A stretch of 64,000 nucleotides of DNA, taken from positions 1,552,001 to 1,616,000 of the forward strand of contig NZ_CP129970.2 in assembly GCF_030503895.2 (NCBI RefSeq), in the 5' to 3' direction. The position numbers and the translations under genes are program-made. The notes beneath the pieces are model-generated. The model ran no database searches. It was not told the origin of the DNA and saw only the letters and a list, made by a program, of their open reading frames with translations. This DNA comes from Marivirga arenosa (GTDB taxonomy: Bacteria; Bacteroidota; Bacteroidia; Cytophagales; Cyclobacteriaceae). Shown here in pieces: positions 1 to 64,000 of this stretch; the first letter of the stretch is position 1, and the number at the start of each line of letters is the position of its first letter.

Positions 1-1166
1 TAGAGAATCAAAGAAGCTGTCATATTACCTATACAAATCCTATAGTTCACGAAATATTAGAGGATGGCTTTGAAAGATCACCGATGTTTAATGGCAGAAT
101 ACAAGGTTTAGGTCCTAGATATTGTCCATCTATAGAAGATAAGATTAATAGATTTGCAGAAAGAAATAGACATCAAATATTTGTTGAGCCTGAAGGATGG
201 GATACCGTTGAAGTTTATGTGAACGGGTTTTCAACTTCATTACCAGAAGATATTCAGTATAAGGCCATCAGAGAAATTGAAGGATTCAAGAATGTAAAAA
301 TGTTCAGACCTGGCTATGCCATTGAATATGACTTCTTTCCTCCAACGCAATTAAAGACAACACTAGAAACTAAACTAGTAGGTAATCTGTATTTTGCAGG
401 TCAAATAAACGGTACCACTGGTTATGAAGAAGCAGCTTGCCAAGGCTTAATGGCAGGTATAAATGCTCATTTGAAAATTAATGAGAAAGAAGAATTCATT
501 CTTAATAGATCAGAAGCATATATTGGTGTTCTTATAGATGACTTAATCAATAAAGGGACGGAAGAGCCTTATAGAATGTTTACCTCCAGAGCAGAACACA
601 GAATCTTATTAAGGCAAGATAATGCAGACGTTAGATTAACTCCTTTAGGTCATAAGATTGGATTAGCTTCAGATGAACGATTAAAACAGGTTGAAGAAAA
701 ACAGTCAAGAATTGATGCGTTTATTAAAGGATTGAAAACTCATAAAGTAAAGCCTAATACTGTTAATGATAAACTTACTGAAATTAAGTCTTCTCCTATT
801 AAGGAGAAAACAAATGTCTATAGTATCTTAAAACGTCCTGAGATTTCATTTAAGCAATTACAGTTTATTGAGCAAGATTTAAATGATATGATCAGTAGTT
901 ATACTAAAGAAGTGGTAGAAGCATCTGAGATAAACATTAAATATGAAAGTTATATAGAAAAAGAGAATCAGCTAATTGAAAAAATGAGAAATCTTGAAGA
1001 TTTAAAGATTAAAGATTCTTTAGACTTCAATGCTATCCCTGCATTATCATCTGAGGCAAAAGAAAAGTTAAGAAAGGTAAGACCTCAAACATTAGGACAG
1101 GCATCAAGAATCAGTGGAGTAACTCCAGCTGATATTTCAATTTTAATGGTTTATTTAGGTAGATAA
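1..1166 (+). CDS. mnmG: MnmG (GidA), tRNA uridine 5-carboxymethylaminomethyl modification enzyme, 5' end missing
   Basis: FAD-dependent partner of MnmE that installs the carboxymethylaminomethyl group on U34 of tRNAs. The open frame is already running at base 3, so the N-terminal FAD-binding part lies before the window; about 387 residues remain of a usual 620. Visible are the conserved FNGRIQGLGPRYCPSIEDK stretch, the GQINGTTGYEEAA segment, the second GidA signature (YIGVLIDDL, then GTEEPYRMFTSRAEHR), and the C-terminal helical domain that contacts MnmE. The stop TAA shares one base with the ATG of the next gene (TAATG), which suggests translational coupling. In many bacteria mnmG lies beside the replication origin, which is relevant to the gap at 3.9-4.2 kb. 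Confidence 0.97.
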   Translation, partial: ENQRSCHITYTNPIVHEILEDGFERSPMFNGRIQGLGPRYCPSIEDKINRFAERNRHQIFVEPEGWDTVEVYVNGFSTSLPEDIQYKAIREIEGFKNVKMFRPGYAIEYDFFPPTQLKTTLETKLVGNLYFAGQINGTTGYEEAACQGLMAGINAHLKINEKEEFILNRSEAYIGVLIDDLINKGTEEPYRMFTSRAEHRILLRQDNADVRLTPLGHKIGLASDERLKQVEEKQSRIDAFIKGLKTHKVKPNTVNDKLTEIKSSPIKEKTNVYSILKRPEISFKQLQFIEQDLNDMISSYTKEVVEASEINIKYESYIEKENQLIEKMRNLEDLKIKDSLDFNAIPALSSEAKEKLRKVRPQTLGQASRISGVTPADISILMVYLGR

Positions 1167-2053
1167 TGAATTACGAAAATTTAACAGATTGCCCTGTTTG
1201 TGGTGGATCAAATTTAAAAAATCATAAAGTAGTTAAAGATCATTCAGTTAGTCAGGAATCATTCAATATAATGATGTGTGATAATTGTCATTTTCAATTC
1301 ACAAACCCAAGACCTGATGAGGAGAATATAGGAAAGTATTATAATTCTGAAGAATATATATCACACTCAGACAAGGCTAATTCCCCTATTAACTTTATAT
1401 ATAAGATTGCAAGAAAGTATGCATTATCTTCAAAAAGGAAATTAATTAATTCTGTTGCTAATCATAAAAAAGGTAGACTTTTAGATTATGGATGCGGAAC
1501 CGGATACTTTCTTGAAAATATGAAAAGTAATGGCTGGAAAGTATATGGTATTGAACCCAATGAAAAAGCCCGATCTATTGCAACAGAAAAAGCAAAGGTT
1601 AAAGAAAATATTGAACAGCTCAATTTAAAAAATAAGAAATTTGATGTTATTACGTTATGGCATGTATTGGAACACATACATGATCTTAATGATATCATCA
1701 AACAATTAAAATCAATATTAAAAGAAAAAGGCAAATTAGTAATAGCAGTTCCTAATATTGATAGTTATGAGCAATCATTTTATGAAGAGCATTGGGCTGC
1801 ATATGATGTACCAAGACATCTCTACCATTTTAGCCAGGATACCATGAACACATTAATGCTCAAACATGGTTTAAAAGTAAAGAAGGTCTATCCAATGAAA
1901 TTAGATGCATATTATATAAGTTTATTAAGTAGTAAATATAAATTTCAAAAGAATAAATTCATAAAATCTATCTTAACAGGTTATAAATCAAATAGTTACG
2001 CTAATAAAAATCAAAATAATTATTCAAGTCTTATATATATAATCAAAAAATGA
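1166..2053 (+). CDS. Class I SAM-dependent methyltransferase with N-terminal zinc-ribbon motif
   Basis: The protein has 295 residues. The N-terminus carries two CxxC pairs (C9/C12 and C38/C41) of the kind found in the zinc-binding head of Methyltransf_23-type enzymes. A SAM-binding motif DYGCGTGYF lies near residues 107-115, followed by an acidic strand end (YGIEPN) and the LWHVLEHIHD post-motif. The substrate is unknown; relatives methylate quinones, sugars or small molecules. It overlaps mnmG by one base and the next gene by four (ATGA), so the three are probably one transcript. Confidence 0.85.
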   Translation: MNYENLTDCPVCGGSNLKNHKVVKDHSVSQESFNIMMCDNCHFQFTNPRPDEENIGKYYNSEEYISHSDKANSPINFIYKIARKYALSSKRKLINSVANHKKGRLLDYGCGTGYFLENMKSNGWKVYGIEPNEKARSIATEKAKVKENIEQLNLKNKKFDVITLWHVLEHIHDLNDIIKQLKSILKEKGKLVIAVPNIDSYEQSFYEEHWAAYDVPRHLYHFSQDTMNTLMLKHGLKVKKVYPMKLDAYYISLLSSKYKFQKNKFIKSILTGYKSNSYANKNQNNYSSLIYIIKK

Positions 2054-3876
2054 TTAAAAGATATATCTCCCTACTTTTTAATATTCTAATCATATATGCA
2101 TGTGCTACAGTTCAAAGTCCTACAGGCGGAGAAAAAGATGAGAAAGCACCAATCTTATACGAATCAAATCCAGCTGATCAATCCATTAACTTTAAGGGAA
2201 CTGAGATTAGATTATTTTTTAATGAATGGATGAAATTAGAACAAATACAAAATGAATTAATAATCACACCCAGAGAAGAAATTGATTATGAAGCCAATTT
2301 GAAAAAACAAGAATTAATAATTCAATTAAAAAAACCTTTAAAAGATTCAACCACTTACACTTTTAATTTCAGAGAGGCATTAAAGGATATAACTGAAGGA
2401 AATTTATGGGAGAACCCAGTTATAGCATTTAGCACTGGTCCATTCTTAGATTCTTTAGAATTTAAGGGTCAAGTAGAAAATGTATTTACTCACCAAGCTC
2501 AGAAAGATTTTTTAGTAGGTCTGTATGATGCAAATTATGATTCAGCAGATTTAAGACAAGGTAAGCCAGTATATTTTACAACTACTGATGAAAATGGTAA
2601 TTATCGTTTTAGAAATTTAAAAGCAGGTGATTATCGACTTTATACTTTCAGAGATAGTAATAATGATTTAATAAATAATTCGCAATCTGAAGCATTTGGA
2701 TTTCATAATGAAATAATTTCCCTATATGATAGCATAGGCAATATTAAGCTGAGCACCTACAAGAGAAATGAGGACACACTTAAACTAAAAAAATATAGCC
2801 CAGTTGGTAAAGATTTTATTATTCAATATAATAAAGGAATAAAAGATTACTCTCTAATCAATCCTATTGATTCTAGTCAATATATATATGCAAATGATGT
2901 AGAAAAATCAAAATACATAAAAGTCTACAGAGAGAATTTTCCACAGTTAGAATATGAGACAGATTCTGTTTTATTAATAAGTCATGTTATTGATTCTACA
3001 TATAATAATAGAACTGATAGTGTATACGTTAAATTCAGAGAAAGTAGAGTAACAAATGATTCAATTAAAATACTTACAAAACCCGAAGGTAAAATAACAT
3101 CTGGTATTCAAGAATTCGAGCTTTCAACCACTAAACCAATATTTGACATTAATTATGATTCAATTCAAATCAGATATGATAGTATTCCAGTATACAGAAT
3201 TGATAATAAAAACGTAAAGATATCTGCAAACAAAAAAAATATAAGCATTTTAACAAAACTTGATAAATCCCAAGTTGAAGCTACTATCGATAGTATTACA
3301 GCTTATTTATCAACGCTCAATACTGATACTACCACAAATGAAAATGATAGTGTAAGCAATGAAACAGATACATTATCAAAAAACCTAAGTGAAAACAAGC
3401 AATTATATAACTCAAATAATACATCCAACTCAAAGAAAAGTAATTTAAATCTATATATAGGACAGGCTGCTTTTATTGGAATAGAAAAGGATAGCAGTAA
3501 AAGCTCTTCTACAAAAATAGAATTCAAAGAAGCTGAAGAATATGGAATTATAAAGGGCAAAGTAATCGGAGCTGAAGTTCCTTTTGTTGTTGAATTACTT
3601 GATGAAGAATTCAATGTGTTAGACAGCATTAGCAATCAGGAAGAATATACATTTCAATATGTAGAACCTGGTGATTATAAACTTAGGTTATTAAAGGATG
3701 AAAATAATAATCAAAAGTGGGATGCTGGTAATCCATTCACATTAAAAGAGAGTGAAAAATACATCTTTTTAAACGAATTAATTACGGTCAAAGCCAATTG
3801 GGAAGTTATAGACAAAAACTTTGATTTGAGTGTGGAAAACGAAGTGGATAATAGTGTAAAAGAAGAGGACTTATAA
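2050..3876 (+). CDS. Ig-like domain (Big_5/SbsA type) lipoprotein
   Basis: The 608-residue protein begins with a hydrophobic leader ending in a lipobox-like IIYACA, so it is probably a lipoprotein. Residues about 30-130 (KAPILYESNPADQS to VIAFSTGPF) match the Big_5/SbsA Ig-like fold seen in many Bacteroidota surface lipoproteins. A prealbumin-like segment follows at about 135-215 (ENGNYRFRNLKAGDYRLYTF), and a similar one lies near the C-terminus (VEPGDYKLRLLKDENNN). The middle is low-complexity, rich in Asn, Asp, Ser and Thr. No enzymatic motif is visible; a structural or envelope role is inferred. The ATG overlaps the previous stop. Confidence 0.8.
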   Translation: MIKRYISLLFNILIIYACATVQSPTGGEKDEKAPILYESNPADQSINFKGTEIRLFFNEWMKLEQIQNELIITPREEIDYEANLKKQELIIQLKKPLKDSTTYTFNFREALKDITEGNLWENPVIAFSTGPFLDSLEFKGQVENVFTHQAQKDFLVGLYDANYDSADLRQGKPVYFTTTDENGNYRFRNLKAGDYRLYTFRDSNNDLINNSQSEAFGFHNEIISLYDSIGNIKLSTYKRNEDTLKLKKYSPVGKDFIIQYNKGIKDYSLINPIDSSQYIYANDVEKSKYIKVYRENFPQLEYETDSVLLISHVIDSTYNNRTDSVYVKFRESRVTNDSIKILTKPEGKITSGIQEFELSTTKPIFDINYDSIQIRYDSIPVYRIDNKNVKISANKKNISILTKLDKSQVEATIDSITAYLSTLNTDTTTNENDSVSNETDTLSKNLSENKQLYNSNNTSNSKKSNLNLYIGQAAFIGIEKDSSKSSSTKIEFKEAEEYGIIKGKVIGAEVPFVVELLDEEFNVLDSISNQEEYTFQYVEPGDYKLRLLKDENNNQKWDAGNPFTLKESEKYIFLNELITVKANWEVIDKNFDLSVENEVDNSVKEEDL

Positions 3877-4202
3877 ACATTTATAAACACTGATAAGCAA
3901 TTAGAGATAGAAAGTGAATAAGTGAATAGTATAAGTGTAAAAAAGTTAGATCTATCTACACCTTCATCCACAAAATCTATATACACAGAAGTTATTCAAA
4001 ACTTATAAACAAAAAATCTAAAATATGTTAATTCACAGATTTTCAGAAAATTAAAAGTGGATAAGCATATTAATTATCTACATTTAATATACAGAGGACA
4101 GAAGAAAGAAATAAATGAATAAATTATCCACATATCAACAGGACTAACAATAGATAATAGTTTATATATATTTAAATAATATAATATTATGAGTGTGGAG
4201 AA
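3844..4202. other. Candidate replication origin: DnaA-box-like cluster with AT-rich stretch
   Basis: This gap has no gene. It holds one perfect DnaA box, TTATCCACA at 4124-4132, and several one-mismatch copies: 3844-3852 (minus, inside the preceding gene's end), 3964-3972 (TCATCCACA), 4056-4064 (minus) and 4194-4202 (minus, TTCTCCACA). TTATAAACA occurs at 3871, 3881 and 4003, and weaker matches near 3913, 3992 and 4029. Bases 4142-4190 are almost pure A/T and could unwind. Proximity to mnmG fits an origin in many bacteria. That this is oriC is inference; flanking genes on both sides run in the same direction, which is not the usual divergent pattern. Confidence 0.5.
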
Positions 4203-4230
4203 AACTAAAAGTGTATTCTAAAAAATTGAA

Positions 4231-6039
4231 ATGAGATATATCATTTTTACATATTTCTTAATTGCAACAACTATAAGCTTTGCCCAATCAAACCAAGAAA
4301 TAAGATTGGCAGATGCTTATTATAAAGACGGAGAATACGAAAAGGCAATATCTATTTATAGACAGCTGGCGGAGTCTCCGCAAAACATTGCTTTTATCCA
4401 CAAAAATTATCTAGAACTTTTATACGCAAAACAATACAATAAAGAAGCTGAAGATTATCTGAAATCTATTAATAAGATTTATCCAAATAACATCAGTTAT
4501 CAAGTCGATTTTGTGGATTACTATATTACCGTTAATGACAGCGCAAAAGCAGAAAAATATTATGATAAAATTGAAACCAATGTTCTTGAAAATTTAGCCA
4601 ACCTTAGATCAGCTGCTCAATTTTTTATTAACAAACAACATAGAGAATATGCAGAAAGACTGTATTTAGCAGCCAGATCAATAATGAGGGATCCTAATGC
4701 ATTTGCCATTCAATTAGCGACACTCTACCGCTATACGAGTCAAAAAGATAAAATGGTAAACGAATACCTAAAGTATGCGCTAGAAAGACCTAATAATATA
4801 CGCTATGTGAAGAATATGCTGCAGCTCTCATTGACAGAAGATGAGGAGCTACAAGCTTTTGTGGAAAAGATTATGGATAAGCTGCAAAATTCAAATGAAA
4901 AGGATATGTATGCAGATCTATTAATCTGGGCCAATTTACAATTGGAAAATTTTTATGCTGCTTTTATTCAGGCTCGGGCAATTGATAAGCGAAACCAACT
5001 TCAGGGTGAAAATAGTTTAGAAATTGGAACTCTTGCTTTTGAAAATGGAGAGTATGAAGTTGCTGAAATGATTTTTTCTTATGTAGTGGATAACTATCCA
5101 GATTCGAGAAATTATATAAAAGCAAAACAGATGGTTATTAAAGCTCAGGAAATAAAAATAAAAAATCAATTTCCTATTGATACCACCGCAATTCGAGAAT
5201 TAGTTTATTCTTATGATAATCTCATTAAGAATATCGGACTTTCACATTATACTTTAGAAGCTTATAGACAAAAGGCATTGCTGCATGCATTTTATCTAGA
5301 AGAATTTGACACCGCTATTAATATTCTTCAAAACATAATTAATTATCCAAATGCTGATCAAGATATCATTGCAACTTCAAAACTAAACCTAGGAGATATA
5401 TTTGTAATTACAGAACAGCCATGGGAATCTGTATTGCTGTATTACCAGGTAGAAAAAAGTCATAAAAATGAAGATTTGGGTGAAAATGCAAAATTGAAAA
5501 ATGCTAAACTTTCATTTTACAAAGGAGAGTTCAAATTAGCCCAAGAACATCTAGATATTTTGAAAAATGCTACTAGAAGAGAGATAGCAAACGATGCTAT
5601 GGACTTAAGCATCTTAATAAAAAACAATACTATTCTAGATTCTACGCAAAAGGCGCTTCGCGCCTATGCTGATGTAGATTTGATGCTGTATCAAAATAAA
5701 TATCAACGAGCCCAACAAACTTTGGATAGTCTGATTATTGAATATCAAGAACATCCAATTTTGGATGAGTTGCTTTGGCTTAAGGCAAAAAGAAATAAAG
5801 ATATTGGCCTTTATGATGAAGCCATTGATTTGTTATATACCATAGTCAATGAAATGCCCTATGATATTTTAACAGATGATGCGCTTTTTGAAATGGCAGT
5901 AATTCATGAAGAATTACTTCAAAATAATGAAAAAGCGAAAGAATTGTATCAAATTCTATTGCGCGATTATCCAGGGAGCATTTTTGTAGCAGAAGCTAGA
6001 AAACGATTTCGAAATTTAAGAGGTGATTTTGTTAATTAA
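4231..6039 (+). CDS. Tetratricopeptide repeat protein, secreted or periplasmic
   Basis: The 602-residue protein starts with a signal peptide (MRYIIFTYFLIATTISFAQS). Helical repeats follow: ADAYYKDGEYEKAISIYRQL near residue 27, IGTLAFENGEYEVAEMIF near 267, and several toward the C-terminus (YDEAIDLLYTIVNEMP, NEKAKELYQILLRDYPGS). No catalytic motif is seen, so a scaffold or assembly role in the envelope is inferred. The terminal repeats with a Tyr-Pro-Gly ending resemble YbgF/BamD-type TPRs. The gene sits directly after the candidate origin region. Confidence 0.8.
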   Translation: MRYIIFTYFLIATTISFAQSNQEIRLADAYYKDGEYEKAISIYRQLAESPQNIAFIHKNYLELLYAKQYNKEAEDYLKSINKIYPNNISYQVDFVDYYITVNDSAKAEKYYDKIETNVLENLANLRSAAQFFINKQHREYAERLYLAARSIMRDPNAFAIQLATLYRYTSQKDKMVNEYLKYALERPNNIRYVKNMLQLSLTEDEELQAFVEKIMDKLQNSNEKDMYADLLIWANLQLENFYAAFIQARAIDKRNQLQGENSLEIGTLAFENGEYEVAEMIFSYVVDNYPDSRNYIKAKQMVIKAQEIKIKNQFPIDTTAIRELVYSYDNLIKNIGLSHYTLEAYRQKALLHAFYLEEFDTAINILQNIINYPNADQDIIATSKLNLGDIFVITEQPWESVLLYYQVEKSHKNEDLGENAKLKNAKLSFYKGEFKLAQEHLDILKNATRREIANDAMDLSILIKNNTILDSTQKALRAYADVDLMLYQNKYQRAQQTLDSLIIEYQEHPILDELLWLKAKRNKDIGLYDEAIDLLYTIVNEMPYDILTDDALFEMAVIHEELLQNNEKAKELYQILLRDYPGSIFVAEARKRFRNLRGDFVN

Positions 6040-6073
6040 ATTAATAAAGAGTCTTTTATCCAGTCTTAATGTC

Positions 6074-6081
6074 TACCTTTG
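6074..6081 (+). promoter_or_regulatory. Candidate -7 promoter box TACCTTTG
   Basis: It matches the Bacteroidota -7 consensus TAnnTTTG exactly. No TTG lies at the expected distance upstream. Transcription would start near 6088, which favours the helicase start at 6151 over the in-frame TTG at 6091. Confidence 0.45.
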
Positions 6082-6150
6082 ATTTTTTAATTGACATATC
6101 TAACAGTTCCTATATTTAATTCATTTGATGGGAACAAAATTTCCCAACAT

Positions 6151-7383
6151 ATGAAATTTACAGAACTTAATATTATTGAGCCTATTTTAAAGGCTTTAGA
6201 AAAACAGAATTATTCGGAACCCACCGCCATCCAGAAAAAAGCAATTCCTATACTACTTGAAGGAAATGATATAATGGCGACTGCACAAACCGGTACGGGA
6301 AAAACTGCTGCTTTTGCAATTCCAATTTTGCAATTATTAGAAAAAGGCGATTCAAGACCTTCAAGTATAAAAACACTTGTTCTCACCCCTACAAGAGAAC
6401 TAGCTATTCAGATTAAAGAAAGCTTTGATGATTATGGACAATTTTTGACTAGTAAGAATGCTGTGATTTTTGGAGGTGTAAATCAAAAAAGTCAAGTTGA
6501 TCAAATCAAAAAAGGAGTTGATGTTTTAATTGCAACCCCCGGTAGACTTCTTGATTTAATGAATCAAGGCTATATTGATTTGAAGCATATTCAATATTTC
6601 GTTTTGGATGAAGCAGATAGAATGTTGGATATGGGTTTTATTCATGATATTAAAAAGATCATCAAAGTATTACCACATAAAAGACAATCTTTATTTTTCT
6701 CAGCTACTATGCCAAAAACAATAGTTGAGTTATCTAATCAAATCCTGAATAGCCCCACTAGAATTTCAGTAAGTCCTGTTTCATCAACTGCTGAAACAAT
6801 TCAACAGCAGTTATACTACACCAATAAATCCACCAAAAAAGATTTACTATACCATATTTTAAAAGATTCTTCTTTAGATCAAGTTTTACTTTTTGATAGA
6901 ACTAAGCATGGAGCAGATAGAATAGTAAGGGATTTAAAAAAGAAGAATATTACAGCCGCTGCAATTCACGGAGATAAGGCACAGAATCAAAGACAAAAAG
7001 CCCTTATCCAATTCAAGGAAAAGAAAATTCGAGTATTAGTAGCAACAGATATTGCCGCTAGGGGAATTGATATTGATAAACTGCAATACGTAATCAACTA
7101 CGATATTCCCAATGTAGCAGAAACCTATGTTCATAGAATAGGCAGGTCGGGCAGGGCAGGAGAGTCAGGACTAGCTATTTCATTTTGTGAGCCGGAAGAA
7201 AATGAATACGTCAAAGAAATTGAAAAGCTCATCAAACAAAAAATTCCTGTGGTTAATAAAAACCCTTTTCCACAAACTGATAAGCCTATGACTACAGCGC
7301 AGAAAAAAGAGTTTGAAAAAGAAAAGCAAAGAAGGAAGCAAGAGTTTTTTGCAAATAGAAAGAAGAAACAGAATAGAAGATAG
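6151..7383 (+). CDS. DEAD-box ATP-dependent RNA helicase, RhlE-like
   Basis: An RNA-unwinding ATPase of about 410 residues. All core motifs are present: a Q motif (PTAIQKKAIP), motif I AQTGTGKT (45-52, K51), Ia PTRELA, TPGRLLD, motif II DEAD at 153-156, SAT at 184-186, RGIDI and HRIGRSGRAG. The tail is Lys/Arg/Gln-rich, as in RhlE proteins that act on ribosomes or mRNA. I chose ATG 6151 rather than the in-frame TTG at 6091, because the family starts directly with the F-x-x-L Q-motif region and a promoter box lies just before 6091. It is probably a single-gene transcript. Confidence 0.93.
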   Translation: MKFTELNIIEPILKALEKQNYSEPTAIQKKAIPILLEGNDIMATAQTGTGKTAAFAIPILQLLEKGDSRPSSIKTLVLTPTRELAIQIKESFDDYGQFLTSKNAVIFGGVNQKSQVDQIKKGVDVLIATPGRLLDLMNQGYIDLKHIQYFVLDEADRMLDMGFIHDIKKIIKVLPHKRQSLFFSATMPKTIVELSNQILNSPTRISVSPVSSTAETIQQQLYYTNKSTKKDLLYHILKDSSLDQVLLFDRTKHGADRIVRDLKKKNITAAAIHGDKAQNQRQKALIQFKEKKIRVLVATDIAARGIDIDKLQYVINYDIPNVAETYVHRIGRSGRAGESGLAISFCEPEENEYVKEIEKLIKQKIPVVNKNPFPQTDKPMTTAQKKEFEKEKQRRKQEFFANRKKKQNRR

Positions 7384-7455
7384 AATTTTTATTGCCGCAA
7401 TTCATTCTTCTAAACTGGATTTAGTAATTTTATCATTAAACCTAAAATTTACTAT

Positions 7456-9198
7456 ATGTCACGAATTATCTTGATTGCATTATCACTTTTTATTTATTCA
7501 AATCTTAGCGCACAAGAATTAATTACAACATATGAAAAATCAGGTGGTAGCAAAACCGCTACCTACCAGGAGGCAATTAATTTCTATAAAAAATTAGCCA
7601 AGAAATATCCTCAAATCCATATTCAGGAAATGGGTTCAACCGATAGTGGGGAACCTCTTCATTTGGTTATTTTTAATAATGACAAAAAATTCAAATTTTC
7701 AGATCTGGAGAAATCTGAAAAACCAATTCTGTTTATCAACAATGGCATTCATCCTGGTGAATCAGATGGAATTGACGCTTCCATGATGATGTTGCGAAAT
7801 TGGGCCCAGAACATCAGCCAGTTTTCATATTTAGATAGCGTAATTGTAGCGGTTATTCCAATCTATAATGTAGGTGGAGCATTAAACCGTAATAGTACCA
7901 CAAGAACTAATCAAAATGGACCGAAAGAATATGGCTTTAGGGGAAACGCTCAAAATTACGATTTGAACAGAGATTTCATCAAGATGGATTCGAAAAATGC
8001 ATTTGCCTTTGCGAATATATTTCACAGTCTGGATCCTGATGTATTTATTGACACTCACGTAACCAATGGATCGGACCATCAACATGTGGTAACAGTCTTA
8101 ACCACTCAACATAACAAATTAGGTGGTGAATTAGGGAATTATTTACAAATGGAATTTGAACCTATGATTTTTTCAGAAATGGAGAAACGAAATAGAAATC
8201 CAATCAAATATGTGAATGTTCACGGCTGGTCACCAGAAAATGGATGGAATCAATTTTGGGATGCTCCAAGATATTCCACAGGATATGCTACCTTATTTCA
8301 GACTTTCGGTTTTATGACTGAAGATCATATGTGGAAAGATTATAAAACCAGAGTTGAAAATGTGTATGATTTTTTAACCATTGCTTCAGAATTAAGCGCA
8401 AAAGAAGGAGAAAAGATTCAGGCCTTAAAAAGGCAAGATCGAGAAGATTTATTAGAAGCGGATAGTTTGCCAATAAGCTGGGCCATTGATAAGGATGAGT
8501 TTGAAATGTTAACATTAATGGGATATGAGACCGATAAACCTATAAGTGAATTAACTAAGAATCCATTATTGACTTATAACAAAGAAGAAAAGCTGGAAAA
8601 GGAAGTTCCGTTTTATAATGTGTATAAAGTGGATAAAATGGTTAAAGTTCCAGATTATTATGTAATACCTCAAGCTTGGTATCGAGTAATTGAGAGATTA
8701 CAAGCTAATGATGTAGAATTAGAAAAAATTAAAAAGGATACTTCCTTTAATGTTGAGGTTTATCATATTGAAGATTTTGAAACGAGAAATAACCCTTACG
8801 AAGGACATTATTTACACTATTCTACAAAAGTTAAAAAATCAGAAAACGAAATAAATTTTAGAAAAGGAGATTACTTAATTAACACAGCTCAATTTTCTAG
8901 AAGATATATACTTGAAACGCTAGAACCGGAATCTCAAGACTCATTTTTTAACTGGAATTTCTTCGATACTATTCTTCAACAAAAGGAGAATTTTTCTGCT
9001 TACGTGTTTGAACCCATGGCTAAGGAGATCCTAGCTAATATGTCTGAATCTCAACAAAAAGAGTTTTATGATTTACAAGAAAATGATTCAGCATTTGCAG
9101 CTAACAATTATGCCCAGCTTGACTGGATTTTCAAAAGATCTGATCATTACGAAAAAGCGCATAAAAAATATCCCGTTTATAGGTTATTTGTAAAATGA
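7456..9198 (+). CDS. M14-family zinc carboxypeptidase, exported
   Basis: The 580-residue protein starts with a signal peptide (MSRIILIALSLFIYSNLSAQ). The M14 zinc ligands are visible as H99 and E102 in NNGIHPGESDG, and H201 in FIDTHVTNGSDH. The substrate-binding NRD triplet is in YDLNRDF near 171-173. The catalytic part covers roughly residues 25-320; the C-terminal half has no motif that I recognise. It probably trims peptides outside the cytoplasm. Its stop overlaps the start of a 48-residue membrane protein (ATGA), so they are likely co-translated. Confidence 0.88.
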   Translation: MSRIILIALSLFIYSNLSAQELITTYEKSGGSKTATYQEAINFYKKLAKKYPQIHIQEMGSTDSGEPLHLVIFNNDKKFKFSDLEKSEKPILFINNGIHPGESDGIDASMMMLRNWAQNISQFSYLDSVIVAVIPIYNVGGALNRNSTTRTNQNGPKEYGFRGNAQNYDLNRDFIKMDSKNAFAFANIFHSLDPDVFIDTHVTNGSDHQHVVTVLTTQHNKLGGELGNYLQMEFEPMIFSEMEKRNRNPIKYVNVHGWSPENGWNQFWDAPRYSTGYATLFQTFGFMTEDHMWKDYKTRVENVYDFLTIASELSAKEGEKIQALKRQDREDLLEADSLPISWAIDKDEFEMLTLMGYETDKPISELTKNPLLTYNKEEKLEKEVPFYNVYKVDKMVKVPDYYVIPQAWYRVIERLQANDVELEKIKKDTSFNVEVYHIEDFETRNNPYEGHYLHYSTKVKKSENEINFRKGDYLINTAQFSRRYILETLEPESQDSFFNWNFFDTILQQKENFSAYVFEPMAKEILANMSESQQKEFYDLQENDSAFAANNYAQLDWIFKRSDHYEKAHKKYPVYRLFVK

Positions 9199-9341
9199 AG
9201 ATGGGATCAATAATTCCATTCATTAAAATTGTAATCATTACCTTAATCGGAATGTTGATAGGTTATCTGCTTGGAAATATTTCATTGTTTACAGGAATAG
9301 CTTTTGCTCTTGGATTAGGCTTTTTTTATATCAAAAAATAA
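9195..9341 (+). CDS. Small hydrophobic membrane protein, 48 residues
   Basis: A short open frame, MKMGSIIPFIKIV and onward, ending FFYIKK. It has two hydrophobic stretches (about 6-26 and 29-44) joined by LLGNIS, so probably a two-helix hairpin in the membrane. The ATG overlaps the M14 peptidase stop in an ATGA arrangement, and its TAA directly abuts the ATG of the DnaJ-domain gene with no gap. That tight spacing on both sides is the main evidence that it is real. No function can be assigned; homologues would be missed by usual length cut-offs. Confidence 0.72.
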   Translation: MKMGSIIPFIKIVIITLIGMLIGYLLGNISLFTGIAFALGLGFFYIKK

Positions 9342-10154
9342 ATGAGCAAAAATCATTTAACTTATAATCAAGCTATAGAAATTCTTGAGTTGCAACAAAA
9401 TGCAACAACGGATGAAATCAAACTTGCTTATAGAAGGCTTGCTAAAAAATATCATCCTGATATTTATAAATTGGATAATGGTGAAAAATTCAAATCAATT
9501 TCACAAGCCTATGAATTTTTAAATCAAAATCCTTATCCACCGATACAGAGTCTAAAGAATTCTAGACCAAATTCAGGATCTCATAGCAAACATGAATATA
9601 GGAAAAGGGCGTATTTTGAAAAAAAGCGAAAGAAACAGGCTGAAGAAAAAGCTCAAAAAGAGCAAATGTTTAAATGGTTATTCAAAAAGATAAAGCCTAT
9701 TTTAATAATCTTTTTATTATTCAATATAACATTAGCGATTGATTTCCTTCGTCCCTATCAAAATCAAAAGGTTAGGGTCATTAAAATTAAAACTGATTAT
9801 TTTAGAAGTAGAAATTACAGCAGCACAAAAAAGGTTTATGATTATGCATTGCTTTTAGATAACGGCAATAAATTTCGAATTGGAACCAACGAAATCTCAG
9901 TAATAAATATAGGCAAAACACTGGAATTAAAGAGAACTAGTATTTTCCAAGAACCAATAAAATTAAAAATATCCGATGATAATTATTTAATACCAGAATA
10001 TGGCCTATTTCAAATTTTTGGATTATTAATACCAGTAAATTTATTGTTGATAATAGTTTTTTTCCGCTTTCTAAAAAATAATGATATTAAATTAACCATT
10101 GCCTTATTATTAATTATTACAACTTTAATTCAATTGTTCCTTTTCATTTTGTAA
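9342..10154 (+). CDS. Membrane-anchored protein with N-terminal J domain
   Basis: The 270-residue protein begins with a J domain (about 7-65) with the essential HPD triplet at 38-40, so it should stimulate a DnaK-type ATPase. A Lys-rich linker follows (about 85-115). Then come a membrane segment near 118-138, a soluble stretch of about 75 residues, and two C-terminal membrane segments (about 222-243 and 250-270). No zinc-finger or DnaJ C-terminal domain is present, so this is a type III J protein that probably recruits Hsp70 to the membrane. It directly follows the 48-residue gene. Confidence 0.82.
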
Positions 10155-10434
10155 AAAAATTGAGGCTTTTAGAAATTGTTCCTTTAAGTGGTGAAAATAG
10201 TAAGTTTTAAGAAGCCCATATCAGTTCTTATTTATTGAAATATTAAATAAATTTTTTTTAAAAAAAGTCTCCTCTTTCCAATTTCATCAAGCTGAGGAAT
10301 AAATAACTCTTCCTTTTGTCAATTCAAAAGGAGAATTATGCTTCTGGCATTCGGATATTTTGAATTAGCTTTATATTAAATATTTCATAATAAAAGTTTT
10401 TATTATTAAATTCATATCAGCTGTAAAAACACAT

Positions 10435-12096
10435 TTGAACTCAAAGACGGGAAATAGGATTTATGTAATTGTTGGCATCATTTCAATGTTAATGATTATT
10501 AACATTTTGCTTATCAGACAAAATGGGAAGACTATTCAGAAGAATCAAGATATTTTAAATACATCTCAGGAGATTATCATTAATGCTGAAGAGATAGTTG
10601 AAATTCTACACTTAATTGATGTAGGAATTAGAGGCTATTACATTTCAGGAAATAAGTTTATGTACAAAAGTCCTGCGGATTCAGCAAAAAGGAGAATTGA
10701 AAAAACATTTAATTTTCTAGATCAAGAATTAGACAATCAATTTTATGCTCTAGAAGAATACTCCATGGTTAAAGATACTGTAAATTATTATTTCAAACTC
10801 GTTTCTGAAATAGATCAAGCACTAGAAAATGGAAACAAAGAAAAGGCTAAGAATATAATTTTGCAGGATCAAGGCTATCCTGTTTGGTTAATCGCAAATT
10901 CTTTTTCCAATAAATTGAAGGAGTATGAACTTAATATTCAGAAAAAAGCGACCTATAATTTCCAAAGAGCTGTTAATACTTCATTTTGGTTACAAATAAT
11001 ACTATTTATAATAGCTTTACCAACCCTGTTATATGCAGCAAGATATGCAGTCCAGTCTTTAGGATTGTCCGAAAAATTAAGAGTTGTTGAGTCCGAAAAA
11101 TCCAATATTTTAAAAGAGCAGAAGGAAAAACTAGAACGTTTAGTTAGGAAAAGAACTGACGAAATTTTAGCTCAGAATGAAGAGATTAGAGCTCAGAATG
11201 AAGAAATATCTTCACAAAATGACGTGATTCTCTCACAAAATGAGGAAATGAAAGATTCTCAAAGGTTGATTGAAGAGAAAAATGAAGAGTTAACACTACA
11301 GAATGATATTCTCAATAAGGCTAAAATAACAATTGAAAAACAACAAAAGTTACTGGAATTAAAAAACGAAGAACTTACAGAAGAGGTAGCCAAACAGAAT
11401 AAAAATTTAAAAGAAACCAATTTAGAACTCATTAATCAAATTAATAAACTTCAACAGTTTGGCTATATCGTATCACATAATTTAAGATCATCAACTGCAC
11501 GGCTTTTAGGGTTGTCAAATTTGATTGATAATACATCAGGATCAGAAAGAGAAAATATCATTGAATTAATGAAGCAATCATCTGAAGATCTGCATGAATT
11601 GATCAATGATGTGAGTATGATATTATTGATACAGAAACCCATAACTAAAATTTTAGAAGAGGTTGATATAAGGGAAACAATCTCGAAAGTCAAAAACATT
11701 TTGAAAAATGAGATTGATAATACCTCAGCAGTTATAAATGAAAGTTATCAAAATAAAAATAAATTAAAATCTTTACCATTATACATAGAAAGCATAATCT
11801 ATAATTTAATTTCTAATGCTATAAAATACCGTCAAAAGAATCTTAATCCACAGATATATATTAAGGTTAATGATTTTCAAAATAAACTTAAGATAGAAAT
11901 TGAAGACAATGGGTTAGGTATTGATCTTGAAAATAATATTGATAAAGTTTTTGGATTATATAAACGATTTCATTTTCATGTTGAAGGTAAAGGGCTTGGA
12001 TTATATTTGGTAAAAACACAAATAGATGCACTAGGGGGTAAAATTGAGGTAGAGAGTAAGATAGGAAGGGGAACAAAATTTACAATTATTATCTAA
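10435..12096 (+). CDS. Orphan sensor histidine kinase with CHASE3-like sensor and long coiled coil
   Basis: The 553-residue protein starts at TTG, since no ATG occurs before the first membrane helix. TM1 spans about 9-27 and an extracytoplasmic helical domain about 30-180 (IRGYYISGN is CHASE3-like). TM2 is at about 184-202. A long coiled coil (210-335) includes repeats of AQNEEI/SQNEEM type. The HisKA phosphoacceptor is H348 in VSHNLRSS, N box NLISNAIKY near 458-465, then DNGLGI and GKGLGLYLVK. No response regulator gene is adjacent. A TATTTTG sequence at about 10357 could be a promoter box, one base short of consensus. Confidence 0.88.
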   Translation: MNSKTGNRIYVIVGIISMLMIINILLIRQNGKTIQKNQDILNTSQEIIINAEEIVEILHLIDVGIRGYYISGNKFMYKSPADSAKRRIEKTFNFLDQELDNQFYALEEYSMVKDTVNYYFKLVSEIDQALENGNKEKAKNIILQDQGYPVWLIANSFSNKLKEYELNIQKKATYNFQRAVNTSFWLQIILFIIALPTLLYAARYAVQSLGLSEKLRVVESEKSNILKEQKEKLERLVRKRTDEILAQNEEIRAQNEEISSQNDVILSQNEEMKDSQRLIEEKNEELTLQNDILNKAKITIEKQQKLLELKNEELTEEVAKQNKNLKETNLELINQINKLQQFGYIVSHNLRSSTARLLGLSNLIDNTSGSERENIIELMKQSSEDLHELINDVSMILLIQKPITKILEEVDIRETISKVKNILKNEIDNTSAVINESYQNKNKLKSLPLYIESIIYNLISNAIKYRQKNLNPQIYIKVNDFQNKLKIEIEDNGLGIDLENNIDKVFGLYKRFHFHVEGKGLGLYLVKTQIDALGGKIEVESKIGRGTKFTIII

Positions 12097-12263
12097 AGAA
12101 ATAGCGTTCCTAAATTGGCAATTCATTAAAATATTCCACAGAAGAAAGTACTCAAGAATAAATTGTTAATCCTGATAAAAATGCTAATCCAAATTTAGTT
12201 TACAAAAGCTCAATTGAAAGGGTAAAATGAAAAAGGCTGGAAATTTTATAAAGCCTCTGTTTA

Positions 12264-14738
12264 TTAACTCTTATTTAAAGCTAAATCCCTTTTAATTTGC
12301 GTGTAGTCTAGAAAATAAATAATCCTAATACTTAGATTTTGCTGGTGATCAGTTGAAATTACATTGTTAAAGTTTTCTGAGAAATTCATATCTACCATAT
12401 TATTTACCTCTTGAACAGCATCTTTCCAAACCACATTAACAAAACTACCAGGAGCGATTTGCCAAGAATAGACAGCATCAATATTAAAGGCATTAAAATT
12501 AGTATCGTGTATTTCGTAATTATCCGAAGCTAAATCTTTCCCATCATAGGCAATTGGTTCAATATCCCCATCATTCGTTAAATTGAAATAGTTAAAATAA
12601 TCAACTTTATTCCAATAGTGTCTTAAGCGGAAATTAAAACCCATTTTATTATTTATGGTATAATTGACACCAAGAACATTCGATAAAACATCAATGTCTC
12701 TTTCTCCAAAAACAATTTGTTCAACATCACCAGCTTCATTAGTAAAATGTTCAGCAAAACCGATTGAACTAAGCTGTTTATTTATTCTGAAATCATAATT
12801 AATGGAAAATTGATTATTAACTCTATAACGAGGAGAAATATTTATCCAATAATCGAACTGCTCTCTATCAGGAGCATTCCAGATTCCTACAGAGATATTA
12901 CTCATTAAAGCTTTTCTGCTATCAGAAGAATATCTGAAATTAGTGCTGTAATTCCAGGTTCTAAAATACCTTGCTCCTTCTACTCGAGGTTCAAAATAAT
13001 CATATGTTTTAGAAGGCCTGTACCTTAGGTTGAAAGAGAAGGTCTCAAAGTTTTTAGTTTGGGCCCAGAAGTCAGTCCAGGTTGAGAAATTTTGATATAG
13101 TTTAGGTTCGAATAACTGGCTATAATCCCCACCAGCCCAAATTCTATATTGATTGAACAATTCCGTAGGCTGAAATTGATTATATCCGAAAGAGGCAAAA
13201 TGACTGATTTCATTTGGGCTTCTTAAAAAACCTAAATCATTTGGATTATAGGTATCGCTTTCGACATTTCTTCCAAGGTTGAACTGGTATTTACCACTTA
13301 TTTTTGAAAAACCTAGATTATATTTATATCCCTCTTCATTGATTTCTTGAGGTTTCATGATATTATTATAAGCCCCGAAACCATCAATTTGGTAGGTATT
13401 CGTTTTATCTCTCAATCTAAAATCAGTTCCGATAACATTGGCATCATTTCCGCCATCAAATCTTTTTACATTGGTATTGATCAAACTGATATTACTATTA
13501 TTTCTCAAACTTTGATCAACTACCATAATATTGAAGTTGGTAAGATCATCAACTTGCTCTATTCTTTTCTCTTTAGTTTCCTTATCATAAACTTCTGCAA
13601 ATGTTCTATTGGTAACCGCATTAAAGAATCCAATTCCTAAACCATTTTTCGTTCTGCCAGTAATTTTGGAGGCATTTAACAAAGGAGCTTCTGAAGGGTA
13701 GGTGACTATAGAATCTTGCTCTTCTAATTCCAAATCTCCAAAACTTTGGCCAACTCTTCTTGAATAGAATAATCCACCTTTATTAAATAATTCTGTACCT
13801 TCCGTAAAAAATGCTCGGTTTTCCGCGTATTGAACTTCAAAGGGCCCTAAATTATAGATTACATTATCTGAAACGGTTTGACCAAAATCAGGAATCAAGG
13901 TCATGTCCAAAGTAAAGCTTTCTGTAAACCCATACTTTAAATCCATACCACCGGTGAAATCAAAATTTCCTCCTTCAGCATTTCTATTGTAATAGGCAGT
14001 AATATATGGTGAAACTTGTAATCTAAGGGGAGGTTTGATACCTTTTAATCCAGTTAAAGTTCCAGATTGATTCACTAATCCATCAACAGAATTATCAACA
14101 TAATTCCAAAATGAAGTTTCGTTTTTACTCTGGATTTTACGCATAAAATTAATGTTCCAATTTTGTTCAGGGTCTTTAGGAAAACGAATAGCAGAATATG
14201 GAATTTCAATTTCAACTTGCCAACCTTCTTCAGTTATGATTGCAGCACTATTCCAAACGGCATCCCAGTTATAATCATTTCTTCCTCGATTTATAAATAT
14301 ATCGGTTTGAACGCCAGCGGCACTAACTTTTAGGTAAAAAGCATTTTGTCCATTTTGGTAAGTGTCCAATATCACACCAAATTGATCAGTATTTCTATTA
14401 TCGTCATCTCTTATGCCTAATTCTTGCTGAACAGGCTCACCGCTTTTATCAATCATTTTTGCGGCTATGTAGATTCCGAAATCAGTGTAGGCGGTTTTTA
14501 TAAAAGTCTTTTCTGAAGAAACAGAACCATTTTCTGGAATGAATGTGATAAAATTAACTTTTTCAGTTTCGATATCTTGCCAAAATTCATCATCAAGTAA
14601 ACCATCAATTTCGGGTGTAATATTTTCAACAAATTCAGTCTCCATTTCACGTGGAGACCTTTTTTCTTTATCTTTTGCGGAAATAATTACAACTGATAAA
14701 ATATTAATAATCAGGAATACTGATATGTATTTGTGCAT
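12264..14738 (-). CDS. DUF5916 outer-membrane protein with CBM9-like N-terminal domain
   Basis: The 824-residue protein starts with a signal peptide (MHKYISVFLIINILSVVIIS). Residues about 35-225 match a carbohydrate-binding family 9-like domain (PEIDGLLDDEFWQDIE, then TAYTDFGIYIAAKMID and VEIEIPYSAIRFP). The rest is a beta-barrel-like region with alternating aromatic strands typical of DUF5916 proteins, ending in ...DYTQIKRDLALNKS. These proteins are widespread in Bacteroidota outer membranes; the ligand is unknown. A promoter with both boxes lies upstream (14810-14837). Confidence 0.85.
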   Translation of the reverse strand: MHKYISVFLIINILSVVIISAKDKEKRSPREMETEFVENITPEIDGLLDDEFWQDIETEKVNFITFIPENGSVSSEKTFIKTAYTDFGIYIAAKMIDKSGEPVQQELGIRDDDNRNTDQFGVILDTYQNGQNAFYLKVSAAGVQTDIFINRGRNDYNWDAVWNSAAIITEEGWQVEIEIPYSAIRFPKDPEQNWNINFMRKIQSKNETSFWNYVDNSVDGLVNQSGTLTGLKGIKPPLRLQVSPYITAYYNRNAEGGNFDFTGGMDLKYGFTESFTLDMTLIPDFGQTVSDNVIYNLGPFEVQYAENRAFFTEGTELFNKGGLFYSRRVGQSFGDLELEEQDSIVTYPSEAPLLNASKITGRTKNGLGIGFFNAVTNRTFAEVYDKETKEKRIEQVDDLTNFNIMVVDQSLRNNSNISLINTNVKRFDGGNDANVIGTDFRLRDKTNTYQIDGFGAYNNIMKPQEINEEGYKYNLGFSKISGKYQFNLGRNVESDTYNPNDLGFLRSPNEISHFASFGYNQFQPTELFNQYRIWAGGDYSQLFEPKLYQNFSTWTDFWAQTKNFETFSFNLRYRPSKTYDYFEPRVEGARYFRTWNYSTNFRYSSDSRKALMSNISVGIWNAPDREQFDYWINISPRYRVNNQFSINYDFRINKQLSSIGFAEHFTNEAGDVEQIVFGERDIDVLSNVLGVNYTINNKMGFNFRLRHYWNKVDYFNYFNLTNDGDIEPIAYDGKDLASDNYEIHDTNFNAFNIDAVYSWQIAPGSFVNVVWKDAVQEVNNMVDMNFSENFNNVISTDHQQNLSIRIIYFLDYTQIKRDLALNKS

Positions 14739-14809
14739 TATGCCTGTTGATTTTTTCTTTTAAATCACTTAAACACATAATTTTAACATATTTGAAAAGG
14801 AATTCATGT

Positions 14810-14837
14810 CAAAATTATATTAATCAAACTTAAACAA
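14810..14837 (-). promoter_or_regulatory. Candidate promoter, TTG-N17-TAATTTTG
   Basis: On the minus strand a TTG (14835-14837) is followed after 17 bases by TAATTTTG (14810-14817), matching both Bacteroidota promoter elements. It lies 72 bases before the DUF5916 start. Confidence 0.5.
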
Positions 14838-14934
14838 GATGGACGGTAAGAATACCCCGTTTTTGGAAGAAAGCTTACAGGCTTAATGAAACAGCTTAAA
14901 AGGAAGTTAAAGTTAGGTTTACTAATACAATTAC

Positions 14935-15819
14935 TTATTTTACTCCTTCCACATTAGTTTGAATTTTGTAAAGTGATTTTGAAGCAGTAATAAATAACTC
15001 ATCATTATTCTTTCCTCCAAAGCAGACGTTAGCAGTCCAGTCTTCGTTTATATCCAAATGTTGAATATGCTCACCTTTTCTATTATAAATATCAACACCT
15101 TTGCCCGTTAAATAAAGATTACCTTTTGAATCAAGAGTCATTCCATCAGAGCCTTGATTTGCAAATAACAATTTGTTTTTAACACTACCATCTGCATTCA
15201 TTTCGTATCGATAGGTTTTTCCAGCGCCAATATCTGCAACGAATAATAAATTGTTTTTTGAACTGCCTACGATTCCGTTGGCTTGAACTAAACTTGAATC
15301 AAGTAAAACGACTTTCTTATTTTTAAAAAGATAAAAGGATTGATAACCTACTGTATCGTGTGCATTTTCCCAGTAAGGTCTTTGATAAATAGGATCAGTG
15401 AAATATAAATTTGCGTTTTCGTGAACCCAAACATCATTGGGGCCATTATAAGCGACTTTTCCAGAATCATTTAAAACCACTTCTTTGCTACCATCAAGCG
15501 TAAATTTCGACAATTGATTTTTACCATCGGCACAAGCCCATAAATTCTGATTAGAATCTATGTATAATCCGTTTGATCTTCCAGATTGATTAGTAAAAAC
15601 AGAGAGCTTACCTTCGGTATTATATTTATAGATTTTATTATTCGGCTGGTCAGTAAAATAGACATTGCCTTTAGCATCAGATGTAGGACCTTCCGTAAAA
15701 TCAAGTTGATTCGAAATTTTAATTAATTCCGCTGAATCAGATATAGGCAGATCAGCTCCCTTTTTGCAAGCACTAAAAAGAAGGATAATAAGAATTAAGC
15801 TTTTGTTAAAATCAATCAT
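14935..15819 (-). CDS. SMP-30/gluconolactonase-family lipoprotein
   Basis: The 294-residue protein has a lipoprotein leader ending in LFSACKKG. It forms a six-bladed beta-propeller of the SMP-30/LRE type: PTSDAKGNVYFTDQPNNKIY, GRSNGLYIDSNQNLWACADG, GPNDVWVHENANLYFTDP, and SDGMTLDSKGNLYLTGKG. The Asn and Asp in GPNDVW and SDGMTLD are at the expected metal-binding places. A lactonase activity on sugar lactones is likely but not proven by sequence. It is divergent from the SGNH esterase with only 32 bases between the starts. Confidence 0.85.
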   Translation of the reverse strand: MIDFNKSLILIILLFSACKKGADLPISDSAELIKISNQLDFTEGPTSDAKGNVYFTDQPNNKIYKYNTEGKLSVFTNQSGRSNGLYIDSNQNLWACADGKNQLSKFTLDGSKEVVLNDSGKVAYNGPNDVWVHENANLYFTDPIYQRPYWENAHDTVGYQSFYLFKNKKVVLLDSSLVQANGIVGSSKNNLLFVADIGAGKTYRYEMNADGSVKNKLLFANQGSDGMTLDSKGNLYLTGKGVDIYNRKGEHIQHLDINEDWTANVCFGGKNNDELFITASKSLYKIQTNVEGVK

Positions 15820-15851
15820 TTTATAACATTTTCCGTAATTTAAGCTTTTTA

Positions 15852-16568
15852 ATGAAAATGCTTATCTCTAATTCAATGATAAATATGAGGTTTTATATTA
15901 ATGTATTATTGTTCTCATTCCTTTTGGCTGTAGCCTCTTGTGGTTCAAATAATGAAAAAAAGAAAGAAAAAGTTGAAAATGAAGTAAGTCAGAAAGAGCC
16001 TGAAAAGGTAGAAAAGCAAAACAACATTATATTTTTTGGAAATAGTTTAACAGCTGGTTATGGTGTAGAGTCAGAAGAAGCATTTGCTGGATTAACGCAA
16101 AAAAGACTGGACTCTTTAAGCTACGAATACAATGTGATTAATGCTGGAGTAAGTGGTGAAACTACAGCAAGTGGTTTATCAAGAGTGGAGTGGGTAGTAA
16201 AAAGACAGCCAGTTGATATTTTTGTTTTAGAATTAGGAGGCAATGATGGATTAAGAGGAATTAAACCTGAAGAAACCGACAAAAACTTAAGAGCTATTAT
16301 TGATAAGGTAAGATCAATACATCCAGAAGTAAAAATTCTATTGGCAGGAATGATGGTACCTCCTAATATGGGACAAGCCTATGCGGAAGAATTTCAAAAG
16401 ATATTTCCAAAAATTGCTGAAGATAAAAACGTTAATCTCATTCCATTTTTGTTGAAAGATGTGGGAGGAGAGGCAGAACTAAATCTACCAGATGGAATTC
16501 ACCCAACGCCAGAGGGTCATAAAATTGTGGCTGAAACAGTGTGGAAAAATCTAAAGCCTTTATTATGA
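15852..16568 (+). CDS. SGNH/GDSL-family esterase, TesA-like lipoprotein
   Basis: An arylesterase or lysophospholipase of the TesA type. Block I is FFGNSLTAGYG (nucleophile Ser, GNSL in place of GDSL), block II Gly is in NAGVSGET, block III is GGNDG, and block V DGIHPTPEGH supplies the catalytic Asp and His. The leader ends in a lipobox, AVASC. There are two plausible starts: ATG 15852, or ATG 15885, which gives a normal-length 19-residue leader (MRFYINVLLFSFLLAVASC). I cannot decide between them. A Lys/Glu-rich linker of about 25 residues follows the cysteine, consistent with surface anchoring. Confidence 0.9.
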   Translation: MKMLISNSMINMRFYINVLLFSFLLAVASCGSNNEKKKEKVENEVSQKEPEKVEKQNNIIFFGNSLTAGYGVESEEAFAGLTQKRLDSLSYEYNVINAGVSGETTASGLSRVEWVVKRQPVDIFVLELGGNDGLRGIKPEETDKNLRAIIDKVRSIHPEVKILLAGMMVPPNMGQAYAEEFQKIFPKIAEDKNVNLIPFLLKDVGGEAELNLPDGIHPTPEGHKIVAETVWKNLKPLL

Positions 16569-16569
16569 A

Positions 16570-16827
16570 TTAGGCGATCATCAGCAATACTATTGCTAGT
16601 AAAATAAAAGTGATAGAAATTATTATGGTGATAATTCTGGATTTTCGCCTTCGATCTTCTCTAAATTTTTGAATCGCTTTGAAATCAAAATCTGCGTTCC
16701 TTTTGCCTTTAACACCCCTTACCTTTATGTATGGGCTATCACTCATCCGTTTTCTTTTATTTCGTAAAGCTCTATTTTGTTTGAATGAATCACTTCCTTG
16801 TCTAGCAAAGCCAGCACCACCTGTCAT
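16570..16827 (-). CDS. Small basic protein with C-terminal membrane helix
   Basis: The 85-residue protein has a strongly basic body (QNRALRNKRKRMSDS, FREDRRRKSR) and one C-terminal hydrophobic segment of about 20 residues (IITIIISITFILLAIVLLMI). It looks tail-anchored, with the basic part in the cytoplasm. No family is recognised. It is convergent with the SGNH esterase gene, with a single base between their stops. Confidence 0.7.
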   Translation of the reverse strand: MTGGAGFARQGSDSFKQNRALRNKRKRMSDSPYIKVRGVKGKRNADFDFKAIQKFREDRRRKSRIITIIISITFILLAIVLLMIA

Positions 16828-17022
16828 ATAATTTTAATTTTGTTGCTTTTAATATAGCATAACTTTTTAAATATATTTTAATCTACAAAAGTAAATTTTA
16901 GGTAGTTTAACTAAGAATTAAAAACTTCTATCGTTCGCAATCCTGAATTAATCTCTTCGTTCTAATGCCGTTAAGGATGAAATTTCTTATTTTCGCCTCT
17001 ATTATAAAAAATACAACTATCT

Positions 17023-19977
17023 ATGATGTCATATCAAAAGATTAACAACCTAAGTGGCTGGATTATATTTTTAATCGCTTCCGCTGTTTATATCTTCACT
17101 TTAGAACCTGTAGCTAGTTTTTGGGACTGCGCAGAATTTATTGCTAGTGCTTACAAACTGCAAGTTCCTCACCCTGCAGGGGCACCCTTATTTCTACTTA
17201 TCGGTAGAATGTTTTCAATGTTTGTGAGCAGTGATGTAGAAGCGGTTGGCTTTGCAGTAAACTTGGTTTCTGCCCTAAGTAGTGGTTTTACCATCTTGTT
17301 TATGTATTGGTCTATCAATCTACTTTCTCATAAAATTATGAAGATAAAGGTGGGTGAAGCCAACACTGGCCAGATGATCAAAATTTTTGCTGCCGGTGCA
17401 ATTGGTAGTTTAGCCTTCACATTTTCAGATTCATTCTGGTGGTCGGCTGTTGAAGCTGAAGTTTATGCTATGTCTTCTTTCTTGATTGCTCTAGTTTTTT
17501 GGGCCATGTTGAAATGGGATATAATAGAAGATGAATCTACAGAAAATCGTTGGTTGATTTTAATTGCTTACATCATAGGTTTATCAATTGGAGTTCACTT
17601 ATTAAATATAGTAGCACTTCCTGCATTAGGATTAATTTATTACTTCAAAAAATATAAAACGGTTACTTTCAAAGGAATCTTCTTTGCCTTATTAATTAGT
17701 AGTGCGATTTTGATTGTAATTTGGCAGTTTATCATTTTAGGAGTTCCTAACTTAATCGGTAAGTTTGAAATTTTCTTCATCAATACTGTTGGTCTACCTT
17801 TTGGTTTTGGAGCCTTAATATTTGGAATAATATTAGTGGGAGCTATTTCATACGGAATCTTCTATGCCATCAAAAATGATAAAGTAACACTTCACACTTT
17901 CTTACTAGCCTTCTCCTTTATTTTGATAGGGTATTCATCGTATTTCATTGTAATGATCAGATCGAATTACAATCCACCGATTGATCAGAATAATCCTGAA
18001 AATGTGATGACCCTATTATCCTATCTAAATAGAGATCAATACGGATCAAGACCTTTGGTTCACGGTCAATATTTTGATGCGGAGGTTGTTTCTCAAGGTA
18101 AAGGAGATGCGGTTTACAGTAAGGGAGAAGAGGAGTATGAAATAACAGATTATAAAATCACAACTCAATATGATCCGAAAAGAACCACTATCTTCCCAAG
18201 AATGTATAGTGGAGCACCGGGTCATCCTGAAGAGTACAGAAGATGGACAGGATTAAGACCAAATGAAAAGCCAAATTTTGCGGATAACATTAAGTTCCTT
18301 TTCCGCTATCAATTGGGTCATATGTATTTCCGTTATCTGATGTGGAATTTTGCTGGTCGTGAAAGTGATATTGAAGGAGCAGGATGGAAAACGATGTTCC
18401 AGGATGATAGTGAAATGCCTGAAATTATGAAAGATAACAAGGCCAGAAATAATTTTTATATGTTGCCTATCATTCTAGGATTGATTGGATTATTCTTCCA
18501 GTACAGAAAAGATGTTAAAGGTTTTAGTGTAGTGGGCTTATTCTTTTTCTTAACGGGTATAGCCTTAATACTTTATCTGAACTCACCAGCTACTGAACCT
18601 AGAGAAAGAGATTATATTTATGCAGGATCCTATTATGCTTTTGCTTTCTGGATTGGCTTTGGAGTATTAGCCATAGCTAATTTATTAGAAAGAGCAATCA
18701 AAAATCCGAAAGTTGCAGGAGCAGTTGCAGGAGTTATATGCTTAATTGTTCCTACTATCATGGCTTCAGAAGGATGGGATGATCACGATAGATCAGAAAG
18801 ATATTTTTCTGTTGATGCAGCTAGAAATTATTTAGCATCATGCGAACCGAATGCTATTTTATTTACTGGAGGTGATAATGATACTTTCCCGCTGTGGTTT
18901 GTTCAGGAAGTGGAAGGTTTCAGAACTGATGTTCGTGTAATTGTATTAAGCTATTTTAATACAGATTGGTATATCAATCAAATGCGTCAAAATTCTTATG
19001 ATTCAGAACCGCTTCCATTGAGCTTAAGCAGAAAACAAGTGGCGCAAGGCGGAAAGAATGATTATCTACCTTATATGGCGAATACGGGAATTTCCGGTGC
19101 CATTCCAATTGATCGTTATTTAAGCTTAATCAGAAGTGACAATAAAAGTTTAGAGGTGCCAACTTCAGTTGGAAGTTATAATATGTTGCCTTCTAAGCAA
19201 TTAAGTTTAAAGGTAGATTCTGCACACGTGAGAAGTTTAGGAATTATTCCTGAAGACAAAGCCGATATGATGGTGGATAGAATGGTATGGAATGTAAAAG
19301 GAAATGGTCTTGAGAAAAAAGACTTAATGATTCTAGATATCATGAATGAAAATAATTGGGAAAGACCAATTTACTTCAACACTACTTCATTGAATGGTAT
19401 TAAAATGGACTTAAGAAAATATGTAATTCAAGAAGGCTTAACGTATAGATTATTACCACTTGAAAGAGATAATGTGCAGGAAGAATTTGTCAACACAGAG
19501 GTTATGTATAATAACTTAATGAATGATTTCCATTTCACCAATACTACTGATCCGGATGTTTACTATAATGAAAACTATAGAAACTTCTTCCTAAATAATA
19601 GATCAGTATATACTGCTTTAGCAAAATCAATGGTAAACGAAGGCGATAATGAAAGAGCTTTAGAGGTTCTTAATTATATAATTGAAAAAGTACCAAATGA
19701 AGTAGTTCCTTATGATATGACTGCATTAGATTATGTTCAGATTTACCTGGCAACAGGGAATGAAGAAAAGGCTAATGAAATTATTGATATTCTATGGGAG
19801 CAAAACTTTAATCAGTTTACATACTTGGTGAATCATGAATTGATTTATATGGGAAGAGAAAGACAAATTAGCTTTGCCATTTTAAGTCAATTAGTTCAAA
19901 TCATGAGACAATATGGTATGAATCAAAAAGCGGTAGAATATCAAGATCAATTAAGAGTCTTATATGAAAGAATGTAA
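17023..19977 (+). CDS. DUF2723 polytopic membrane protein
   Basis: The 984-residue protein has a DUF2723 N-terminus: FTLEPVASFWDCAEFIASAYKL and VPHPAGAPLFLLIGR near residues 25-65, which holds conserved acidic and His residues similar to protein O-mannosyltransferase-type GT-C enzymes. About a dozen membrane helices precede residue 590. A soluble C-terminal region (600-984) includes FTGGDNDTFPLWF and TPR-like helices near the end. It probably transfers a sugar from a lipid carrier to proteins at the membrane; that is inference from the family. A 7/8 match to the -7 box, TATTTTCG, lies at 16988-16995. Confidence 0.87.
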   Translation: MMSYQKINNLSGWIIFLIASAVYIFTLEPVASFWDCAEFIASAYKLQVPHPAGAPLFLLIGRMFSMFVSSDVEAVGFAVNLVSALSSGFTILFMYWSINLLSHKIMKIKVGEANTGQMIKIFAAGAIGSLAFTFSDSFWWSAVEAEVYAMSSFLIALVFWAMLKWDIIEDESTENRWLILIAYIIGLSIGVHLLNIVALPALGLIYYFKKYKTVTFKGIFFALLISSAILIVIWQFIILGVPNLIGKFEIFFINTVGLPFGFGALIFGIILVGAISYGIFYAIKNDKVTLHTFLLAFSFILIGYSSYFIVMIRSNYNPPIDQNNPENVMTLLSYLNRDQYGSRPLVHGQYFDAEVVSQGKGDAVYSKGEEEYEITDYKITTQYDPKRTTIFPRMYSGAPGHPEEYRRWTGLRPNEKPNFADNIKFLFRYQLGHMYFRYLMWNFAGRESDIEGAGWKTMFQDDSEMPEIMKDNKARNNFYMLPIILGLIGLFFQYRKDVKGFSVVGLFFFLTGIALILYLNSPATEPRERDYIYAGSYYAFAFWIGFGVLAIANLLERAIKNPKVAGAVAGVICLIVPTIMASEGWDDHDRSERYFSVDAARNYLASCEPNAILFTGGDNDTFPLWFVQEVEGFRTDVRVIVLSYFNTDWYINQMRQNSYDSEPLPLSLSRKQVAQGGKNDYLPYMANTGISGAIPIDRYLSLIRSDNKSLEVPTSVGSYNMLPSKQLSLKVDSAHVRSLGIIPEDKADMMVDRMVWNVKGNGLEKKDLMILDIMNENNWERPIYFNTTSLNGIKMDLRKYVIQEGLTYRLLPLERDNVQEEFVNTEVMYNNLMNDFHFTNTTDPDVYYNENYRNFFLNNRSVYTALAKSMVNEGDNERALEVLNYIIEKVPNEVVPYDMTALDYVQIYLATGNEEKANEIIDILWEQNFNQFTYLVNHELIYMGRERQISFAILSQLVQIMRQYGMNQKAVEYQDQLRVLYERM

Positions 19978-19999
19978 ATTAAAAAACTATCGATTAGTA

Positions 20000-20030
20000 A
20001 ATAGCTCACAGAAATGTGGGCTATTTTTTT
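20000..20030 (+). terminator. Rho-independent terminator after DUF2723 gene
   Basis: An 11-bp stem (AATAGCTCACA with TGTGGGCTATT, one G-U pair), a GAAA tetraloop and a run of T. It begins 23 bases after the stop. Confidence 0.88.
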
Positions 20031-20092
20031 ATAACTCAAACCTGACAGCTTTCAAGTTTGGTTTTATTAGATTCTAATATTTATAATATTTA

Positions 20093-20147
20093 CACCCCTA
20101 TAATTCCCCAAGGGGATAGTTCCCCCTTTGAAGGGGGTTAGGGGGAT
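20093..20147. repeat. Dispersed C/G-block palindromic repeat, compact copy
   Basis: Bases 20121-20147 (TCCCCCTTTGAAGGGGG then TTAGGGGG) match the right arm of the element at 36796-36950 with a two-base insertion; 20095-20118 looks like a decayed left arm. It lies in the 300-base gap before rlmB, flanked by an imperfect inverted AAACCTGAC pair at 20038-20048 and 20194-20204. Nothing else is seen in the gap except the terminator. Confidence 0.7.
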
Positions 20148-20279
20148 GTAAAACTTTCATTTGAGGGTACTAATTTAGCTGCATATCCGAGACCCGTCAG
20201 GTTTAATTCAATTAAAAAGCATAAAATTAGCTTTTCACCTATTAGATTCTGAATTTTGTGTTTGAATATAAAATCAGAT

Positions 20280-21056
20280 ATGGCAGCATTTCATAAAAAA
20301 CCCAAACTCAACGAAAAAGATTATATTTTTGGCACTCGTGCTGTCATTGAAGCCATTCATTCTGGCAAGGAGATGGATAATATCTATATCCAAAAAGATG
20401 TCCGAAATGAATTGGTTAGTGAGCTGATGGATTTATGCAAAGAGCGAAAAGTGCCTTTCACCAAAGTACCGATTGAAAAACTTAACCGAATAACCAGAAA
20501 AAATCATCAAGGTGTAATCGCCATGGTTTCTGCAGTAAGCTATGCCTCATTGGATAATGTGATCAATGATGCTTATGCCAAAGGAAAAGATCCATTAATT
20601 CTAATTTTAGATAGAATTACAGATGTTAGAAATTTTGGTGCTATTGCCAGATCAGCCGAGTGTGCGGGAGTGGATGCCATTGTAATTCCTTTTAAAGGCA
20701 GTGCTCAAATAAACTCTGATGCTGTAAAAACATCGGCTGGGGCATTGCATTATATTCCAGTTTGTCGTGAAAATAATTTGAAAGGAACGGTAGAATATCT
20801 TCAGCAAAATGGTTTGCAAGTTGTAGCCTGCACAGAGAAGGGAACGGAGTTAATTTATGACATGCCAATGGCTCAACCTCTTGCCATCATCATGGGCTCA
20901 GAAGAAGATGGAATTAGTAATGATTTAATCAGAACAGCTGACCATTTAGCTAAAATTCCTATGACCGGAAAAATAGCATCACTTAATGTCTCAGTTTCCG
21001 CAGCGATAGCAGTTTTTGAAGCGGTAAGGCAAAGGAGTATAAATACTAATTCTTAA
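20280..21056 (+). CDS. rlmB: RlmB-type 23S rRNA (guanosine-2'-O)-methyltransferase
   Basis: A SPOUT methyltransferase of the TrmH/RlmB family, about 258 residues, which fits the family length. The N-terminal substrate-binding domain contains DYIFGTRAVIEAI; SPOUT motifs are NFGAIARSAE (motif 1), IIMGSEEDGIS (motif 2) and IPMTGKIASLNVSVSAAIA (motif 3), forming the trefoil knot. It probably methylates G2251 in 23S rRNA, though a tRNA target cannot be fully excluded. I used ATG 20280; an in-frame TTG at 20256 would add eight residues not typical of the family. Confidence 0.93.
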   Translation: MAAFHKKPKLNEKDYIFGTRAVIEAIHSGKEMDNIYIQKDVRNELVSELMDLCKERKVPFTKVPIEKLNRITRKNHQGVIAMVSAVSYASLDNVINDAYAKGKDPLILILDRITDVRNFGAIARSAECAGVDAIVIPFKGSAQINSDAVKTSAGALHYIPVCRENNLKGTVEYLQQNGLQVVACTEKGTELIYDMPMAQPLAIIMGSEEDGISNDLIRTADHLAKIPMTGKIASLNVSVSAAIAVFEAVRQRSINTNS

Positions 21057-21063
21057 TTAATAC

Positions 21064-22197
21064 TCAATTTTCCTTCATCTTTATTTTAATGGTAGGCTTA
21101 TCCTGCTTTTCACCTCCGGTTTCTGGTTTTTGATCAGAATCTTTTTCAGGTAAACGTAATTGTTCATCTAAAATTTCTTCAGTGATCATTCTATTATTTA
21201 AGAGGCTGGCATAACTTCTACCTTTTTTGTTACCATAATCAACAAATGATTTTCCTGCCCATTCATGCGCTTTAAATAAATCGCCCATTATTTCGTATCC
21301 CAAAGCAATGTTGTATGCTAATCTTCCCGCAGTTTTACTATCGCTAGTTTTTCTCAGACCCATTTTCCAGCTTGAAATGGCATCTTCCCACTGGTTAACG
21401 CTAGCTTGCCTAGCCCCTTTTCTTAAATAACTATTTTTCTTTGGTTTTGCATAATAAGACCTAGAAACTCTAACTGGCATTGGAGCAATTTTACTTGCAT
21501 ATGTATTTCCAACAGAACGCGCTAAATATTTAGTGGCCTGAGATTTATTGACTAATTGAGCTAAAGCTTCTTTCAAGGAAGTAGCGGATGATTCCCAGGT
21601 TTTATTCGAAGTGTAAATGTCTTGATCAATAATGGTCCTGTTTTTGGCATCGTACAAACGGATACCAATTCTATTATTTCCTACTCCTTCAGCAAAAAAC
21701 TCAGTATATTCTTCTTCCACCTCATTTCCATCTTTGTCTTTTACTTTTCTGGTATTTTTTCTTTTGCCATTGGTTACAATGAAATTGCTATCGAATATTT
21801 CTACTACTAATAAGGCATCTGTATTATATTTTCTGGTAAGCTGATCTACTTGTCTCCAATCTAATGGTTCGGGAAATGAGCCTAGTATATTTTGTCCCTT
21901 CAATCTTTCAGATGCTAGCACAACATCGAATCGAGGAGAAGCTCTTAAACTATTTTGAAGACTATTAAACATGGTCATTACACCATCACGATCTTCATTA
22001 ATCCCTTCTCCGGTTAATACTCCTTCAATTATACCAATAGCATCTTTTTTATAGGCTGTTCTATCAATTAAGGCAATGGACTGAATATCATTTGGAATGT
22101 TGATATCCGCAGGTCTTAAAGTATTGATCGAAACGGATTTCATACAAGAAGACAGTACTAGAGCGAGAAGGAAATAAAATAGGAAGTGCCTTTTCAT
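21064..22197 (-). CDS. DUF6340-like lipoprotein
   Basis: The 377-residue protein has a lipoprotein leader (MKRHFLFYFLLALVLSSC). The body begins with PADINIPNDIQSIALIDRT and continues with a segment that resembles the GNA1162/CsgG-like fold (DALLVVEIFDSN, GIRLYDAKNRTIIDQDIY). A C-terminal helical segment resembles a TPR (QWEDAISSWKMGLRK). The function is unknown; these proteins occur widely in Bacteroidota envelopes. It is convergent with rlmB, with seven bases between the stops. Confidence 0.75.
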   Translation of the reverse strand: MKRHFLFYFLLALVLSSCMKSVSINTLRPADINIPNDIQSIALIDRTAYKKDAIGIIEGVLTGEGINEDRDGVMTMFNSLQNSLRASPRFDVVLASERLKGQNILGSFPEPLDWRQVDQLTRKYNTDALLVVEIFDSNFIVTNGKRKNTRKVKDKDGNEVEEEYTEFFAEGVGNNRIGIRLYDAKNRTIIDQDIYTSNKTWESSATSLKEALAQLVNKSQATKYLARSVGNTYASKIAPMPVRVSRSYYAKPKKNSYLRKGARQASVNQWEDAISSWKMGLRKTSDSKTAGRLAYNIALGYEIMGDLFKAHEWAGKSFVDYGNKKGRSYASLLNNRMITEEILDEQLRLPEKDSDQKPETGGEKQDKPTIKIKMKEN

Positions 22198-22268
22198 ATC
22201 ATGAATATTAATTCAATAAAAATAGTATTTATATAATAAAGTTAGCCATTTAGCTATAATTTAGCTTC

Positions 22269-23168
22269 ATGTCAGTAGAAAAATTCTTTTCGCCAAAAGA
22301 TGTTCCTATTCAAAGAGTTCAGTTTGCAGGACTGATCTTTGATGTTTTACGATTAGACAAAATTCATGCCGGTGCCTCAGGGAATAAGTTCTTTAAACTG
22401 AAATATAATTTCCTGGAAGCTGAGAAAAAGGGCTATAAGAATATTCTAACTTTTGGAGGAGCCTTTTCAAATCATATTGCGGCTACTGCCATTTCATCTG
22501 CTGCTTGCGGCTTTAATTCCGTGGGAGTAATAAGGGGTGAGGAGGTGGAAAACCCAACACTCAACCTAGCCAAGAGATATGGTATGAAACTTCATTTTAT
22601 AAGTAGGGAAAAATATAAAGAAAAGGATGATCCAGGATTTATAGACAAACTAAAAACTCAATTTGATAACCCCTATATTATTCCAGAAGGTGGTACTAAT
22701 GATATGGCTATAGCTGGTACAGCAGAAATCCATAATTTCATTCCTAAAGAATATGATTTGATAGCGAGCTGTTTCGGTACAGGGGGAACTCTAGCAGGAT
22801 TAATTAAGGGGAAATCGGGACATCAAAATATATTGGGGGTTTCTGTTTTAAAAGGAGATTGGCCAAAAGAGGAAATCCAGAATCTGCTAAGCCAACAATA
22901 TGAGAACTGGGAAATCAATACCGAATATCATTTTGGAGGTTATGCCAAATGGAAACCTGAGTTAATTTCTTTTATTGAAGAGTTTTATGACAAAACGGCT
23001 ATTCCCTTGGACCCCATATACACAGGAAAATTAATGTATGGCCTCATGATGGAATGGAAAAAAGATAAAATCAATTCAGACCAAAAAATAGTAGTGATTC
23101 ATTCCGGTGGGCTTCAGGGAATTAAAGGCTTTAATGAGAGGTTTGGGTTTGAGTTAGCAATTAAATAA
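22269..23168 (+). CDS. PLP-dependent enzyme, ACC deaminase/D-cysteine desulfhydrase family
   Basis: The 299-residue protein is a fold-type II PLP enzyme. K40 in GASGNKFFKLKYN is the likely Schiff-base lysine, followed by the GGAFSNH substrate loop (about residues 63-69) and a glycine-rich phosphate loop CFGTGGTLAGLI. At 299 residues it is shorter than characterised ACC deaminases (about 340). Either D-cysteine breakdown to pyruvate, sulfide and ammonia, or a related reaction, is possible; the sequence does not decide. A bidirectional terminator follows. Confidence 0.85.
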   Translation: MSVEKFFSPKDVPIQRVQFAGLIFDVLRLDKIHAGASGNKFFKLKYNFLEAEKKGYKNILTFGGAFSNHIAATAISSAACGFNSVGVIRGEEVENPTLNLAKRYGMKLHFISREKYKEKDDPGFIDKLKTQFDNPYIIPEGGTNDMAIAGTAEIHNFIPKEYDLIASCFGTGGTLAGLIKGKSGHQNILGVSVLKGDWPKEEIQNLLSQQYENWEINTEYHFGGYAKWKPELISFIEEFYDKTAIPLDPIYTGKLMYGLMMEWKKDKINSDQKIVVIHSGGLQGIKGFNERFGFELAIK

Positions 23169-23194
23169 AAAGCTCAGGAACTCCTGAGCTTTTT
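23167..23194. terminator. Bidirectional terminator between convergent genes
   Basis: The stem AAAAGCTCAGG pairs with CCTGAGCTTTT around a 4-base loop, with T runs on both strands. It serves the PLP enzyme gene and the convergent 127-residue gene. Confidence 0.88.
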
Positions 23195-23199
23195 TGTTT

Positions 23200-23583
23200 C
23201 TATTCATCGAGCCATTTGATGGCCTCATTTTTATCAGTGAAATTCTTCTTTGGCAAACCACTTTCGTTTGAAACGCCATCAAGCTGCATGGCTGCAGTCC
23301 CTTCTTTATGTAATTCAGCAACTTTTTTAACTTTACCAGCTACAATTTTCTCTTGAGCTTTTGAGTGGACATCTCTAACATCACCAGGGTGAATCACCAT
23401 TTCAGTTGCGTCTGTTAATAAAGTAAAACTAGGAGCTAACTTACTTATTGCTTCATCCCAATCGTTTAAATAGGCGGGAATATCTTCTTTATTTCTCCAG
23501 AACCCATCTATTTTTAAGAAGGCTCTATTTTTTATTATGTCAATCTTCAAAGAGTATTGCTTATTTTCTGCAATCGTGATCAT
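23200..23583 (-). CDS. Hypothetical protein, possibly STAS/SpoIIAA-like fold
   Basis: The 127-residue soluble protein has no signal peptide or membrane helix. An alternating pattern (YSLKIDIIKNRAFLKIDGFWRN, then FTLLTDATEM) and a C-terminal NEAIKWLDE helix are reminiscent of SpoIIAA-like/STAS domains, which is only a weak guess. It shares a bidirectional terminator with the PLP enzyme. Its start is 41 bases from a plus-strand promoter box, so it is divergent from the small gene at 23684. Confidence 0.72.
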   Translation of the reverse strand: MITIAENKQYSLKIDIIKNRAFLKIDGFWRNKEDIPAYLNDWDEAISKLAPSFTLLTDATEMVIHPGDVRDVHSKAQEKIVAGKVKKVAELHKEGTAAMQLDGVSNESGLPKKNFTDKNEAIKWLDE

Positions 23584-23623
23584 TTTTAAAAAAATTTGTT
23601 CTTTTTAATATTCGACAAATTGC

Positions 23624-23631
23624 TATGTTTG
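23624..23631 (+). promoter_or_regulatory. Candidate -7 box TATGTTTG for the small gene at 23684
   Basis: An exact TAnnTTTG match on the plus strand. The nearest upstream TTG (23596-23598) is 25 bases away, longer than the usual 17-23. Initiation near 23638 would leave a leader of about 45 bases. Confidence 0.45.
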
Positions 23632-23683
23632 TTTCGCTTAGGAAACGGTTTTCGATAAGCAATGAATATAACAGGATAAGTAT

Positions 23684-23851
23684 TTGCATTATATTAATTT
23701 CTTTTTGATTTGCTTTGGGATACTCCTTTTTTTGGGCTACATAAGGCCCTGGTGGGTGCTGTGGTGGAATGAGGCACCTAACCGGTTGAAGGTGCTTATT
23801 TATTATGGAATTCCTTTTTTGCTGGTGCTAGTTTTAAAATTAGTATTGTAA
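23684..23851 (+). CDS. Small membrane protein of 55 residues
   Basis: The frame opens after a stop at 23669; the only usable start is TTG 23684. It predicts a first membrane helix (about 5-20), a central segment YIRPWWVLWWNEAPNRLKV, and a second helix (about 38-55). The Trp-rich RPWWVLWW followed by basic NRLK looks like the loop between two helices of short Bacteroidota membrane proteins. Supporting facts: a promoter box upstream, and a stop codon that overlaps the first base pairs of a strong terminator hairpin, convergent with the next gene. No function can be given. The 374-base gap 23584-23957 is otherwise without a gene. Confidence 0.62.
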   Translation: MHYINFFLICFGILLFLGYIRPWWVLWWNEAPNRLKVLIYYGIPFLLVLVLKLVL

Positions 23852-23913
23852 GCCGGTCTGACTACCGTCTGACCTTTGCAGTACATTAGGTCAGACGGTA
23901 GTCAGACCGGCTT
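23850..23913. terminator. Perfect 26-bp inverted repeat, likely bidirectional terminator
   Basis: The arm 23850-23875 (AAGCCGGTCTGACTACCGTC and six more) is the exact reverse complement of 23888-23913, around a 12-base spacer. GC-rich arms in AT-rich DNA make a very stable hairpin followed by TTTTCT on the plus strand. It lies between the stop of the small gene (plus) and the stop of the methyltransferase gene (minus, 45 bases away). Confidence 0.8.
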
Positions 23914-23957
23914 TTCTACCACAGTAAATAAGCTAATGAAAGCGTCCCAGATCATAT

Positions 23958-25148
23958 TTACTTCAACTTCTTACAAACTAAAATCACTTTCTCATCATTT
24001 TTAAGTGTAGTAGCAAAAAGGTAGTATTCTCCTCCATCTTTCAAGCCTAGTTTTTTTCTTAATTGAGCAACAGGCATAGGGAAATTTCTACAGCTCAGGT
24101 TTGCCTTCATTTCAGGTAAAACTTTTTTCAAGGCTTTCTTTTGAGCAGACACTTGATTAATGATCTTAAATTTTCTCCCAGTGAAATTTTCTATTAAATC
24201 ATTATTTGTAAACAGCTGACTGTTTGGGTGCAGTTTTGAAATGTTAAATTGCTTAGCTAACTGTTTAAATAAACCAGATTTCATGATTGAAGGAGCGGGT
24301 TCATAAAGATAGTTTTCAGGATTCTCAAACTGATAATTCAAATCATCTTCTAAATGTTTTTTACCTTGAAAATGAAATAATGAATCCCCCATTTTATTTA
24401 ACTGAATAGCATGAATATTGGGAGCACTAACTTTTTCTTTATTTAGGATGTAAAGCAGTTCTTTTACTTCGCCATTATGCTCAATAATATAAATATCTTT
24501 CACCCTCTGATCCAGTTCTGAGATTCCTCTACTGATATCCTGCATAGGTGCTGCTTTCACCATCACTTTTTTTGATTTTTCAAATAGCAAGGGCAAAAGC
24601 TCAGTTAAATTAGGACTACAGTCTTCCCATAAAAACACCTTCTGGTTTTTATCTCCTCTTCTTGCAGGATCTAAGTATATCCAATCGAAATAAAGTGAAT
24701 TGTTTACTAAAAACTCTGAGGCCTGAGTTTGATGAATTTGAATGTCAGACTTTAATACATCAAAATTATAATTTGCTAAATCACATAAAACCTTTTGTTG
24801 TTCTATGTAATGACTTTCCTTAAAATTTTGAGCAATGTAATAGCAATCAATTCCAAAACCACCAGTTAGATCTGCAAAACGATTACCTGAAAGAAGACTA
24901 CTTTTAAATTTAGCAGTAGCTTCGGAGCTAGATTGTTCCAAAGATAGGAGAGGGGGAAACCATATTTCTTTATCTGCCCATTCTGGAAGTTTTGATTTGG
25001 CCTTTTGACGGGCTTGAATTTGAGAAGCAATTTCTTTTAAGGGTAGGTCAGGAAATTGCTTTTGCTTAAAAACCAATTGAGCAGGGTCATCCTGCTCATG
25101 GTCTTTAATAAATTTCCAAACGTCTTTTCTGTTAGCGCTCAATTCCAT
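23958..25148 (-). CDS. Class I SAM-dependent methyltransferase with THUMP-like C-terminal domain
   Basis: The 396-residue protein resembles the Bacteroidota THUMP-like/RNA cap guanine-N2 methyltransferase group. A SAM-binding motif FADLTGGFGIDCYYIA lies near residues 90-105, and a YLDPARRGDKN motif near 158-168 resembles the catalytic DPP/DPPR position. The C-terminal 80 residues (SCRNFPMPVAQLRKKLGLKDGG) form the THUMP-like part. An RNA substrate is likely but the target is unknown. Its start overlaps the end of asd by 17 bases, so the two are probably co-transcribed. Confidence 0.82.
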   Translation of the reverse strand: MELSANRKDVWKFIKDHEQDDPAQLVFKQKQFPDLPLKEIASQIQARQKAKSKLPEWADKEIWFPPLLSLEQSSSEATAKFKSSLLSGNRFADLTGGFGIDCYYIAQNFKESHYIEQQKVLCDLANYNFDVLKSDIQIHQTQASEFLVNNSLYFDWIYLDPARRGDKNQKVFLWEDCSPNLTELLPLLFEKSKKVMVKAAPMQDISRGISELDQRVKDIYIIEHNGEVKELLYILNKEKVSAPNIHAIQLNKMGDSLFHFQGKKHLEDDLNYQFENPENYLYEPAPSIMKSGLFKQLAKQFNISKLHPNSQLFTNNDLIENFTGRKFKIINQVSAQKKALKKVLPEMKANLSCRNFPMPVAQLRKKLGLKDGGEYYLFATTLKNDEKVILVCKKLK

Positions 25149-26142
25149 AAGGATGAACTAAGCTGTGCTCAATCATATATTCTGCAATTTGAACGGCATT
25201 TGTTGCGGCACCTTTCCTAAGGTTGTCGGCTACAACCCACATATTCAAAGTATTAGGTGCTGATTCATCTCTTCTGATTCTACCTACAAAAACTTCATCT
25301 TTACCATGTGCATTTAATGGCATCGGGTAAAGATTCTTTTTAGGTTCATCTTCTAATACAACCCCAGATGTTTTAGATAATAAATCCTTTACTTCAGCTA
25401 TATCAAAATCTTTTTCAAATGTAACATTTACAGATTCCGAATGGCCCCCCATTACTGGTAAACGAACGCAAGTAGCAGAAACGCCAATAGAATCATCACT
25501 GAAGATTTTTTTGGTTTCGTTTACCATCTTCATTTCTTCTTTAGTGTAGTCATTTTCCAAGAATACATCAATATGAGGTAATGCATTCATATCAATGGGG
25601 TGAGGATATACTTTTTCACCTTGCTTTCCTGCTCTTTCATCCATCAATTGATCAACGGCTGCTTTTCCTGTTCCCGTTACAGATTGATAAGTGGAAACCA
25701 CTATCCTTTTGATTCCATATTTTTTATGTAGAGGAGCTAATGCCAATACCATTTGAATAGTAGAACAATTTGGATTGGCGATAATTCTATGATCTATTTT
25801 TAATTCATGACCGTTAATTTCCGGAACGATCAATTTTATGCGATCATTCATTCTCCAGGCAGAGCTATTGTCAATGACAACAGTTCCAACCTCTTCAAAC
25901 TTTGGAGCCCACTCAAGTGATGTACTTCCGCCTGCTGAAAATAGTGCTAAATCAGGTTTGGCTGCAACGGCTTCTTCTAAAGTGATGACAGTATATTCTT
26001 TACCTTTAAAACTCATCTTCTTTCCTGCAGAGCGAGCCGAAGCAACTAAAAGTAATTCATCAAATTGGACATTTCTTTCATCCAGAACCTTTAACATTTC
26101 ACCGCCAACTAGTCCAGTGGCACCTACAACAGCTATTTTCAT
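25132..26142 (-). CDS. asd: Aspartate-semialdehyde dehydrogenase
   Basis: Reduces aspartyl phosphate to aspartate semialdehyde with NADPH, the branch point to lysine/diaminopimelate, threonine and methionine. It has 336 residues, standard for the family. Visible: the N-terminal nucleotide loop VGATGLVGGEML, the catalytic cysteine C126 in NPNCSTIQ, and the general-base histidine region VMGGHSESV. It is divergent from the lamin-tail gene with a 108-base shared promoter region. Confidence 0.96.
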   Translation of the reverse strand: MKIAVVGATGLVGGEMLKVLDERNVQFDELLLVASARSAGKKMSFKGKEYTVITLEEAVAAKPDLALFSAGGSTSLEWAPKFEEVGTVVIDNSSAWRMNDRIKLIVPEINGHELKIDHRIIANPNCSTIQMVLALAPLHKKYGIKRIVVSTYQSVTGTGKAAVDQLMDERAGKQGEKVYPHPIDMNALPHIDVFLENDYTKEEMKMVNETKKIFSDDSIGVSATCVRLPVMGGHSESVNVTFEKDFDIAEVKDLLSKTSGVVLEDEPKKNLYPMPLNAHGKDEVFVGRIRRDESAPNTLNMWVVADNLRKGAATNAVQIAEYMIEHSLVHPYGIER

Positions 26143-26211
26143 TTTCTATTTAATTTTTACCTTTCTAATACTTAGGGAGATAGTAATTTGTTTCAAATCA
26201 CAAATTTGTCA

Positions 26212-26228
26212 CAAAAATAGTATATTTG
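26212..26228. promoter_or_regulatory. Back-to-back -7 boxes for asd (minus) and lamin-tail gene (plus)
   Basis: TATTTTTG on the minus strand (26212-26219, with a TTG about 22 bases upstream at 26242-26244) directly abuts TATATTTG on the plus strand (26221-26228). The plus box has no well-spaced TTG. Confidence 0.4.
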
Positions 26229-26250
26229 GTTAGACCTGAACCAAAACCTT

Positions 26251-29200
26251 ATGATAAAAAACCTAACAACCCTAATTGTATTATTTTGTTTTTGTCTCTT
26301 TTCTTTAAATGCTCAAATTGTTTATGATGATTTTTCTGATGGTGATTTAAATGATTCTCCTGAATGGAATGGAAATATTGAGGATTTCATCATTAATGAT
26401 GCTTTTCAATTACAATTAAACTTTGAGGATGATCCTTTAAGATCAAGCTATATTTCTACTGCAATTTCTAATAATAGCCTTGAACTAAAGGAATGGCGAT
26501 TTGATATCAAATTGGATTTCAATCCTTCCAATTCTAATCGTGTGGAAATTTATTTAGCAAGTACTACAGAAAACCTATTAGATTATGAAAACACTGGAAG
26601 CATACAAGAAGGCTATTACTTGGAAATAGGAGAAAATGGTACTGAAGATGGAGTTAGTTTGTTTTATAGAAATGGACAAACAACACTGTTAATAGCCAGA
26701 GGAGGAGACGGATTATTTGCTTCTGCTTTTGATCTTAGAGTGAGAGTAAGGAGAGATGAAAATGCAATCTGGGAAATTGCAGTTGACCCCAGCAAAGGAG
26801 AAAGTTTTGAAGTATTGGCAAGTGGTCAAGAGGCAAGTCTTAGTGCAGCTACAAGTTTGGGGTTTATCTGTTACTTCACATCAAGTCGTAGCAGCAGCTT
26901 TTATTTTGATAATATTTATTTTGGAAATTATGTGTTTGATACCATTCCTCCATCAATCCAGGAATATAAGATCATTGGAAATAATCAAATTGAATTAATT
27001 TATAATGAAGAGTTGAGTCAAGTAAATAACAGCATTTACTCTTTGCAACCAGATGATATAAATCCACTTCAGGTAGAACAAAAGGATGATACTGTCAGGA
27101 TTACTTTCGAAAACTCATTTGAAAATGGACGCAACTACTTTTTGTTAGCAGAAAATATTAGCGACTTAAAAGGGAATATAACAGTATTAGATAGTCTTGA
27201 ATTTTTATATTTTGAATTGGAAAATGCAGAGCCAGGCGATATTATAATCAGCGAATTTTTTCCTGATCCAACACCTGTTTTAGGCCTTCCAGATGAAGAG
27301 TTTGTAGAAATCTATAATCGCTCAGATAAATTCATCGACTTAAAAGGCTGGAAAATTTCCGATGATACAGAATCAGAGGGTTCATTACCTTCTTTTGTTT
27401 TGTACCCTAAAGAGTACATTATTCTAGCTCCTGCTTCTGCAAAAGATGGGTATGCTAATTTTGGTGAAGTATTAGTTCCATCTTCGTGGCGATCTTTAAA
27501 TAATGGGGGTGATAGTATAGAAATCAAAGATTCTTCTGGAGTCATAATTGATGCCTTAGCCTACGATCGATCTTGGTTTCAAGATGAAGAGAAGTCTGAA
27601 GGAGGGTATTCTTTAGAACTTATAAATCCAAGCTTAATTTGTTTTGATATCAAAAACTGGAAAGGCTCTGAGGCAGATCAAGGAGGTACACCTGGAATGG
27701 TGAATAGTACTTATGATTCATCGTTTACCGGTCAGCCAGCCCGAATAGTCTCATTTTATTCAAGCTCCCCAATTCAGTTAGAAATAATTTTTGATAAAAA
27801 AATGGATATGGAATCACTGGTAAATGCGAGTTACCTACTGCAGTCTGGAGATCAGATTGATAGCATTATAGTGGATCGACAAAACGAAAACTCAGTAAAG
27901 CTGAATCTGCAAAATAAACTACAAAATGATGTGACTTATACAATTACTATAGAAGAGGTGTCGGATTGTAATGGAAATATTGCAGAAGATTTATCAGCAA
28001 GCTTTTTATATGATATTGAGCCACCACAATTAGATTCACTTTTCTTTTTATCAGACTCAATTTTGCTTTTAACCTTTACGGAGCCAATTGATACTTTGTC
28101 TGCTGAAAATCTAAGTAATTATAGTTTATCACCCCAGATTACATTAACCAAAGCTCAAATATGGAGCAAAAATCAACTTTTATTGATCTGGGAAAACCGT
28201 TGGATTGCAGGTTTCCCCTATAGCGTGACTGTAGATAGCATTTCAGATTTATCAGGAAATTTCATGACTCAGTTGAAACAAGAAATAATTATGAAAAAGC
28301 CCGCTAAACCTACTTTTAATGATTTGATTATTACAGAAATTATGGCAAACCCAAAAGAGGACCAAATATTGCCCAATCGACAATTTGTAGAAATATACAA
28401 TGCAACGGATCAACTGCTTTTCTTAACTGATGTACAATTTATGGATGAAAGGGATACGGTGAATTTAGGATTGAATTATATAGAACCGAACGAATATATT
28501 TTAATTACGGCCACATCTGCGGTGGAGGACTTGTCTTCGTATGGACGTGTAATAGCTTTGAGTCCTTGGCCCAATTTAAATAATCGAGGAGATAATCTTC
28601 AGTTGGTTACCGATGAGCAAATAATCAATCAGGCCTTTTACAGTGAAAGTTGGTATAAAGAAAATTCAAAATATGATGAAGGAGGGTGGTCACTGGAAAT
28701 GATTGATACTGGCAGTCCATGCCTAGGAATATCAAATTGGCGTGCATCAGTTGATGAAAAACAAGCGACACCTGGCGTTGAAAACTCAGTTATGGAAAGC
28801 AATACTGACCAAAGTGGACCTGAGTTAGCCAATGCATATGCGCCTAATACAAAAGAAGTCATAGTGGATTTTAATGAGCCGATTGACATTACCAATATTA
28901 GAAGAAATCAATTTAGAATAGTGCCTGAGATAACAATTGCGAAGATTGAGCTTCTCGATTTGAATAGAATAAAACTTGTATTGCAAGCGGATCTAAAAGC
29001 AAAAGTATCTTACACACTTGTTGTGGATAATTTAACTGATTGTGAAGGCAATATTATTTTATCTGATCAAAATCAAACAAGCTTCGCATTAGCCGAGCCT
29101 CCTATTCAAGGAGATGTAGTCTTGAATGAAGTCCTTTATGATCAAAAATCTGGAGGGGCTGATTTTATAGAACTATTAAATATCTCGGATAAATATGTTA

Positions 29201-29925
29201 ATCTAATAGGATGGATAGTTAAAGGAAATAATAATGAAGAAGTAATTTTTGAAAATGAAAACGTGATCATTAGTCCTGGGCAGTTCTTGGTTATAACGAG
29301 TGATAAAGCGAGCATAATCAAGGATTACCCTACATCGCATGTAGCACAAAATATTTATGAAACTTCTTTTCCTGCTCTTTCTAATGGGAAAGGAGTTGTA
29401 AGCATTACTTCTGCAAATGAAGCTTTGACAGAATATTTTGAATATTCAGACGATATGCATTTGCCTTTTCTCAGGACTACTGATGGTGTTTCTTTGGAGC
29501 GAATTCATCCTGATGCGCCCATTGATAAAGCTGAATCATGGAATTCAGCCGCTTCATCAGTTGGATTTGCAACACCTGGGAAAGAAAATTCGCAACGCAC
29601 CTCGGGAGACATTGATTTTGGAACCATAGCTGCTAAGCCGAAAACTTTCGCCCATGATCAGCCAGGCAGAAATTATACGATTATTAATTACCAGCTAGAA
29701 GATGTGGGAAGTATGGCGACCGTTAAAATTTTTGATATGAAGGGGAATGTAATTACTACTTTAGCGAATAATGAAACGCTTAGCAATACAGGTTTTTTCC
29801 GCTGGGATGGAGTAGATTTTAATGGCAGAAAAGTAAGAACAGGTTATTATATTATTTACTTTCAGCTTTTTGATTCAGATGGAAATACTAAAGTAGTTAA
29901 AGAGACAGTAGCGGTCGGATTTTAA
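26251..29925 (+). CDS. Large secreted protein with three lamin-tail domains and Ig-like repeats
   Basis: The 1224-residue protein has a signal peptide (MIKNLTTLIVLFCFCLFSLNAQ). An N-terminal lectin/concanavalin-like region (about 22-225) precedes alternating Big_5/SbsA Ig-like domains and three lamin-tail domains: GDIIISEFFPDPTP with EEFVEIYNRS (about 330-445), LIITEIMANP with QFVEIYNATD (about 690-800), and GDVVLNEVLYDQ with DFIELLNIS (about 955-1080). The last 75 residues (TVKIFDMKGN to TGYYIIYFQLF) resemble a FlgD-like/type IX secretion C-terminal fold. It is probably exported to the cell surface. Its partner or ligand is unknown. Confidence 0.85.
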   Translation: MIKNLTTLIVLFCFCLFSLNAQIVYDDFSDGDLNDSPEWNGNIEDFIINDAFQLQLNFEDDPLRSSYISTAISNNSLELKEWRFDIKLDFNPSNSNRVEIYLASTTENLLDYENTGSIQEGYYLEIGENGTEDGVSLFYRNGQTTLLIARGGDGLFASAFDLRVRVRRDENAIWEIAVDPSKGESFEVLASGQEASLSAATSLGFICYFTSSRSSSFYFDNIYFGNYVFDTIPPSIQEYKIIGNNQIELIYNEELSQVNNSIYSLQPDDINPLQVEQKDDTVRITFENSFENGRNYFLLAENISDLKGNITVLDSLEFLYFELENAEPGDIIISEFFPDPTPVLGLPDEEFVEIYNRSDKFIDLKGWKISDDTESEGSLPSFVLYPKEYIILAPASAKDGYANFGEVLVPSSWRSLNNGGDSIEIKDSSGVIIDALAYDRSWFQDEEKSEGGYSLELINPSLICFDIKNWKGSEADQGGTPGMVNSTYDSSFTGQPARIVSFYSSSPIQLEIIFDKKMDMESLVNASYLLQSGDQIDSIIVDRQNENSVKLNLQNKLQNDVTYTITIEEVSDCNGNIAEDLSASFLYDIEPPQLDSLFFLSDSILLLTFTEPIDTLSAENLSNYSLSPQITLTKAQIWSKNQLLLIWENRWIAGFPYSVTVDSISDLSGNFMTQLKQEIIMKKPAKPTFNDLIITEIMANPKEDQILPNRQFVEIYNATDQLLFLTDVQFMDERDTVNLGLNYIEPNEYILITATSAVEDLSSYGRVIALSPWPNLNNRGDNLQLVTDEQIINQAFYSESWYKENSKYDEGGWSLEMIDTGSPCLGISNWRASVDEKQATPGVENSVMESNTDQSGPELANAYAPNTKEVIVDFNEPIDITNIRRNQFRIVPEITIAKIELLDLNRIKLVLQADLKAKVSYTLVVDNLTDCEGNIILSDQNQTSFALAEPPIQGDVVLNEVLYDQKSGGADFIELLNISDKYVNLIGWIVKGNNNEEVIFENENVIISPGQFLVITSDKASIIKDYPTSHVAQNIYETSFPALSNGKGVVSITSANEALTEYFEYSDDMHLPFLRTTDGVSLERIHPDAPIDKAESWNSAASSVGFATPGKENSQRTSGDIDFGTIAAKPKTFAHDQPGRNYTIINYQLEDVGSMATVKIFDMKGNVITTLANNETLSNTGFFRWDGVDFNGRKVRTGYYIIYFQLFDSDGNTKVVKETVAVGF

Positions 29926-29943
29926 GCTCCTAGCGAATTATTA

Positions 29944-30050
29944 AGATTGCTTCAGTCGTGCTCACCTTACAAAGATGCAATGAACGTACACAAAGGTTTT
30001 AGAATAGAACTTATATGTATACTGTCATTGCGAGCGTAGCGAAGCAATCT
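29944..30050. repeat. REP/MITE-like element with inverted ends AGATTGCTTC / GAAGCAATCT
   Basis: Ten-base perfect inverted ends (29944-29953 and 30041-30050) enclose a divergent centre. The right side is the widely dispersed motif TGTCATTGCGAGCGTAGCGA followed by AGCAATCT. It occupies the convergent gap between the lamin-tail gene and the following minus-strand gene. Relationship to REP elements mobilised by Y1 transposases is inference. Confidence 0.75.
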
Positions 30051-30062
30051 AAAACTCAATTA

Positions 30063-30641
30063 TTAGTTCACGACTTCACTTTCAATAGAGAAATACACTT
30101 CATCTTTCATGGCCATCTTTTGACGACCATATATTTTGTAAGATGCTAAAACAGGAGTTCCGTTAGTGTTATTGAAGTTGATTTCAAAATTTCGCTCTGA
30201 TATATAAAGCGCATTATTCTCATGATAACGTGCTTCAAGTTTTTTAACCGTACTATCTTGATCGAAATAAACGTACAAGAACTCAATACCTAAGGATGGT
30301 TTTTCAGTAGAGTAACGCCAAATTTTTCCATTAGAGGTTTGTTCTTCAGTGGCTTCATATGCATCAAATAATGTAGGTTTATTGATGTCTGCCAACTTAA
30401 AAACTTCTAATTCATTCTTCCAGCCGAGAGAGTCAAATTCCAAGGTATCCATCTCTTTTTGCCCATCAACTTCAACAGACTTTTCAATTTTAGGCTGCAT
30501 GTCCGATAGAAGTTTTGCCTGCTGATCCACCAATGCATCAACATCATAATATTCATTGATCGGTTTTTCTCTTACTGCCGTTTCACATGAAATAATTCCG
30601 AATAAAAGGAAGGCAAAAAGAATTCTACTGAAGTTTATCAT
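30063..30641 (-). CDS. Hypothetical lipoprotein
   Basis: From ATG 30641 the protein has 192 residues with a lipoprotein leader ending GIISCETA. An alternative upstream ATG at 30704 overlaps the gpmI stop but adds 21 residues ahead of the leader, so I prefer 30641. The body has no catalytic motif; FLYVYFDQDSTVKKLEARY and VYFSIESEVVN suggest a beta-rich fold. It follows gpmI in the same direction. The function is unknown. Confidence 0.72.
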   Translation of the reverse strand: MINFSRILFAFLLFGIISCETAVREKPINEYYDVDALVDQQAKLLSDMQPKIEKSVEVDGQKEMDTLEFDSLGWKNELEVFKLADINKPTLFDAYEATEEQTSNGKIWRYSTEKPSLGIEFLYVYFDQDSTVKKLEARYHENNALYISERNFEINFNNTNGTPVLASYKIYGRQKMAMKDEVYFSIESEVVN

Positions 30642-30696
30642 ACTTATAAGATAAAAATGAAGAGAGCTTTGAATATACAAAGCCCTCAAATATTTA

Positions 30697-32217
30697 TTAA
30701 TCAATTAAAATATCACCGGTCATTTCCTTAGGTACTTCAACATCCATTATTTTTAAAATAGTTGGAGCTAGATCACCTAGTTTACCATCTTTGATAGTGC
30801 CCTTGAATTCATCATCAACTAATATACAAGGCACAAGGTTTGTAGTGTGCGCTGTATTTGGGCTTCCATCTTCATTTACCATGTAATCCGAATTACCGTG
30901 GTCGGCTATGATAATGGTAGCGTAACCATTTTCCTTGGCTACATCAACAACCGCTTTAGCACATTGGTCTACTGTTTCACAAGCTTTTACGGCTGCCTCA
31001 AAAACCCCAGTATGGCCTACCATATCAGGATTGGCAAAATTTAGACAAACGAAATCAGCATCACCCGCTTTCAATTCGGGAATGATTTTATCCCTTATAT
31101 CGCCAGCACTCATTTCTGGTTGTAAATCGTAAGTAGCTACTTTCGGTGAAGGACACATGAGTCTTTTTTCTCCCTCAAACTCAGTTTCTCTTCCTCCAGA
31201 AAAGAAAAAGGTGACATGAGGATACTTTTCTGTTTCAGCTATTCTAATCTGCTTCTTATTATTTTTCGCTAATACTTCTCCTAAAGTATTGACTAAATTA
31301 TCCTTCTCGAAAAGTACTTTTACTCCTTTGAAAGTATCATCATACTTCGTCATAGTAATATAGTGTAAATCCAAAGGATGCATGTTTTGCTCATGGAAAG
31401 CCTTTTGAGTTAAAGCTTGAGTTATTTCTCTTCCTCTGTCGGTTCGGAAGTTGAAAGATATCACCACATCACCTTCTTCTATTTTAGCAATGGCTTCACC
31501 ATTTTCGGTATTGATAATGGGTTTAATAAACTCATCTGTTACGCCCTCATCATAAGATTCTTGAATGGCATCTAATACAGATTCTGTTTGTTTTCCTTCA
31601 CCATGTACCATGGCATCATAAGCCAATTTCACTCTTTCCCACCGGTTATCGCGGTCCATAGCATAATAGCGACCAGTGATTGAAGCTATTTTTGCTCCTG
31701 TTTTTGCAGCATGTTCTTCAACATCTTTTAAATAATCTTTTCCCCCATTCGGATCCGTATCACGGCCATCAGTAAAGCCATGCACGAATAAATCTTTTAC
31801 GCCTTCCTCATGAGCAAGGGTCATCAAGCCTTTTAAATGATCAATATGAGAGTGTACCCCACCATCAGAAACTAAACCGATAAAGTGGACTTTTTTATTA
31901 TTCTCCTTGGCATAGCTCATCGCTTCTGACCAAACAGGGTTTTCTTTAATAGACTTTTCTTCGATTGCTTTATTGATTTTTACTAAATCCTGATAGACAA
32001 CACGACCAGCACCAATGTTCATGTGGCCCACTTCAGAGTTCCCCATCTGACCTTCTGGTAATCCTACTGCAAGACCCGAAGCTTCTAATTTGCTGTGTTT
32101 ATATTGATTATATAAGCCATCAACAAAAGGTGTATTGGCTTTATCTATAGCCGAGACTTCTTTATTGGTTGCAATACCCCAACCGTCTAATATCATTAAA
32201 ATTACTTTCTTATTCAT
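30697..32217 (-). CDS. gpmI: 2,3-bisphosphoglycerate-independent phosphoglycerate mutase
   Basis: Interconverts 3- and 2-phosphoglycerate in glycolysis/gluconeogenesis using two Mn ions. It has 506 residues, the usual length. D11 in LMILDGWG and the phosphoserine nucleophile S61 in QMGNSEVGHMN are visible; FTDGRDTDPNGGK, YYAMDRDNRW and ADHGNSDYM carry the other metal ligands. Spaced 76 bases from mfd, in the same direction. Confidence 0.97.
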   Translation of the reverse strand: MNKKVILMILDGWGIATNKEVSAIDKANTPFVDGLYNQYKHSKLEASGLAVGLPEGQMGNSEVGHMNIGAGRVVYQDLVKINKAIEEKSIKENPVWSEAMSYAKENNKKVHFIGLVSDGGVHSHIDHLKGLMTLAHEEGVKDLFVHGFTDGRDTDPNGGKDYLKDVEEHAAKTGAKIASITGRYYAMDRDNRWERVKLAYDAMVHGEGKQTESVLDAIQESYDEGVTDEFIKPIINTENGEAIAKIEEGDVVISFNFRTDRGREITQALTQKAFHEQNMHPLDLHYITMTKYDDTFKGVKVLFEKDNLVNTLGEVLAKNNKKQIRIAETEKYPHVTFFFSGGRETEFEGEKRLMCPSPKVATYDLQPEMSAGDIRDKIIPELKAGDADFVCLNFANPDMVGHTGVFEAAVKACETVDQCAKAVVDVAKENGYATIIIADHGNSDYMVNEDGSPNTAHTTNLVPCILVDDEFKGTIKDGKLGDLAPTILKIMDVEVPKEMTGDILID

Positions 32218-32293
32218 GTCTTAGGTTATTCTATGATAAAAATTCTATGCTTTTAGTATTACGCTGTAAAGATACCAATTGTTAAAATAATCG

Positions 32294-35200
32294 CTAAGCT
32301 GTCGCCACTTCTTCTCCTGCCATATCAAATATTATGGCTTTAGCCTGCTCAATATTTTCAATATCTTGAATTTTTAGAATCGGTCTGCCTTTATAATCTT
32401 TCATTTTGCATTGTTTACCATGCATTTGAACAAAGGTTAATATTCTACCAAAGATGTCAGATTTAAAATACTTTTCGTTATCCGCTGAAACAAAATAAGC
32501 TTTTAGACTACCATTTTTGATCAACAACTTTTCAAAGCCTAGCTTTTCGGCCTTCCATCTTATTCTTACCGTTTCAATTAAATCATAAACTACTGCAGGT
32601 ATTTTGCCAAAACGATCTTCCATAGATCTTTCAAAAACGCCTAATTCTTCTTCGTTTTTAATATTATCCAATTGCGAATACAGACTTAACCTTTCTGTTA
32701 TGTTTTCCACATAATCTTCAGGGATGAGTATTTCTAAGTCTGTTTCAATCGTGCAATCCTGGGCAATAATCTCTGCTTTTTTCGCTAATTCATCCTTGAA
32801 AAGATCAGCAAAGTGAGTCTGCTTAAGCTCCGCTACTGCATCATCTAATATCTTATGATACATATCAAACCCCAGATCTGTGATAAAACCACTTTGCTCA
32901 GCCCCTAACATATTCCCTGCTCCACGGATATCCAAATCTCGCATCGCCACTTTAAAGCCATCTCCTAAATCAGAGAATTCTTCCAAAGTAGTAAGCCTTT
33001 TTCGGGAATCTGAGCTTAAGCCAATAGTAGGGGGAGTCAAAAGATAACAAAAAGCCTTTTTATTTGAACGCCCTACACGACCACGCATCTGATGTAAATC
33101 AGACATACCAAACATATGTGCATGATTAATGATAATAGTGTTGGCATTCGGAATATCCAATCCTGATTCAATGATGTTGGTGGAAACTAAGACATCATAT
33201 TCGCCCTCAATGAATCGCATCATTACTTTTTCAAGTTTTGGGCCTTCCATTTGACCATGGGCCACCCCAATTCTGGCATCTGGAACTAGTTTTAAAATTA
33301 TGTTGCCGACCTGTTCAATATCCCCAATTCTATTATGGACGAAAAATACTTGTCCTCCCCTCTGCAATTCAAATGCAATGGCATCTCTTAATTTTTCTTC
33401 ATTGAAAGTATGTAATTCTGTGGTGACAGGCTGGCGATTAGGTGGAGGAGTTTGAATAACACTTAAATCCCGAGCCCCCATCAAACTAAAATGTAAAGTT
33501 CTAGGAATAGGGGTAGCAGTTAAAGTAAGCACATCTACATTTACTCTAAACTGTTTCAGTTTATCCTTTACAGAAACGCCAAACTTTTGTTCCTCATCAA
33601 TAATAAGCAGACCAAGATCTTTAAACTTTACATCTTTATTCACAATTCGATGAGTACCGATTAGAATATCTACTTTTCCTTCAGCAGTTCGCTTTAGAAT
33701 ATCTTTGATTTGTTTAGTGGTTCTAAAACGGTTAATGTACTCAACCGTAACCGGCATTTTTTCTAACCTTTCAGCAAAGGTTCTGAAATGCTGCATAGCC
33801 AAAATGGTAGTAGGCACTAAAACGGCAACTTGTTTTTGATTGTCAACCGCCTTAAAAGCTGCTCTAATAGCAACTTCAGTTTTACCAAAACCCACATCTC
33901 CACAAACCAACCTATCCATAGGGTGTTCTTGCTCCATATCTGCTTTTACATCGGCAGTAGATTTTGCCTGATCAGGAGTATCTTCATAAATAAAAGAAGA
34001 CTCTAACTCAGCTTGTAAAAAGCTATCTTCTTTACACCCAAAACCTGGAGCAGATTTCCTTTTTGCGTAAAGCTCAATAAGATCCTTAGCAATATCTTTA
34101 ACCTGCTTCTTGGCTTTTTTCTTTTTGTTTTCCCATTCAGGAGAACCTAATTTACTAATGGATGGGGTGCTGCCTTCCTTACCGCTATATTTTGAAATTT
34201 TATGTAGCGCATGAATACTCACATACAGTAAATCATTATCTCTGTAGATTAAACGAATTACTTCTTGCTTCTTGCCATTATTATCCACCTTATCCATTCC
34301 GGCAAAGCGGCCAACTCCGTAATCTATGTGGGTTACAAAATCACCCGGTTGCAAATTTTTGAGCTCCCGGATGGTAATCGCTTTTGATTTACTCTGCTTA
34401 TCCTTGGTTTTATAACGGTAAAACCTTTCGAAAATCTGGTGGTCGGTATAGCAAGCGAGCTTTAATTGATCATCTACAAAGCCGGCCCTCAAGGTGTGAG
34501 GCAATGACTGAAACTTTATAAATGGATCGATTTCTTCAAAGATATTTTTGAGCCTTTCCGTTTGAGTTATAGATTCTGAAGAAATGATATTGATTAAACC
34601 GGCTTCCTGATTGCTTGAAAGGTTTTCAGCAATTAAGTCAAAATTCTTATTAAAAGAAGGTTGAGGTTTTGCCTGATATTCAAATTGCTGATCTGCTTTT
34701 AAATAAAAGCGGTTTCCGAATTCTACTTTAATGTATTTTTCAAGTCCTTTTTCAAAACTTTCCTGCGTTTCAAATAACATATGAGGTTCTAAAACCACTT
34801 GTGTTTGATGAGTGCTATCAAGAATTTCTTGAAAAGAATGAGATGCCTTATCAAAATATTGCTGGATAACATCCAGAGTTTGCTTATAGTCTTTGAACCA
34901 CACTTTAGTGTTGTTAGGAATATAATCTAATAAAGACTCTCGTGTTTCTTCCAGTAATTTAGTTTGTACATTCGGAATAATATTAATCTGTTTTATAGGG
35001 TCGATCGACAATTGTGAGGCAACATCAAAAGTTCGAATGCTGTCAATTTCATTTCCGAAAAGTTCAATACGGTAAGGCTCATCGCTAGCATAGGAAAAAA
35101 TATCAATAATACCCCCTCTTATGGCATACTGGCCAGGTTCGTAAACGAAGTCGGTTGGTTCGAAATCGTAGGTTTGCAAAAGCTCTGCTATGAATTCAAC

Positions 35201-35662
35201 ATCTAATGATTCTCCAACTTTTGCTGTGAAAGTATTCGATTTAAGCGACTTTTTATTGATCACTTTCTCTGAAAGCGCTTCCGGATAGGTAACAATGATT
35301 TCTCCCGTGGAGGATTTGTTATTAATTCTATTCAGAATTTCCGCTCTCATTAAAACGTTAGCGTTTTCAGTCTCATCAAACTGATAAGCTCTTTTATAAG
35401 AAGTGGGAAAAAGCAGCGGCTCTTTGAAGTCTAATAAATTTTGTAAATCATTTTGGAAGTAAGCCGCTTCCTCCTTATCGTGCAAAATGATGAGTTGGTT
35501 TTGATGATTAATCTGGTGCGATACTGCTACGGCTATTGCATCCAAACTTCCTACTAAACCCTTCAGGTGGATTGTTTGATTTTCATTAGGTTTAAGGGAA
35601 GCCATCATGGTTTGCATGATAGCATCATCTTTATATAATTTTAGAAAGTCCTTTATCTTCAA
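32294..35662 (-). CDS. mfd: Transcription-repair coupling factor Mfd
   Basis: A DNA translocase that removes RNA polymerase stalled at lesions and recruits UvrA. The 1122-residue length is normal. The N-terminal UvrB-homology part (about 1-340) contains GQYAIRGGIIDIF. The RNA-polymerase interaction domain contains LQPGDFVTHIDYGVGRFAGM (about 435-455). Helicase motifs: GDVGFGKTEVA, LIIDEEQKFGV, LTATPIPRTL, and RGRVGRSNKKA. The C-terminal TRCF domain follows. A promoter box TACCTTTG lies 61 bases before the start. Confidence 0.97.
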   Translation of the reverse strand: MKIKDFLKLYKDDAIMQTMMASLKPNENQTIHLKGLVGSLDAIAVAVSHQINHQNQLIILHDKEEAAYFQNDLQNLLDFKEPLLFPTSYKRAYQFDETENANVLMRAEILNRINNKSSTGEIIVTYPEALSEKVINKKSLKSNTFTAKVGESLDVEFIAELLQTYDFEPTDFVYEPGQYAIRGGIIDIFSYASDEPYRIELFGNEIDSIRTFDVASQLSIDPIKQINIIPNVQTKLLEETRESLLDYIPNNTKVWFKDYKQTLDVIQQYFDKASHSFQEILDSTHQTQVVLEPHMLFETQESFEKGLEKYIKVEFGNRFYLKADQQFEYQAKPQPSFNKNFDLIAENLSSNQEAGLINIISSESITQTERLKNIFEEIDPFIKFQSLPHTLRAGFVDDQLKLACYTDHQIFERFYRYKTKDKQSKSKAITIRELKNLQPGDFVTHIDYGVGRFAGMDKVDNNGKKQEVIRLIYRDNDLLYVSIHALHKISKYSGKEGSTPSISKLGSPEWENKKKKAKKQVKDIAKDLIELYAKRKSAPGFGCKEDSFLQAELESSFIYEDTPDQAKSTADVKADMEQEHPMDRLVCGDVGFGKTEVAIRAAFKAVDNQKQVAVLVPTTILAMQHFRTFAERLEKMPVTVEYINRFRTTKQIKDILKRTAEGKVDILIGTHRIVNKDVKFKDLGLLIIDEEQKFGVSVKDKLKQFRVNVDVLTLTATPIPRTLHFSLMGARDLSVIQTPPPNRQPVTTELHTFNEEKLRDAIAFELQRGGQVFFVHNRIGDIEQVGNIILKLVPDARIGVAHGQMEGPKLEKVMMRFIEGEYDVLVSTNIIESGLDIPNANTIIINHAHMFGMSDLHQMRGRVGRSNKKAFCYLLTPPTIGLSSDSRKRLTTLEEFSDLGDGFKVAMRDLDIRGAGNMLGAEQSGFITDLGFDMYHKILDDAVAELKQTHFADLFKDELAKKAEIIAQDCTIETDLEILIPEDYVENITERLSLYSQLDNIKNEEELGVFERSMEDRFGKIPAVVYDLIETVRIRWKAEKLGFEKLLIKNGSLKAYFVSADNEKYFKSDIFGRILTFVQMHGKQCKMKDYKGRPILKIQDIENIEQAKAIIFDMAGEEVATA

Positions 35663-35722
35663 AGCTATTCTTATTTAAATGTTGCGCTGACTTTTACGCA
35701 AGAATTTCGTTAGTGTATCTTG

Positions 35723-35730
35723 CAAAGGTA
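35723..35730 (-). promoter_or_regulatory. Candidate -7 box TACCTTTG for mfd
   Basis: An exact TAnnTTTG match on the minus strand. No TTG at the expected spacing is seen. Confidence 0.42.
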
Positions 35731-35814
35731 AAACAAACTAGCCGGAAAGGCGCATAGTTCGAAGACCACAGAAAAAATTAACTAAAAAATAACCAAAACG
35801 GAGGCTATTCAGTT

Positions 35815-36159
35815 ATGAATGAGAATGATAAAACAATTGGCTGGGAGGATTTTTCTAAAATAGAAATGCGAGTTGGGTCAATACTAAGAGCTGAAGAATT
35901 CTCGGAAGCAATGAGGCCTGCTTACAAATTATGGGTTGATTTTGGAGAGTATGGAATCAGGAAATCCTCAGCTCAAATAACTGTTTTATATGAGTTAGAA
36001 GAATTAATTGGTAAAAAGGTGGTTGCAGTATTAAACTTTCCTCCAAAACAGATAGCGAACTTCATGAGCGAATGTTTGGTTCTAGGAGCGGTAGATGATG
36101 ACAGAGTCAGTTTGCTAGGAGTTGATAAAAGTGTGGAAAATGGTTTAAGGATTGCTTGA
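35815..36159 (+). CDS. CsaA-like tRNA-binding domain protein
   Basis: The 114-residue protein is a single OB-fold of the EMAP-II/Trbp111 type (FSKIEMRVGSILRAEEF, SSAQITVLYE, VVAVLNFPPKQIANFMSECLVLGA), which matches CsaA. CsaA proteins bind tRNA-like structures and have been linked to protein export as chaperone-like factors; the exact role here is unknown. It is divergent from mfd. 20 bases separate it from the next gene, so it may share its transcript. Confidence 0.88.
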   Translation: MNENDKTIGWEDFSKIEMRVGSILRAEEFSEAMRPAYKLWVDFGEYGIRKSSAQITVLYELEELIGKKVVAVLNFPPKQIANFMSECLVLGAVDDDRVSLLGVDKSVENGLRIA

Positions 36160-36179
36160 TAGCCTAAATTTTGTGTTAA

Positions 36180-36797
36180 ATGGATAAGAAAACAAAAGTT
36201 AAAGAATTATCATTTTTTGAAAGGGTTGAAAAGATGCACCCCTATAAAATGATATTTATTCTAAGTTTATTTGGAAGCACTTTAATTTTCTTTTTTTTAT
36301 TGTTCTCATTTTTTATGAGTCTTGGAAATGAGGGAAATAAAGAAATAGAATTACCGGCTGTTTTTACACTTAGTACAATATTGATTGCTGCCTCAAGTTT
36401 TATGATTCACCCAATTCATAAATTATTCAAAGCCCAAGAAATATCGTCTTTGTTAATGGCGCTGAGGGTTACATTTTTTCTCGGCTTAGGTTTTGCACTT
36501 TGCCAGTTCTTAGGTTGGAAAATGCTTAGAGAATCAGATGTATTATTTTCGTCTCATGTTTCTGCTTCTTTTTTATATGTACTTACTGCTTTACATGCTG
36601 CTCACTTTTTAGCTGCTCACACCTATTTAGGGTTTTTGATTTTTCAAACCCACTCCATTTCTAAAGATCCAGTAAAATATTTAATAGCAGAAACTAATCC
36701 TTTTTGGCATTTAAAATATGAATTGCTGATTAAAGGATGGCATTTTTTAGGTATTTTATGGGGGGTGTTGATCTTGAGTTTTTGGGTGTTTTTGTAG
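36180..36797 (+). CDS. Heme-copper oxidase subunit III-like membrane protein
   Basis: The 205-residue protein has about five membrane helices. The C-terminus (LHAAHFLAAHTYLGFLIF, then WHLKYELLIKGWHFLGILWG) looks like the last two helices of cytochrome oxidase subunit III, with its His-rich LHAAH pattern and final WHF motif. No other oxidase subunit gene lies nearby, so it may be a stand-alone paralogue rather than part of a cox operon. Its TAG stop overlaps the repeat element at 36796. Confidence 0.75.
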   Translation: MDKKTKVKELSFFERVEKMHPYKMIFILSLFGSTLIFFFLLFSFFMSLGNEGNKEIELPAVFTLSTILIAASSFMIHPIHKLFKAQEISSLLMALRVTFFLGLGFALCQFLGWKMLRESDVLFSSHVSASFLYVLTALHAAHFLAAHTYLGFLIFQTHSISKDPVKYLIAETNPFWHLKYELLIKGWHFLGILWGVLILSFWVFL

Positions 36798-36950
36798 CCC
36801 CCTAGCCCCCAAAGGGGGAATACTCACAGAAAAACATTTGCATTTTAATTAGTTTCTTCGCTAAGAAATTTACGTTAAAAGAGATGAAACTTATCATTTA
36901 TTACTAATCTAAATCGGAGAGAGAAATCCCCCTTTGGGGGTTAGGGGGCT
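36796..36950. repeat. 155-bp MITE-like element with 24-base terminal inverted repeats
   Basis: The left end 36796-36819 begins AGCCCCCTAGCCCCC and continues AAAGGGGGA; the right end 36927-36950 is its reverse complement with one mismatch. Each arm is itself a hairpin (CCCCC-AAA-GGGGG). The 107-base centre is AT-rich with no open frame. The element fills the gap between two convergent genes, and its ends overlap the stop of the gene before it. Confidence 0.78.
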
Positions 36951-36954
36951 GCGG

Positions 36955-37872
36955 CTAGGAGGCCTTATAAATATCCTCTAATGCCTCATCCAACTTTTCA
37001 AACTTAAATTCGAATCCTGACTGAAGCGTTTTTTTAGCACTTACCTTATTACCTCCCAAAACCATTTGAGCCATTTCGCCTAATAATAATTTCATAGCAA
37101 AAGCAGGCACATTTGGCAGAATCAAAGGTTTATTTAAAACTTTTGCAACTGCGCGCGTTACTTCTTTATTCGTATTTGGATTTTCTCCAACGCCATTATA
37201 TACTCCAGTTAATTTATTTTTTAAACTGTGTAAAAATAGCCTTGTTAAGTCATCGATGTGGATCCAGCTCATCCATTGCTTTCCTGAACCTAAGGGTGCA
37301 CCGGCAAATAATTTGATGGGCTGAGCTAATTGTGGTAATGCTCCGCCTTTATCTGTTAAGACTATTCCTATTCTGATTTTAGCAACTGGAATATTCAATG
37401 CTTCAAATTGATCTACAGAAGCTTCCCATTTTTTGGTTACATCAGCTAAGAAATCATTGCCAACTTCAGAGTCTTCATCTACCCATTTATCACCAGTGTT
37501 CATACCATAATAGCCAATAGCACTTGCGCTTATTAAATGTTTAGGTGCATATTCAGGATTAGCTTGAATTTTATCGAATAGAAGTTGAACAGATTTTGTT
37601 CTGCTTTCAATAATTACTTTTTTACGCTCCTCTGTCCAACGTTTGTCAGCTACTCCAGCACCAGCTAAATGGATAATCACATCTGCAAACTCGAAAGCCT
37701 TTTCATCAATTTGCTGCTTTCCTATATTCCATTCAAACTGTTGATAAGGATAGTTTTTCTTTATGCTCCTTGTTAAATGGGCAACTTCATATCCCTTAGA
37801 TTTTAATAGAGCAGAAAGTTCAGTTCCTACAAGTCCAGAGCCACCGGTTATTAATATATTTTTCATATTCAT
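36955..37872 (-). CDS. TIGR01777-family epimerase/oxidoreductase (YfcH-like)
   Basis: An extended short-chain dehydrogenase of the SDR39U1 type, 305 residues. ITGGSGLVGTEL near residues 7-18 is the NAD(P)-binding loop; HLAGAGVADKRWT, SASAIGYYGMN and the C-terminal DUF1731 region (PAFAMKLLLGEMAQMVLGG with KVSAKKTLQSGFEF) are typical. The substrate is unknown. ATG 37866 is an alternative start two codons in. Confidence 0.9.
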   Translation of the reverse strand: MNMKNILITGGSGLVGTELSALLKSKGYEVAHLTRSIKKNYPYQQFEWNIGKQQIDEKAFEFADVIIHLAGAGVADKRWTEERKKVIIESRTKSVQLLFDKIQANPEYAPKHLISASAIGYYGMNTGDKWVDEDSEVGNDFLADVTKKWEASVDQFEALNIPVAKIRIGIVLTDKGGALPQLAQPIKLFAGAPLGSGKQWMSWIHIDDLTRLFLHSLKNKLTGVYNGVGENPNTNKEVTRAVAKVLNKPLILPNVPAFAMKLLLGEMAQMVLGGNKVSAKKTLQSGFEFKFEKLDEALEDIYKAS

Positions 37873-37992
37873 AAGTTCTATCTTCTTAACTACTGCTAAG
37901 CAAATTAGTTGGGAATCGGCTCAGTAAAATAATATTAGGCCTGATTATTGGTTATGGAATAACATAAATAGCTACACCATTATGTTTATATT

Positions 37993-38000
37993 TACGTTTG
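37993..38000 (+). promoter_or_regulatory. Candidate -7 box TACGTTTG
   Basis: An exact TAnnTTTG match, 24 bases before ATG 38024. It lies downstream of the more distal ATG 37982, which argues for the later start. Confidence 0.45.
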
Positions 38001-38023
38001 CAATCAAAAAGAATCTTATTGAT

Positions 38024-38716
38024 ATGTTAAAAGGAATCTTATTACCGTTCATTTTGCTTTTCAGCATCAGTCCCTTATTTGCACAATATCAAACGGTCGG
38101 CAGTGCTCATAATTTGTTAGGTGTAGATGTTGAAGGATATGAGGTTGATTTACCTTTTTCTAAGGAAAAAGCTCAGAATAGCTGGAAAGAATACGCCAAG
38201 GATTTTGGTAGAAGTGAAGATACTCAAAACCATAAGACCTATCAAACTACATTCCGAACTGATATTTATGTGGAGGAGGTCTTGATTTTTAGTCAAATTA
38301 CAGGAAATACCGAAAAAAGTGTGTTGTGGATGGGGATTGATCCACAAGGCATTCCAAAAGAGATCTACCCAGAGCTACAAAAAGCAGTTGAGGAGTTTGT
38401 ATATAATTTCAACCTAAAAATGAGGACGGATTTAGCTCAAAAGAAAATAGATGAGTCCGAACAAGCGGCAACTTATCTAAGTAAAGAATTTGAGGATCTT
38501 AAAAGGGATGAACGTAAAAATCAAAAAAATTATGAGCGCACAAATGAAAAGATTTTAGAATACGAACAAGAGCTAAAAGAATTGAGAAATGACTCTACAC
38601 AGTATGTTCAAACTTTAGAAAATCTTAAAAACTCCATAGATTCATTATATTCTGAAATTGAAAAAGTTAAATCTGTGGTGGAAGTATATAAAGAGAAATT
38701 AAAGGAGATTAACTAA
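38024..38716 (+). CDS. Secreted or periplasmic protein with C-terminal coiled coil
   Basis: From ATG 38024 the protein has 230 residues with a signal peptide (MLKGILLPFILLFSISPLFAQ). A globular N-terminal part of about 110 residues (LLGVDVEGYEVDLPFSKEKA) precedes a long coiled coil from about 125 (MRTDLAQKKIDESEQAAT onward). No family is recognised. The upstream ATG 37982 would put 14 residues ahead of the leader and start before the promoter box, so I reject it. Confidence 0.75.
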   Translation: MLKGILLPFILLFSISPLFAQYQTVGSAHNLLGVDVEGYEVDLPFSKEKAQNSWKEYAKDFGRSEDTQNHKTYQTTFRTDIYVEEVLIFSQITGNTEKSVLWMGIDPQGIPKEIYPELQKAVEEFVYNFNLKMRTDLAQKKIDESEQAATYLSKEFEDLKRDERKNQKNYERTNEKILEYEQELKELRNDSTQYVQTLENLKNSIDSLYSEIEKVKSVVEVYKEKLKEIN

Positions 38717-38720
38717 AGAG

Positions 38721-39455
38721 CTATTTCTGCTTTTTTTTAAGTCGAACATAAACTAGTTTCAGATTATTTTTATTTCCTATGCGCTCCTCGATCTCAAAAT
38801 TTTTAATGGATTTGATAAGAGGGGTAAGTTTAGGATAACCATAGTTTCTCGAATCAAAATTAGGTTGTTTCTTTTGCAATAAGTTTCCGACATCACCTAA
38901 GAATGCCCATCCGTCATCATCAGCTAAATCGGAAATGGTACTTGATATCAGTTTAATGTCTTTTTGAGTAATTTTATCAACATTAGGTTTTGATTTATCA
39001 GAACTAGCTTCTTTTTCTTCAGGTTGGGTATTTAATATTTCTATATATATAAACTTATCACAAGCCACTATAAATGGATTAGGGGTTTTCTTTTCTCCAA
39101 TTCCATAAACTTTCATGCCTGCCTCTCGGAGCCTGGTAGCCAATCGGGTAAAATCACTATCACTGGAAACCAAGCAAAAGCCATCTACTTTTTCGGAATA
39201 TAAGATATCCATTGCATCTATGATCATGGCCGAATCAGTAGCATTTTTCCCAGTGGTGTAGCCATATTGCTGTATGGGTGTGATGGCATTTTCCAACAAT
39301 AAGTTTTTCCACTTACTTAAATTAGGCTTAGTCCAATCCCCATAAATTCTCTTAATAGTGGGATTACCGTATTTAGCAATTTCCTCCATCATTTCTTTCA
39401 CATTGGCCGAAGGAATGTTATCCCCATCTATTAGTACTGCTAAATTGATATCCAT
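38721..39455 (-). CDS. NYN-domain protein with C-terminal OST-HTH/LOTUS domain
   Basis: The 244-residue protein has a PIN-like NYN nuclease domain (about 4-150): acidic residues in VLIDGDNIP, TDSAMIIDAMD and SSDSDFTRLA are the usual metal ligands. A C-terminal winged-helix OST-HTH domain (about 165-240) is typical of RNA-binding LabA-like/NYN proteins. It is probably an RNA-cleaving or RNA-binding protein; the target is unknown. It is convergent with the preceding coiled-coil gene, four bases apart. Confidence 0.86.
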   Translation of the reverse strand: MDINLAVLIDGDNIPSANVKEMMEEIAKYGNPTIKRIYGDWTKPNLSKWKNLLLENAITPIQQYGYTTGKNATDSAMIIDAMDILYSEKVDGFCLVSSDSDFTRLATRLREAGMKVYGIGEKKTPNPFIVACDKFIYIEILNTQPEEKEASSDKSKPNVDKITQKDIKLISSTISDLADDDGWAFLGDVGNLLQKKQPNFDSRNYGYPKLTPLIKSIKNFEIEERIGNKNNLKLVYVRLKKKQK

Positions 39456-39557
39456 TTTTTATGCGGTTAAGTTGTTATTAACATTGTACTGCTTTAAAGT
39501 GAATTAGTTGGTGCAACAGCAATTTATATCCATTGATCCTGATGCATGAGTAATCGG

Positions 39558-40229
39558 TTACTCTACCATATTGTAATAGATTTCAAATTCACCATATTCT
39601 TCCTTAGGTAAATTTTGAAAAGAAGTAGTAGTGATCCATGCATCCTTGAAAACGGATTCGTATTCAATGAAAAACATTTTTTGACCTCTATCGAAGTAGT
39701 CATAGAAAAAATTTACGATAGGATCCAATCCAGAGCTACCACCTCCAGCGGAGAAAAGTTCTAACTCTTCACCCGGAGATAAAACAAGCCCATCAATAAG
39801 GCTAGCTGCATTAAATGAATATACGGTGTCACTATTTCTCTCATTATAGAAATGATAGAGGTTGTGGTGAAGGAAGGTGGAGTCTTTCTCTTTAATGTAT
39901 AATCCTTTTATAAATGCTGGGCCAAGGCCTTTGTTTTTGATACTTATCGAAAAACCACTTTCTCCCGAATATGGAATAAATTGTAAGTAAGGTAATACTG
40001 CAGCTTTTTGCTGTTTTACTGTTAACTCATATTGCTTATCTAAAATATAGCTTTGATATAAAAGAACTACCAAAGTAAAAAGCGCTATGGCCATGGCCGA
40101 TAAACTGACAATTTTATCGGCATTCCAAAACTTCTTTTTAGGGGCTTTCTGATTATATCTTTTTTTATAATAAGGTTTTTTATTTTTACTCTTTTTTTCT
40201 TGATACTGGTTTTCAGGTTTTTTTTCCAT
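39558..40229 (-). CDS. Hypothetical single-pass membrane protein with basic N-terminus
   Basis: The 223-residue protein has a very basic N-terminal 40 residues (many Lys in KKSKNKKPYYKKRYNQK), one membrane helix at about 42-65 (SLSAMAIALFTLVVLLYQSY), and a C-terminal extracytoplasmic domain of about 155 residues with beta-strand-like pattern (FSISIKNKGLGPAFIKGLYI). No family is recognised. Confidence 0.72.
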   Translation of the reverse strand: MEKKPENQYQEKKSKNKKPYYKKRYNQKAPKKKFWNADKIVSLSAMAIALFTLVVLLYQSYILDKQYELTVKQQKAAVLPYLQFIPYSGESGFSISIKNKGLGPAFIKGLYIKEKDSTFLHHNLYHFYNERNSDTVYSFNAASLIDGLVLSPGEELELFSAGGGSSGLDPIVNFFYDYFDRGQKMFFIEYESVFKDAWITTTSFQNLPKEEYGEFEIYYNMVE

Positions 40230-40319
40230 TCTTCTTTAAGGGGATATTTCAAATTTACGTCTTAATGATACGGTCAATTTTAATAGAATCCTAAAAAATC
40301 TATTCAAGAATGTTATGAG

Positions 40320-41510
40320 CTAATTTGAAATAAGTGGGTTTTTAGAATTTAGAAAATACAAACCTAAAACTGGCCCTATAGCTAAAATACTAAACAAGTA
40401 TTCTGGCCTCAGCTCTATTCTTAGAATATTTAATAATTGAATGCTCATGATAGTAATGGCAAATCCGATTGAATTTACAATGGTTAATGCAGTGCCTTTA
40501 TTTTCAGCAGGTGCATGAGTAGCGACTAAGGTTGAAAAAAGAGGAGAGTCAGCTATTACTACCATTCCCCAGAAAATTAAAAACCCAATGAAAAGTGCGG
40601 GATTGAAATACATAACTGCTATTGGCGAAATTAGACAACATAGGCCAGATAAGGATAGAGACCATGCAGCTGTTTTTTTAGTCCCCAAGCTTTCTGAAAT
40701 ATATCCACCGGATATACATGCTATACTTCCAACACCAATAATTATAAATGACATTAAAGAAATGTTGAATTCTACGGTTTTATGGAAACCTTGATAGACG
40801 CCAAGAAATATAGGGACAAAAGCCCAGAAGGCATATAGTTCCCACATATGGCCGAAGTATCCAAAAGCAGAAGCCCTAAACTCTTTCTTTTTAAACACTT
40901 GAAAAAAAGCTGTAAAATCGGGTCTTTGACTCCTTCTGCGATTGGGCCCATCGGCTAAAAAGAACATGAGCAATCCTCCAACGAAAGCTAATGATGAAGT
41001 GAAATATAGGACGAATTCCCATTGAATATCTTGTGTGAATAAATTTAATAGATGAGGAAAAGCGGTTCCTAATACTAAAGCCCCAACTAAAAACCCTAAA
41101 GATTTTCCTAATCCTTTTTCAAAATAATCTGATGCAATTTTCATTCCTACTGGATAAATACCTGCGAGGAAAAAGCCTGTTGCAAATCTAGAGCTAATTA
41201 AACTAACTAATGTATTTTCTTCCCAAACAGCTCCCAAATTAAAAAGTGACCCTATGATAGCACAAACAAAAAACACCTTAGAAGGAGAAAAGCGATCCGC
41301 TATGGAAAGAATAGCAAAAACTAATGTTCCTGATATGAATCCAAATTGCACAGCAGATGTCAGGTTTCCTAAAGCGGTGGGCGCCAGGTTAAAATTCAAT
41401 AATAAATCCGGCATTACCGCATTACCTGCAAACCATAAAGAAGTACAGCAGAATTGAGAAAATACTACAATCGGTAGCACATAAGGAGGAGGATTCTTCA
41501 TAGATATCAA
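40320..41510 (-). CDS. Major facilitator superfamily transporter
   Basis: The 396-residue protein has about 12 membrane helices. The loop between helices 2 and 3 (SIADRFSPSKV) matches MFS motif A in a loose form. The central loop (ADGPNRRRSQRPDFTAF) separates the two six-helix halves. The substrate cannot be inferred; no binding-protein or regulator gene is adjacent. Confidence 0.85.
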   Translation of the reverse strand: MISMKNPPPYVLPIVVFSQFCCTSLWFAGNAVMPDLLLNFNLAPTALGNLTSAVQFGFISGTLVFAILSIADRFSPSKVFFVCAIIGSLFNLGAVWEENTLVSLISSRFATGFFLAGIYPVGMKIASDYFEKGLGKSLGFLVGALVLGTAFPHLLNLFTQDIQWEFVLYFTSSLAFVGGLLMFFLADGPNRRRSQRPDFTAFFQVFKKKEFRASAFGYFGHMWELYAFWAFVPIFLGVYQGFHKTVEFNISLMSFIIIGVGSIACISGGYISESLGTKKTAAWSLSLSGLCCLISPIAVMYFNPALFIGFLIFWGMVVIADSPLFSTLVATHAPAENKGTALTIVNSIGFAITIMSIQLLNILRIELRPEYLFSILAIGPVLGLYFLNSKNPLISN

Positions 41511-41603
41511 TTAGATAAATTGAAATTAATTATTTCCTCTTATAAATAATGGATATGCAGAGATAGATTTATAAAATCTCTGATTGTTAAAATAGAAGGG
41601 CTT

Positions 41604-42416
41604 TCATAAAAAGCCATTTACCATTTTCTCGCTTTCTTCCCAAAGTCTTTCTCGTGCAGCGGAGCTATTGGCTAATGCGCTAGCTTTTTTAACTTTTTTA
41701 TCCTTAAAATACTCACCATTCTTATCTTTTGGGAGGTCTTGAGTAGCAAGATATATGGAAGTGGATGCCCCTTCTCTTGTGGTTTTCATGAAGGGCTTTC
41801 CTAATTTCCACATAATTTTTAAGAAGCCAGATAAGGAATCTCCAAAACCAGAATCGATCACGCCAGGGTGTAAAGCATAAGAGGTCATTCCTTTATCGAC
41901 TAAGGATTTGGTAAACAAGATATTATATAATTTGGCATTGCCGTAGCCTTTTATTGCTGAATAGTTTTTCTGTAAATTCAAATCAGACCAATTTGGATTT
42001 CCTGCTCGATGTGCTTCTGAACTAACATTTATTACCTTGGTTTTGCTTTTTTCGAGCAGCGGCATGATGGTTTTCACTAATAAGAAATGACCTAAGTGAT
42101 TGACAGCCAGGTGTAACTCATAGCCATCTTTACTTTCTTTTCTTTCCTGAAAAGTACCACCAGCGTTATTTATTAATACATCTAAATGATCTGTGAGTTT
42201 AAGCAATTCCTCAGCAGCTTTTTTTACGGAATTTAAATCAGCCAAATCACATTGAATAATACTTACATGAGATTTTTTATCCCAATTGGAAATGATTTCC
42301 TCAGCTTTTTGAGTATTTCTAACTAGGAAAATTAGCTTATTGCCTTGTTCTAATAATGCTTCTGATGTAGCAAGCCCTATACCTGAGGTTGCGCCTGTTA
42401 TAGCTATGGTTTTCAT
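41604..42416 (-). CDS. Short-chain dehydrogenase/reductase, retinol dehydrogenase-like
   Basis: The 270-residue SDR has the cofactor loop TGATSGIGLA (residues 7-16), NNAGG near 88, and the catalytic Ser in VINVSSEAH, Tyr-x-x-x-Lys in YGNAKLYN. The length and YGNAKLYNILFT are typical of the RDH11-14/WW-oxidoreductase group. The substrate is unknown; in a rhodopsin-containing organism a retinoid role is tempting but is not supported by position. Confidence 0.86.
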   Translation of the reverse strand: MKTIAITGATSGIGLATSEALLEQGNKLIFLVRNTQKAEEIISNWDKKSHVSIIQCDLADLNSVKKAAEELLKLTDHLDVLINNAGGTFQERKESKDGYELHLAVNHLGHFLLVKTIMPLLEKSKTKVINVSSEAHRAGNPNWSDLNLQKNYSAIKGYGNAKLYNILFTKSLVDKGMTSYALHPGVIDSGFGDSLSGFLKIMWKLGKPFMKTTREGASTSIYLATQDLPKDKNGEYFKDKKVKKASALANSSAARERLWEESEKMVNGFL

Positions 42417-42456
42417 AAGTTGAATTTTCTACATCAACTTCAATATCACAAAATGG

Positions 42457-42906
42457 TTACTTAATTCTTTCATAATATGAATCGGAGCCATCTGCTGGAG
42501 AACCGTGAAAGAGTAAATATTCTTTATTGAGATAGATTGTACCGAAAGTGTTTTCAATTCCTACTTCTGAATTAAGATAAAATGCGGTTTCACCTCGCGT
42601 TTCCAGTTCCCAGAAAGTAGTGCTTGCTAACTCTCCTTTTCGATATACTAGAATAGAATCTACACCAATATTTAAAACATACTCCTCTTCTCGAACATCA
42701 GCCCAAGCTGCAGAAGTTGCTTCCGAACAGCAATATTGATATATCAATTGCCATTCCCCTATAAGCTCGCTTTTGAAGTCCTCAGAATTCCAGTTTTGCG
42801 TTTCATGATAATCATAAAATTTTTGATTATCGAATGGGGGTTCAAATTCCTTTTCACAAGCAACAAATAAAAATAAGGACAACGAAAATGGGATAGCTTT
42901 TTTCAT
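42457..42906 (-). CDS. Small lipoprotein
   Basis: The 149-residue protein has a lipoprotein leader (MKKAIPFSLSLFLFVAC). The body (GEWQLIYQYCCSEATSAAW, LNIGVDSILVYRKGELAST) resembles small lipocalin-like Bacteroidota proteins: beta-rich with a GEW-type start. The function is unknown. Confidence 0.75.
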   Translation of the reverse strand: MKKAIPFSLSLFLFVACEKEFEPPFDNQKFYDYHETQNWNSEDFKSELIGEWQLIYQYCCSEATSAAWADVREEEYVLNIGVDSILVYRKGELASTTFWELETRGETAFYLNSEVGIENTFGTIYLNKEYLLFHGSPADGSDSYYERIK

Positions 42907-42977
42907 GTTAAACGATTTTAGGTCAATTAATAGACCCGCTATTTCTTCCAGAAGTTGCTTGTATAAAATGGAATTTA

Positions 42978-43658
42978 CTAATCACCCAAATTCAAATCCT
43001 TTTTGAAAGATCTTGAAATAGTCAGCCAATCTTCACCAACTTTAACCTTCTCTTTTTGGTAGGCCATTATTTTATCCTGATTAATTACAAAAGAGCGGTG
43101 AATTTGAATAAATGATTCGGGTAATTCCTCTATCAATGTTTTTAAAGTCATTTTTGTTAAAATAGGCTTTTGACTTTCCAGATAGAACTTTAAATAGTCT
43201 CCTCTTGCTTCTATATATTTTATATCAGATAGCATGACCTTTACTTGCTGTCTTTCATGGGTTATGAATATATGATCTTTAGTATGTTTAATTTCTGCTT
43301 CGTTATCTAAATCAGATACCGCTTTCAGAAATCTTTCGAAGGATATGGGCTTTAATAAGTAATCAATAGCTTTTACTTCAAATGCATCAACAGCGTATTT
43401 TCTATACGCTGTAATGAAAATGACTTTCGGTCTAGTTGGATAACTTTTTATAAATGTAAGCCCATCTAAACCAGGCATTTCTATATCCAAAAATAGTAAA
43501 TCTACTTTATTACTCTTTAGAAACTCTCGTACTTCCCAAGCATCTTTAAAAACTCCCTTAAGTTCAAGGAAAGGGACTTTATCAGTATAATCGCTAATTA
43601 ATTCACGAGCTAAAGGCTCGTCATCTGCTATTACACATTTCCACTTTTTCATTGACAT
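42978..43658 (-). CDS. LytTR-family response regulator
   Basis: The 226-residue protein has a receiver domain (D12, D13, phosphoacceptor D58 in LLFLDIEMPG, T/S and K in ITAYRKYAVDAF and LLKPIS), and a C-terminal LytTR DNA-binding domain (ITHERQQVKVMLSDIKYIEARGD to IQIHRSFVIN). It is the partner of the LytS-type kinase, whose gene overlaps it by ten bases. Targets are probably nearby. Confidence 0.93.
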   Translation of the reverse strand: MSMKKWKCVIADDEPLARELISDYTDKVPFLELKGVFKDAWEVREFLKSNKVDLLFLDIEMPGLDGLTFIKSYPTRPKVIFITAYRKYAVDAFEVKAIDYLLKPISFERFLKAVSDLDNEAEIKHTKDHIFITHERQQVKVMLSDIKYIEARGDYLKFYLESQKPILTKMTLKTLIEELPESFIQIHRSFVINQDKIMAYQKEKVKVGEDWLTISRSFKKDLNLGD

Positions 43659-44653
43659 GGCAGTTCTATTTCGATATTAAAAATTTTACCAGTTATCATA
43701 TGGTTCATTTTGTAATGACTTTTGTATAAATAAGCCAATTGACTTTTAATATTTTTTAGTCCAATTGCTTGAGAATTTGATTCTGAACTGACGAAATTAT
43801 TAGAAAAAGAAATTTTAATCTTAGACTCAATCACTTCAATCATGTAATTAATAATTAATTCATCAGAATTATTTTTCCCACCGTGTTTAAAACAGTTTTC
43901 CATCAAGGTGATAAGTAGAAGTGGTGGAATTTGAATCTCATTTTGATTTCCAACATTCAATTCTTGATGTATTTTTAATCGGTCTCCAAACCTAAAACTC
44001 TCTATATAGATATAGTCTTCCAAAACCTTAACCTCATCTGATAATCTAACTAAGTTCTTTTTACTATTCTCTAATATATATTCCAGTAATGCACTTAGCC
44101 TTAATATAAGTTCTGGTGCTTTATCTGATTTTTTAAGGCTTAAAGCATATAAGTTATTCATGGTATTGAATAAGAAATGTGGATTCAGTTGGCTTTTTAA
44201 AAATTTCAATTCTGCCTCAGCCATGTTTTTCAATGCTTCATTCTTTTCTGTATCAGTTGCTCGCCATTTATCGATACTGGTAATGGCTAAAAAAAGCATG
44301 ACAATAAGAAATAAAACAGTATTTAATATGGCAAAATCCTGAGTGGCAGGAGGCATTAAATCATATTGATAATTGGCAATAAAAATGAAAATGATGGTAT
44401 TAAGTGTAAGAGTTATAAATTCTGCAATTATGAAAGTATATATTGAGTAAAGCGCAAACCTAAATTTTTTACCTTTTAGTAAAAACTGTGGAATAAGGTA
44501 GTAAGAAATAGTATATGCTAATCCAATGGTTATCGGCATGTAAATAGAAGAAAGTAAAAATGCCTCATTCCAATTATTGTTATAGCTCATCAAGAATGAA
44601 CAAAGCAAAAAGGATAGGCCCCAGAATAGGATATGGTATAATAATTTAAACAT
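43649..44653 (-). CDS. LytS-type sensor histidine kinase
   Basis: The 334-residue protein has four membrane helices (about 5-22, 33-53, 68-92, 108-127), then a His_kinase domain with H159 in LKSQLNPHFLFNTMNNL and a shortened HATPase (LLLITLMENCFKHG, SNSQAIGLKNIKSQL). It phosphorylates the LytTR regulator. The two genes are translationally coupled. No periplasmic sensor domain is visible, so sensing is probably within the membrane. Confidence 0.92.
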   Translation of the reverse strand: MFKLLYHILFWGLSFLLCSFLMSYNNNWNEAFLLSSIYMPITIGLAYTISYYLIPQFLLKGKKFRFALYSIYTFIIAEFITLTLNTIIFIFIANYQYDLMPPATQDFAILNTVLFLIVMLFLAITSIDKWRATDTEKNEALKNMAEAELKFLKSQLNPHFLFNTMNNLYALSLKKSDKAPELILRLSALLEYILENSKKNLVRLSDEVKVLEDYIYIESFRFGDRLKIHQELNVGNQNEIQIPPLLLITLMENCFKHGGKNNSDELIINYMIEVIESKIKISFSNNFVSSESNSQAIGLKNIKSQLAYLYKSHYKMNHMITGKIFNIEIELPCQ

Positions 44654-44694
44654 GAAGTGTAAATTTATACAAGAAATAATAAGAATACTTTATA

Positions 44695-44796
44695 ATCGAC
44701 CGATAACCGTTTTTAGTAGGCAGAATGCAATTTTGATACTTGAATAATATAAATACGTTATCCACCATTTTAAATTGGTTGATGATCGACTAATAA
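44695..44796. promoter_or_regulatory. Direct repeats ATCGAC(C/T)(G/A)ATAA, candidate LytTR regulator sites
   Basis: ATCGACCGATAA at 44695-44706 and ATCGACTAATAA at 44785-44796 match at 10 of 12 bases in the same orientation, 90 bases apart. They lie in the 198-base divergent region between the LytS kinase gene and the MotA/ExbB-like gene. That they are regulator sites is inference. Confidence 0.4.
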
Positions 44797-44851
44797 AAAA
44801 ACTTAAAGGATTACTTATTACACTTGCATTTCACTTAACCAAAAAAGAATT

Positions 44852-45196
44852 ATGAGCATTATTGAATTACATTTTACAGGAGGTATATTATTTATGGGAA
44901 TACTGTTTCTTTTATTAGTGGCAGTAATTATCACCTCAGTTATAGCATTTAAAAATAAGTCAGAGAGATGGCTTAAAATATCTCAGGAGATCGCACTATT
45001 TGCATTGGTTTTCGGAATCTTAGGTCAGTTGGTAGGCTTGTTTGGTGCTTTTGAAGCTATAGAACAAGTTGGAGAAGTTTCTCAAGCATTATTAGCTGGG
45101 GGTTTGAAAGTTTCTTCTTATCCTACCTTATATGGGCTTTTCATTTTTTTAGTTGGAAAAGGTTTAAAAATCGGATTTAGTTTAATTAATAAATAG
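44852..45196 (+). CDS. MotA/TolQ/ExbB-like small membrane protein
   Basis: The 114-residue protein has three hydrophobic helices (about 10-32, 45-66, 92-111). The segment LGQLVGLFGAFEAIEQVGEVS followed by LLAGGLKVSSYPTLYGLFIF matches the C-terminal helices of MotA/TolQ/ExbB proton channels, including the conserved Leu-Lys-Val-Ser/Thr-Leu-Tyr-Gly run. Such short relatives often sit beside LytTR systems in Bacteroidota; a channel role is unproven. It is followed by a terminator. Confidence 0.78.
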   Translation: MSIIELHFTGGILFMGILFLLLVAVIITSVIAFKNKSERWLKISQEIALFALVFGILGQLVGLFGAFEAIEQVGEVSQALLAGGLKVSSYPTLYGLFIFLVGKGLKIGFSLINK

Positions 45197-45260
45197 CCGT
45201 TCAAATTAAGAAAACCCAATAAGTGTCTCATGAATTATTGTGGAATTTTTTGAACAACTA

Positions 45261-45287
45261 AGCACGCTGAATCAGCGTGCTTTTTTT
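45261..45287 (+). terminator. Rho-independent terminator
   Basis: Nine-bp stem AGCACGCTG/CAGCGTGCT, loop AAT, followed by a run of T. It is 64 bases after the MotA/ExbB-like gene. Confidence 0.88.
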
Positions 45288-45357
45288 CTAGAAAAATTTG
45301 ATTCTAATTTTAATCAACTAATAAATTAGTTATATTGAGCTTTATAATAAATTTACT

Positions 45358-46794
45358 ATGTATAAAGCCATTTTGAAAACATTAATTGTCAGTTATTTAC
45401 TATTAATAAGCTCATTTACTTCCAAAGCTTTACAAGAGGATTTTGACTTAAATGGAAAAAGCAGTTTTTTAATTGAAAATACTTCTTCTGATACTGCTTT
45501 TATCAACATTGAAAACTGGTATACCATACCATGGAAAGTTCAAAAAATTGATACATTTATATTAAAAAATAATTCGTTTTATACTTCACTAATATCGCAA
45601 GCCAAGGATTATTTCAATCTAAAAATTAATAATAAAGCATTTAAAATATTTTCTAAACCTGGCTCCATCGTTCAAATAATATATCAGTCAGAAGATAATA
45701 TCAATTTTAGCGGCTCAGAAAAAAACGTTAACGAGTTTTTGTTAAAAAAGGGAAATTATTTTCAATCAACAGAATCGGATTGGATGCCCCGCGTTCGTTT
45801 TACACATAATACTGATGAATTTGAAGAAATTATAACCGCAAATGATTCAATCACAAAACTTCAACAAAAGTTCTTGACCGACAATAAAATGGAATTACCC
45901 AATTGGTATTTTTCATTCGAAAGAAAAAGGCTAAACTATCTCAATGCCTATTGGAAATTAAACAGTTTAATGTATAGAAAAAGAATGCTCAATAAATCGG
46001 ATTCTTTAGGGCCTCAATTTTTAGAATTAACCATTAATGATTTGTCAATTAATGATTCGGATATGTTGGGAAATAAAAGGTATATGAATTTTTTAAGCGA
46101 TTTCATAGGCTATAAATCAGACCCAATGTATGAAAATAAAATGCCTTCAAACACTGAAGAATGGATAGTATTTTATGAACATTCAATAGATGTAATTAAT
46201 CAGCTATTAACAGCTGAGGTTAAGGATACCTACTTGACATTTACTTTGTTAATTATTATTGAAAGAAGAAGGTATATTTTTAATACTAAATGGATTGAAA
46301 ATATTGAAGGTGAGGAATTAAAAAAATTAGTCTTACAGAAATATGAAGCCAATCCTATTTTGCCAAAAGGATCACAGCTACCTTTCTTTTTATTAACCGA
46401 CAGTGCTGGAAATAGAATTAAATCCAATGATTTTAAAGGTAGAATTCTATTGATAAATTTCTGGGCAACATGGTGTAAGCCTTGTATTAAGGAATTTCCC
46501 TATGAAAATAAATTAGTTGAGCGATATGACGATCAAGAGCTAAGTGTAGTTAATATATGCATGTATTCAGATAAGAAAACGTGGAAAAAATATATTCAGA
46601 AATACCAACTAAAGTCAATTAATCTCTTTGCTGAAAATAGTTGGACTTCAAAAATTGAAAAGGATTTTGGAATTAGAGGAATTCCTCACAGTGTATTGGT
46701 TGATGAAAATGGAAAAGTATTTCAAAATAAGTGTGCCCGACCAAGTGAAGATATATCAAAAGAGATTGATAAATTACTCATTAAGGATTATTAA
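45358..46794 (+). CDS. TlpA-like thioredoxin-fold disulfide reductase
   Basis: The 478-residue protein has a leader of about 24 residues. The N-terminal 330 residues (DUF4369-like beta region, then helices) precede a C-terminal thioredoxin/redoxin domain (about 335-475) with the redox pair C373 and C376 in WATWCKPCIKEF and the cis-Pro loop GIRGIPHSVLVDENG. It probably acts as a thiol reductase outside the cytoplasm. Spacing from the previous terminator suggests an independent gene. Confidence 0.88.
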   Translation: MYKAILKTLIVSYLLLISSFTSKALQEDFDLNGKSSFLIENTSSDTAFINIENWYTIPWKVQKIDTFILKNNSFYTSLISQAKDYFNLKINNKAFKIFSKPGSIVQIIYQSEDNINFSGSEKNVNEFLLKKGNYFQSTESDWMPRVRFTHNTDEFEEIITANDSITKLQQKFLTDNKMELPNWYFSFERKRLNYLNAYWKLNSLMYRKRMLNKSDSLGPQFLELTINDLSINDSDMLGNKRYMNFLSDFIGYKSDPMYENKMPSNTEEWIVFYEHSIDVINQLLTAEVKDTYLTFTLLIIIERRRYIFNTKWIENIEGEELKKLVLQKYEANPILPKGSQLPFFLLTDSAGNRIKSNDFKGRILLINFWATWCKPCIKEFPYENKLVERYDDQELSVVNICMYSDKKTWKKYIQKYQLKSINLFAENSWTSKIEKDFGIRGIPHSVLVDENGKVFQNKCARPSEDISKEIDKLLIKDY

Positions 46795-47086
46795 TGTCCC
46801 AAATTAAAACATCTACAACCTTCTAAATTGAAATTAGGCTTATTGTGAATCTTTATAAAATATAATTTATGTTTTTATGAACTTGTTAAACAATAATTAT
46901 CAGTTAATTTATGATAGTTTAAAATAGTTCTATACAACAATATTATATATTGCTATTAGGGGGTAAAATGTTTTACTATTTTATATTAAGAATTTATATC
47001 AATAAATAATTTGTTTAAAAAACAACACAAACTATTAAACAAAAAACACAACACTCTGTTTAGTACCAAAATAAACAAAAATAACT
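46795..47086. promoter_or_regulatory. Leader region of rhodopsin gene with TTGTT/AACAA palindromes
   Basis: No gene here. TTGTTAAACAA at 46883-46893 is a perfect odd palindrome, and TTGTTT-AAA-AAACAA at 47011-47025 is a second of the same type. A weak promoter candidate is TTG (46843) with TATGTTTT (46868) 22 bases on. A regulator site is inference. Confidence 0.3.
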
Positions 47087-47824
47087 ATGGTACTATCAGA
47101 GATTATTATCATTCCCGAAGGGGACGTAGTAGCATTTACCTTTTTTATAGGGTATATGGCTATGATGGCAGCATCCGTATTCTTCTTTTTTGAGAGAAGT
47201 CAAGTTGATGCTAAATGGAAAACCTCATTATTGGTTTCCGGTCTTATTACCTTCATTGCAGCAGTTCACTACTACTATATGAAGGATTACTATTTGAGTA
47301 CAGGTGAAAACCCTACATCATTGCGTTACATTGACTGGACTTTAACAGTTCCATTGATGGCTGTAGAGTTTTATTTATTAACAAAAGCTGCTGGAGCTAA
47401 ACTAAACTTATTATGGAAGCTTATTGTGGCTGCTGTATGGATGTTAGTATTTGGTTACATTGGTGAAGCTTTCAACCCAGAAGGCGGAGATACTACACAC
47501 TCGGTAATTTATGGTGTAATATCAACACTAGGTTATGTTTATATCCTTTATACTGCATGGTTTGGTGAGGTTGCTCAACTTGCTAAAAACAGTGATAATG
47601 CCAAGGTAAAACAAGGTGTTAGAGTACTAGCATGGTTTGTTTTAGTAGGATGGGCTATTTATCCGATTGGGTATATGTGTATGCCTGGTGGCTGGTTAAA
47701 TGTAGCTTTAGGATGGGGTCCTCAAAATGTAGATTTATTCTACAATATAGCGGATGCTATCAACAAAATTGGGTTTGGTTTAGTAGTTTATGGTATTGCC
47801 ATTAACTCATCAAACAAATCATAA
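47087..47824 (+). CDS. Proteorhodopsin, light-driven proton pump, green-tuned with antenna-type glycine
   Basis: A seven-helix retinal protein of 245 residues. Compared with the green proteorhodopsin GPR: D83 (acceptor), T87 and E94 (donor) form the DTE triad of outward proton pumps; H61 equals the acceptor-coupled His, R80 the helix-C Arg, D223 the counterion and K227 the Schiff-base Lys (IADAINKIGFG). M91 sits at the tuning position, predicting green absorption. G143 aligns without gaps with GPR F152 and xanthorhodopsin G156. It is followed by a terminator and then blh, which makes retinal. Confidence 0.97.
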   Translation: MVLSEIIIIPEGDVVAFTFFIGYMAMMAASVFFFFERSQVDAKWKTSLLVSGLITFIAAVHYYYMKDYYLSTGENPTSLRYIDWTLTVPLMAVEFYLLTKAAGAKLNLLWKLIVAAVWMLVFGYIGEAFNPEGGDTTHSVIYGVISTLGYVYILYTAWFGEVAQLAKNSDNAKVKQGVRVLAWFVLVGWAIYPIGYMCMPGGWLNVALGWGPQNVDLFYNIADAINKIGFGLVVYGIAINSSNKS

Positions 47825-47840
47825 TTAAAGTATTTTTTAT

Positions 47841-47873
47841 GCCTCTTCAGAAAAACCTGAAGAGGCTTTTTTT
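47841..47873 (+). terminator. Terminator between rhodopsin and blh
   Basis: A perfect 10-bp stem GCCTCTTCAG/CTGAAGAGGC, loop AAAAAC, then seven T (47867-47873). It starts 17 bases after the rhodopsin stop and ends 5 bases before the blh ATG at 47878, so blh expression from the rhodopsin promoter would need readthrough. Confidence 0.9.
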
Positions 47874-47877
47874 CATT

Positions 47878-48807
47878 ATGACTAAAGCAATATTCTACTT
47901 TATCGCAGCTAACCTATTATTTTTACCCTTGCTATCCATATCAGAAGGGCCATTTCAGAATTTTGCTTTTTATATTACTGTACCTTTCATTATCATTTTT
48001 GGAATTCCACATGGAGCGATTGATAATGTATTGTTTAAAAGGAGTAAAAAAATATCCAATTTTAAATTTATTGCGGTATACCTCAGCATAATTGCATTAA
48101 ATATTGGGTTATGGCTAGTTACGCCTGTTTTTGCATATGTCTTATTCCTTTTAATTTCAGCTTATCATTTTGGGCAATCTGAATTCACACACTATCTTAA
48201 AAAACAGACCTTTTATCATAAGATTTTATTCTTTTCATGGGGTTTAATCTTAATTGTAGGCTTAATATATTTTAATTTAGCGGAAATCAACTTAATGACT
48301 CAAAAGTATGAGTCATTTGCGAGTTTTGAATTAGTACATTCTAAGCAAATGCTTGAAATAATATTTGTTGGTTCACTTGCTATCACACTTATTATACTTG
48401 CGCAGCTCGTTTATAAAAATATCATTTCTATTGAAACCGTATTAATGGAAATAATAGTAATGTCATTGACATTATTAAGCTTCTATCTTATGCCATTGCT
48501 AATTGGTTTTAGCCTTTACTTTATCATTCTACATTCTTATAAAGTAATGGAAGAGGAGTTTAAATATCTAAAATCAGAAAATATCATATCTAATTTGAAA
48601 GGCTTTTTGAAGTTACTTACTCCTTTTAGCGTACTTTCTTTTGCTGGAATACTCTTTCTTTTTGCCCTTATTTATTTTAACATAATCAGCCTATCCTATG
48701 GTTATATTATGTTAATTATCATTTCCTCTATCACCCTACCTCATGTGTTTGTAATGGATCAATTTTATAATTTATTATTCAAATCGGGTTTTTTCAGAAA
48801 CTCGTAA
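47878..48807 (+). CDS. blh: Blh, beta-carotene 15,15'-dioxygenase (Brp/Blh family)
   Basis: Cleaves beta-carotene to two retinals for the rhodopsin. A membrane protein of 309 residues with about eight helices. The Fe-ligand-type His residues are H45 in IPHGAIDN, H97 in AYHFGQ, H219 in ILHSY and H289 in LPHVF. I chose ATG 47878; an in-frame ATG at 47839 would begin within the terminator hairpin and adds 13 residues coded by the stem. The position just after the rhodopsin gene is the common arrangement in marine bacteria. No carotenoid synthesis gene lies in this window. Confidence 0.92.
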   Translation: MTKAIFYFIAANLLFLPLLSISEGPFQNFAFYITVPFIIIFGIPHGAIDNVLFKRSKKISNFKFIAVYLSIIALNIGLWLVTPVFAYVLFLLISAYHFGQSEFTHYLKKQTFYHKILFFSWGLILIVGLIYFNLAEINLMTQKYESFASFELVHSKQMLEIIFVGSLAITLIILAQLVYKNIISIETVLMEIIVMSLTLLSFYLMPLLIGFSLYFIILHSYKVMEEEFKYLKSENIISNLKGFLKLLTPFSVLSFAGILFLFALIYFNIISLSYGYIMLIIISSITLPHVFVMDQFYNLLFKSGFFRNS

Positions 48808-49017
48808 TCTTTCCTGTTTTAATAATCCGTTTTAAAATTTGAAGCTCATGTTGATACAAATCAAAAACATATGCTGCTTTTCTTTCTCCGTATCATTAAT
48901 ATATCACTTTAGTTTCATGCTTTAGTTAAGTATCTTCATTAACAGGTAGCTCAACGACTAATCCGTCATGGATCTAAAATAGACACTAAGCTTGTATCAT
49001 AATTAAACAAAAATATT

Positions 49018-49944
49018 ATGAAAAAGATACTTGCTTTCGCCCTTTTATTAATTTTCATTCAATTTTCTTATGCTCAGGATTTGAGAAAAGAAGCGGATAG
49101 TTTAAAACAAATTGGTTTACTAGAGCCTGCTTTGATGAAGTATGGTGAGCTCATGATAAAAAACCCTACACGGACTACCTCATACTACCTTGCACAAACT
49201 TGTGCATTACTATGGACTAAAGATATGCGAGACACAGCCTTCCATTTCTTAAAGTATGCCATAGAAAACGATCATAATTTGGCAGCTCTTCATGACCCTA
49301 GCTTCTTGAGTTTGATTGAGGATCCAAGGTGGAAGAAAATAGAAAACCATCAGATCATGATGTATCAAAGAAATCATCCACCTATTAAAAATCAAAAGTT
49401 TGCAAAAGAACTTCTGCGAATGATCATAAAAGATCAAGGATTCATGTATGCCGGTAATTTAGAACGAGAAAAATATTTGAAGAATGGTGGGGTTTTTAAT
49501 ACAGCTGCAATTTATCCAGTACTTGCTTTAGAAGAAAAGTATAAAGCAGAAAATATAGATAAACTTAATGATTTATTAGATGATTTCGGGTGGCCATCTG
49601 TTTCAGAAGTTCCAGAAATTGCTATTGATGGAGCTACTCTTATTGTACAGCATGCAGATCATGATATGAGAATCAAATTTTTCCCATATGTAAGTGAGGC
49701 CTTTAGAAGGGGAGAAGTAGATCCACTTTTGTATGCTAAAATGAAGGATCGAATTTTAATCGAAAAAGGTAAAGAACAACTCTATGGTACACAGATTGAG
49801 ATTATTAATTCTGAAAAGAAATTACTACCTCTTAAAAATCCTGAAAATGTAGATAAAAGGAGAGAAAAAATAGGATTAGGGCCACTTCAACCTTATTTAA
49901 AGGAAAGGTTTAACATAGATTGGACCTTAGCCCATTATAAATAA
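49018..49944 (+). CDS. DUF6624-domain protein with signal peptide
   Basis: The 308-residue protein has a signal peptide (MKKILAFALLLIFIQFSYAQ). An N-terminal TPR-like part (about 22-110) with RTTSYYLAQTCALLWTKD precedes the DUF6624 region (about 125-300): DDFGWPSVSEV, IVQHADHDMRIKFF and RREKIGLGPLQPYL. The His-rich IVQHADHD motif could bind metal, but no activity is known. The 210-base gap before it holds nothing I recognise. Confidence 0.85.
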   Translation: MKKILAFALLLIFIQFSYAQDLRKEADSLKQIGLLEPALMKYGELMIKNPTRTTSYYLAQTCALLWTKDMRDTAFHFLKYAIENDHNLAALHDPSFLSLIEDPRWKKIENHQIMMYQRNHPPIKNQKFAKELLRMIIKDQGFMYAGNLEREKYLKNGGVFNTAAIYPVLALEEKYKAENIDKLNDLLDDFGWPSVSEVPEIAIDGATLIVQHADHDMRIKFFPYVSEAFRRGEVDPLLYAKMKDRILIEKGKEQLYGTQIEIINSEKKLLPLKNPENVDKRREKIGLGPLQPYLKERFNIDWTLAHYK

Positions 49945-49959
49945 TTTTAAGTCACTAAT

Positions 49960-49986
49960 AGGCAATACTAGCTTATTGCCTTTTTT
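49960..49986 (+). terminator. Rho-independent terminator
   Basis: Eight-bp stem AGGCAATA/TATTGCCT around CTAGCT, then six T. It is 16 bases after the DUF6624 gene. Confidence 0.85.
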
Positions 49987-50060
49987 CTTCTTTACCTATT
50001 TAGTTAAGCTTTAAAAAAAGCTTAACAGCTATTCTAATATTTAAAGAAAAATCATTCTCT

Positions 50061-50068
50061 TATATTTG
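50061..50068 (+). promoter_or_regulatory. Candidate -7 box TATATTTG for the YfcC-like gene
   Basis: An exact TAnnTTTG match, 25 bases before the ATG. Confidence 0.42.
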
Positions 50069-50092
50069 GGTTAAAACGACAAAAAAGAGAGA

Positions 50093-51577
50093 ATGAAATT
50101 TCCTGCAGCCCAAACCATTTTAATCATCATTGCTGGTTTAGTAACAATAATGACCTGGATCATTCCAGCTGGAAGTTACAATAGTTTAAGCTATAATGAA
50201 TCTGCTGATAATTTTGTCATCCAAAGCCAGGATAGCAGTTATCAATTAGCTGCATCAGAAGAAAGCTTGAGTAAGTTGAATGTAAATATTCCGATAGATA
50301 AATTTACAAGCGGGGCCATATATAAACCCATTAGCATTCCGAATACTTATGAAAGGCTTCCCTCAAAACCTCAAGGCTTTATGGATTTTATTTCAGCCCC
50401 GATTAAGGGAATTATAGAAGCAGCCGATATTATTTTCTTGGTATTAATCATTGGAGGAATGATTGGAATAATGAATACTACCGGAGCTTTTAATGCAGGG
50501 ATGGCTTGGCTCTCAAAAGTGCTGAAAGGAAAAGAGTTTTTGTTGATCATATTTACTTCATTACTAATTTCTCTCGGTGGAACCACTTTTGGTTTAGCAG
50601 AAGAAACCTTGGCCTTCTATCCTATACTAATCCCTATTTTCATTGCAGCGGGCTATGACACCATGGTGGGTCTAGCCAGTATTTTTCTAGGGTCTGCTAT
50701 TGGTGTAATGGCCAGTACAGTCAACCCTTTTGCAACTATCATTGCATCAGATGCTGCAGGGATTAGCTGGACTTCAGGATTGGAAGGAAGAATTGTTTTG
50801 TATATAGTATCTATGACTGTTACCATATTATACATATTATGGTACGCCAAAAAAGTAAAAAACAATCCTGAAAAATCCCTAACTGATCCTAAAGCAACCA
50901 AATCTTTAGCATACATTCAACAAGCAACTTCCGATAAACATATTGCACTTACACTAAGGTTGAGAATCATTCTAATCGTATTTACTGCTTGTTTTGTGGT
51001 GATGATATTAGGAGTTTCCCAATGGGGCTGGTGGTTTGTTGAAATGACTACAGTCTTTTTTGCAGGAGCTATATTAATTGGGTTTATAGCGAAAATGAAA
51101 GAAAATGATTTCATTGAATCTTTTCTGCAAGGGGCAGCGGATTTATTAGGTGTTGCATTCATTATTGGTTTAGCAAGAGGCATTACTATCATCATGAATG
51201 ATGGATTAATTAGTGATAGTATTTTGTTTTATGCAAGTGAACTTACAACCGGGATGAATAAAGGAGTATTCATCAATACACTATATTTTATTTACCAGGG
51301 CCTTACCTTTTTCATTCCTTCAAGTTCTGGAATGGCGGTTTTAACAATGCCTATTCTTTCTCCACTTGCTGAAAATGTGAATATAGGAAGAGAACTTATC
51401 GTGAATGCTTATCAAATGGGGAATGGTCTTTTTAACAGCGTGAGCCCAACAGGTTTGGTTTTAGCTTCCTTAGGTTTGGTAAAAATTGGATATGATAAAT
51501 TCTTAAAATTTATGGTACCTCTTTATATTATGTTAGCCATAGTAGGAGTGATATTTTTGACCATATTAGCTTTTTAA
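50093..51577 (+). CDS. YfcC-family (DcuC-like) membrane transporter
   Basis: The 494-residue protein has about 12 membrane helices. The family-specific stretches are MTWIIPAGSYN near the N-terminus, IGGMIGIMNTTGAFNAGM, SLGGTTFGLAEETLAFYPIL and GSAIGVMASTVNPFAT, which resemble the C4-dicarboxylate/amino-acid transporter YfcC. A periplasmic loop of about 70 residues (25-95) follows helix 1. The substrate cannot be assigned; basic amino acids or dicarboxylates are reported for the wider group. Confidence 0.88.
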   Translation: MKFPAAQTILIIIAGLVTIMTWIIPAGSYNSLSYNESADNFVIQSQDSSYQLAASEESLSKLNVNIPIDKFTSGAIYKPISIPNTYERLPSKPQGFMDFISAPIKGIIEAADIIFLVLIIGGMIGIMNTTGAFNAGMAWLSKVLKGKEFLLIIFTSLLISLGGTTFGLAEETLAFYPILIPIFIAAGYDTMVGLASIFLGSAIGVMASTVNPFATIIASDAAGISWTSGLEGRIVLYIVSMTVTILYILWYAKKVKNNPEKSLTDPKATKSLAYIQQATSDKHIALTLRLRIILIVFTACFVVMILGVSQWGWWFVEMTTVFFAGAILIGFIAKMKENDFIESFLQGAADLLGVAFIIGLARGITIIMNDGLISDSILFYASELTTGMNKGVFINTLYFIYQGLTFFIPSSSGMAVLTMPILSPLAENVNIGRELIVNAYQMGNGLFNSVSPTGLVLASLGLVKIGYDKFLKFMVPLYIMLAIVGVIFLTILAF

Positions 51578-51625
51578 AGTTTCAATACATAAATCTTTAC
51601 TATCTACTTTCCGTATCAAAAAGCT

Positions 51626-51633
51626 TAAGTTTG
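51626..51633 (+). promoter_or_regulatory. Candidate -7 box TAAGTTTG for M3 peptidase
   Basis: An exact TAnnTTTG match, 26 bases before the ATG. Confidence 0.42.
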
Positions 51634-51658
51634 CATTTAAATTAAAGTATAGATTTAT

Positions 51659-53701
51659 ATGAGTAATCCTTTATTAGAAGAATTCAAAACACCTTTTCAA
51701 ACGCCTCCATTTGATAAAATTAAGTCTGAGCATTTTATGCCTGCAATAGAGGAGGCGATAAAAGAAGCTAAACAGGAAATAGAGGAAATCACTTCTCAAG
51801 AAAAAACACCAACCTTTGAGAATACAATTGAAGCATTAGAATTTAGTGGTAAGAAATTGAATTCTATTTCTTCCATATTATTCAACTTGAACAGTGCAGA
51901 GACGAATGAAAAAATTCAGGCCGCTGCTAGAGATGCCTCTCCAATATTATCAGAATTTGGAAATGATATATGGCAAAATGAAGCCTTATTCAAAAGGGTA
52001 AAAGCGGTTCATAATCAGAAAGACAAACTTGATTTAAACCAAGAACAGCAAATGCTTATGGATAAAACGTATAAGTCATTTGTAAGAAATGGAGCAGATT
52101 TAAATTCTGTAGATAAAGCCCGATTTAAAGAAATTTCCAAAAAGCTTTCCCAACTCACACTTACGTTTGGTGAAAATGTTTTGGCTGAGACAAACGATTT
52201 TGAATTAGTTATTTCAGACGAAAAGGACTTAGGTGGCCTACCAGATTCTATAAAAAAACAGGCGGCATCCACAGCAAAAAGCAAAGGCCATGAAGGCAAA
52301 TGGGTTTTCACATTACAAGCCCCAAGTTTTGTACCTTTTATGGAAAATGCTGATAATAGAGACCTCAGAGAGAAACTTTATAAAGCATTCATGTCTAAAG
52401 CCAATAAAGGCGATAAGCATGATAATAAAGATATTATAAAAGAGATTGTTAGCCTAAGGAGCGAGATGGCAAACCTTTTAGGGTATGGAAGCTATGCGGA
52501 TTATGTATTAGAAGAAAGGATGGCAGAGGGAGCAGATAAAGTTCAAAATTTCTTATCTGACTTATTAAATCAATCATTACCAAAAGCGAAAGAAGAAGTT
52601 GAAGAAATAAAAGCGTTTATTAAGGAAGAAGGTGATGATATTGAATTACAAAGATGGGATTGGGCCTACTATTCTGAAAAACTTAAGAAAAAGAAATACG
52701 CGATTGATGATGAATTGCTAAGACCTTATTTCAAATTGGAAAATGTTTTAGATGGCGTATTTCAAACCGCTGAGAAATTATATGATATCAGGTTTAAGGA
52801 AGTAAAGAATATTCCGGTTTATCATAAGGAAGTTACTACTTATGAGGTGACAGATTTAGAGGATAAGCCAATTGCCATATTTTACACAGACTTCCATCCT
52901 CGCGAAGGAAAAAGAGGAGGCGCATGGATGACGACTTATCGTGATCAATACAGAAAAGATGGTGAAGAAGTAAGGCCATTAGTATCTAATGTGTGTAATT
53001 TCACCCCTTCATCTCCTGACAACCCTAGTTTATTAACATTCAATGAGGTAACTACTTTATTCCATGAGTTTGGTCATGCTTTACACGCCATGCTAGGTAA
53101 TGGTCAATACGGAAGTTTAACCGGAGCTAACGTATATTGGGATTTTGTAGAATTACCTTCACAAATATTCGAAAACTGGTGTTATGAAAAAGAATGTCTG
53201 GATCTTTTTGCGAAACACTATGAAACAGGAGAAAAGATTCCTCAAGAATATATCGACAAGATAAAAGCAAGTAGTGCTTATCACGAAGCCTATGCAACCG
53301 TAAGGCAAGTAAGCTTTGCTATCTTGGATATGGCATATTTCAGTTTATCAAAAGAACAAGCTGATAATATTGATGATGTTGCTGCTTTTGAGCAAAAAGC
53401 CATGGCTCCAACTGAACTATTTCCTAGTGTTGAAGGGGCTTTAATGAGTACTCAATTTGGTCATATTTTTGCTGGAGGATACGCTTCTGGATATTACAGC
53501 TATAAATGGGCAGAAGTTTTGGATGCAGATGCATTCTCACTTTTTAAAGAAAAAGGAATTTTCAATAAGGAGGTTGCTCAATCCTTTAAAGACAATATCC
53601 TGTCAAAAGGCGGAAGTGAACATCCAATGGAATTGTATAAAAGATTCCGTGGAAGAGAACCTAAAATAGAAGCTTTACTAGAAAGAGCAGGCTTAAAATA
53701 A
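51659..53701 (+). CDS. M3-family metallopeptidase, peptidyl-dipeptidase Dcp/oligopeptidase-like
   Basis: The 680-residue protein has the zinc motif HEFGH at H469-H473, with the third ligand Glu about 28 residues on (FVELPSQIFENW). The N-terminal FDKIKSEHFMPAIEEAI and the C-terminal FGHIFAGGYASGYYSYKWAEVLDADAF segments are typical of Dcp and oligopeptidase A. No signal peptide, so it is cytoplasmic. It degrades oligopeptides. Its stop is followed by a terminator. Confidence 0.94.
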   Translation: MSNPLLEEFKTPFQTPPFDKIKSEHFMPAIEEAIKEAKQEIEEITSQEKTPTFENTIEALEFSGKKLNSISSILFNLNSAETNEKIQAAARDASPILSEFGNDIWQNEALFKRVKAVHNQKDKLDLNQEQQMLMDKTYKSFVRNGADLNSVDKARFKEISKKLSQLTLTFGENVLAETNDFELVISDEKDLGGLPDSIKKQAASTAKSKGHEGKWVFTLQAPSFVPFMENADNRDLREKLYKAFMSKANKGDKHDNKDIIKEIVSLRSEMANLLGYGSYADYVLEERMAEGADKVQNFLSDLLNQSLPKAKEEVEEIKAFIKEEGDDIELQRWDWAYYSEKLKKKKYAIDDELLRPYFKLENVLDGVFQTAEKLYDIRFKEVKNIPVYHKEVTTYEVTDLEDKPIAIFYTDFHPREGKRGGAWMTTYRDQYRKDGEEVRPLVSNVCNFTPSSPDNPSLLTFNEVTTLFHEFGHALHAMLGNGQYGSLTGANVYWDFVELPSQIFENWCYEKECLDLFAKHYETGEKIPQEYIDKIKASSAYHEAYATVRQVSFAILDMAYFSLSKEQADNIDDVAAFEQKAMAPTELFPSVEGALMSTQFGHIFAGGYASGYYSYKWAEVLDADAFSLFKEKGIFNKEVAQSFKDNILSKGGSEHPMELYKRFRGREPKIEALLERAGLK

Positions 53702-53726
53702 TAAGTAGCTGATTTATTAAATTCTG

Positions 53727-53754
53727 AAGCACGCTTGAAAGAGCGTGCTTTTTT
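53727..53754 (+). terminator. Rho-independent terminator
   Basis: Nine-bp stem AAGCACGCT/AGCGTGCTT around TGAAAG, followed by T-rich bases. The stem matches the one at 45261 almost exactly. The rest of the gap to 53949 holds nothing recognised. Confidence 0.85.
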
Positions 53755-53949
53755 ATTTTATGTTCAATATTTGCCATGTATGGTTTAATTGAAATAATAT
53801 AAAAAAAATAAAAATAATTATATCATATTTGTTTTGTAACAAAAATCAGCTGGCCCAATACTATATTCCAGAGGTTAATAACCAATGGTTTAACAAAATT
53901 TTTGGCCCATTATTTGGTTTTAGCCAGTTCGCACTAATTTATTTATGAT

Positions 53950-54639
53950 ATGAAGAAGTTATTTACAATTCTATTAGTTCTTAGTGTTGTTGTAGCACAA
54001 GCACAAACAACCTATGAAATTAAACCAAAGCCAAAACCGAAAACTAATACTCAAACTTCTAAAACTACTGTTAAACGATCAACTATAGATTTTAATAAAG
54101 ACGATGGTGAGCCCAGAAGGGTCAAAGGAGAAAAGTTTAGTAGAAACTCTTTTTACCTTAATGTTCTAGGTTCGTCGATCCCAGCGTCTTTTAATTATGA
54201 AAGAATTATAACTAAGAATGGATTAATAAATTTTGCAGCCAAACTTGGTGGATTTTACCTTCCCATTCCCCAATATGATGATTTAAAGTTAGCAAATGCT
54301 AGTTTCGAGTTTAATATGCTAGTAGGAAGAAAAAGTCACTTATTTACTATGGGCTTCGGATGGGCAGGATATTACGGACAATGGTATAATGGTAGACAAC
54401 AGGAAGTAAGAAACTACGGAATTCCTACCAGTACTTTTAACATGCACTATCGTTTCCAAAAACCATCTCATAGTGTATTCTTCCAGGTAGGCTTTACATC
54501 TACTACTCTATTAGGCTTTGCTACTGATGACTTGGTAGAAATGGCTATTGGTAATGCAGTGATTTACGGTGTGGATTTAATATTTGGTGAGAAACCAAAC
54601 TTCACTGTACCTTCAATTGGAATAGGCTATTCTTTCTAG
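53950..54639 (+). CDS. Secreted beta-barrel-like protein
   Basis: The 229-residue protein has a signal peptide (MKKLFTILLVLSVVVAQAQ) and a Pro-Lys-rich linker (KPKPKPKTNTQTSK). The remaining region (FYLNVLGSSIPASFNYERII to FTVPSIGIGYSF) has alternating aromatic strands and ends in Phe, fitting a small outer-membrane barrel. No named family is recognised. Confidence 0.72.
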   Translation: MKKLFTILLVLSVVVAQAQTTYEIKPKPKPKTNTQTSKTTVKRSTIDFNKDDGEPRRVKGEKFSRNSFYLNVLGSSIPASFNYERIITKNGLINFAAKLGGFYLPIPQYDDLKLANASFEFNMLVGRKSHLFTMGFGWAGYYGQWYNGRQQEVRNYGIPTSTFNMHYRFQKPSHSVFFQVGFTSTTLLGFATDDLVEMAIGNAVIYGVDLIFGEKPNFTVPSIGIGYSF

Positions 54640-54662
54640 TAATTTCACTAGAAATTAATATA

Positions 54663-55202
54663 ATGTCTAAAAACAAAGTTTTTATTGCTACCAGTATAGA
54701 TAATTTTATTGCGGATAAAAATGGCAATATTGATTGGCTCCATTCAATCCCAAACCCTGATCAAGATGATATGGGTTATCAGCAATTTATGAATGGGGTC
54801 GATGCTTTATTGATGGGTAGAAATACTTTTGATACAGTTTCTGGTTTTGATATTGAATGGCCATATGAAAAGCCTGTTTTTGTATTAAGTAATTCTTTAA
54901 AACAGATACCTGACGAACTTTCCGGAAAAGTAGAATTGTTAAACGGAGATTTAAATTCCGTTTTAAATACTAACCATAATAAGGGCTATTCTAATTTGTA
55001 TATCGATGGAGGAAAATTAATTCAAAGTTTCTTAAAAGAGGATTTGATAGATGAAATGACCATCACCAAAATCCCTATTTTACTCGGTGAGGGAGTCTCT
55101 TTATTTTCATCACTAGAACACCCATTAAATTTTGAATGTATTAATACTAAAATATATTTAAATAGTATTGTGCAAAACCAATTTAAACGAGTAAGAAAAT
55201 AG
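54663..55202 (+). CDS. Dihydrofolate reductase-family protein (RibD C-terminal type)
   Basis: The 179-residue protein has the family start VFIATSIDNFIADKNGNIDW, a cofactor stretch ALLMGRNTFDTV and YIDGGKLIQSFLKEDLIDEM with IPILLGEGVSLF. It belongs to the broad group often labelled DHFR/riboflavin-deaminase-like. Enzymatic activity is not certain for this group. It lies 23 bases from the preceding gene and may be co-transcribed. Confidence 0.87.
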   Translation: MSKNKVFIATSIDNFIADKNGNIDWLHSIPNPDQDDMGYQQFMNGVDALLMGRNTFDTVSGFDIEWPYEKPVFVLSNSLKQIPDELSGKVELLNGDLNSVLNTNHNKGYSNLYIDGGKLIQSFLKEDLIDEMTITKIPILLGEGVSLFSSLEHPLNFECINTKIYLNSIVQNQFKRVRK

Positions 55203-55210
55203 GTTATATT

Positions 55211-55342
55211 TTAAAGTATAAAAAAGCGGCCAATTAAGTAAATACCTGGGAAAAGTGACATAAACACAATGCACTTTAAACAGATCATTATAGTTGGGTT
55301 TCCTTTTTTATCATTATTCAAATTAGATATTTGCTTTTCCAT
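55211..55342 (-). CDS. Possible small protein of 43 residues
   Basis: A minus-strand frame from ATG 55342 to TAA 55211: a polar start (MEKQISNLNNDKKGNPT) then a hydrophobic C-terminal stretch (IMICLKCIVFMSLFPGIYLI). A CLKC pair is embedded in it. The 413-base gap 55203-55615 has no other gene, and a promoter box for gltX near its end. No promoter box is seen for this frame, so it may be chance. Confidence 0.32.
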   Translation of the reverse strand: MEKQISNLNNDKKGNPTIMICLKCIVFMSLFPGIYLIGRFFIL

Positions 55343-55578
55343 AATATTGGTAGTTTAAGATTGATAGTAGGTTATATAGGATTTTATTACATACAAGTGT
55401 AATTTAATAATTTCTGTTTTCAAATACCTTAAAGACTAAATTAATTCTACAGATTATTTAAAAATTGCGATAAAAATACGTGATACACCTATTAATAGTA
55501 TTCAAAATGAGAGATGATTAGAAATCATATTATTGGGGCATAAATCTAATCTTTATGCGAGTTTTACACATTATTGAT

Positions 55579-55586
55579 TAATTTTG
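55579..55586 (+). promoter_or_regulatory. Candidate -7 box TAATTTTG for gltX
   Basis: An exact TAnnTTTG match, 30 bases before the gltX ATG. No TTG lies at the usual distance upstream. Confidence 0.45.
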
Positions 55587-55615
55587 CAGCCCATTAGCAT
55601 AAAAACATAAATCTC

Positions 55616-57157
55616 ATGAGTCAAGCTGTACGTGTACGTTTTGCCCCTAGTCCAACCGGACCACTTCATATCGGTGGAGTTAGAACGGCTTTATATAACT
55701 ATCTTTTTGCTAAAAAAGAAGGTGGAAAATTCATTTTACGAATTGAAGACACTGATCAAAACAGATATGTAGAAGGAGCAGAGGATTATATTCACCAAAC
55801 TTTAAAATGGTTAGGGATTACACCTGATGAAAGCCCTTGGAATGATGAAGGTGAAGTAGGGCCGTATAGGCAAAGTGAGCGTAAGGAAATTTATGCAAAA
55901 TATGCACAGCAATTGCTTGATGAAGATAAAGCATATTACGCATTCGACACTGCAGAAGAATTGGATGAAATGCGTGAGCGTTTGAAAGCAGCTCGAGTAG
56001 ATACTCCTCAGTATAATGCGATTACTCGCATGCAGATGAAAAACGCCTTGACACTTTCCAAAGAAGAAGTACAACAAAAACTTGATGCTGGTGAGCCTTA
56101 TGTTATTAGATTGAAGGTACCTAGAAAAGAAGAAATCAGACTAAACGATAAAGTAAGAGGTTGGGTAATGGTTCACTCTACTCAAATTGATGATAAAATC
56201 ATCATGAAGTCAGATGGAATGCCTACCTATCATTTAGCGAATGTAGTGGATGATCATTTAATGGGGATCACGCATGTAATCAGAGGAGAAGAATGGTTGC
56301 CATCTGCACCATTACATGTTTTACTTTATCAGTTTTTAGGTTGGGAAGATACCATGCCAACATTTGCTCACTTACCATTATTACTAAAACCAGATGGAAA
56401 TGGTAAATTAAGTAAGCGTGATGCCGAAAAACATGGTTTCCCTATTTTCCCAATGGAATGGAAAGACCCTGCTTCAGGAGAAATGTTAGCAGGCTTTAAA
56501 GAAGATGGCTACCTGCCAGATGCTTTGATTAACTTTTTAGCATTCTTAGGCTGGAACCCAGGAGGGGAGCAAGAGATTTTCAGTTTAGAGGAATTAATAA
56601 ATGCTTTCTCACTGGAAAGAATCGGAAAAGCAGGAGCCAAGTTTGATATCCAAAAAGCGAAGTGGTTCAATGAGCAGTATTTGAAAAGTAAAACGAATGC
56701 TGAGTTGGCAGATTATTTAAAGAAAGATACTGAAGCTAATGGCATTGAAGTTTCACAGCAAAAACTAGAGCGTATTGTTCATGCATTAAAAGAGCGTGTT
56801 ACTTTCCCTACTGAATTCTGGACCCAAGGACAGTATTTCTTTAAAAAACCAGATCATTATGATGAAAAGGTAGTGCGTAAAAAATGGAATGCTGATGTAG
56901 ATAAGGCCTTAAGCTTATACGCAAATGCTTTAGAGAAAGTAGAACACCTTGATGCTGGAAATGCCAAGGCAACTTTTGCTGCTGTATTGGAGGAAGAAGG
57001 AATAGGCATGGGAAAAGTAATGCAATCTTTAAGAGTTAGTATTACTGGAGAAGCAGGCGGACCAGATTTAATGGATATTATTGAAATTTTAGGAAAAGAA
57101 GAAATAACAGAAAGGATCCGAATAGCGTTAGATAAGCTAAAGGACCAAATTTCTTAA
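55616..57157 (+). CDS. gltX: Glutamyl-tRNA synthetase
   Basis: Charges tRNA-Glu (and possibly tRNA-Gln) with glutamate. The 513-residue class I synthetase has the HIGH-type motif in PSPTGPLHIGGVRTA (H18-G21), and the KMSKS-type motif KLSKR at 264-268. The C-terminal anticodon-binding region follows. No glnS or gatCAB genes are in the window, so discrimination cannot be judged. A terminator lies after the next small gene, so the two probably form an operon. Confidence 0.97.
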   Translation: MSQAVRVRFAPSPTGPLHIGGVRTALYNYLFAKKEGGKFILRIEDTDQNRYVEGAEDYIHQTLKWLGITPDESPWNDEGEVGPYRQSERKEIYAKYAQQLLDEDKAYYAFDTAEELDEMRERLKAARVDTPQYNAITRMQMKNALTLSKEEVQQKLDAGEPYVIRLKVPRKEEIRLNDKVRGWVMVHSTQIDDKIIMKSDGMPTYHLANVVDDHLMGITHVIRGEEWLPSAPLHVLLYQFLGWEDTMPTFAHLPLLLKPDGNGKLSKRDAEKHGFPIFPMEWKDPASGEMLAGFKEDGYLPDALINFLAFLGWNPGGEQEIFSLEELINAFSLERIGKAGAKFDIQKAKWFNEQYLKSKTNAELADYLKKDTEANGIEVSQQKLERIVHALKERVTFPTEFWTQGQYFFKKPDHYDEKVVRKKWNADVDKALSLYANALEKVEHLDAGNAKATFAAVLEEEGIGMGKVMQSLRVSITGEAGGPDLMDIIEILGKEEITERIRIALDKLKDQIS

Positions 57158-57159
57158 TA

Positions 57160-57378
57160 ATGCCTAAAAAGAAAGACGATAGTAAAAAACATAAAAAACC
57201 GAATGTCAACCCAAAATTAGAAGGCTTTGATGTAAAAATTGATTCCTTCGGTGAGATTCAAACTAGTTTTGATATTGATAAGATTAATCAATTCCTTAAT
57301 GAAGAAGTTGAGGATAAAAAGCTGAAAGATAGGGATGATTTAGAGGATCTTAAAAAAGATAATGAAGAGGAGGAATAG
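57160..57378 (+). CDS. Small charged protein downstream of gltX
   Basis: The 72-residue protein has a basic N-terminus (PKKKDDSKKHKKPN), a short ordered core (LEGFDVKIDSFGEIQTSFDIDKINQFL), and an acidic tail ending in EEE. The core FDVKIDSFGEI looks conserved in Bacteroidota small proteins next to gltX, though I cannot check. It starts two bases after the gltX stop, so it is translationally linked. The function is unknown. Confidence 0.8.
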   Translation: MPKKKDDSKKHKKPNVNPKLEGFDVKIDSFGEIQTSFDIDKINQFLNEEVEDKKLKDRDDLEDLKKDNEEEE

Positions 57379-57394
57379 CTATTCCTCTTTTTTT
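57370..57394 (+). terminator. Terminator overlapping stop codons of convergent genes
   Basis: A perfect palindrome GAGGAATAGCTATTCCTC (57370-57387) followed by seven T. It includes the TAG stop of the small gene and overlaps the end of the 3D-domain gene. Confidence 0.85.
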
Positions 57395-57831
57395 ATTTCT
57401 TCACTTTTAATAGGTATATAAATTTCTACCTCTTTCTTGCCCCAACTTCTTGCAGCTTGAACATCTAAGCCCATATAAATATCAATTTTACGGGTCCAGC
57501 GCTTATTCATTTTATCTTTCACCAAATACGGCCCTTCTAATCCTTCAATCAAAACTGTATCGTTATGTTCTAAGAGCTCTTCTTTAAGAAAATCTCTCGA
57601 AATCGCGATAGATTGCATACCTGGCTTTAGCGTATCTCCCCATGCTGCAATACTTGGGTTTCTTTTCTTGGTTTGGCTTTCAACAGAATTATAGGCAGTA
57701 GCGGTTACTTGAATTGTATCATACAGTTGAACTTCTTCTTTTTCAGTTGACCCTTCCGGATTTCCACAACCCACCAATAGAAACAAAAATGCGAATTGAA
57801 TTAAGCTACATGTAGATTTCTTAATCATCAT
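57379..57831 (-). CDS. 3D-domain lipoprotein
   Basis: The 150-residue protein has a lipoprotein leader ending LLVGC. The body is a 3D (Asp-Asp-Asp) domain: VTATAYNS, WGDTLKPGMQSIAIS, then the KMNKRWTRKIDIYMG and QAARSWGKKEVEIYI segments. Related double-psi beta-barrel domains occur in lytic transglycosylases; the role here is probably cell-wall or envelope related. Convergent with the gltX operon. Confidence 0.85.
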   Translation of the reverse strand: MMIKKSTCSLIQFAFLFLLVGCGNPEGSTEKEEVQLYDTIQVTATAYNSVESQTKKRNPSIAAWGDTLKPGMQSIAISRDFLKEELLEHNDTVLIEGLEGPYLVKDKMNKRWTRKIDIYMGLDVQAARSWGKKEVEIYIPIKSEEIKKEE

Positions 57832-57976
57832 AATTTAAATTGATTTATAAATACAATCTATACCCTCTATAATTGTTCGAATTAAGCTTCCTTCTGGGTT
57901 TCTAAAAATTAGTGTTCATATTTTAATAATATGCAAATAACTTATAGATTTAATAAATTTAGAAAACTTTAAAATT

Positions 57977-58753
57977 ATGCATTCACAATCACACGAAGTA
58001 GATTATAAGATTTTAGGAGATGGCGTACAGCTGGTAGAAATAGAATTAGATCCTCAAGAAACCGTAATTGCTGAAGCCGGAGCTATGGTTTACATGGACA
58101 ATGACATTCAATTTGAAACCAAAATGGGGGACGGTTCCAACCCTAATGAAGGTTTTATGGGTAAGTTACTTTCTGCTGGAAGTAGGATTTTTACTGGTGA
58201 GTCGCTCTTCATGACTCACTTTACACATAGAGGACAAGGTAAAGCCCATGTGGCTTTTGCTGGCCCATATCCTGGTACTGTAATCGCAATGGATTTAAAA
58301 AACCATTACAATAATGAGGTAATAGTTCAAAAGGATGGTTTTTTATGTGCTGCAATGGGTACTAAAGTTTCAATTACTTTAAATAGAAAATTAGGGTCTG
58401 GCTTATTAGGAGGCGAAGGTTTTATCATGCAAAAGTTACAAGGAAATGGAAAGGCTTTTGTGCACGCTGGGGGAACTGTAATTGAAAAACAATTAAATAA
58501 TGAAACACTAAAAGTAGATACTGGCTGTGTAGTAGCTTATGAATCTTCTTTAGATTTTGACATTCAAGCAAGTGGAGGAATAAAGTCTATGTTATTCGGA
58601 GGGGAAGGTATTTTCCTGGCTACATTAAGAGGAACTGGTAAAGTTTGGTTACAATCTATGCCTATTAGAAAGTTAATTCAGGCTATTGCACCCTACAGTA
58701 AAAATTCAAGAAAAGAAGGTGGTTCCTTGTTAGGGGAATTCCTCGAAAGATAA
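57977..58753 (+). CDS. TIGR00266/AIM24-family protein
   Basis: The 258-residue soluble protein belongs to the AIM24/TIGR00266 family: VQLVEIELDPQETVIAEAGAM, FEGK-type GGEGFIMQKLQG, HAGGTVIEKQL, and GEGIFLATLRGTGKVWLQSMP. The fold is a duplicated beta-prism. Mitochondrial relatives affect inner-membrane organisation; the bacterial role is unknown. It ends in a bidirectional terminator shared with the DUF4230 gene. Confidence 0.92.
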   Translation: MHSQSHEVDYKILGDGVQLVEIELDPQETVIAEAGAMVYMDNDIQFETKMGDGSNPNEGFMGKLLSAGSRIFTGESLFMTHFTHRGQGKAHVAFAGPYPGTVIAMDLKNHYNNEVIVQKDGFLCAAMGTKVSITLNRKLGSGLLGGEGFIMQKLQGNGKAFVHAGGTVIEKQLNNETLKVDTGCVVAYESSLDFDIQASGGIKSMLFGGEGIFLATLRGTGKVWLQSMPIRKLIQAIAPYSKNSRKEGGSLLGEFLER

Positions 58754-58767
58754 GGAATGAAGCATTA

Positions 58768-58801
58768 AAAAGGGGACTTAAATTGGTTTAAGTGCCCTTT
58801 T
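58768..58801. terminator. Bidirectional terminator
   Basis: An extended stem (AAAAGGG, one mismatch, ACTTAAA) pairs with the second arm 58787-58801 around TTGG, with A and T runs on the two sides. It separates convergent genes. Confidence 0.82.
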
Positions 58802-58811
58802 CCCAATAGGC

Positions 58812-59462
58812 CTATTTTTCAATTCTGATAGGTATTGATTTTGGTTGCTCAGGATAGATTAATAGAACAGGCATTCCAGTAATATTTTCAACGAAAGGCT
58901 TTAAAATATCATGGCTCATGTTTTTAGCATCTGTTAATATTCCAGATTCCAGCGCAGCTATTTTTATTTGTTTTTCCGCTTTTGCGTAGACTTGATCTAC
59001 AAATTCAGCCGCTTTTTTATCATCTCTGCTTGTTCTTAAATCATAAAACTTACTGTTTTCCAAATTCACTTTATAATAGCAGATTTCGGTTTGTGGCAAT
59101 AAAATTGTTAACGTATCATTTTCAACCGAGATATCTTCTTTTTTCATTTTCATAAGGTCTAAACAAGCCACAGCCTCACCTTGAGCAATTAAAATTGCTT
59201 TCTGGTCTTGGCCTCCAGGAATATAAAAGTAACCTAAATCTAAATACCTTTTAGCTATGTTTTCTACTTCAACTACCTCTTTATAGTTATATTTCACTAA
59301 TTCAAGCTTACCTAATTTTTCAATCTGCTGAAGAACTAAGGTATAATCAGTATTTACTTTTTCGGGACTTGTGTAATTACCCAGTCTTCTTAACCAAAGA
59401 AACACTAACAAAATCAATACTACTATCCAGGGAATTATTCGAAGGATTGCTTTAAAGTTCAT
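58812..59462 (-). CDS. DUF4230-domain membrane-anchored protein
   Basis: The 216-residue protein has an N-terminal membrane helix (IIPWIVVLILLVFLWL, about residues 9-24). The DUF4230 body (about 40-195) contains KLELVKYNYKEVVEV, ILIAQGEAVACLDL and LLPQTEICYYKVNLE. A domain like this in bacteria has no known function. It is divergent from the radical SAM gene by 43 bases. Confidence 0.87.
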   Translation of the reverse strand: MNFKAILRIIPWIVVLILLVFLWLRRLGNYTSPEKVNTDYTLVLQQIEKLGKLELVKYNYKEVVEVENIAKRYLDLGYFYIPGGQDQKAILIAQGEAVACLDLMKMKKEDISVENDTLTILLPQTEICYYKVNLENSKFYDLRTSRDDKKAAEFVDQVYAKAEKQIKIAALESGILTDAKNMSHDILKPFVENITGMPVLLIYPEQPKSIPIRIEK

Positions 59463-59505
59463 CTAGTTTTATTAAGTTCGTTTTTGCTTTTAACACATTA
59501 TTGAA

Positions 59506-60528
59506 ATGCATTTTAAAGATAGCCTTAATCTATTGAAAAAGATAACATTTCGGAAAGCTACAAACGCTTTTCTGCTATGGTGGAGCTATCATCTTTCTAA
59601 ACATTCCAGACAAGCTAATATAAAAGGGAAGCCTATTTCAATTTCAATTGAACCTACTACTTCATGCAATTTAAGGTGTCCGGAATGCCCAAGTGGATTA
59701 CGCTCATTTACTCGGCCAGTGGGTATGCTAAAGCCTGATGCTTTTGAAAAGATGCTTGCACAGCTTAAAGATCATTTAATCTATATGTTATTCTATTTTC
59801 AGGGGGAGCCCTATGTGAATAAGAATTTTTTGGAGCTCGTAAAAATTGCTTCCAAGCATAAAATATATACCGCTACTTCAACAAATGCCCATTTTTTAGA
59901 TGATGAAACCGCAAAGAAAACCGTGGAAAGTGGTTTGGACCGGTTAATTATTTCAATCGATGGAGCAAGTCAGGAAACGTATGAATCATATAGAATTGGT
60001 GGGAAACTTGATAAAGTATTAGAAGGTACGCAAAACGTGATGAAATGGAAGAAAACGTTAAAATCAAGTACTCCGCACGTTATTTTTCAGTTTTTGGTTG
60101 TAAAGCCTAATGAACAAGATATTCCAGCAATTTATGAATTAGCAAATAAATTGGGTGTTGATGAGGTCAAATTAAAAACAGCACAAATTTATGATTATAA
60201 AAACGGCTCACCGCTTATTCCTGATAATCCGAAATATAGCCGCTATAAAAAAATGACAGATGGTTTGTATGCTATAAAAAATAAATTGTTAAATCAGTGT
60301 TGGAAGATGTGGCATAGCTGTGTAATAACCTGGGACGGGCGGGTTGTTCCATGTTGTTTCGATAAAGATGCACAACATCAATTAGGAAATTTAAATCAAG
60401 AGAAATTTGAGGATGTCTGGAATGGGAAAGCCTATCAAAGCTTCCGAAATAAACTTTTAAAATCAAGAAGTGAAATTGATATTTGTACCAATTGTACTGA
60501 AGGTACTAAGGTATGGACTGATGCATAA
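59506..60528 (+). CDS. Radical SAM/SPASM-domain protein
   Basis: The 340-residue protein binds a 4Fe-4S cluster through C54, C58 and C61 (CNLRCPEC), with SAM-binding strands following. The C-terminal SPASM-like region has CWKMWHSC, VPCCFDKD and ICTNC for auxiliary clusters. No precursor peptide gene or PqqD-like protein is adjacent, so the substrate cannot be inferred. It is divergent from DUF4230. Confidence 0.9.
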   Translation: MHFKDSLNLLKKITFRKATNAFLLWWSYHLSKHSRQANIKGKPISISIEPTTSCNLRCPECPSGLRSFTRPVGMLKPDAFEKMLAQLKDHLIYMLFYFQGEPYVNKNFLELVKIASKHKIYTATSTNAHFLDDETAKKTVESGLDRLIISIDGASQETYESYRIGGKLDKVLEGTQNVMKWKKTLKSSTPHVIFQFLVVKPNEQDIPAIYELANKLGVDEVKLKTAQIYDYKNGSPLIPDNPKYSRYKKMTDGLYAIKNKLLNQCWKMWHSCVITWDGRVVPCCFDKDAQHQLGNLNQEKFEDVWNGKAYQSFRNKLLKSRSEIDICTNCTEGTKVWTDA

Positions 60529-60630
60529 AGCAATAAAGGCTTTCCGATAGACGTTTTACTGCAACTGATTTAAAATTCTTACATATTGGTCGAATTTGTA
60601 CTAAAATACTTTAAAATTTCATTTTAATAG

Positions 60631-60661
60631 TTGAATTTAGTGTTTGGTAAAGTTATATTTA
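60631..60661 (+). promoter_or_regulatory. Candidate gldJ promoter, TTG-N20-TATATTTA
   Basis: A TTG at 60631 and TATATTTA (7/8 of the -7 consensus) at 60654-60661, about 73 bases before the gldJ start. The rest of the 205-base gap holds nothing recognised. Confidence 0.35.
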
Positions 60662-60733
60662 CCAATTATTTATATATTGCATTGATATATAAGTGATTAA
60701 ACAGTGTTTATTAAACGAATACAATAACAGGAT

Positions 60734-61942
60734 ATGAAAAAGTGTGTGTTTAAAATTCAATATGCTGTCCTTGCAGCGGCTGTGGCCGTTATTTCTGCAT
60801 GTGGTGGCAGTAACAACCCTACCGCCAAAGGTCCAGGGGTGTTAAGTACTACAACAGGTTTGGAATACAATAGTGAAGAAGGCTTTCAGGTAGCTGAATT
60901 CCGTGGCCAACCTGATGGACCTAACTTGGTTTACATCGAAGGAGGTAGAACAGTTTTAGGTTCATTTGAAGAGGATATTCTTCATTCAAGAGATAATATA
61001 GAAAGAACAGTAACAGTATCTTCATTCTACATGGATGAAACTGAGGTTGCCAATATCCACTGGTTAGAGTTCTTACACTACGTAAAATTAGATTCATCTA
61101 GAGATTATTATGAATCTGTGAAACCAGATACTACAGTATGGGCTAAAAAATTAGCTTATAACGATCCTTATGTAGATCATTATTTAAGATACCCTGGTTT
61201 CAGATATCACCCAGTTGTAGGAGTTAGTTGGGAGCAAGCAACTGAATACTCTAAATGGAGATCTGTAATGGTAAATTATAAATTAGCTGAAGAGGCGGGA
61301 ATTGAAGTCCCAGCGGAATCAGGTGGTAGAATTCCATTAGAAACAGGTGTTGTTTTACCAGATTATAGATTACCTACAGAAGCTGAGTGGGAATACGCAG
61401 CTACTGCATTAATTGGTACTCAATGGGTTGATGAAGTTCAACTTTATAAAAGAATTTATCCTTGGGATGGTCACTCATTAAGAAATCCTTATGGAAAAGA
61501 AATGGGTTACTTCTTAGCTAATTTTAAAAGAGGTAGAGGTGACTATGGTGGTATTGCCGGTAAATTAAATGATGGAGCGTTTGTAACAGATTATATTTAC
61601 AACTATCCACCAAACGATTACGGTCTTTACAATATGGCTGGTAATGTTAATGAATGGGTATGGGATTTATACCGTCCATTATCATTCCAAGATTTTGAAG
61701 ATTTAAACCCAGTAAGAAGAGATGGTACTTTAGATCCACAGTCTAACTACGACAATGGTGCTAATGATCCAAATACTATCAACTCATTAATCAACGACAA
61801 CATTAGAGTTTACAAAGGAGGTTCTTGGGCAGATGTTGCTTATTGGTTATCTCCAGGTACAAGAAGATTTATTGAGCAGGATTCATCAACTGCAACAATT
61901 GGTTTCCGTTGCGCTATGATTAGAGCAGGAGGAAACAAATAA
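60734..61942 (+). CDS. gldJ: GldJ, gliding motility lipoprotein
   Basis: An outer-membrane lipoprotein needed for gliding and type IX secretion in Bacteroidota. The 402-residue protein has a lipobox ending AVISAC23. The rest is an FGE-sulfatase fold: PNLVYIEGGRTVLGSF, FYMDETEVANIHWLEFLHYV, HPVVGVSWEQATEYSKWR, YRLPTEAEWEYAA, NMAGNVNEWVWD and IGFRCAMI. This fits GldJ and distinguishes it from the related GldK by the presence of VKLDSSRDYYE and the overall length. Codons are noticeably more uniform than in neighbours, suggesting high expression. It is followed by a terminator. Confidence 0.92.
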   Translation: MKKCVFKIQYAVLAAAVAVISACGGSNNPTAKGPGVLSTTTGLEYNSEEGFQVAEFRGQPDGPNLVYIEGGRTVLGSFEEDILHSRDNIERTVTVSSFYMDETEVANIHWLEFLHYVKLDSSRDYYESVKPDTTVWAKKLAYNDPYVDHYLRYPGFRYHPVVGVSWEQATEYSKWRSVMVNYKLAEEAGIEVPAESGGRIPLETGVVLPDYRLPTEAEWEYAATALIGTQWVDEVQLYKRIYPWDGHSLRNPYGKEMGYFLANFKRGRGDYGGIAGKLNDGAFVTDYIYNYPPNDYGLYNMAGNVNEWVWDLYRPLSFQDFEDLNPVRRDGTLDPQSNYDNGANDPNTINSLINDNIRVYKGGSWADVAYWLSPGTRRFIEQDSSTATIGFRCAMIRAGGNK

Positions 61943-61967
61943 TTGATATTCGTTTAATAACAAAAGA

Positions 61968-61998
61968 AAGGCTTACTCATATCGAGTAAGCCTTTTTT
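61968..61998 (+). terminator. Rho-independent terminator after gldJ
   Basis: Eleven-bp stem AAGGCTTACTC/GAGTAAGCCTT, loop ATATC, then a T run. Confidence 0.9.
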
Positions 61999-62025
61999 AT
62001 TTTATAGTATTTAAAATTGAAGTGG

Positions 62026-62196
62026 TCACCCGCCACAACCTATAAATTTTTTGAAATCCATACCTTCAGGAAGCACGCCATTTCTTTCTTCATGATTTTC
62101 ATTCTCCTCTTTTGGGTCTTGTTTATTTTCCTTTTGCTTATTTTTAATGTCTGAATTATTATTCTCTAGTTTCTTATTTTTTTCTTCTGATTTCAT
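62026..62196 (-). CDS. Small hydrophilic protein with C-terminal GCGG tail
   Basis: A 56-residue minus-strand frame from ATG 62196 to TGA 62026. It starts MKSEEKNKK, runs through a highly charged Asn/Lys/Glu-rich region and ends LPEGMDFKKFIGCGG. The only ordered-looking part is this tail, with a Cys between glycines. It is convergent with gldJ, whose terminator is 28 bases away. The 394-base gap 61943-62336 otherwise holds only the terminator and a promoter. The function is unknown. Confidence 0.6.
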   Translation of the reverse strand: MKSEEKNKKLENNNSDIKNKQKENKQDPKEENENHEERNGVLPEGMDFKKFIGCGG

Positions 62197-62275
62197 ATTA
62201 ATTATAACGGTATTAATATTTATTATGTTTTTTGATAGGAGTGATGGAAAGTTCGCTATCCAATAAAACCTTTTC

Positions 62276-62307
62276 TTTGTGCTTTTAGAGCCTTTTTGTA
62301 TCTTTTG
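62276..62307 (+). promoter_or_regulatory. Candidate promoter, TTTG-N19-TATCTTTT
   Basis: TTTG (62276-62279) and TATCTTTTG (62299-62307) are 19 bases apart; the second has one extra T relative to the -7 consensus. About 30 bases before the next ATG. Confidence 0.45.
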
Positions 62308-62336
62308 CCTTATAATTAATTAAAAGTAACCTCAAT

Positions 62337-62789
62337 ATGCTCAAAAAGAGAATCTTTGTAGGCTTGGCTATCAGTCTAGCACAAATTTTATTGTTTTATG
62401 GAGTTTACCAGTTGCTCTTTTTATTTGAGCCATTCCTTGGAGATGAAACGAAAAGAACTGTTTTTGAAAATCTATTCTTAGATTGGTTTTTTAATGATTA
62501 TGTATTAGTATTTGCTCTTCTTATCATTTTACAAAATACCCTAATCATCATAACCTGGCGTAAAAACTGGACTCTAATTCTAAGAGTCATGACAAGTGTA
62601 TTGCATGCTTTATTTTGGATTCAAAACATGGATACTCTATATAATGAGTCAATAATTTTAGGAATAACGGGTATTGTTTTAATCTGGCTAGGCCCAGGCT
62701 TTGAATCTATATTGATTAAATCATTCAATATTGAGCACCCTTATAGGGAACGCGATTATTATGAGGATTTAGATAAAAAGAAAGGCTAA
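62337..62789 (+). CDS. Hypothetical four-helix membrane protein
   Basis: The 150-residue protein has four hydrophobic segments (about 6-28, 50-72, 80-97, 104-122) and a charged C-terminal tail (YRERDYYEDLDKKKG). No family is recognised. It is convergent with the ABC exporter gene; their stops abut. Confidence 0.75.
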   Translation: MLKKRIFVGLAISLAQILLFYGVYQLLFLFEPFLGDETKRTVFENLFLDWFFNDYVLVFALLIILQNTLIIITWRKNWTLILRVMTSVLHALFWIQNMDTLYNESIILGITGIVLIWLGPGFESILIKSFNIEHPYRERDYYEDLDKKKG

Positions 62790-64000
62790 TTAAGAGGCCA
62801 TTTCTTTGTATTGCATATTATGTAATTGATGATAGAATCCACCTTTATCAAGTAGTTCCTGGTGAGTTCCAGTTTCTTTAATTTCACCTTTATCTAAAAC
62901 AATAATTTTATCTGCTTCTTGAATGGTAGATAATCGGTGAGCAATCACAATACTTGTTCTACCTTTCATCATTTTCTCAATTGCATTTTGAATCATTTCT
63001 TCGGTTTCAGTATCAACTGAGGAGGTAGCTTCATCCAGCACAATGATTTTCGGATTATACACCATAGCACGAACAAAGGAGATTAGCTGACGCTGACCAA
63101 CAGAAAGTGTTGCTCCTCTTTCCATCACATTATAATTATACCCACCAGGTAACCTTTCAATAAACTTTCTTGCCCCTACTAATTCAGCAGCATCTTTTAC
63201 TTGCTGTAAACTAATATCAGGATTACCTAAAGTTATGTTATATAGAATGGTATCAGAAAATAAGAAAACATCTTGTAATACCACTCCAATATTCTGACGA
63301 AGAGCATATAAATCAAATTCTTTAAGGTCCGTTTCATCTAAAGTGATTTTACCTTTTTGAATATCATAGAATCTACTTAATAAATTGATTACTGAAGATT
63401 TACCCGCTCCTGTGGCCCCTACTAATGCTACTGATTCTCCTTCTTTTACATCAAAAGAAATATTTTTAAGAACGGTTTCTCCCTCGTTGTAAGCAAACTC
63501 TACATTCTCAAAAGAAATATTCCCATTAATTTTTTCTGGAGCATAATTTCCATTATTTGGAATATGCTCTTTATTATCTAATAGATTTAATATTCTAGAT
63601 GAACTTACGATACCCATTTGCAAAGTATTAAACCTATCTGCGATCATTCTTATCGGTCTGAAGAACATTTGTATATATAGAATGAAGGCTATGAGCATAC
63701 CTAATGTTATACCCGTTTCTGCTTCGTTTACTACCCCTTTTGCTCCATACCACACTAATAAGCCAATACCAGTTGCTTGGATAACTTCCGCAACTGGGAA
63801 ATAAATAGAATAGTATAATACAGATCTTATGTTCGCTTTTTTATGTTCATTATTAATTTTTTTAAATTCATCATATTCACGCTTTTCCGCAGTGAATATT
63901 TGTACAATTGACATGCCTGTAACGTGCTCTTGCACAAAGGAATTTAAATTAGAAACTGCATTACGTACTTCGTTGAAGGCTACTTTAACTTTTTCTTTAA
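62790..64000 (-). CDS. MsbA-like ABC exporter, fused permease and ATPase, 5' end missing
   Basis: The open frame continues past the window end, so the N-terminal membrane helices are missing; about 400 residues are seen. From the apparent internal start, membrane helices of the exporter fold occupy the first 110 residues (KREYDEFKKINNEHKKANIR is the coupling region). The ATPase follows: Walker A GATGAGKS, Q-loop VVLQDVF, signature LSVGQRQ, Walker B IIVLDEATSS and H-loop IAHR. It is probably a homodimeric lipid or drug exporter. The true start lies beyond 64000. Confidence 0.93.
   Translation of the reverse strand, partial: KEKVKVAFNEVRNAVSNLNSFVQEHVTGMSIVQIFTAEKREYDEFKKINNEHKKANIRSVLYYSIYFPVAEVIQATGIGLLVWYGAKGVVNEAETGITLGMLIAFILYIQMFFRPIRMIADRFNTLQMGIVSSSRILNLLDNKEHIPNNGNYAPEKINGNISFENVEFAYNEGETVLKNISFDVKEGESVALVGATGAGKSSVINLLSRFYDIQKGKITLDETDLKEFDLYALRQNIGVVLQDVFLFSDTILYNITLGNPDISLQQVKDAAELVGARKFIERLPGGYNYNVMERGATLSVGQRQLISFVRAMVYNPKIIVLDEATSSVDTETEEMIQNAIEKMMKGRTSIVIAHRLSTIQEADKIIVLDKGEIKETGTHQELLDKGGFYHQLHNMQYKEMAS

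Follow-up and report, generated by a model that had tools for sequence, protein, structure and literature searches.

A probable chromosomal replication origin near mnmG in Marivirga arenosa and a candidate distant DnaA-box element in its family

Chromosomal origins that lie far from dnaA are reported to be common in the Bacteroidetes (PMC4755523), and the oriC given there for Prevotella intermedia is a cluster of boxes at a skew transition, again far from dnaA. Ori-Finder has placed oriC beside mnmG in the flavobacterial genomes of Mariniflexile litorale (PMC11278836) and Algorimicrobium KMM 8389 (PMC12843772), in both cases with GC-skew support; in the M. litorale account the position of dnaA is at odds with the skew plot, and the oriC and ter labels of the figure legend are reversed relative to the text. 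An oriC far from dnaA and beside mnmG is already known in Bacteroidota. For the unwinding step, the published BUS rule describes a box, a spacer and at least three trios, written (.A.){3,}, with the distance from box to trios peaking at 10-13 (PMC8287927). Away from the origin itself, DnaA boxes are reported to accumulate near oriC in E. coli (PMC12371093), where datA and the DARS elements are non-coding box groups at conserved distances from oriC (PMC4585315).

The DNA analysed here, referred to as the window, is a whole stretch of 64 kb at 1,552,001-1,616,000 of the single contig of 3,942,954 bases that makes up the chromosome of Marivirga arenosa. A gene-free gap near mnmG (window 3877-4230, genome 1,555,877-1,556,230) is, with a probability of roughly 95%, the oriC of this 3.94-Mb chromosome. 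The initial annotation had offered the same interpretation, which is now supported by a strand-corrected skew switch, the top box density and conservation in 74 of 88 relatives. As in P. intermedia, a box cluster coincides with a skew transition far from dnaA, although that is a different bacterium of the phylum and the likeness covers boxes, skew and dnaA distance (PMC4755523). The position next to mnmG and the GC-skew support are shared with M. litorale and KMM 8389; those reports concern single flavobacterial genomes (PMC11278836, PMC12843772), whereas the address described here was followed in 88 relatives of another order and has a TPR-repeat gene as its marker.

The layout of the locus agrees for the most part with what had first been described (Table 1). 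The neighbouring mnmG is confirmed by Pfam and lies on the upstream side, its 3' end at 1166 being 2.7 kb from the gap, and transcription does run in the same direction on both sides, as seen from the ORF list. The interval originally called gene-free is so from 3877 to 4230, but its first 33 bases belong to the 3' end of the ORF at 2050-3876. Searches of the 64-kb window for tRNAs and, at the gathering threshold, for Rfam families gave no matches. A TIGR00362 search located dnaA at 2,895,494, 1.34 Mb from the gap; the encoded DnaA has the C-terminal signature GGRDHSTVIHA, presumably its box-reading motif.

Table 1. Features of the proposed origin and its flanking genes, in window coordinates.
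Feature	Position	Strand	Evidence
mnmG/gidA, C-terminal part; start outside window	1..1166	+	Pfam GIDA 1.8e-63, SAM_GIDA_C, GIDA_C_1st; ORF list
Big_5 (bacterial Ig-like) domain gene; DnaA-box-like sites in 3' end	2050..3876	+	Pfam Big_5 5.3e-15
DnaA box TTTTCCACA (1 mismatch), within 3' end of upstream gene	3831..3839	-	box kept in 7/9 genus rows
DnaA box TTATCCACT (1 mismatch), within upstream gene	3843..3851	-	box scan
Degenerate DnaA box TTATAAACA (2 mismatches), overlapping upstream stop codon	3871..3879	+	TTATAAACA/TTATACACA in 8/9 genus rows
Degenerate box-like TTATAAACA	3881..3889	+	weak conservation in genus
DnaA box TCATCCACA	3964..3972	+	TAATCCACA in 6/8 genus relatives
Degenerate DnaA box TTATAAACA	4003..4011	+	TTATTAACA, TTATACACA, TTATTCACA or TTATGCACA in 8 genus relatives
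DnaA box TTATCCACT	4056..4064	-	more degenerate in most genus relatives
DnaA box TTATCTACA	4074..4082	+	more degenerate in most genus relatives
Perfect DnaA box TTATCCACA, first of putative unwinding module	4124..4132	+	TTATCCACA/TTATCAACA in 7/9 genus rows, TTTTCAACA in 2
Second tandem box core TATCAACA, abutting first	4133..4140	+	core pattern, genus alignment
G/C-richer spacer GGAC, boxes to trios	4141..4144	+	sequence
Three candidate DnaA-trios TAA-CAA-TAG	4145..4153	+	fit to BUS rule (.A.){3,}; TAACAATA in 7/9 genus rows
Putative DNA-unwinding element	4150..4190	.	least stable 40-mer of window and of 1,174,635 sampled 40-mers
Inverted DnaA box TTCTCCACA, far-side end of A/T-rich region	4194..4202	-	box scan
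TPR-repeat gene flanking proposed oriC; synteny marker in relatives	4231..6039	+	Pfam TPR_6 1.7e-15

All the box matches first listed for the interval 3844-4202 are present, namely a perfect TTATCCACA at 4124-4132, four one-mismatch boxes on both strands (3964 and 4074 on the plus strand, 4056 and 4194 on the minus strand) and three copies of TTATAAACA at 3871, 3881 and 4003, the sole three in the window. Further one-mismatch boxes lie on the minus strand at 3843-3851, one base before that interval, and at 3831, just upstream. The number of TTATAAACA copies in the window is not beyond chance (39 of 100 shuffles reach three), but all three are found here, and the copy at 4003 looks like a real degenerate box because box variants occur in all eight genus relatives. 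An inverted box stands at most 100 nt before the TPR-gene match in 44 of the 88 relatives. Within the TPR gene itself, toward its 5' end, are a perfect box at 4394-4402 and one-mismatch boxes at 4479-4487 and 4512-4520, the array thus extending into coding DNA.

Allowing up to one mismatch, the window holds 45 boxes against 21.6 expected, a number reached in none of 100 shuffles. The base-by-base sample of 1.182 Mb, about 30% of the genome, yielded 427 such boxes, and its densest 360 bp, with six of them, are this gap; the next separate cluster has four. Two of the sampled stretches (L157 and L158) were chosen for box clusters already seen there. The gap is the top cluster of the sample, and boxes are kept at this place in most of the relatives described below.

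Between the strongest boxes and the TPR gene, the order of elements follows that of the BUS of B. subtilis and others, in which tandem boxes, a short spacer and at least three NAN trios are followed by A/T-rich DNA (PMC8287927). Searching for a box with at most two mismatches, a spacer of 0-16 bp and at least three NAN trios returned TTATCCACA-12 bp-TAA CAA TAG, and this distance of 12 bp falls within the reported peak of 10-13 (PMC8287927). The module, known here from its sequence, differs from the published ones in having three strict NAN trios only and TATCAACA as its second box (PMC8287927). The core pattern WATCMACA-N4-TAAYAATA has a single mismatch-free match in the whole genome, at the gap. 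The A/T stretch described at the outset (4142-4190) was confirmed, 44 of its 49 bases being A or T, and the least stable of the 1,174,635 sampled 40-mers lies within it, at 4150/4151. In the nine-row alignment of the genus, TTATCMACA-TATCMACA-N4-TAACAATA is kept in seven rows and is looser in the other two; in those seven the A/T stretch is nearly invariant, while the flanks drift.

Outside the genus, the module as coded is found in a minority of relatives, and box clustering is the robust signal. A coded test for box, trios and A/T-rich DNA was passed by only 28 of 88 relatives (shuffles 4/1760), and a stricter tandem-box test by 34 of 93 (shuffles 3/930). A 28-base module pattern with a three-base gap matched 16 of 89 genomes, with no matches for the reversed control; it was dropped as a count because it missed our own genome, in which the gap is four bases.

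The replichore switch was located with a two-breakpoint likelihood that includes gene-strand terms, using 28,112 four-fold-degenerate sites. The best origin breakpoint is at 1.564 Mb, and the points of the 1-kb grid within 3 lnL of it are 1.556 and 1.559-1.567 Mb; the peak is therefore 8 kb from the site, whose own grid point is 2.8 lnL lower; the points at 1.557 and 1.558 Mb fall below the peak by more than 3. On the coarse grid the strand-corrected change point gained 96 lnL. The uncorrected four-fold skew per 20-kb sample is noisy and ambiguous and changes sign near 1.75 Mb, a switch that was discarded after a strand-specific third-position bias had been found: G-C skew in plus and minus genes is -0.154 and 0.011 in the left replichore and 0.054 and 0.184 in the right. 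Composition at third codon positions depends on gene orientation, and this misplaced the switch in the raw skew. The skew test proposed in the initial annotation therefore puts the switch at 1.556-1.567 Mb in the strand-corrected data, and at about 1.75 Mb in the raw skew.

The same analysis was applied to two relatives. In G044, of the same family, the switch falls between a block ending at 835 kb and one starting at 840 kb (lnL gain 88.7), and the orthologous TPR gene at 836.4-838.2 kb is inside this interval. In G004, of the same genus, the switch is less sharp than in G044: the best position is 1.32-1.34 Mb (lnL gain 22.3), 1.28-1.31 Mb is only 0.2-0.5 lnL lower, and the TPR gene is at 1.291-1.293 Mb. 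The second breakpoint in our own genome falls between 3.42 and 3.5 Mb, in DNA outside the sample. The best match to an ad hoc dif-like pattern is at 3,513,799-3,513,824 (two mismatches), at a distance of 13.8 kb from the point opposite the gap (the antipode, 3,527,607); the control for this pattern is weak, with three matches at up to three mismatches in the whole genome against three for the reversed control, and as a mark of the terminus the site is no more than suggestive. In the three 20-kb bins at 1.50-1.56 Mb, 72-83% is plus-strand, and this DNA is therefore mostly transcribed toward the site, head-on to the presumed fork.

These positions bear on the alternative that the gap titrates DnaA or is regulated by it, controlling DnaA or the TPR promoter, and that the true origin is elsewhere on the chromosome. 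Boxes do run on into the TPR gene (4394, perfect; 4479; 4512), and a second box cluster at 1,222,765 indicates that clusters need not be origins. The replichore switch, however, is at or near the TPR locus in three genomes, the 12 best breakpoints on the coarse grid include none near 1.22 Mb, and the fine profile, which covers 1.42-1.89 Mb only, is already 48 lnL worse at 1.42 Mb. The module for unwinding and the least stable DNA of the sample are also found in the gap, and we consider this explanation very improbable. Turning to dnaA, an origin adjoining that gene (2,895,494) would match an arrangement common in other phyla, but here dnaA is 1.34 Mb off and, by the skew, well within the right replichore. 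Given that an oriC far from dnaA is described as common in Bacteroidetes (PMC4755523), an origin at dnaA can be put aside as extremely improbable.

The oriC reading was followed further through the TPR protein, which was matched in 115 of 146 genomes, our own included, some of the matches being weak or partial. The upstream 500 bp were taken from 88 of the 114 relatives with a match; L085, where the contig ends at the gene, was excluded, and L063-L065 are also outside this count. At least three boxes were found in 74 of the 88 (8/8 in the genus, 46/46 in the family and 20/34 in the order), compared with 3 of 1760 dinucleotide shuffles, with a mean of 6.0 boxes in real and 0.2 in shuffled DNA; in 500-bp stretches lying another 1 kb upstream the average is 0.3 boxes (84 loci, of which one was later excluded as misplaced). 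Against these figures, the idea that the gap is an AT-rich promoter region whose boxes arose by chance, for which the composition of the sampled stretches (about 31-37% GC) and a TTATAAACA count not above shuffles might speak, is scarcely credible.

At the TPR gene, the number of boxes stays below three in 14 of the 34 order-level relatives (L115, L127-L130, L137-L139, L142-L144, L146, L152 and L153), and 13 of these have none or one; the address is therefore not order-wide, and the oriC of these genomes is probably at another place than the TPR gene. Among the loci outside the count, L063, from an uncultured Persicobacter with a protein of 43% identity, has 13 boxes and a module sequence identical to that of L102 (G057, from our own family), and L064 and L065 have no boxes upstream. 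The scan of genome contigs yielded four loci only. One order-level relative has 23 boxes with at most one mismatch in about 700 bp (L207, G205:C127), perhaps an origin or a box array.

If the gap is the origin, DnaA would be recruited by the seven boxes with at most one mismatch, and several weaker ones, at 3831-4202. The strongest pair, TTATCCACA with the abutting TATCAACA (4124-4140), would direct DnaA to the A/T-rich side, where it may extend across the four-base spacer onto the trio strand TAACAATAG; the duplex at 4150-4190 would then be stretched open and the helicase loaded there. Two forks would depart and meet near 3.5 Mb, at the dif-like site. This order of DnaA binding, unwinding and helicase loading at the gap is predicted from the arrangement of the motifs. 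With an address of this kind, the position of oriC in a bacterial family would be narrowed down to a few hundred bases, the flanking TPR marker gene could locate it in draft genomes, and marker-frequency growth estimates and the construction of minichromosomes would become practical. It would also provide an unwinding module open to experiment, in a phylum whose published origins, among those found, were predictions.

Aside from the origin itself, a second arrangement of boxes, termed the satellite, was observed outside the window at 1,222,765-1,222,870 (L157:2765-2870), 333 kb from the proposed oriC. It reads TTATCCACA-N11-TTATCCACA-N1-TTATCCACA-N58-TGTGGACAA and sits between convergent genes, beside a gene that, from reading its sequence, we take to encode a ClC-type channel. 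Its geometry was defined as a box, a second box at +20 and an inverted box between +96 and +99, none with more than one mismatch. It was looked for in the 700 bp that follow the ClC gene, at homologues from the genus and family that had been selected regardless of boxes (L197-L206 and L229-L255). The family loci are the best 30 places, 90 of 118 genomes having been matched, and L242 was excluded for its 62 bp of flank. Among these best ClC matches, 27 of the 36 flanks read have the geometry, comprising 10/10 in the genus, where our own genome and a same-species genome are included, and 17/26 in the family; L230 is a flank without it. It occurred in none of 35 5' flanks of ClC genes and in none of 7000 mononucleotide shuffles. 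The inverted box is found at +97/98. The additional box at +30 is shared by 8 of the 10 genus genomes, and the family for the most part lacks it.

Alignment of 18 elements revealed a common spacer, ATAA-N4-CTGAT-N-ATCAG-N-TA-N-TTA, with 20 columns above 0.6 bit, which none of 500 shuffles reach. A word resembling the IHF-site consensus (at most one mismatch) occurs in 11 of the 18 spacers against a null of 13.6%, and in 10 of the 11 it is at +48/49. Kinship inflates the satellite counts, because the loci are the best ClC matches; the sequence between the boxes has drifted, however, which speaks against recent descent as the only cause.

A search with the three-box pattern, in which loci were chosen by their boxes, returned one locus each from 22 of 390 order genomes. 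The geometry is present at 19 of these loci, 18 of them behind the same ClC gene, and L221 has it without that gene. The loci from other families (L207, L227 and L228) are without the geometry. A pattern that places the inverted box exactly at +98 was found in 2 of 296 phylum genomes, both of the same family, and one of these loci (L257) has the geometry with at most one mismatch per box; this search undercounts, because it missed our own genome, where the inverted box is at +97. In eight genomes for which it was computed, the distance from satellite to oriC is 146-333 kb; read off the coordinates, it is about 68 kb in G064, and G008 and G024 have 419 kb and 550 kb, on either side. The ClC genes of G020 and G038, at 2.5 Mb and about 207 kb from oriC, are both without the satellite element.

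The satellite is likely to be a real DnaA-binding element. To our knowledge, remote control of initiation is otherwise described only for datA and DARS, in E. coli and related bacteria, and for the DnaA-box clusters of Bacillus; in the open-licence literature, as far as it was covered, no remote DnaA element was found for this phylum. The satellite resembles datA, DARS1 and DARS2 of E. coli in its non-coding boxes, their conserved spacing, a conserved spacer that may be partly IHF-like and its location on the oriC chromosome, but its distance and side vary among relatives, both of which are reported as conserved in E. coli (PMC4585315). The likeness is one of box layout, and the odds that the satellite is an analogue of datA or DARS are about even. 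They are likewise about even for an oriC served by a dedicated, family-level satellite, mostly behind the ClC-type gene and some 70-550 kb away, that would set the supply or nucleotide state of DnaA. If true, a Bacteroidota family would control initiation from a distance, and the satellite makes distant DnaA regulation directly testable in the phylum.

Perfect boxes are also somewhat concentrated toward the proposed oriC. After merging of clusters, 18 of 42 places lie within 400 kb of it, compared with 10 of 49 for a reversed-word control (Fisher p 0.025), and the concentration is not significant at 200 or 600 kb. Two perfect DnaA boxes only two bases apart are found at 1,699,369-1,699,388 (L158), just downstream of the end of an ORF that, judged by eye, resembles mutS.
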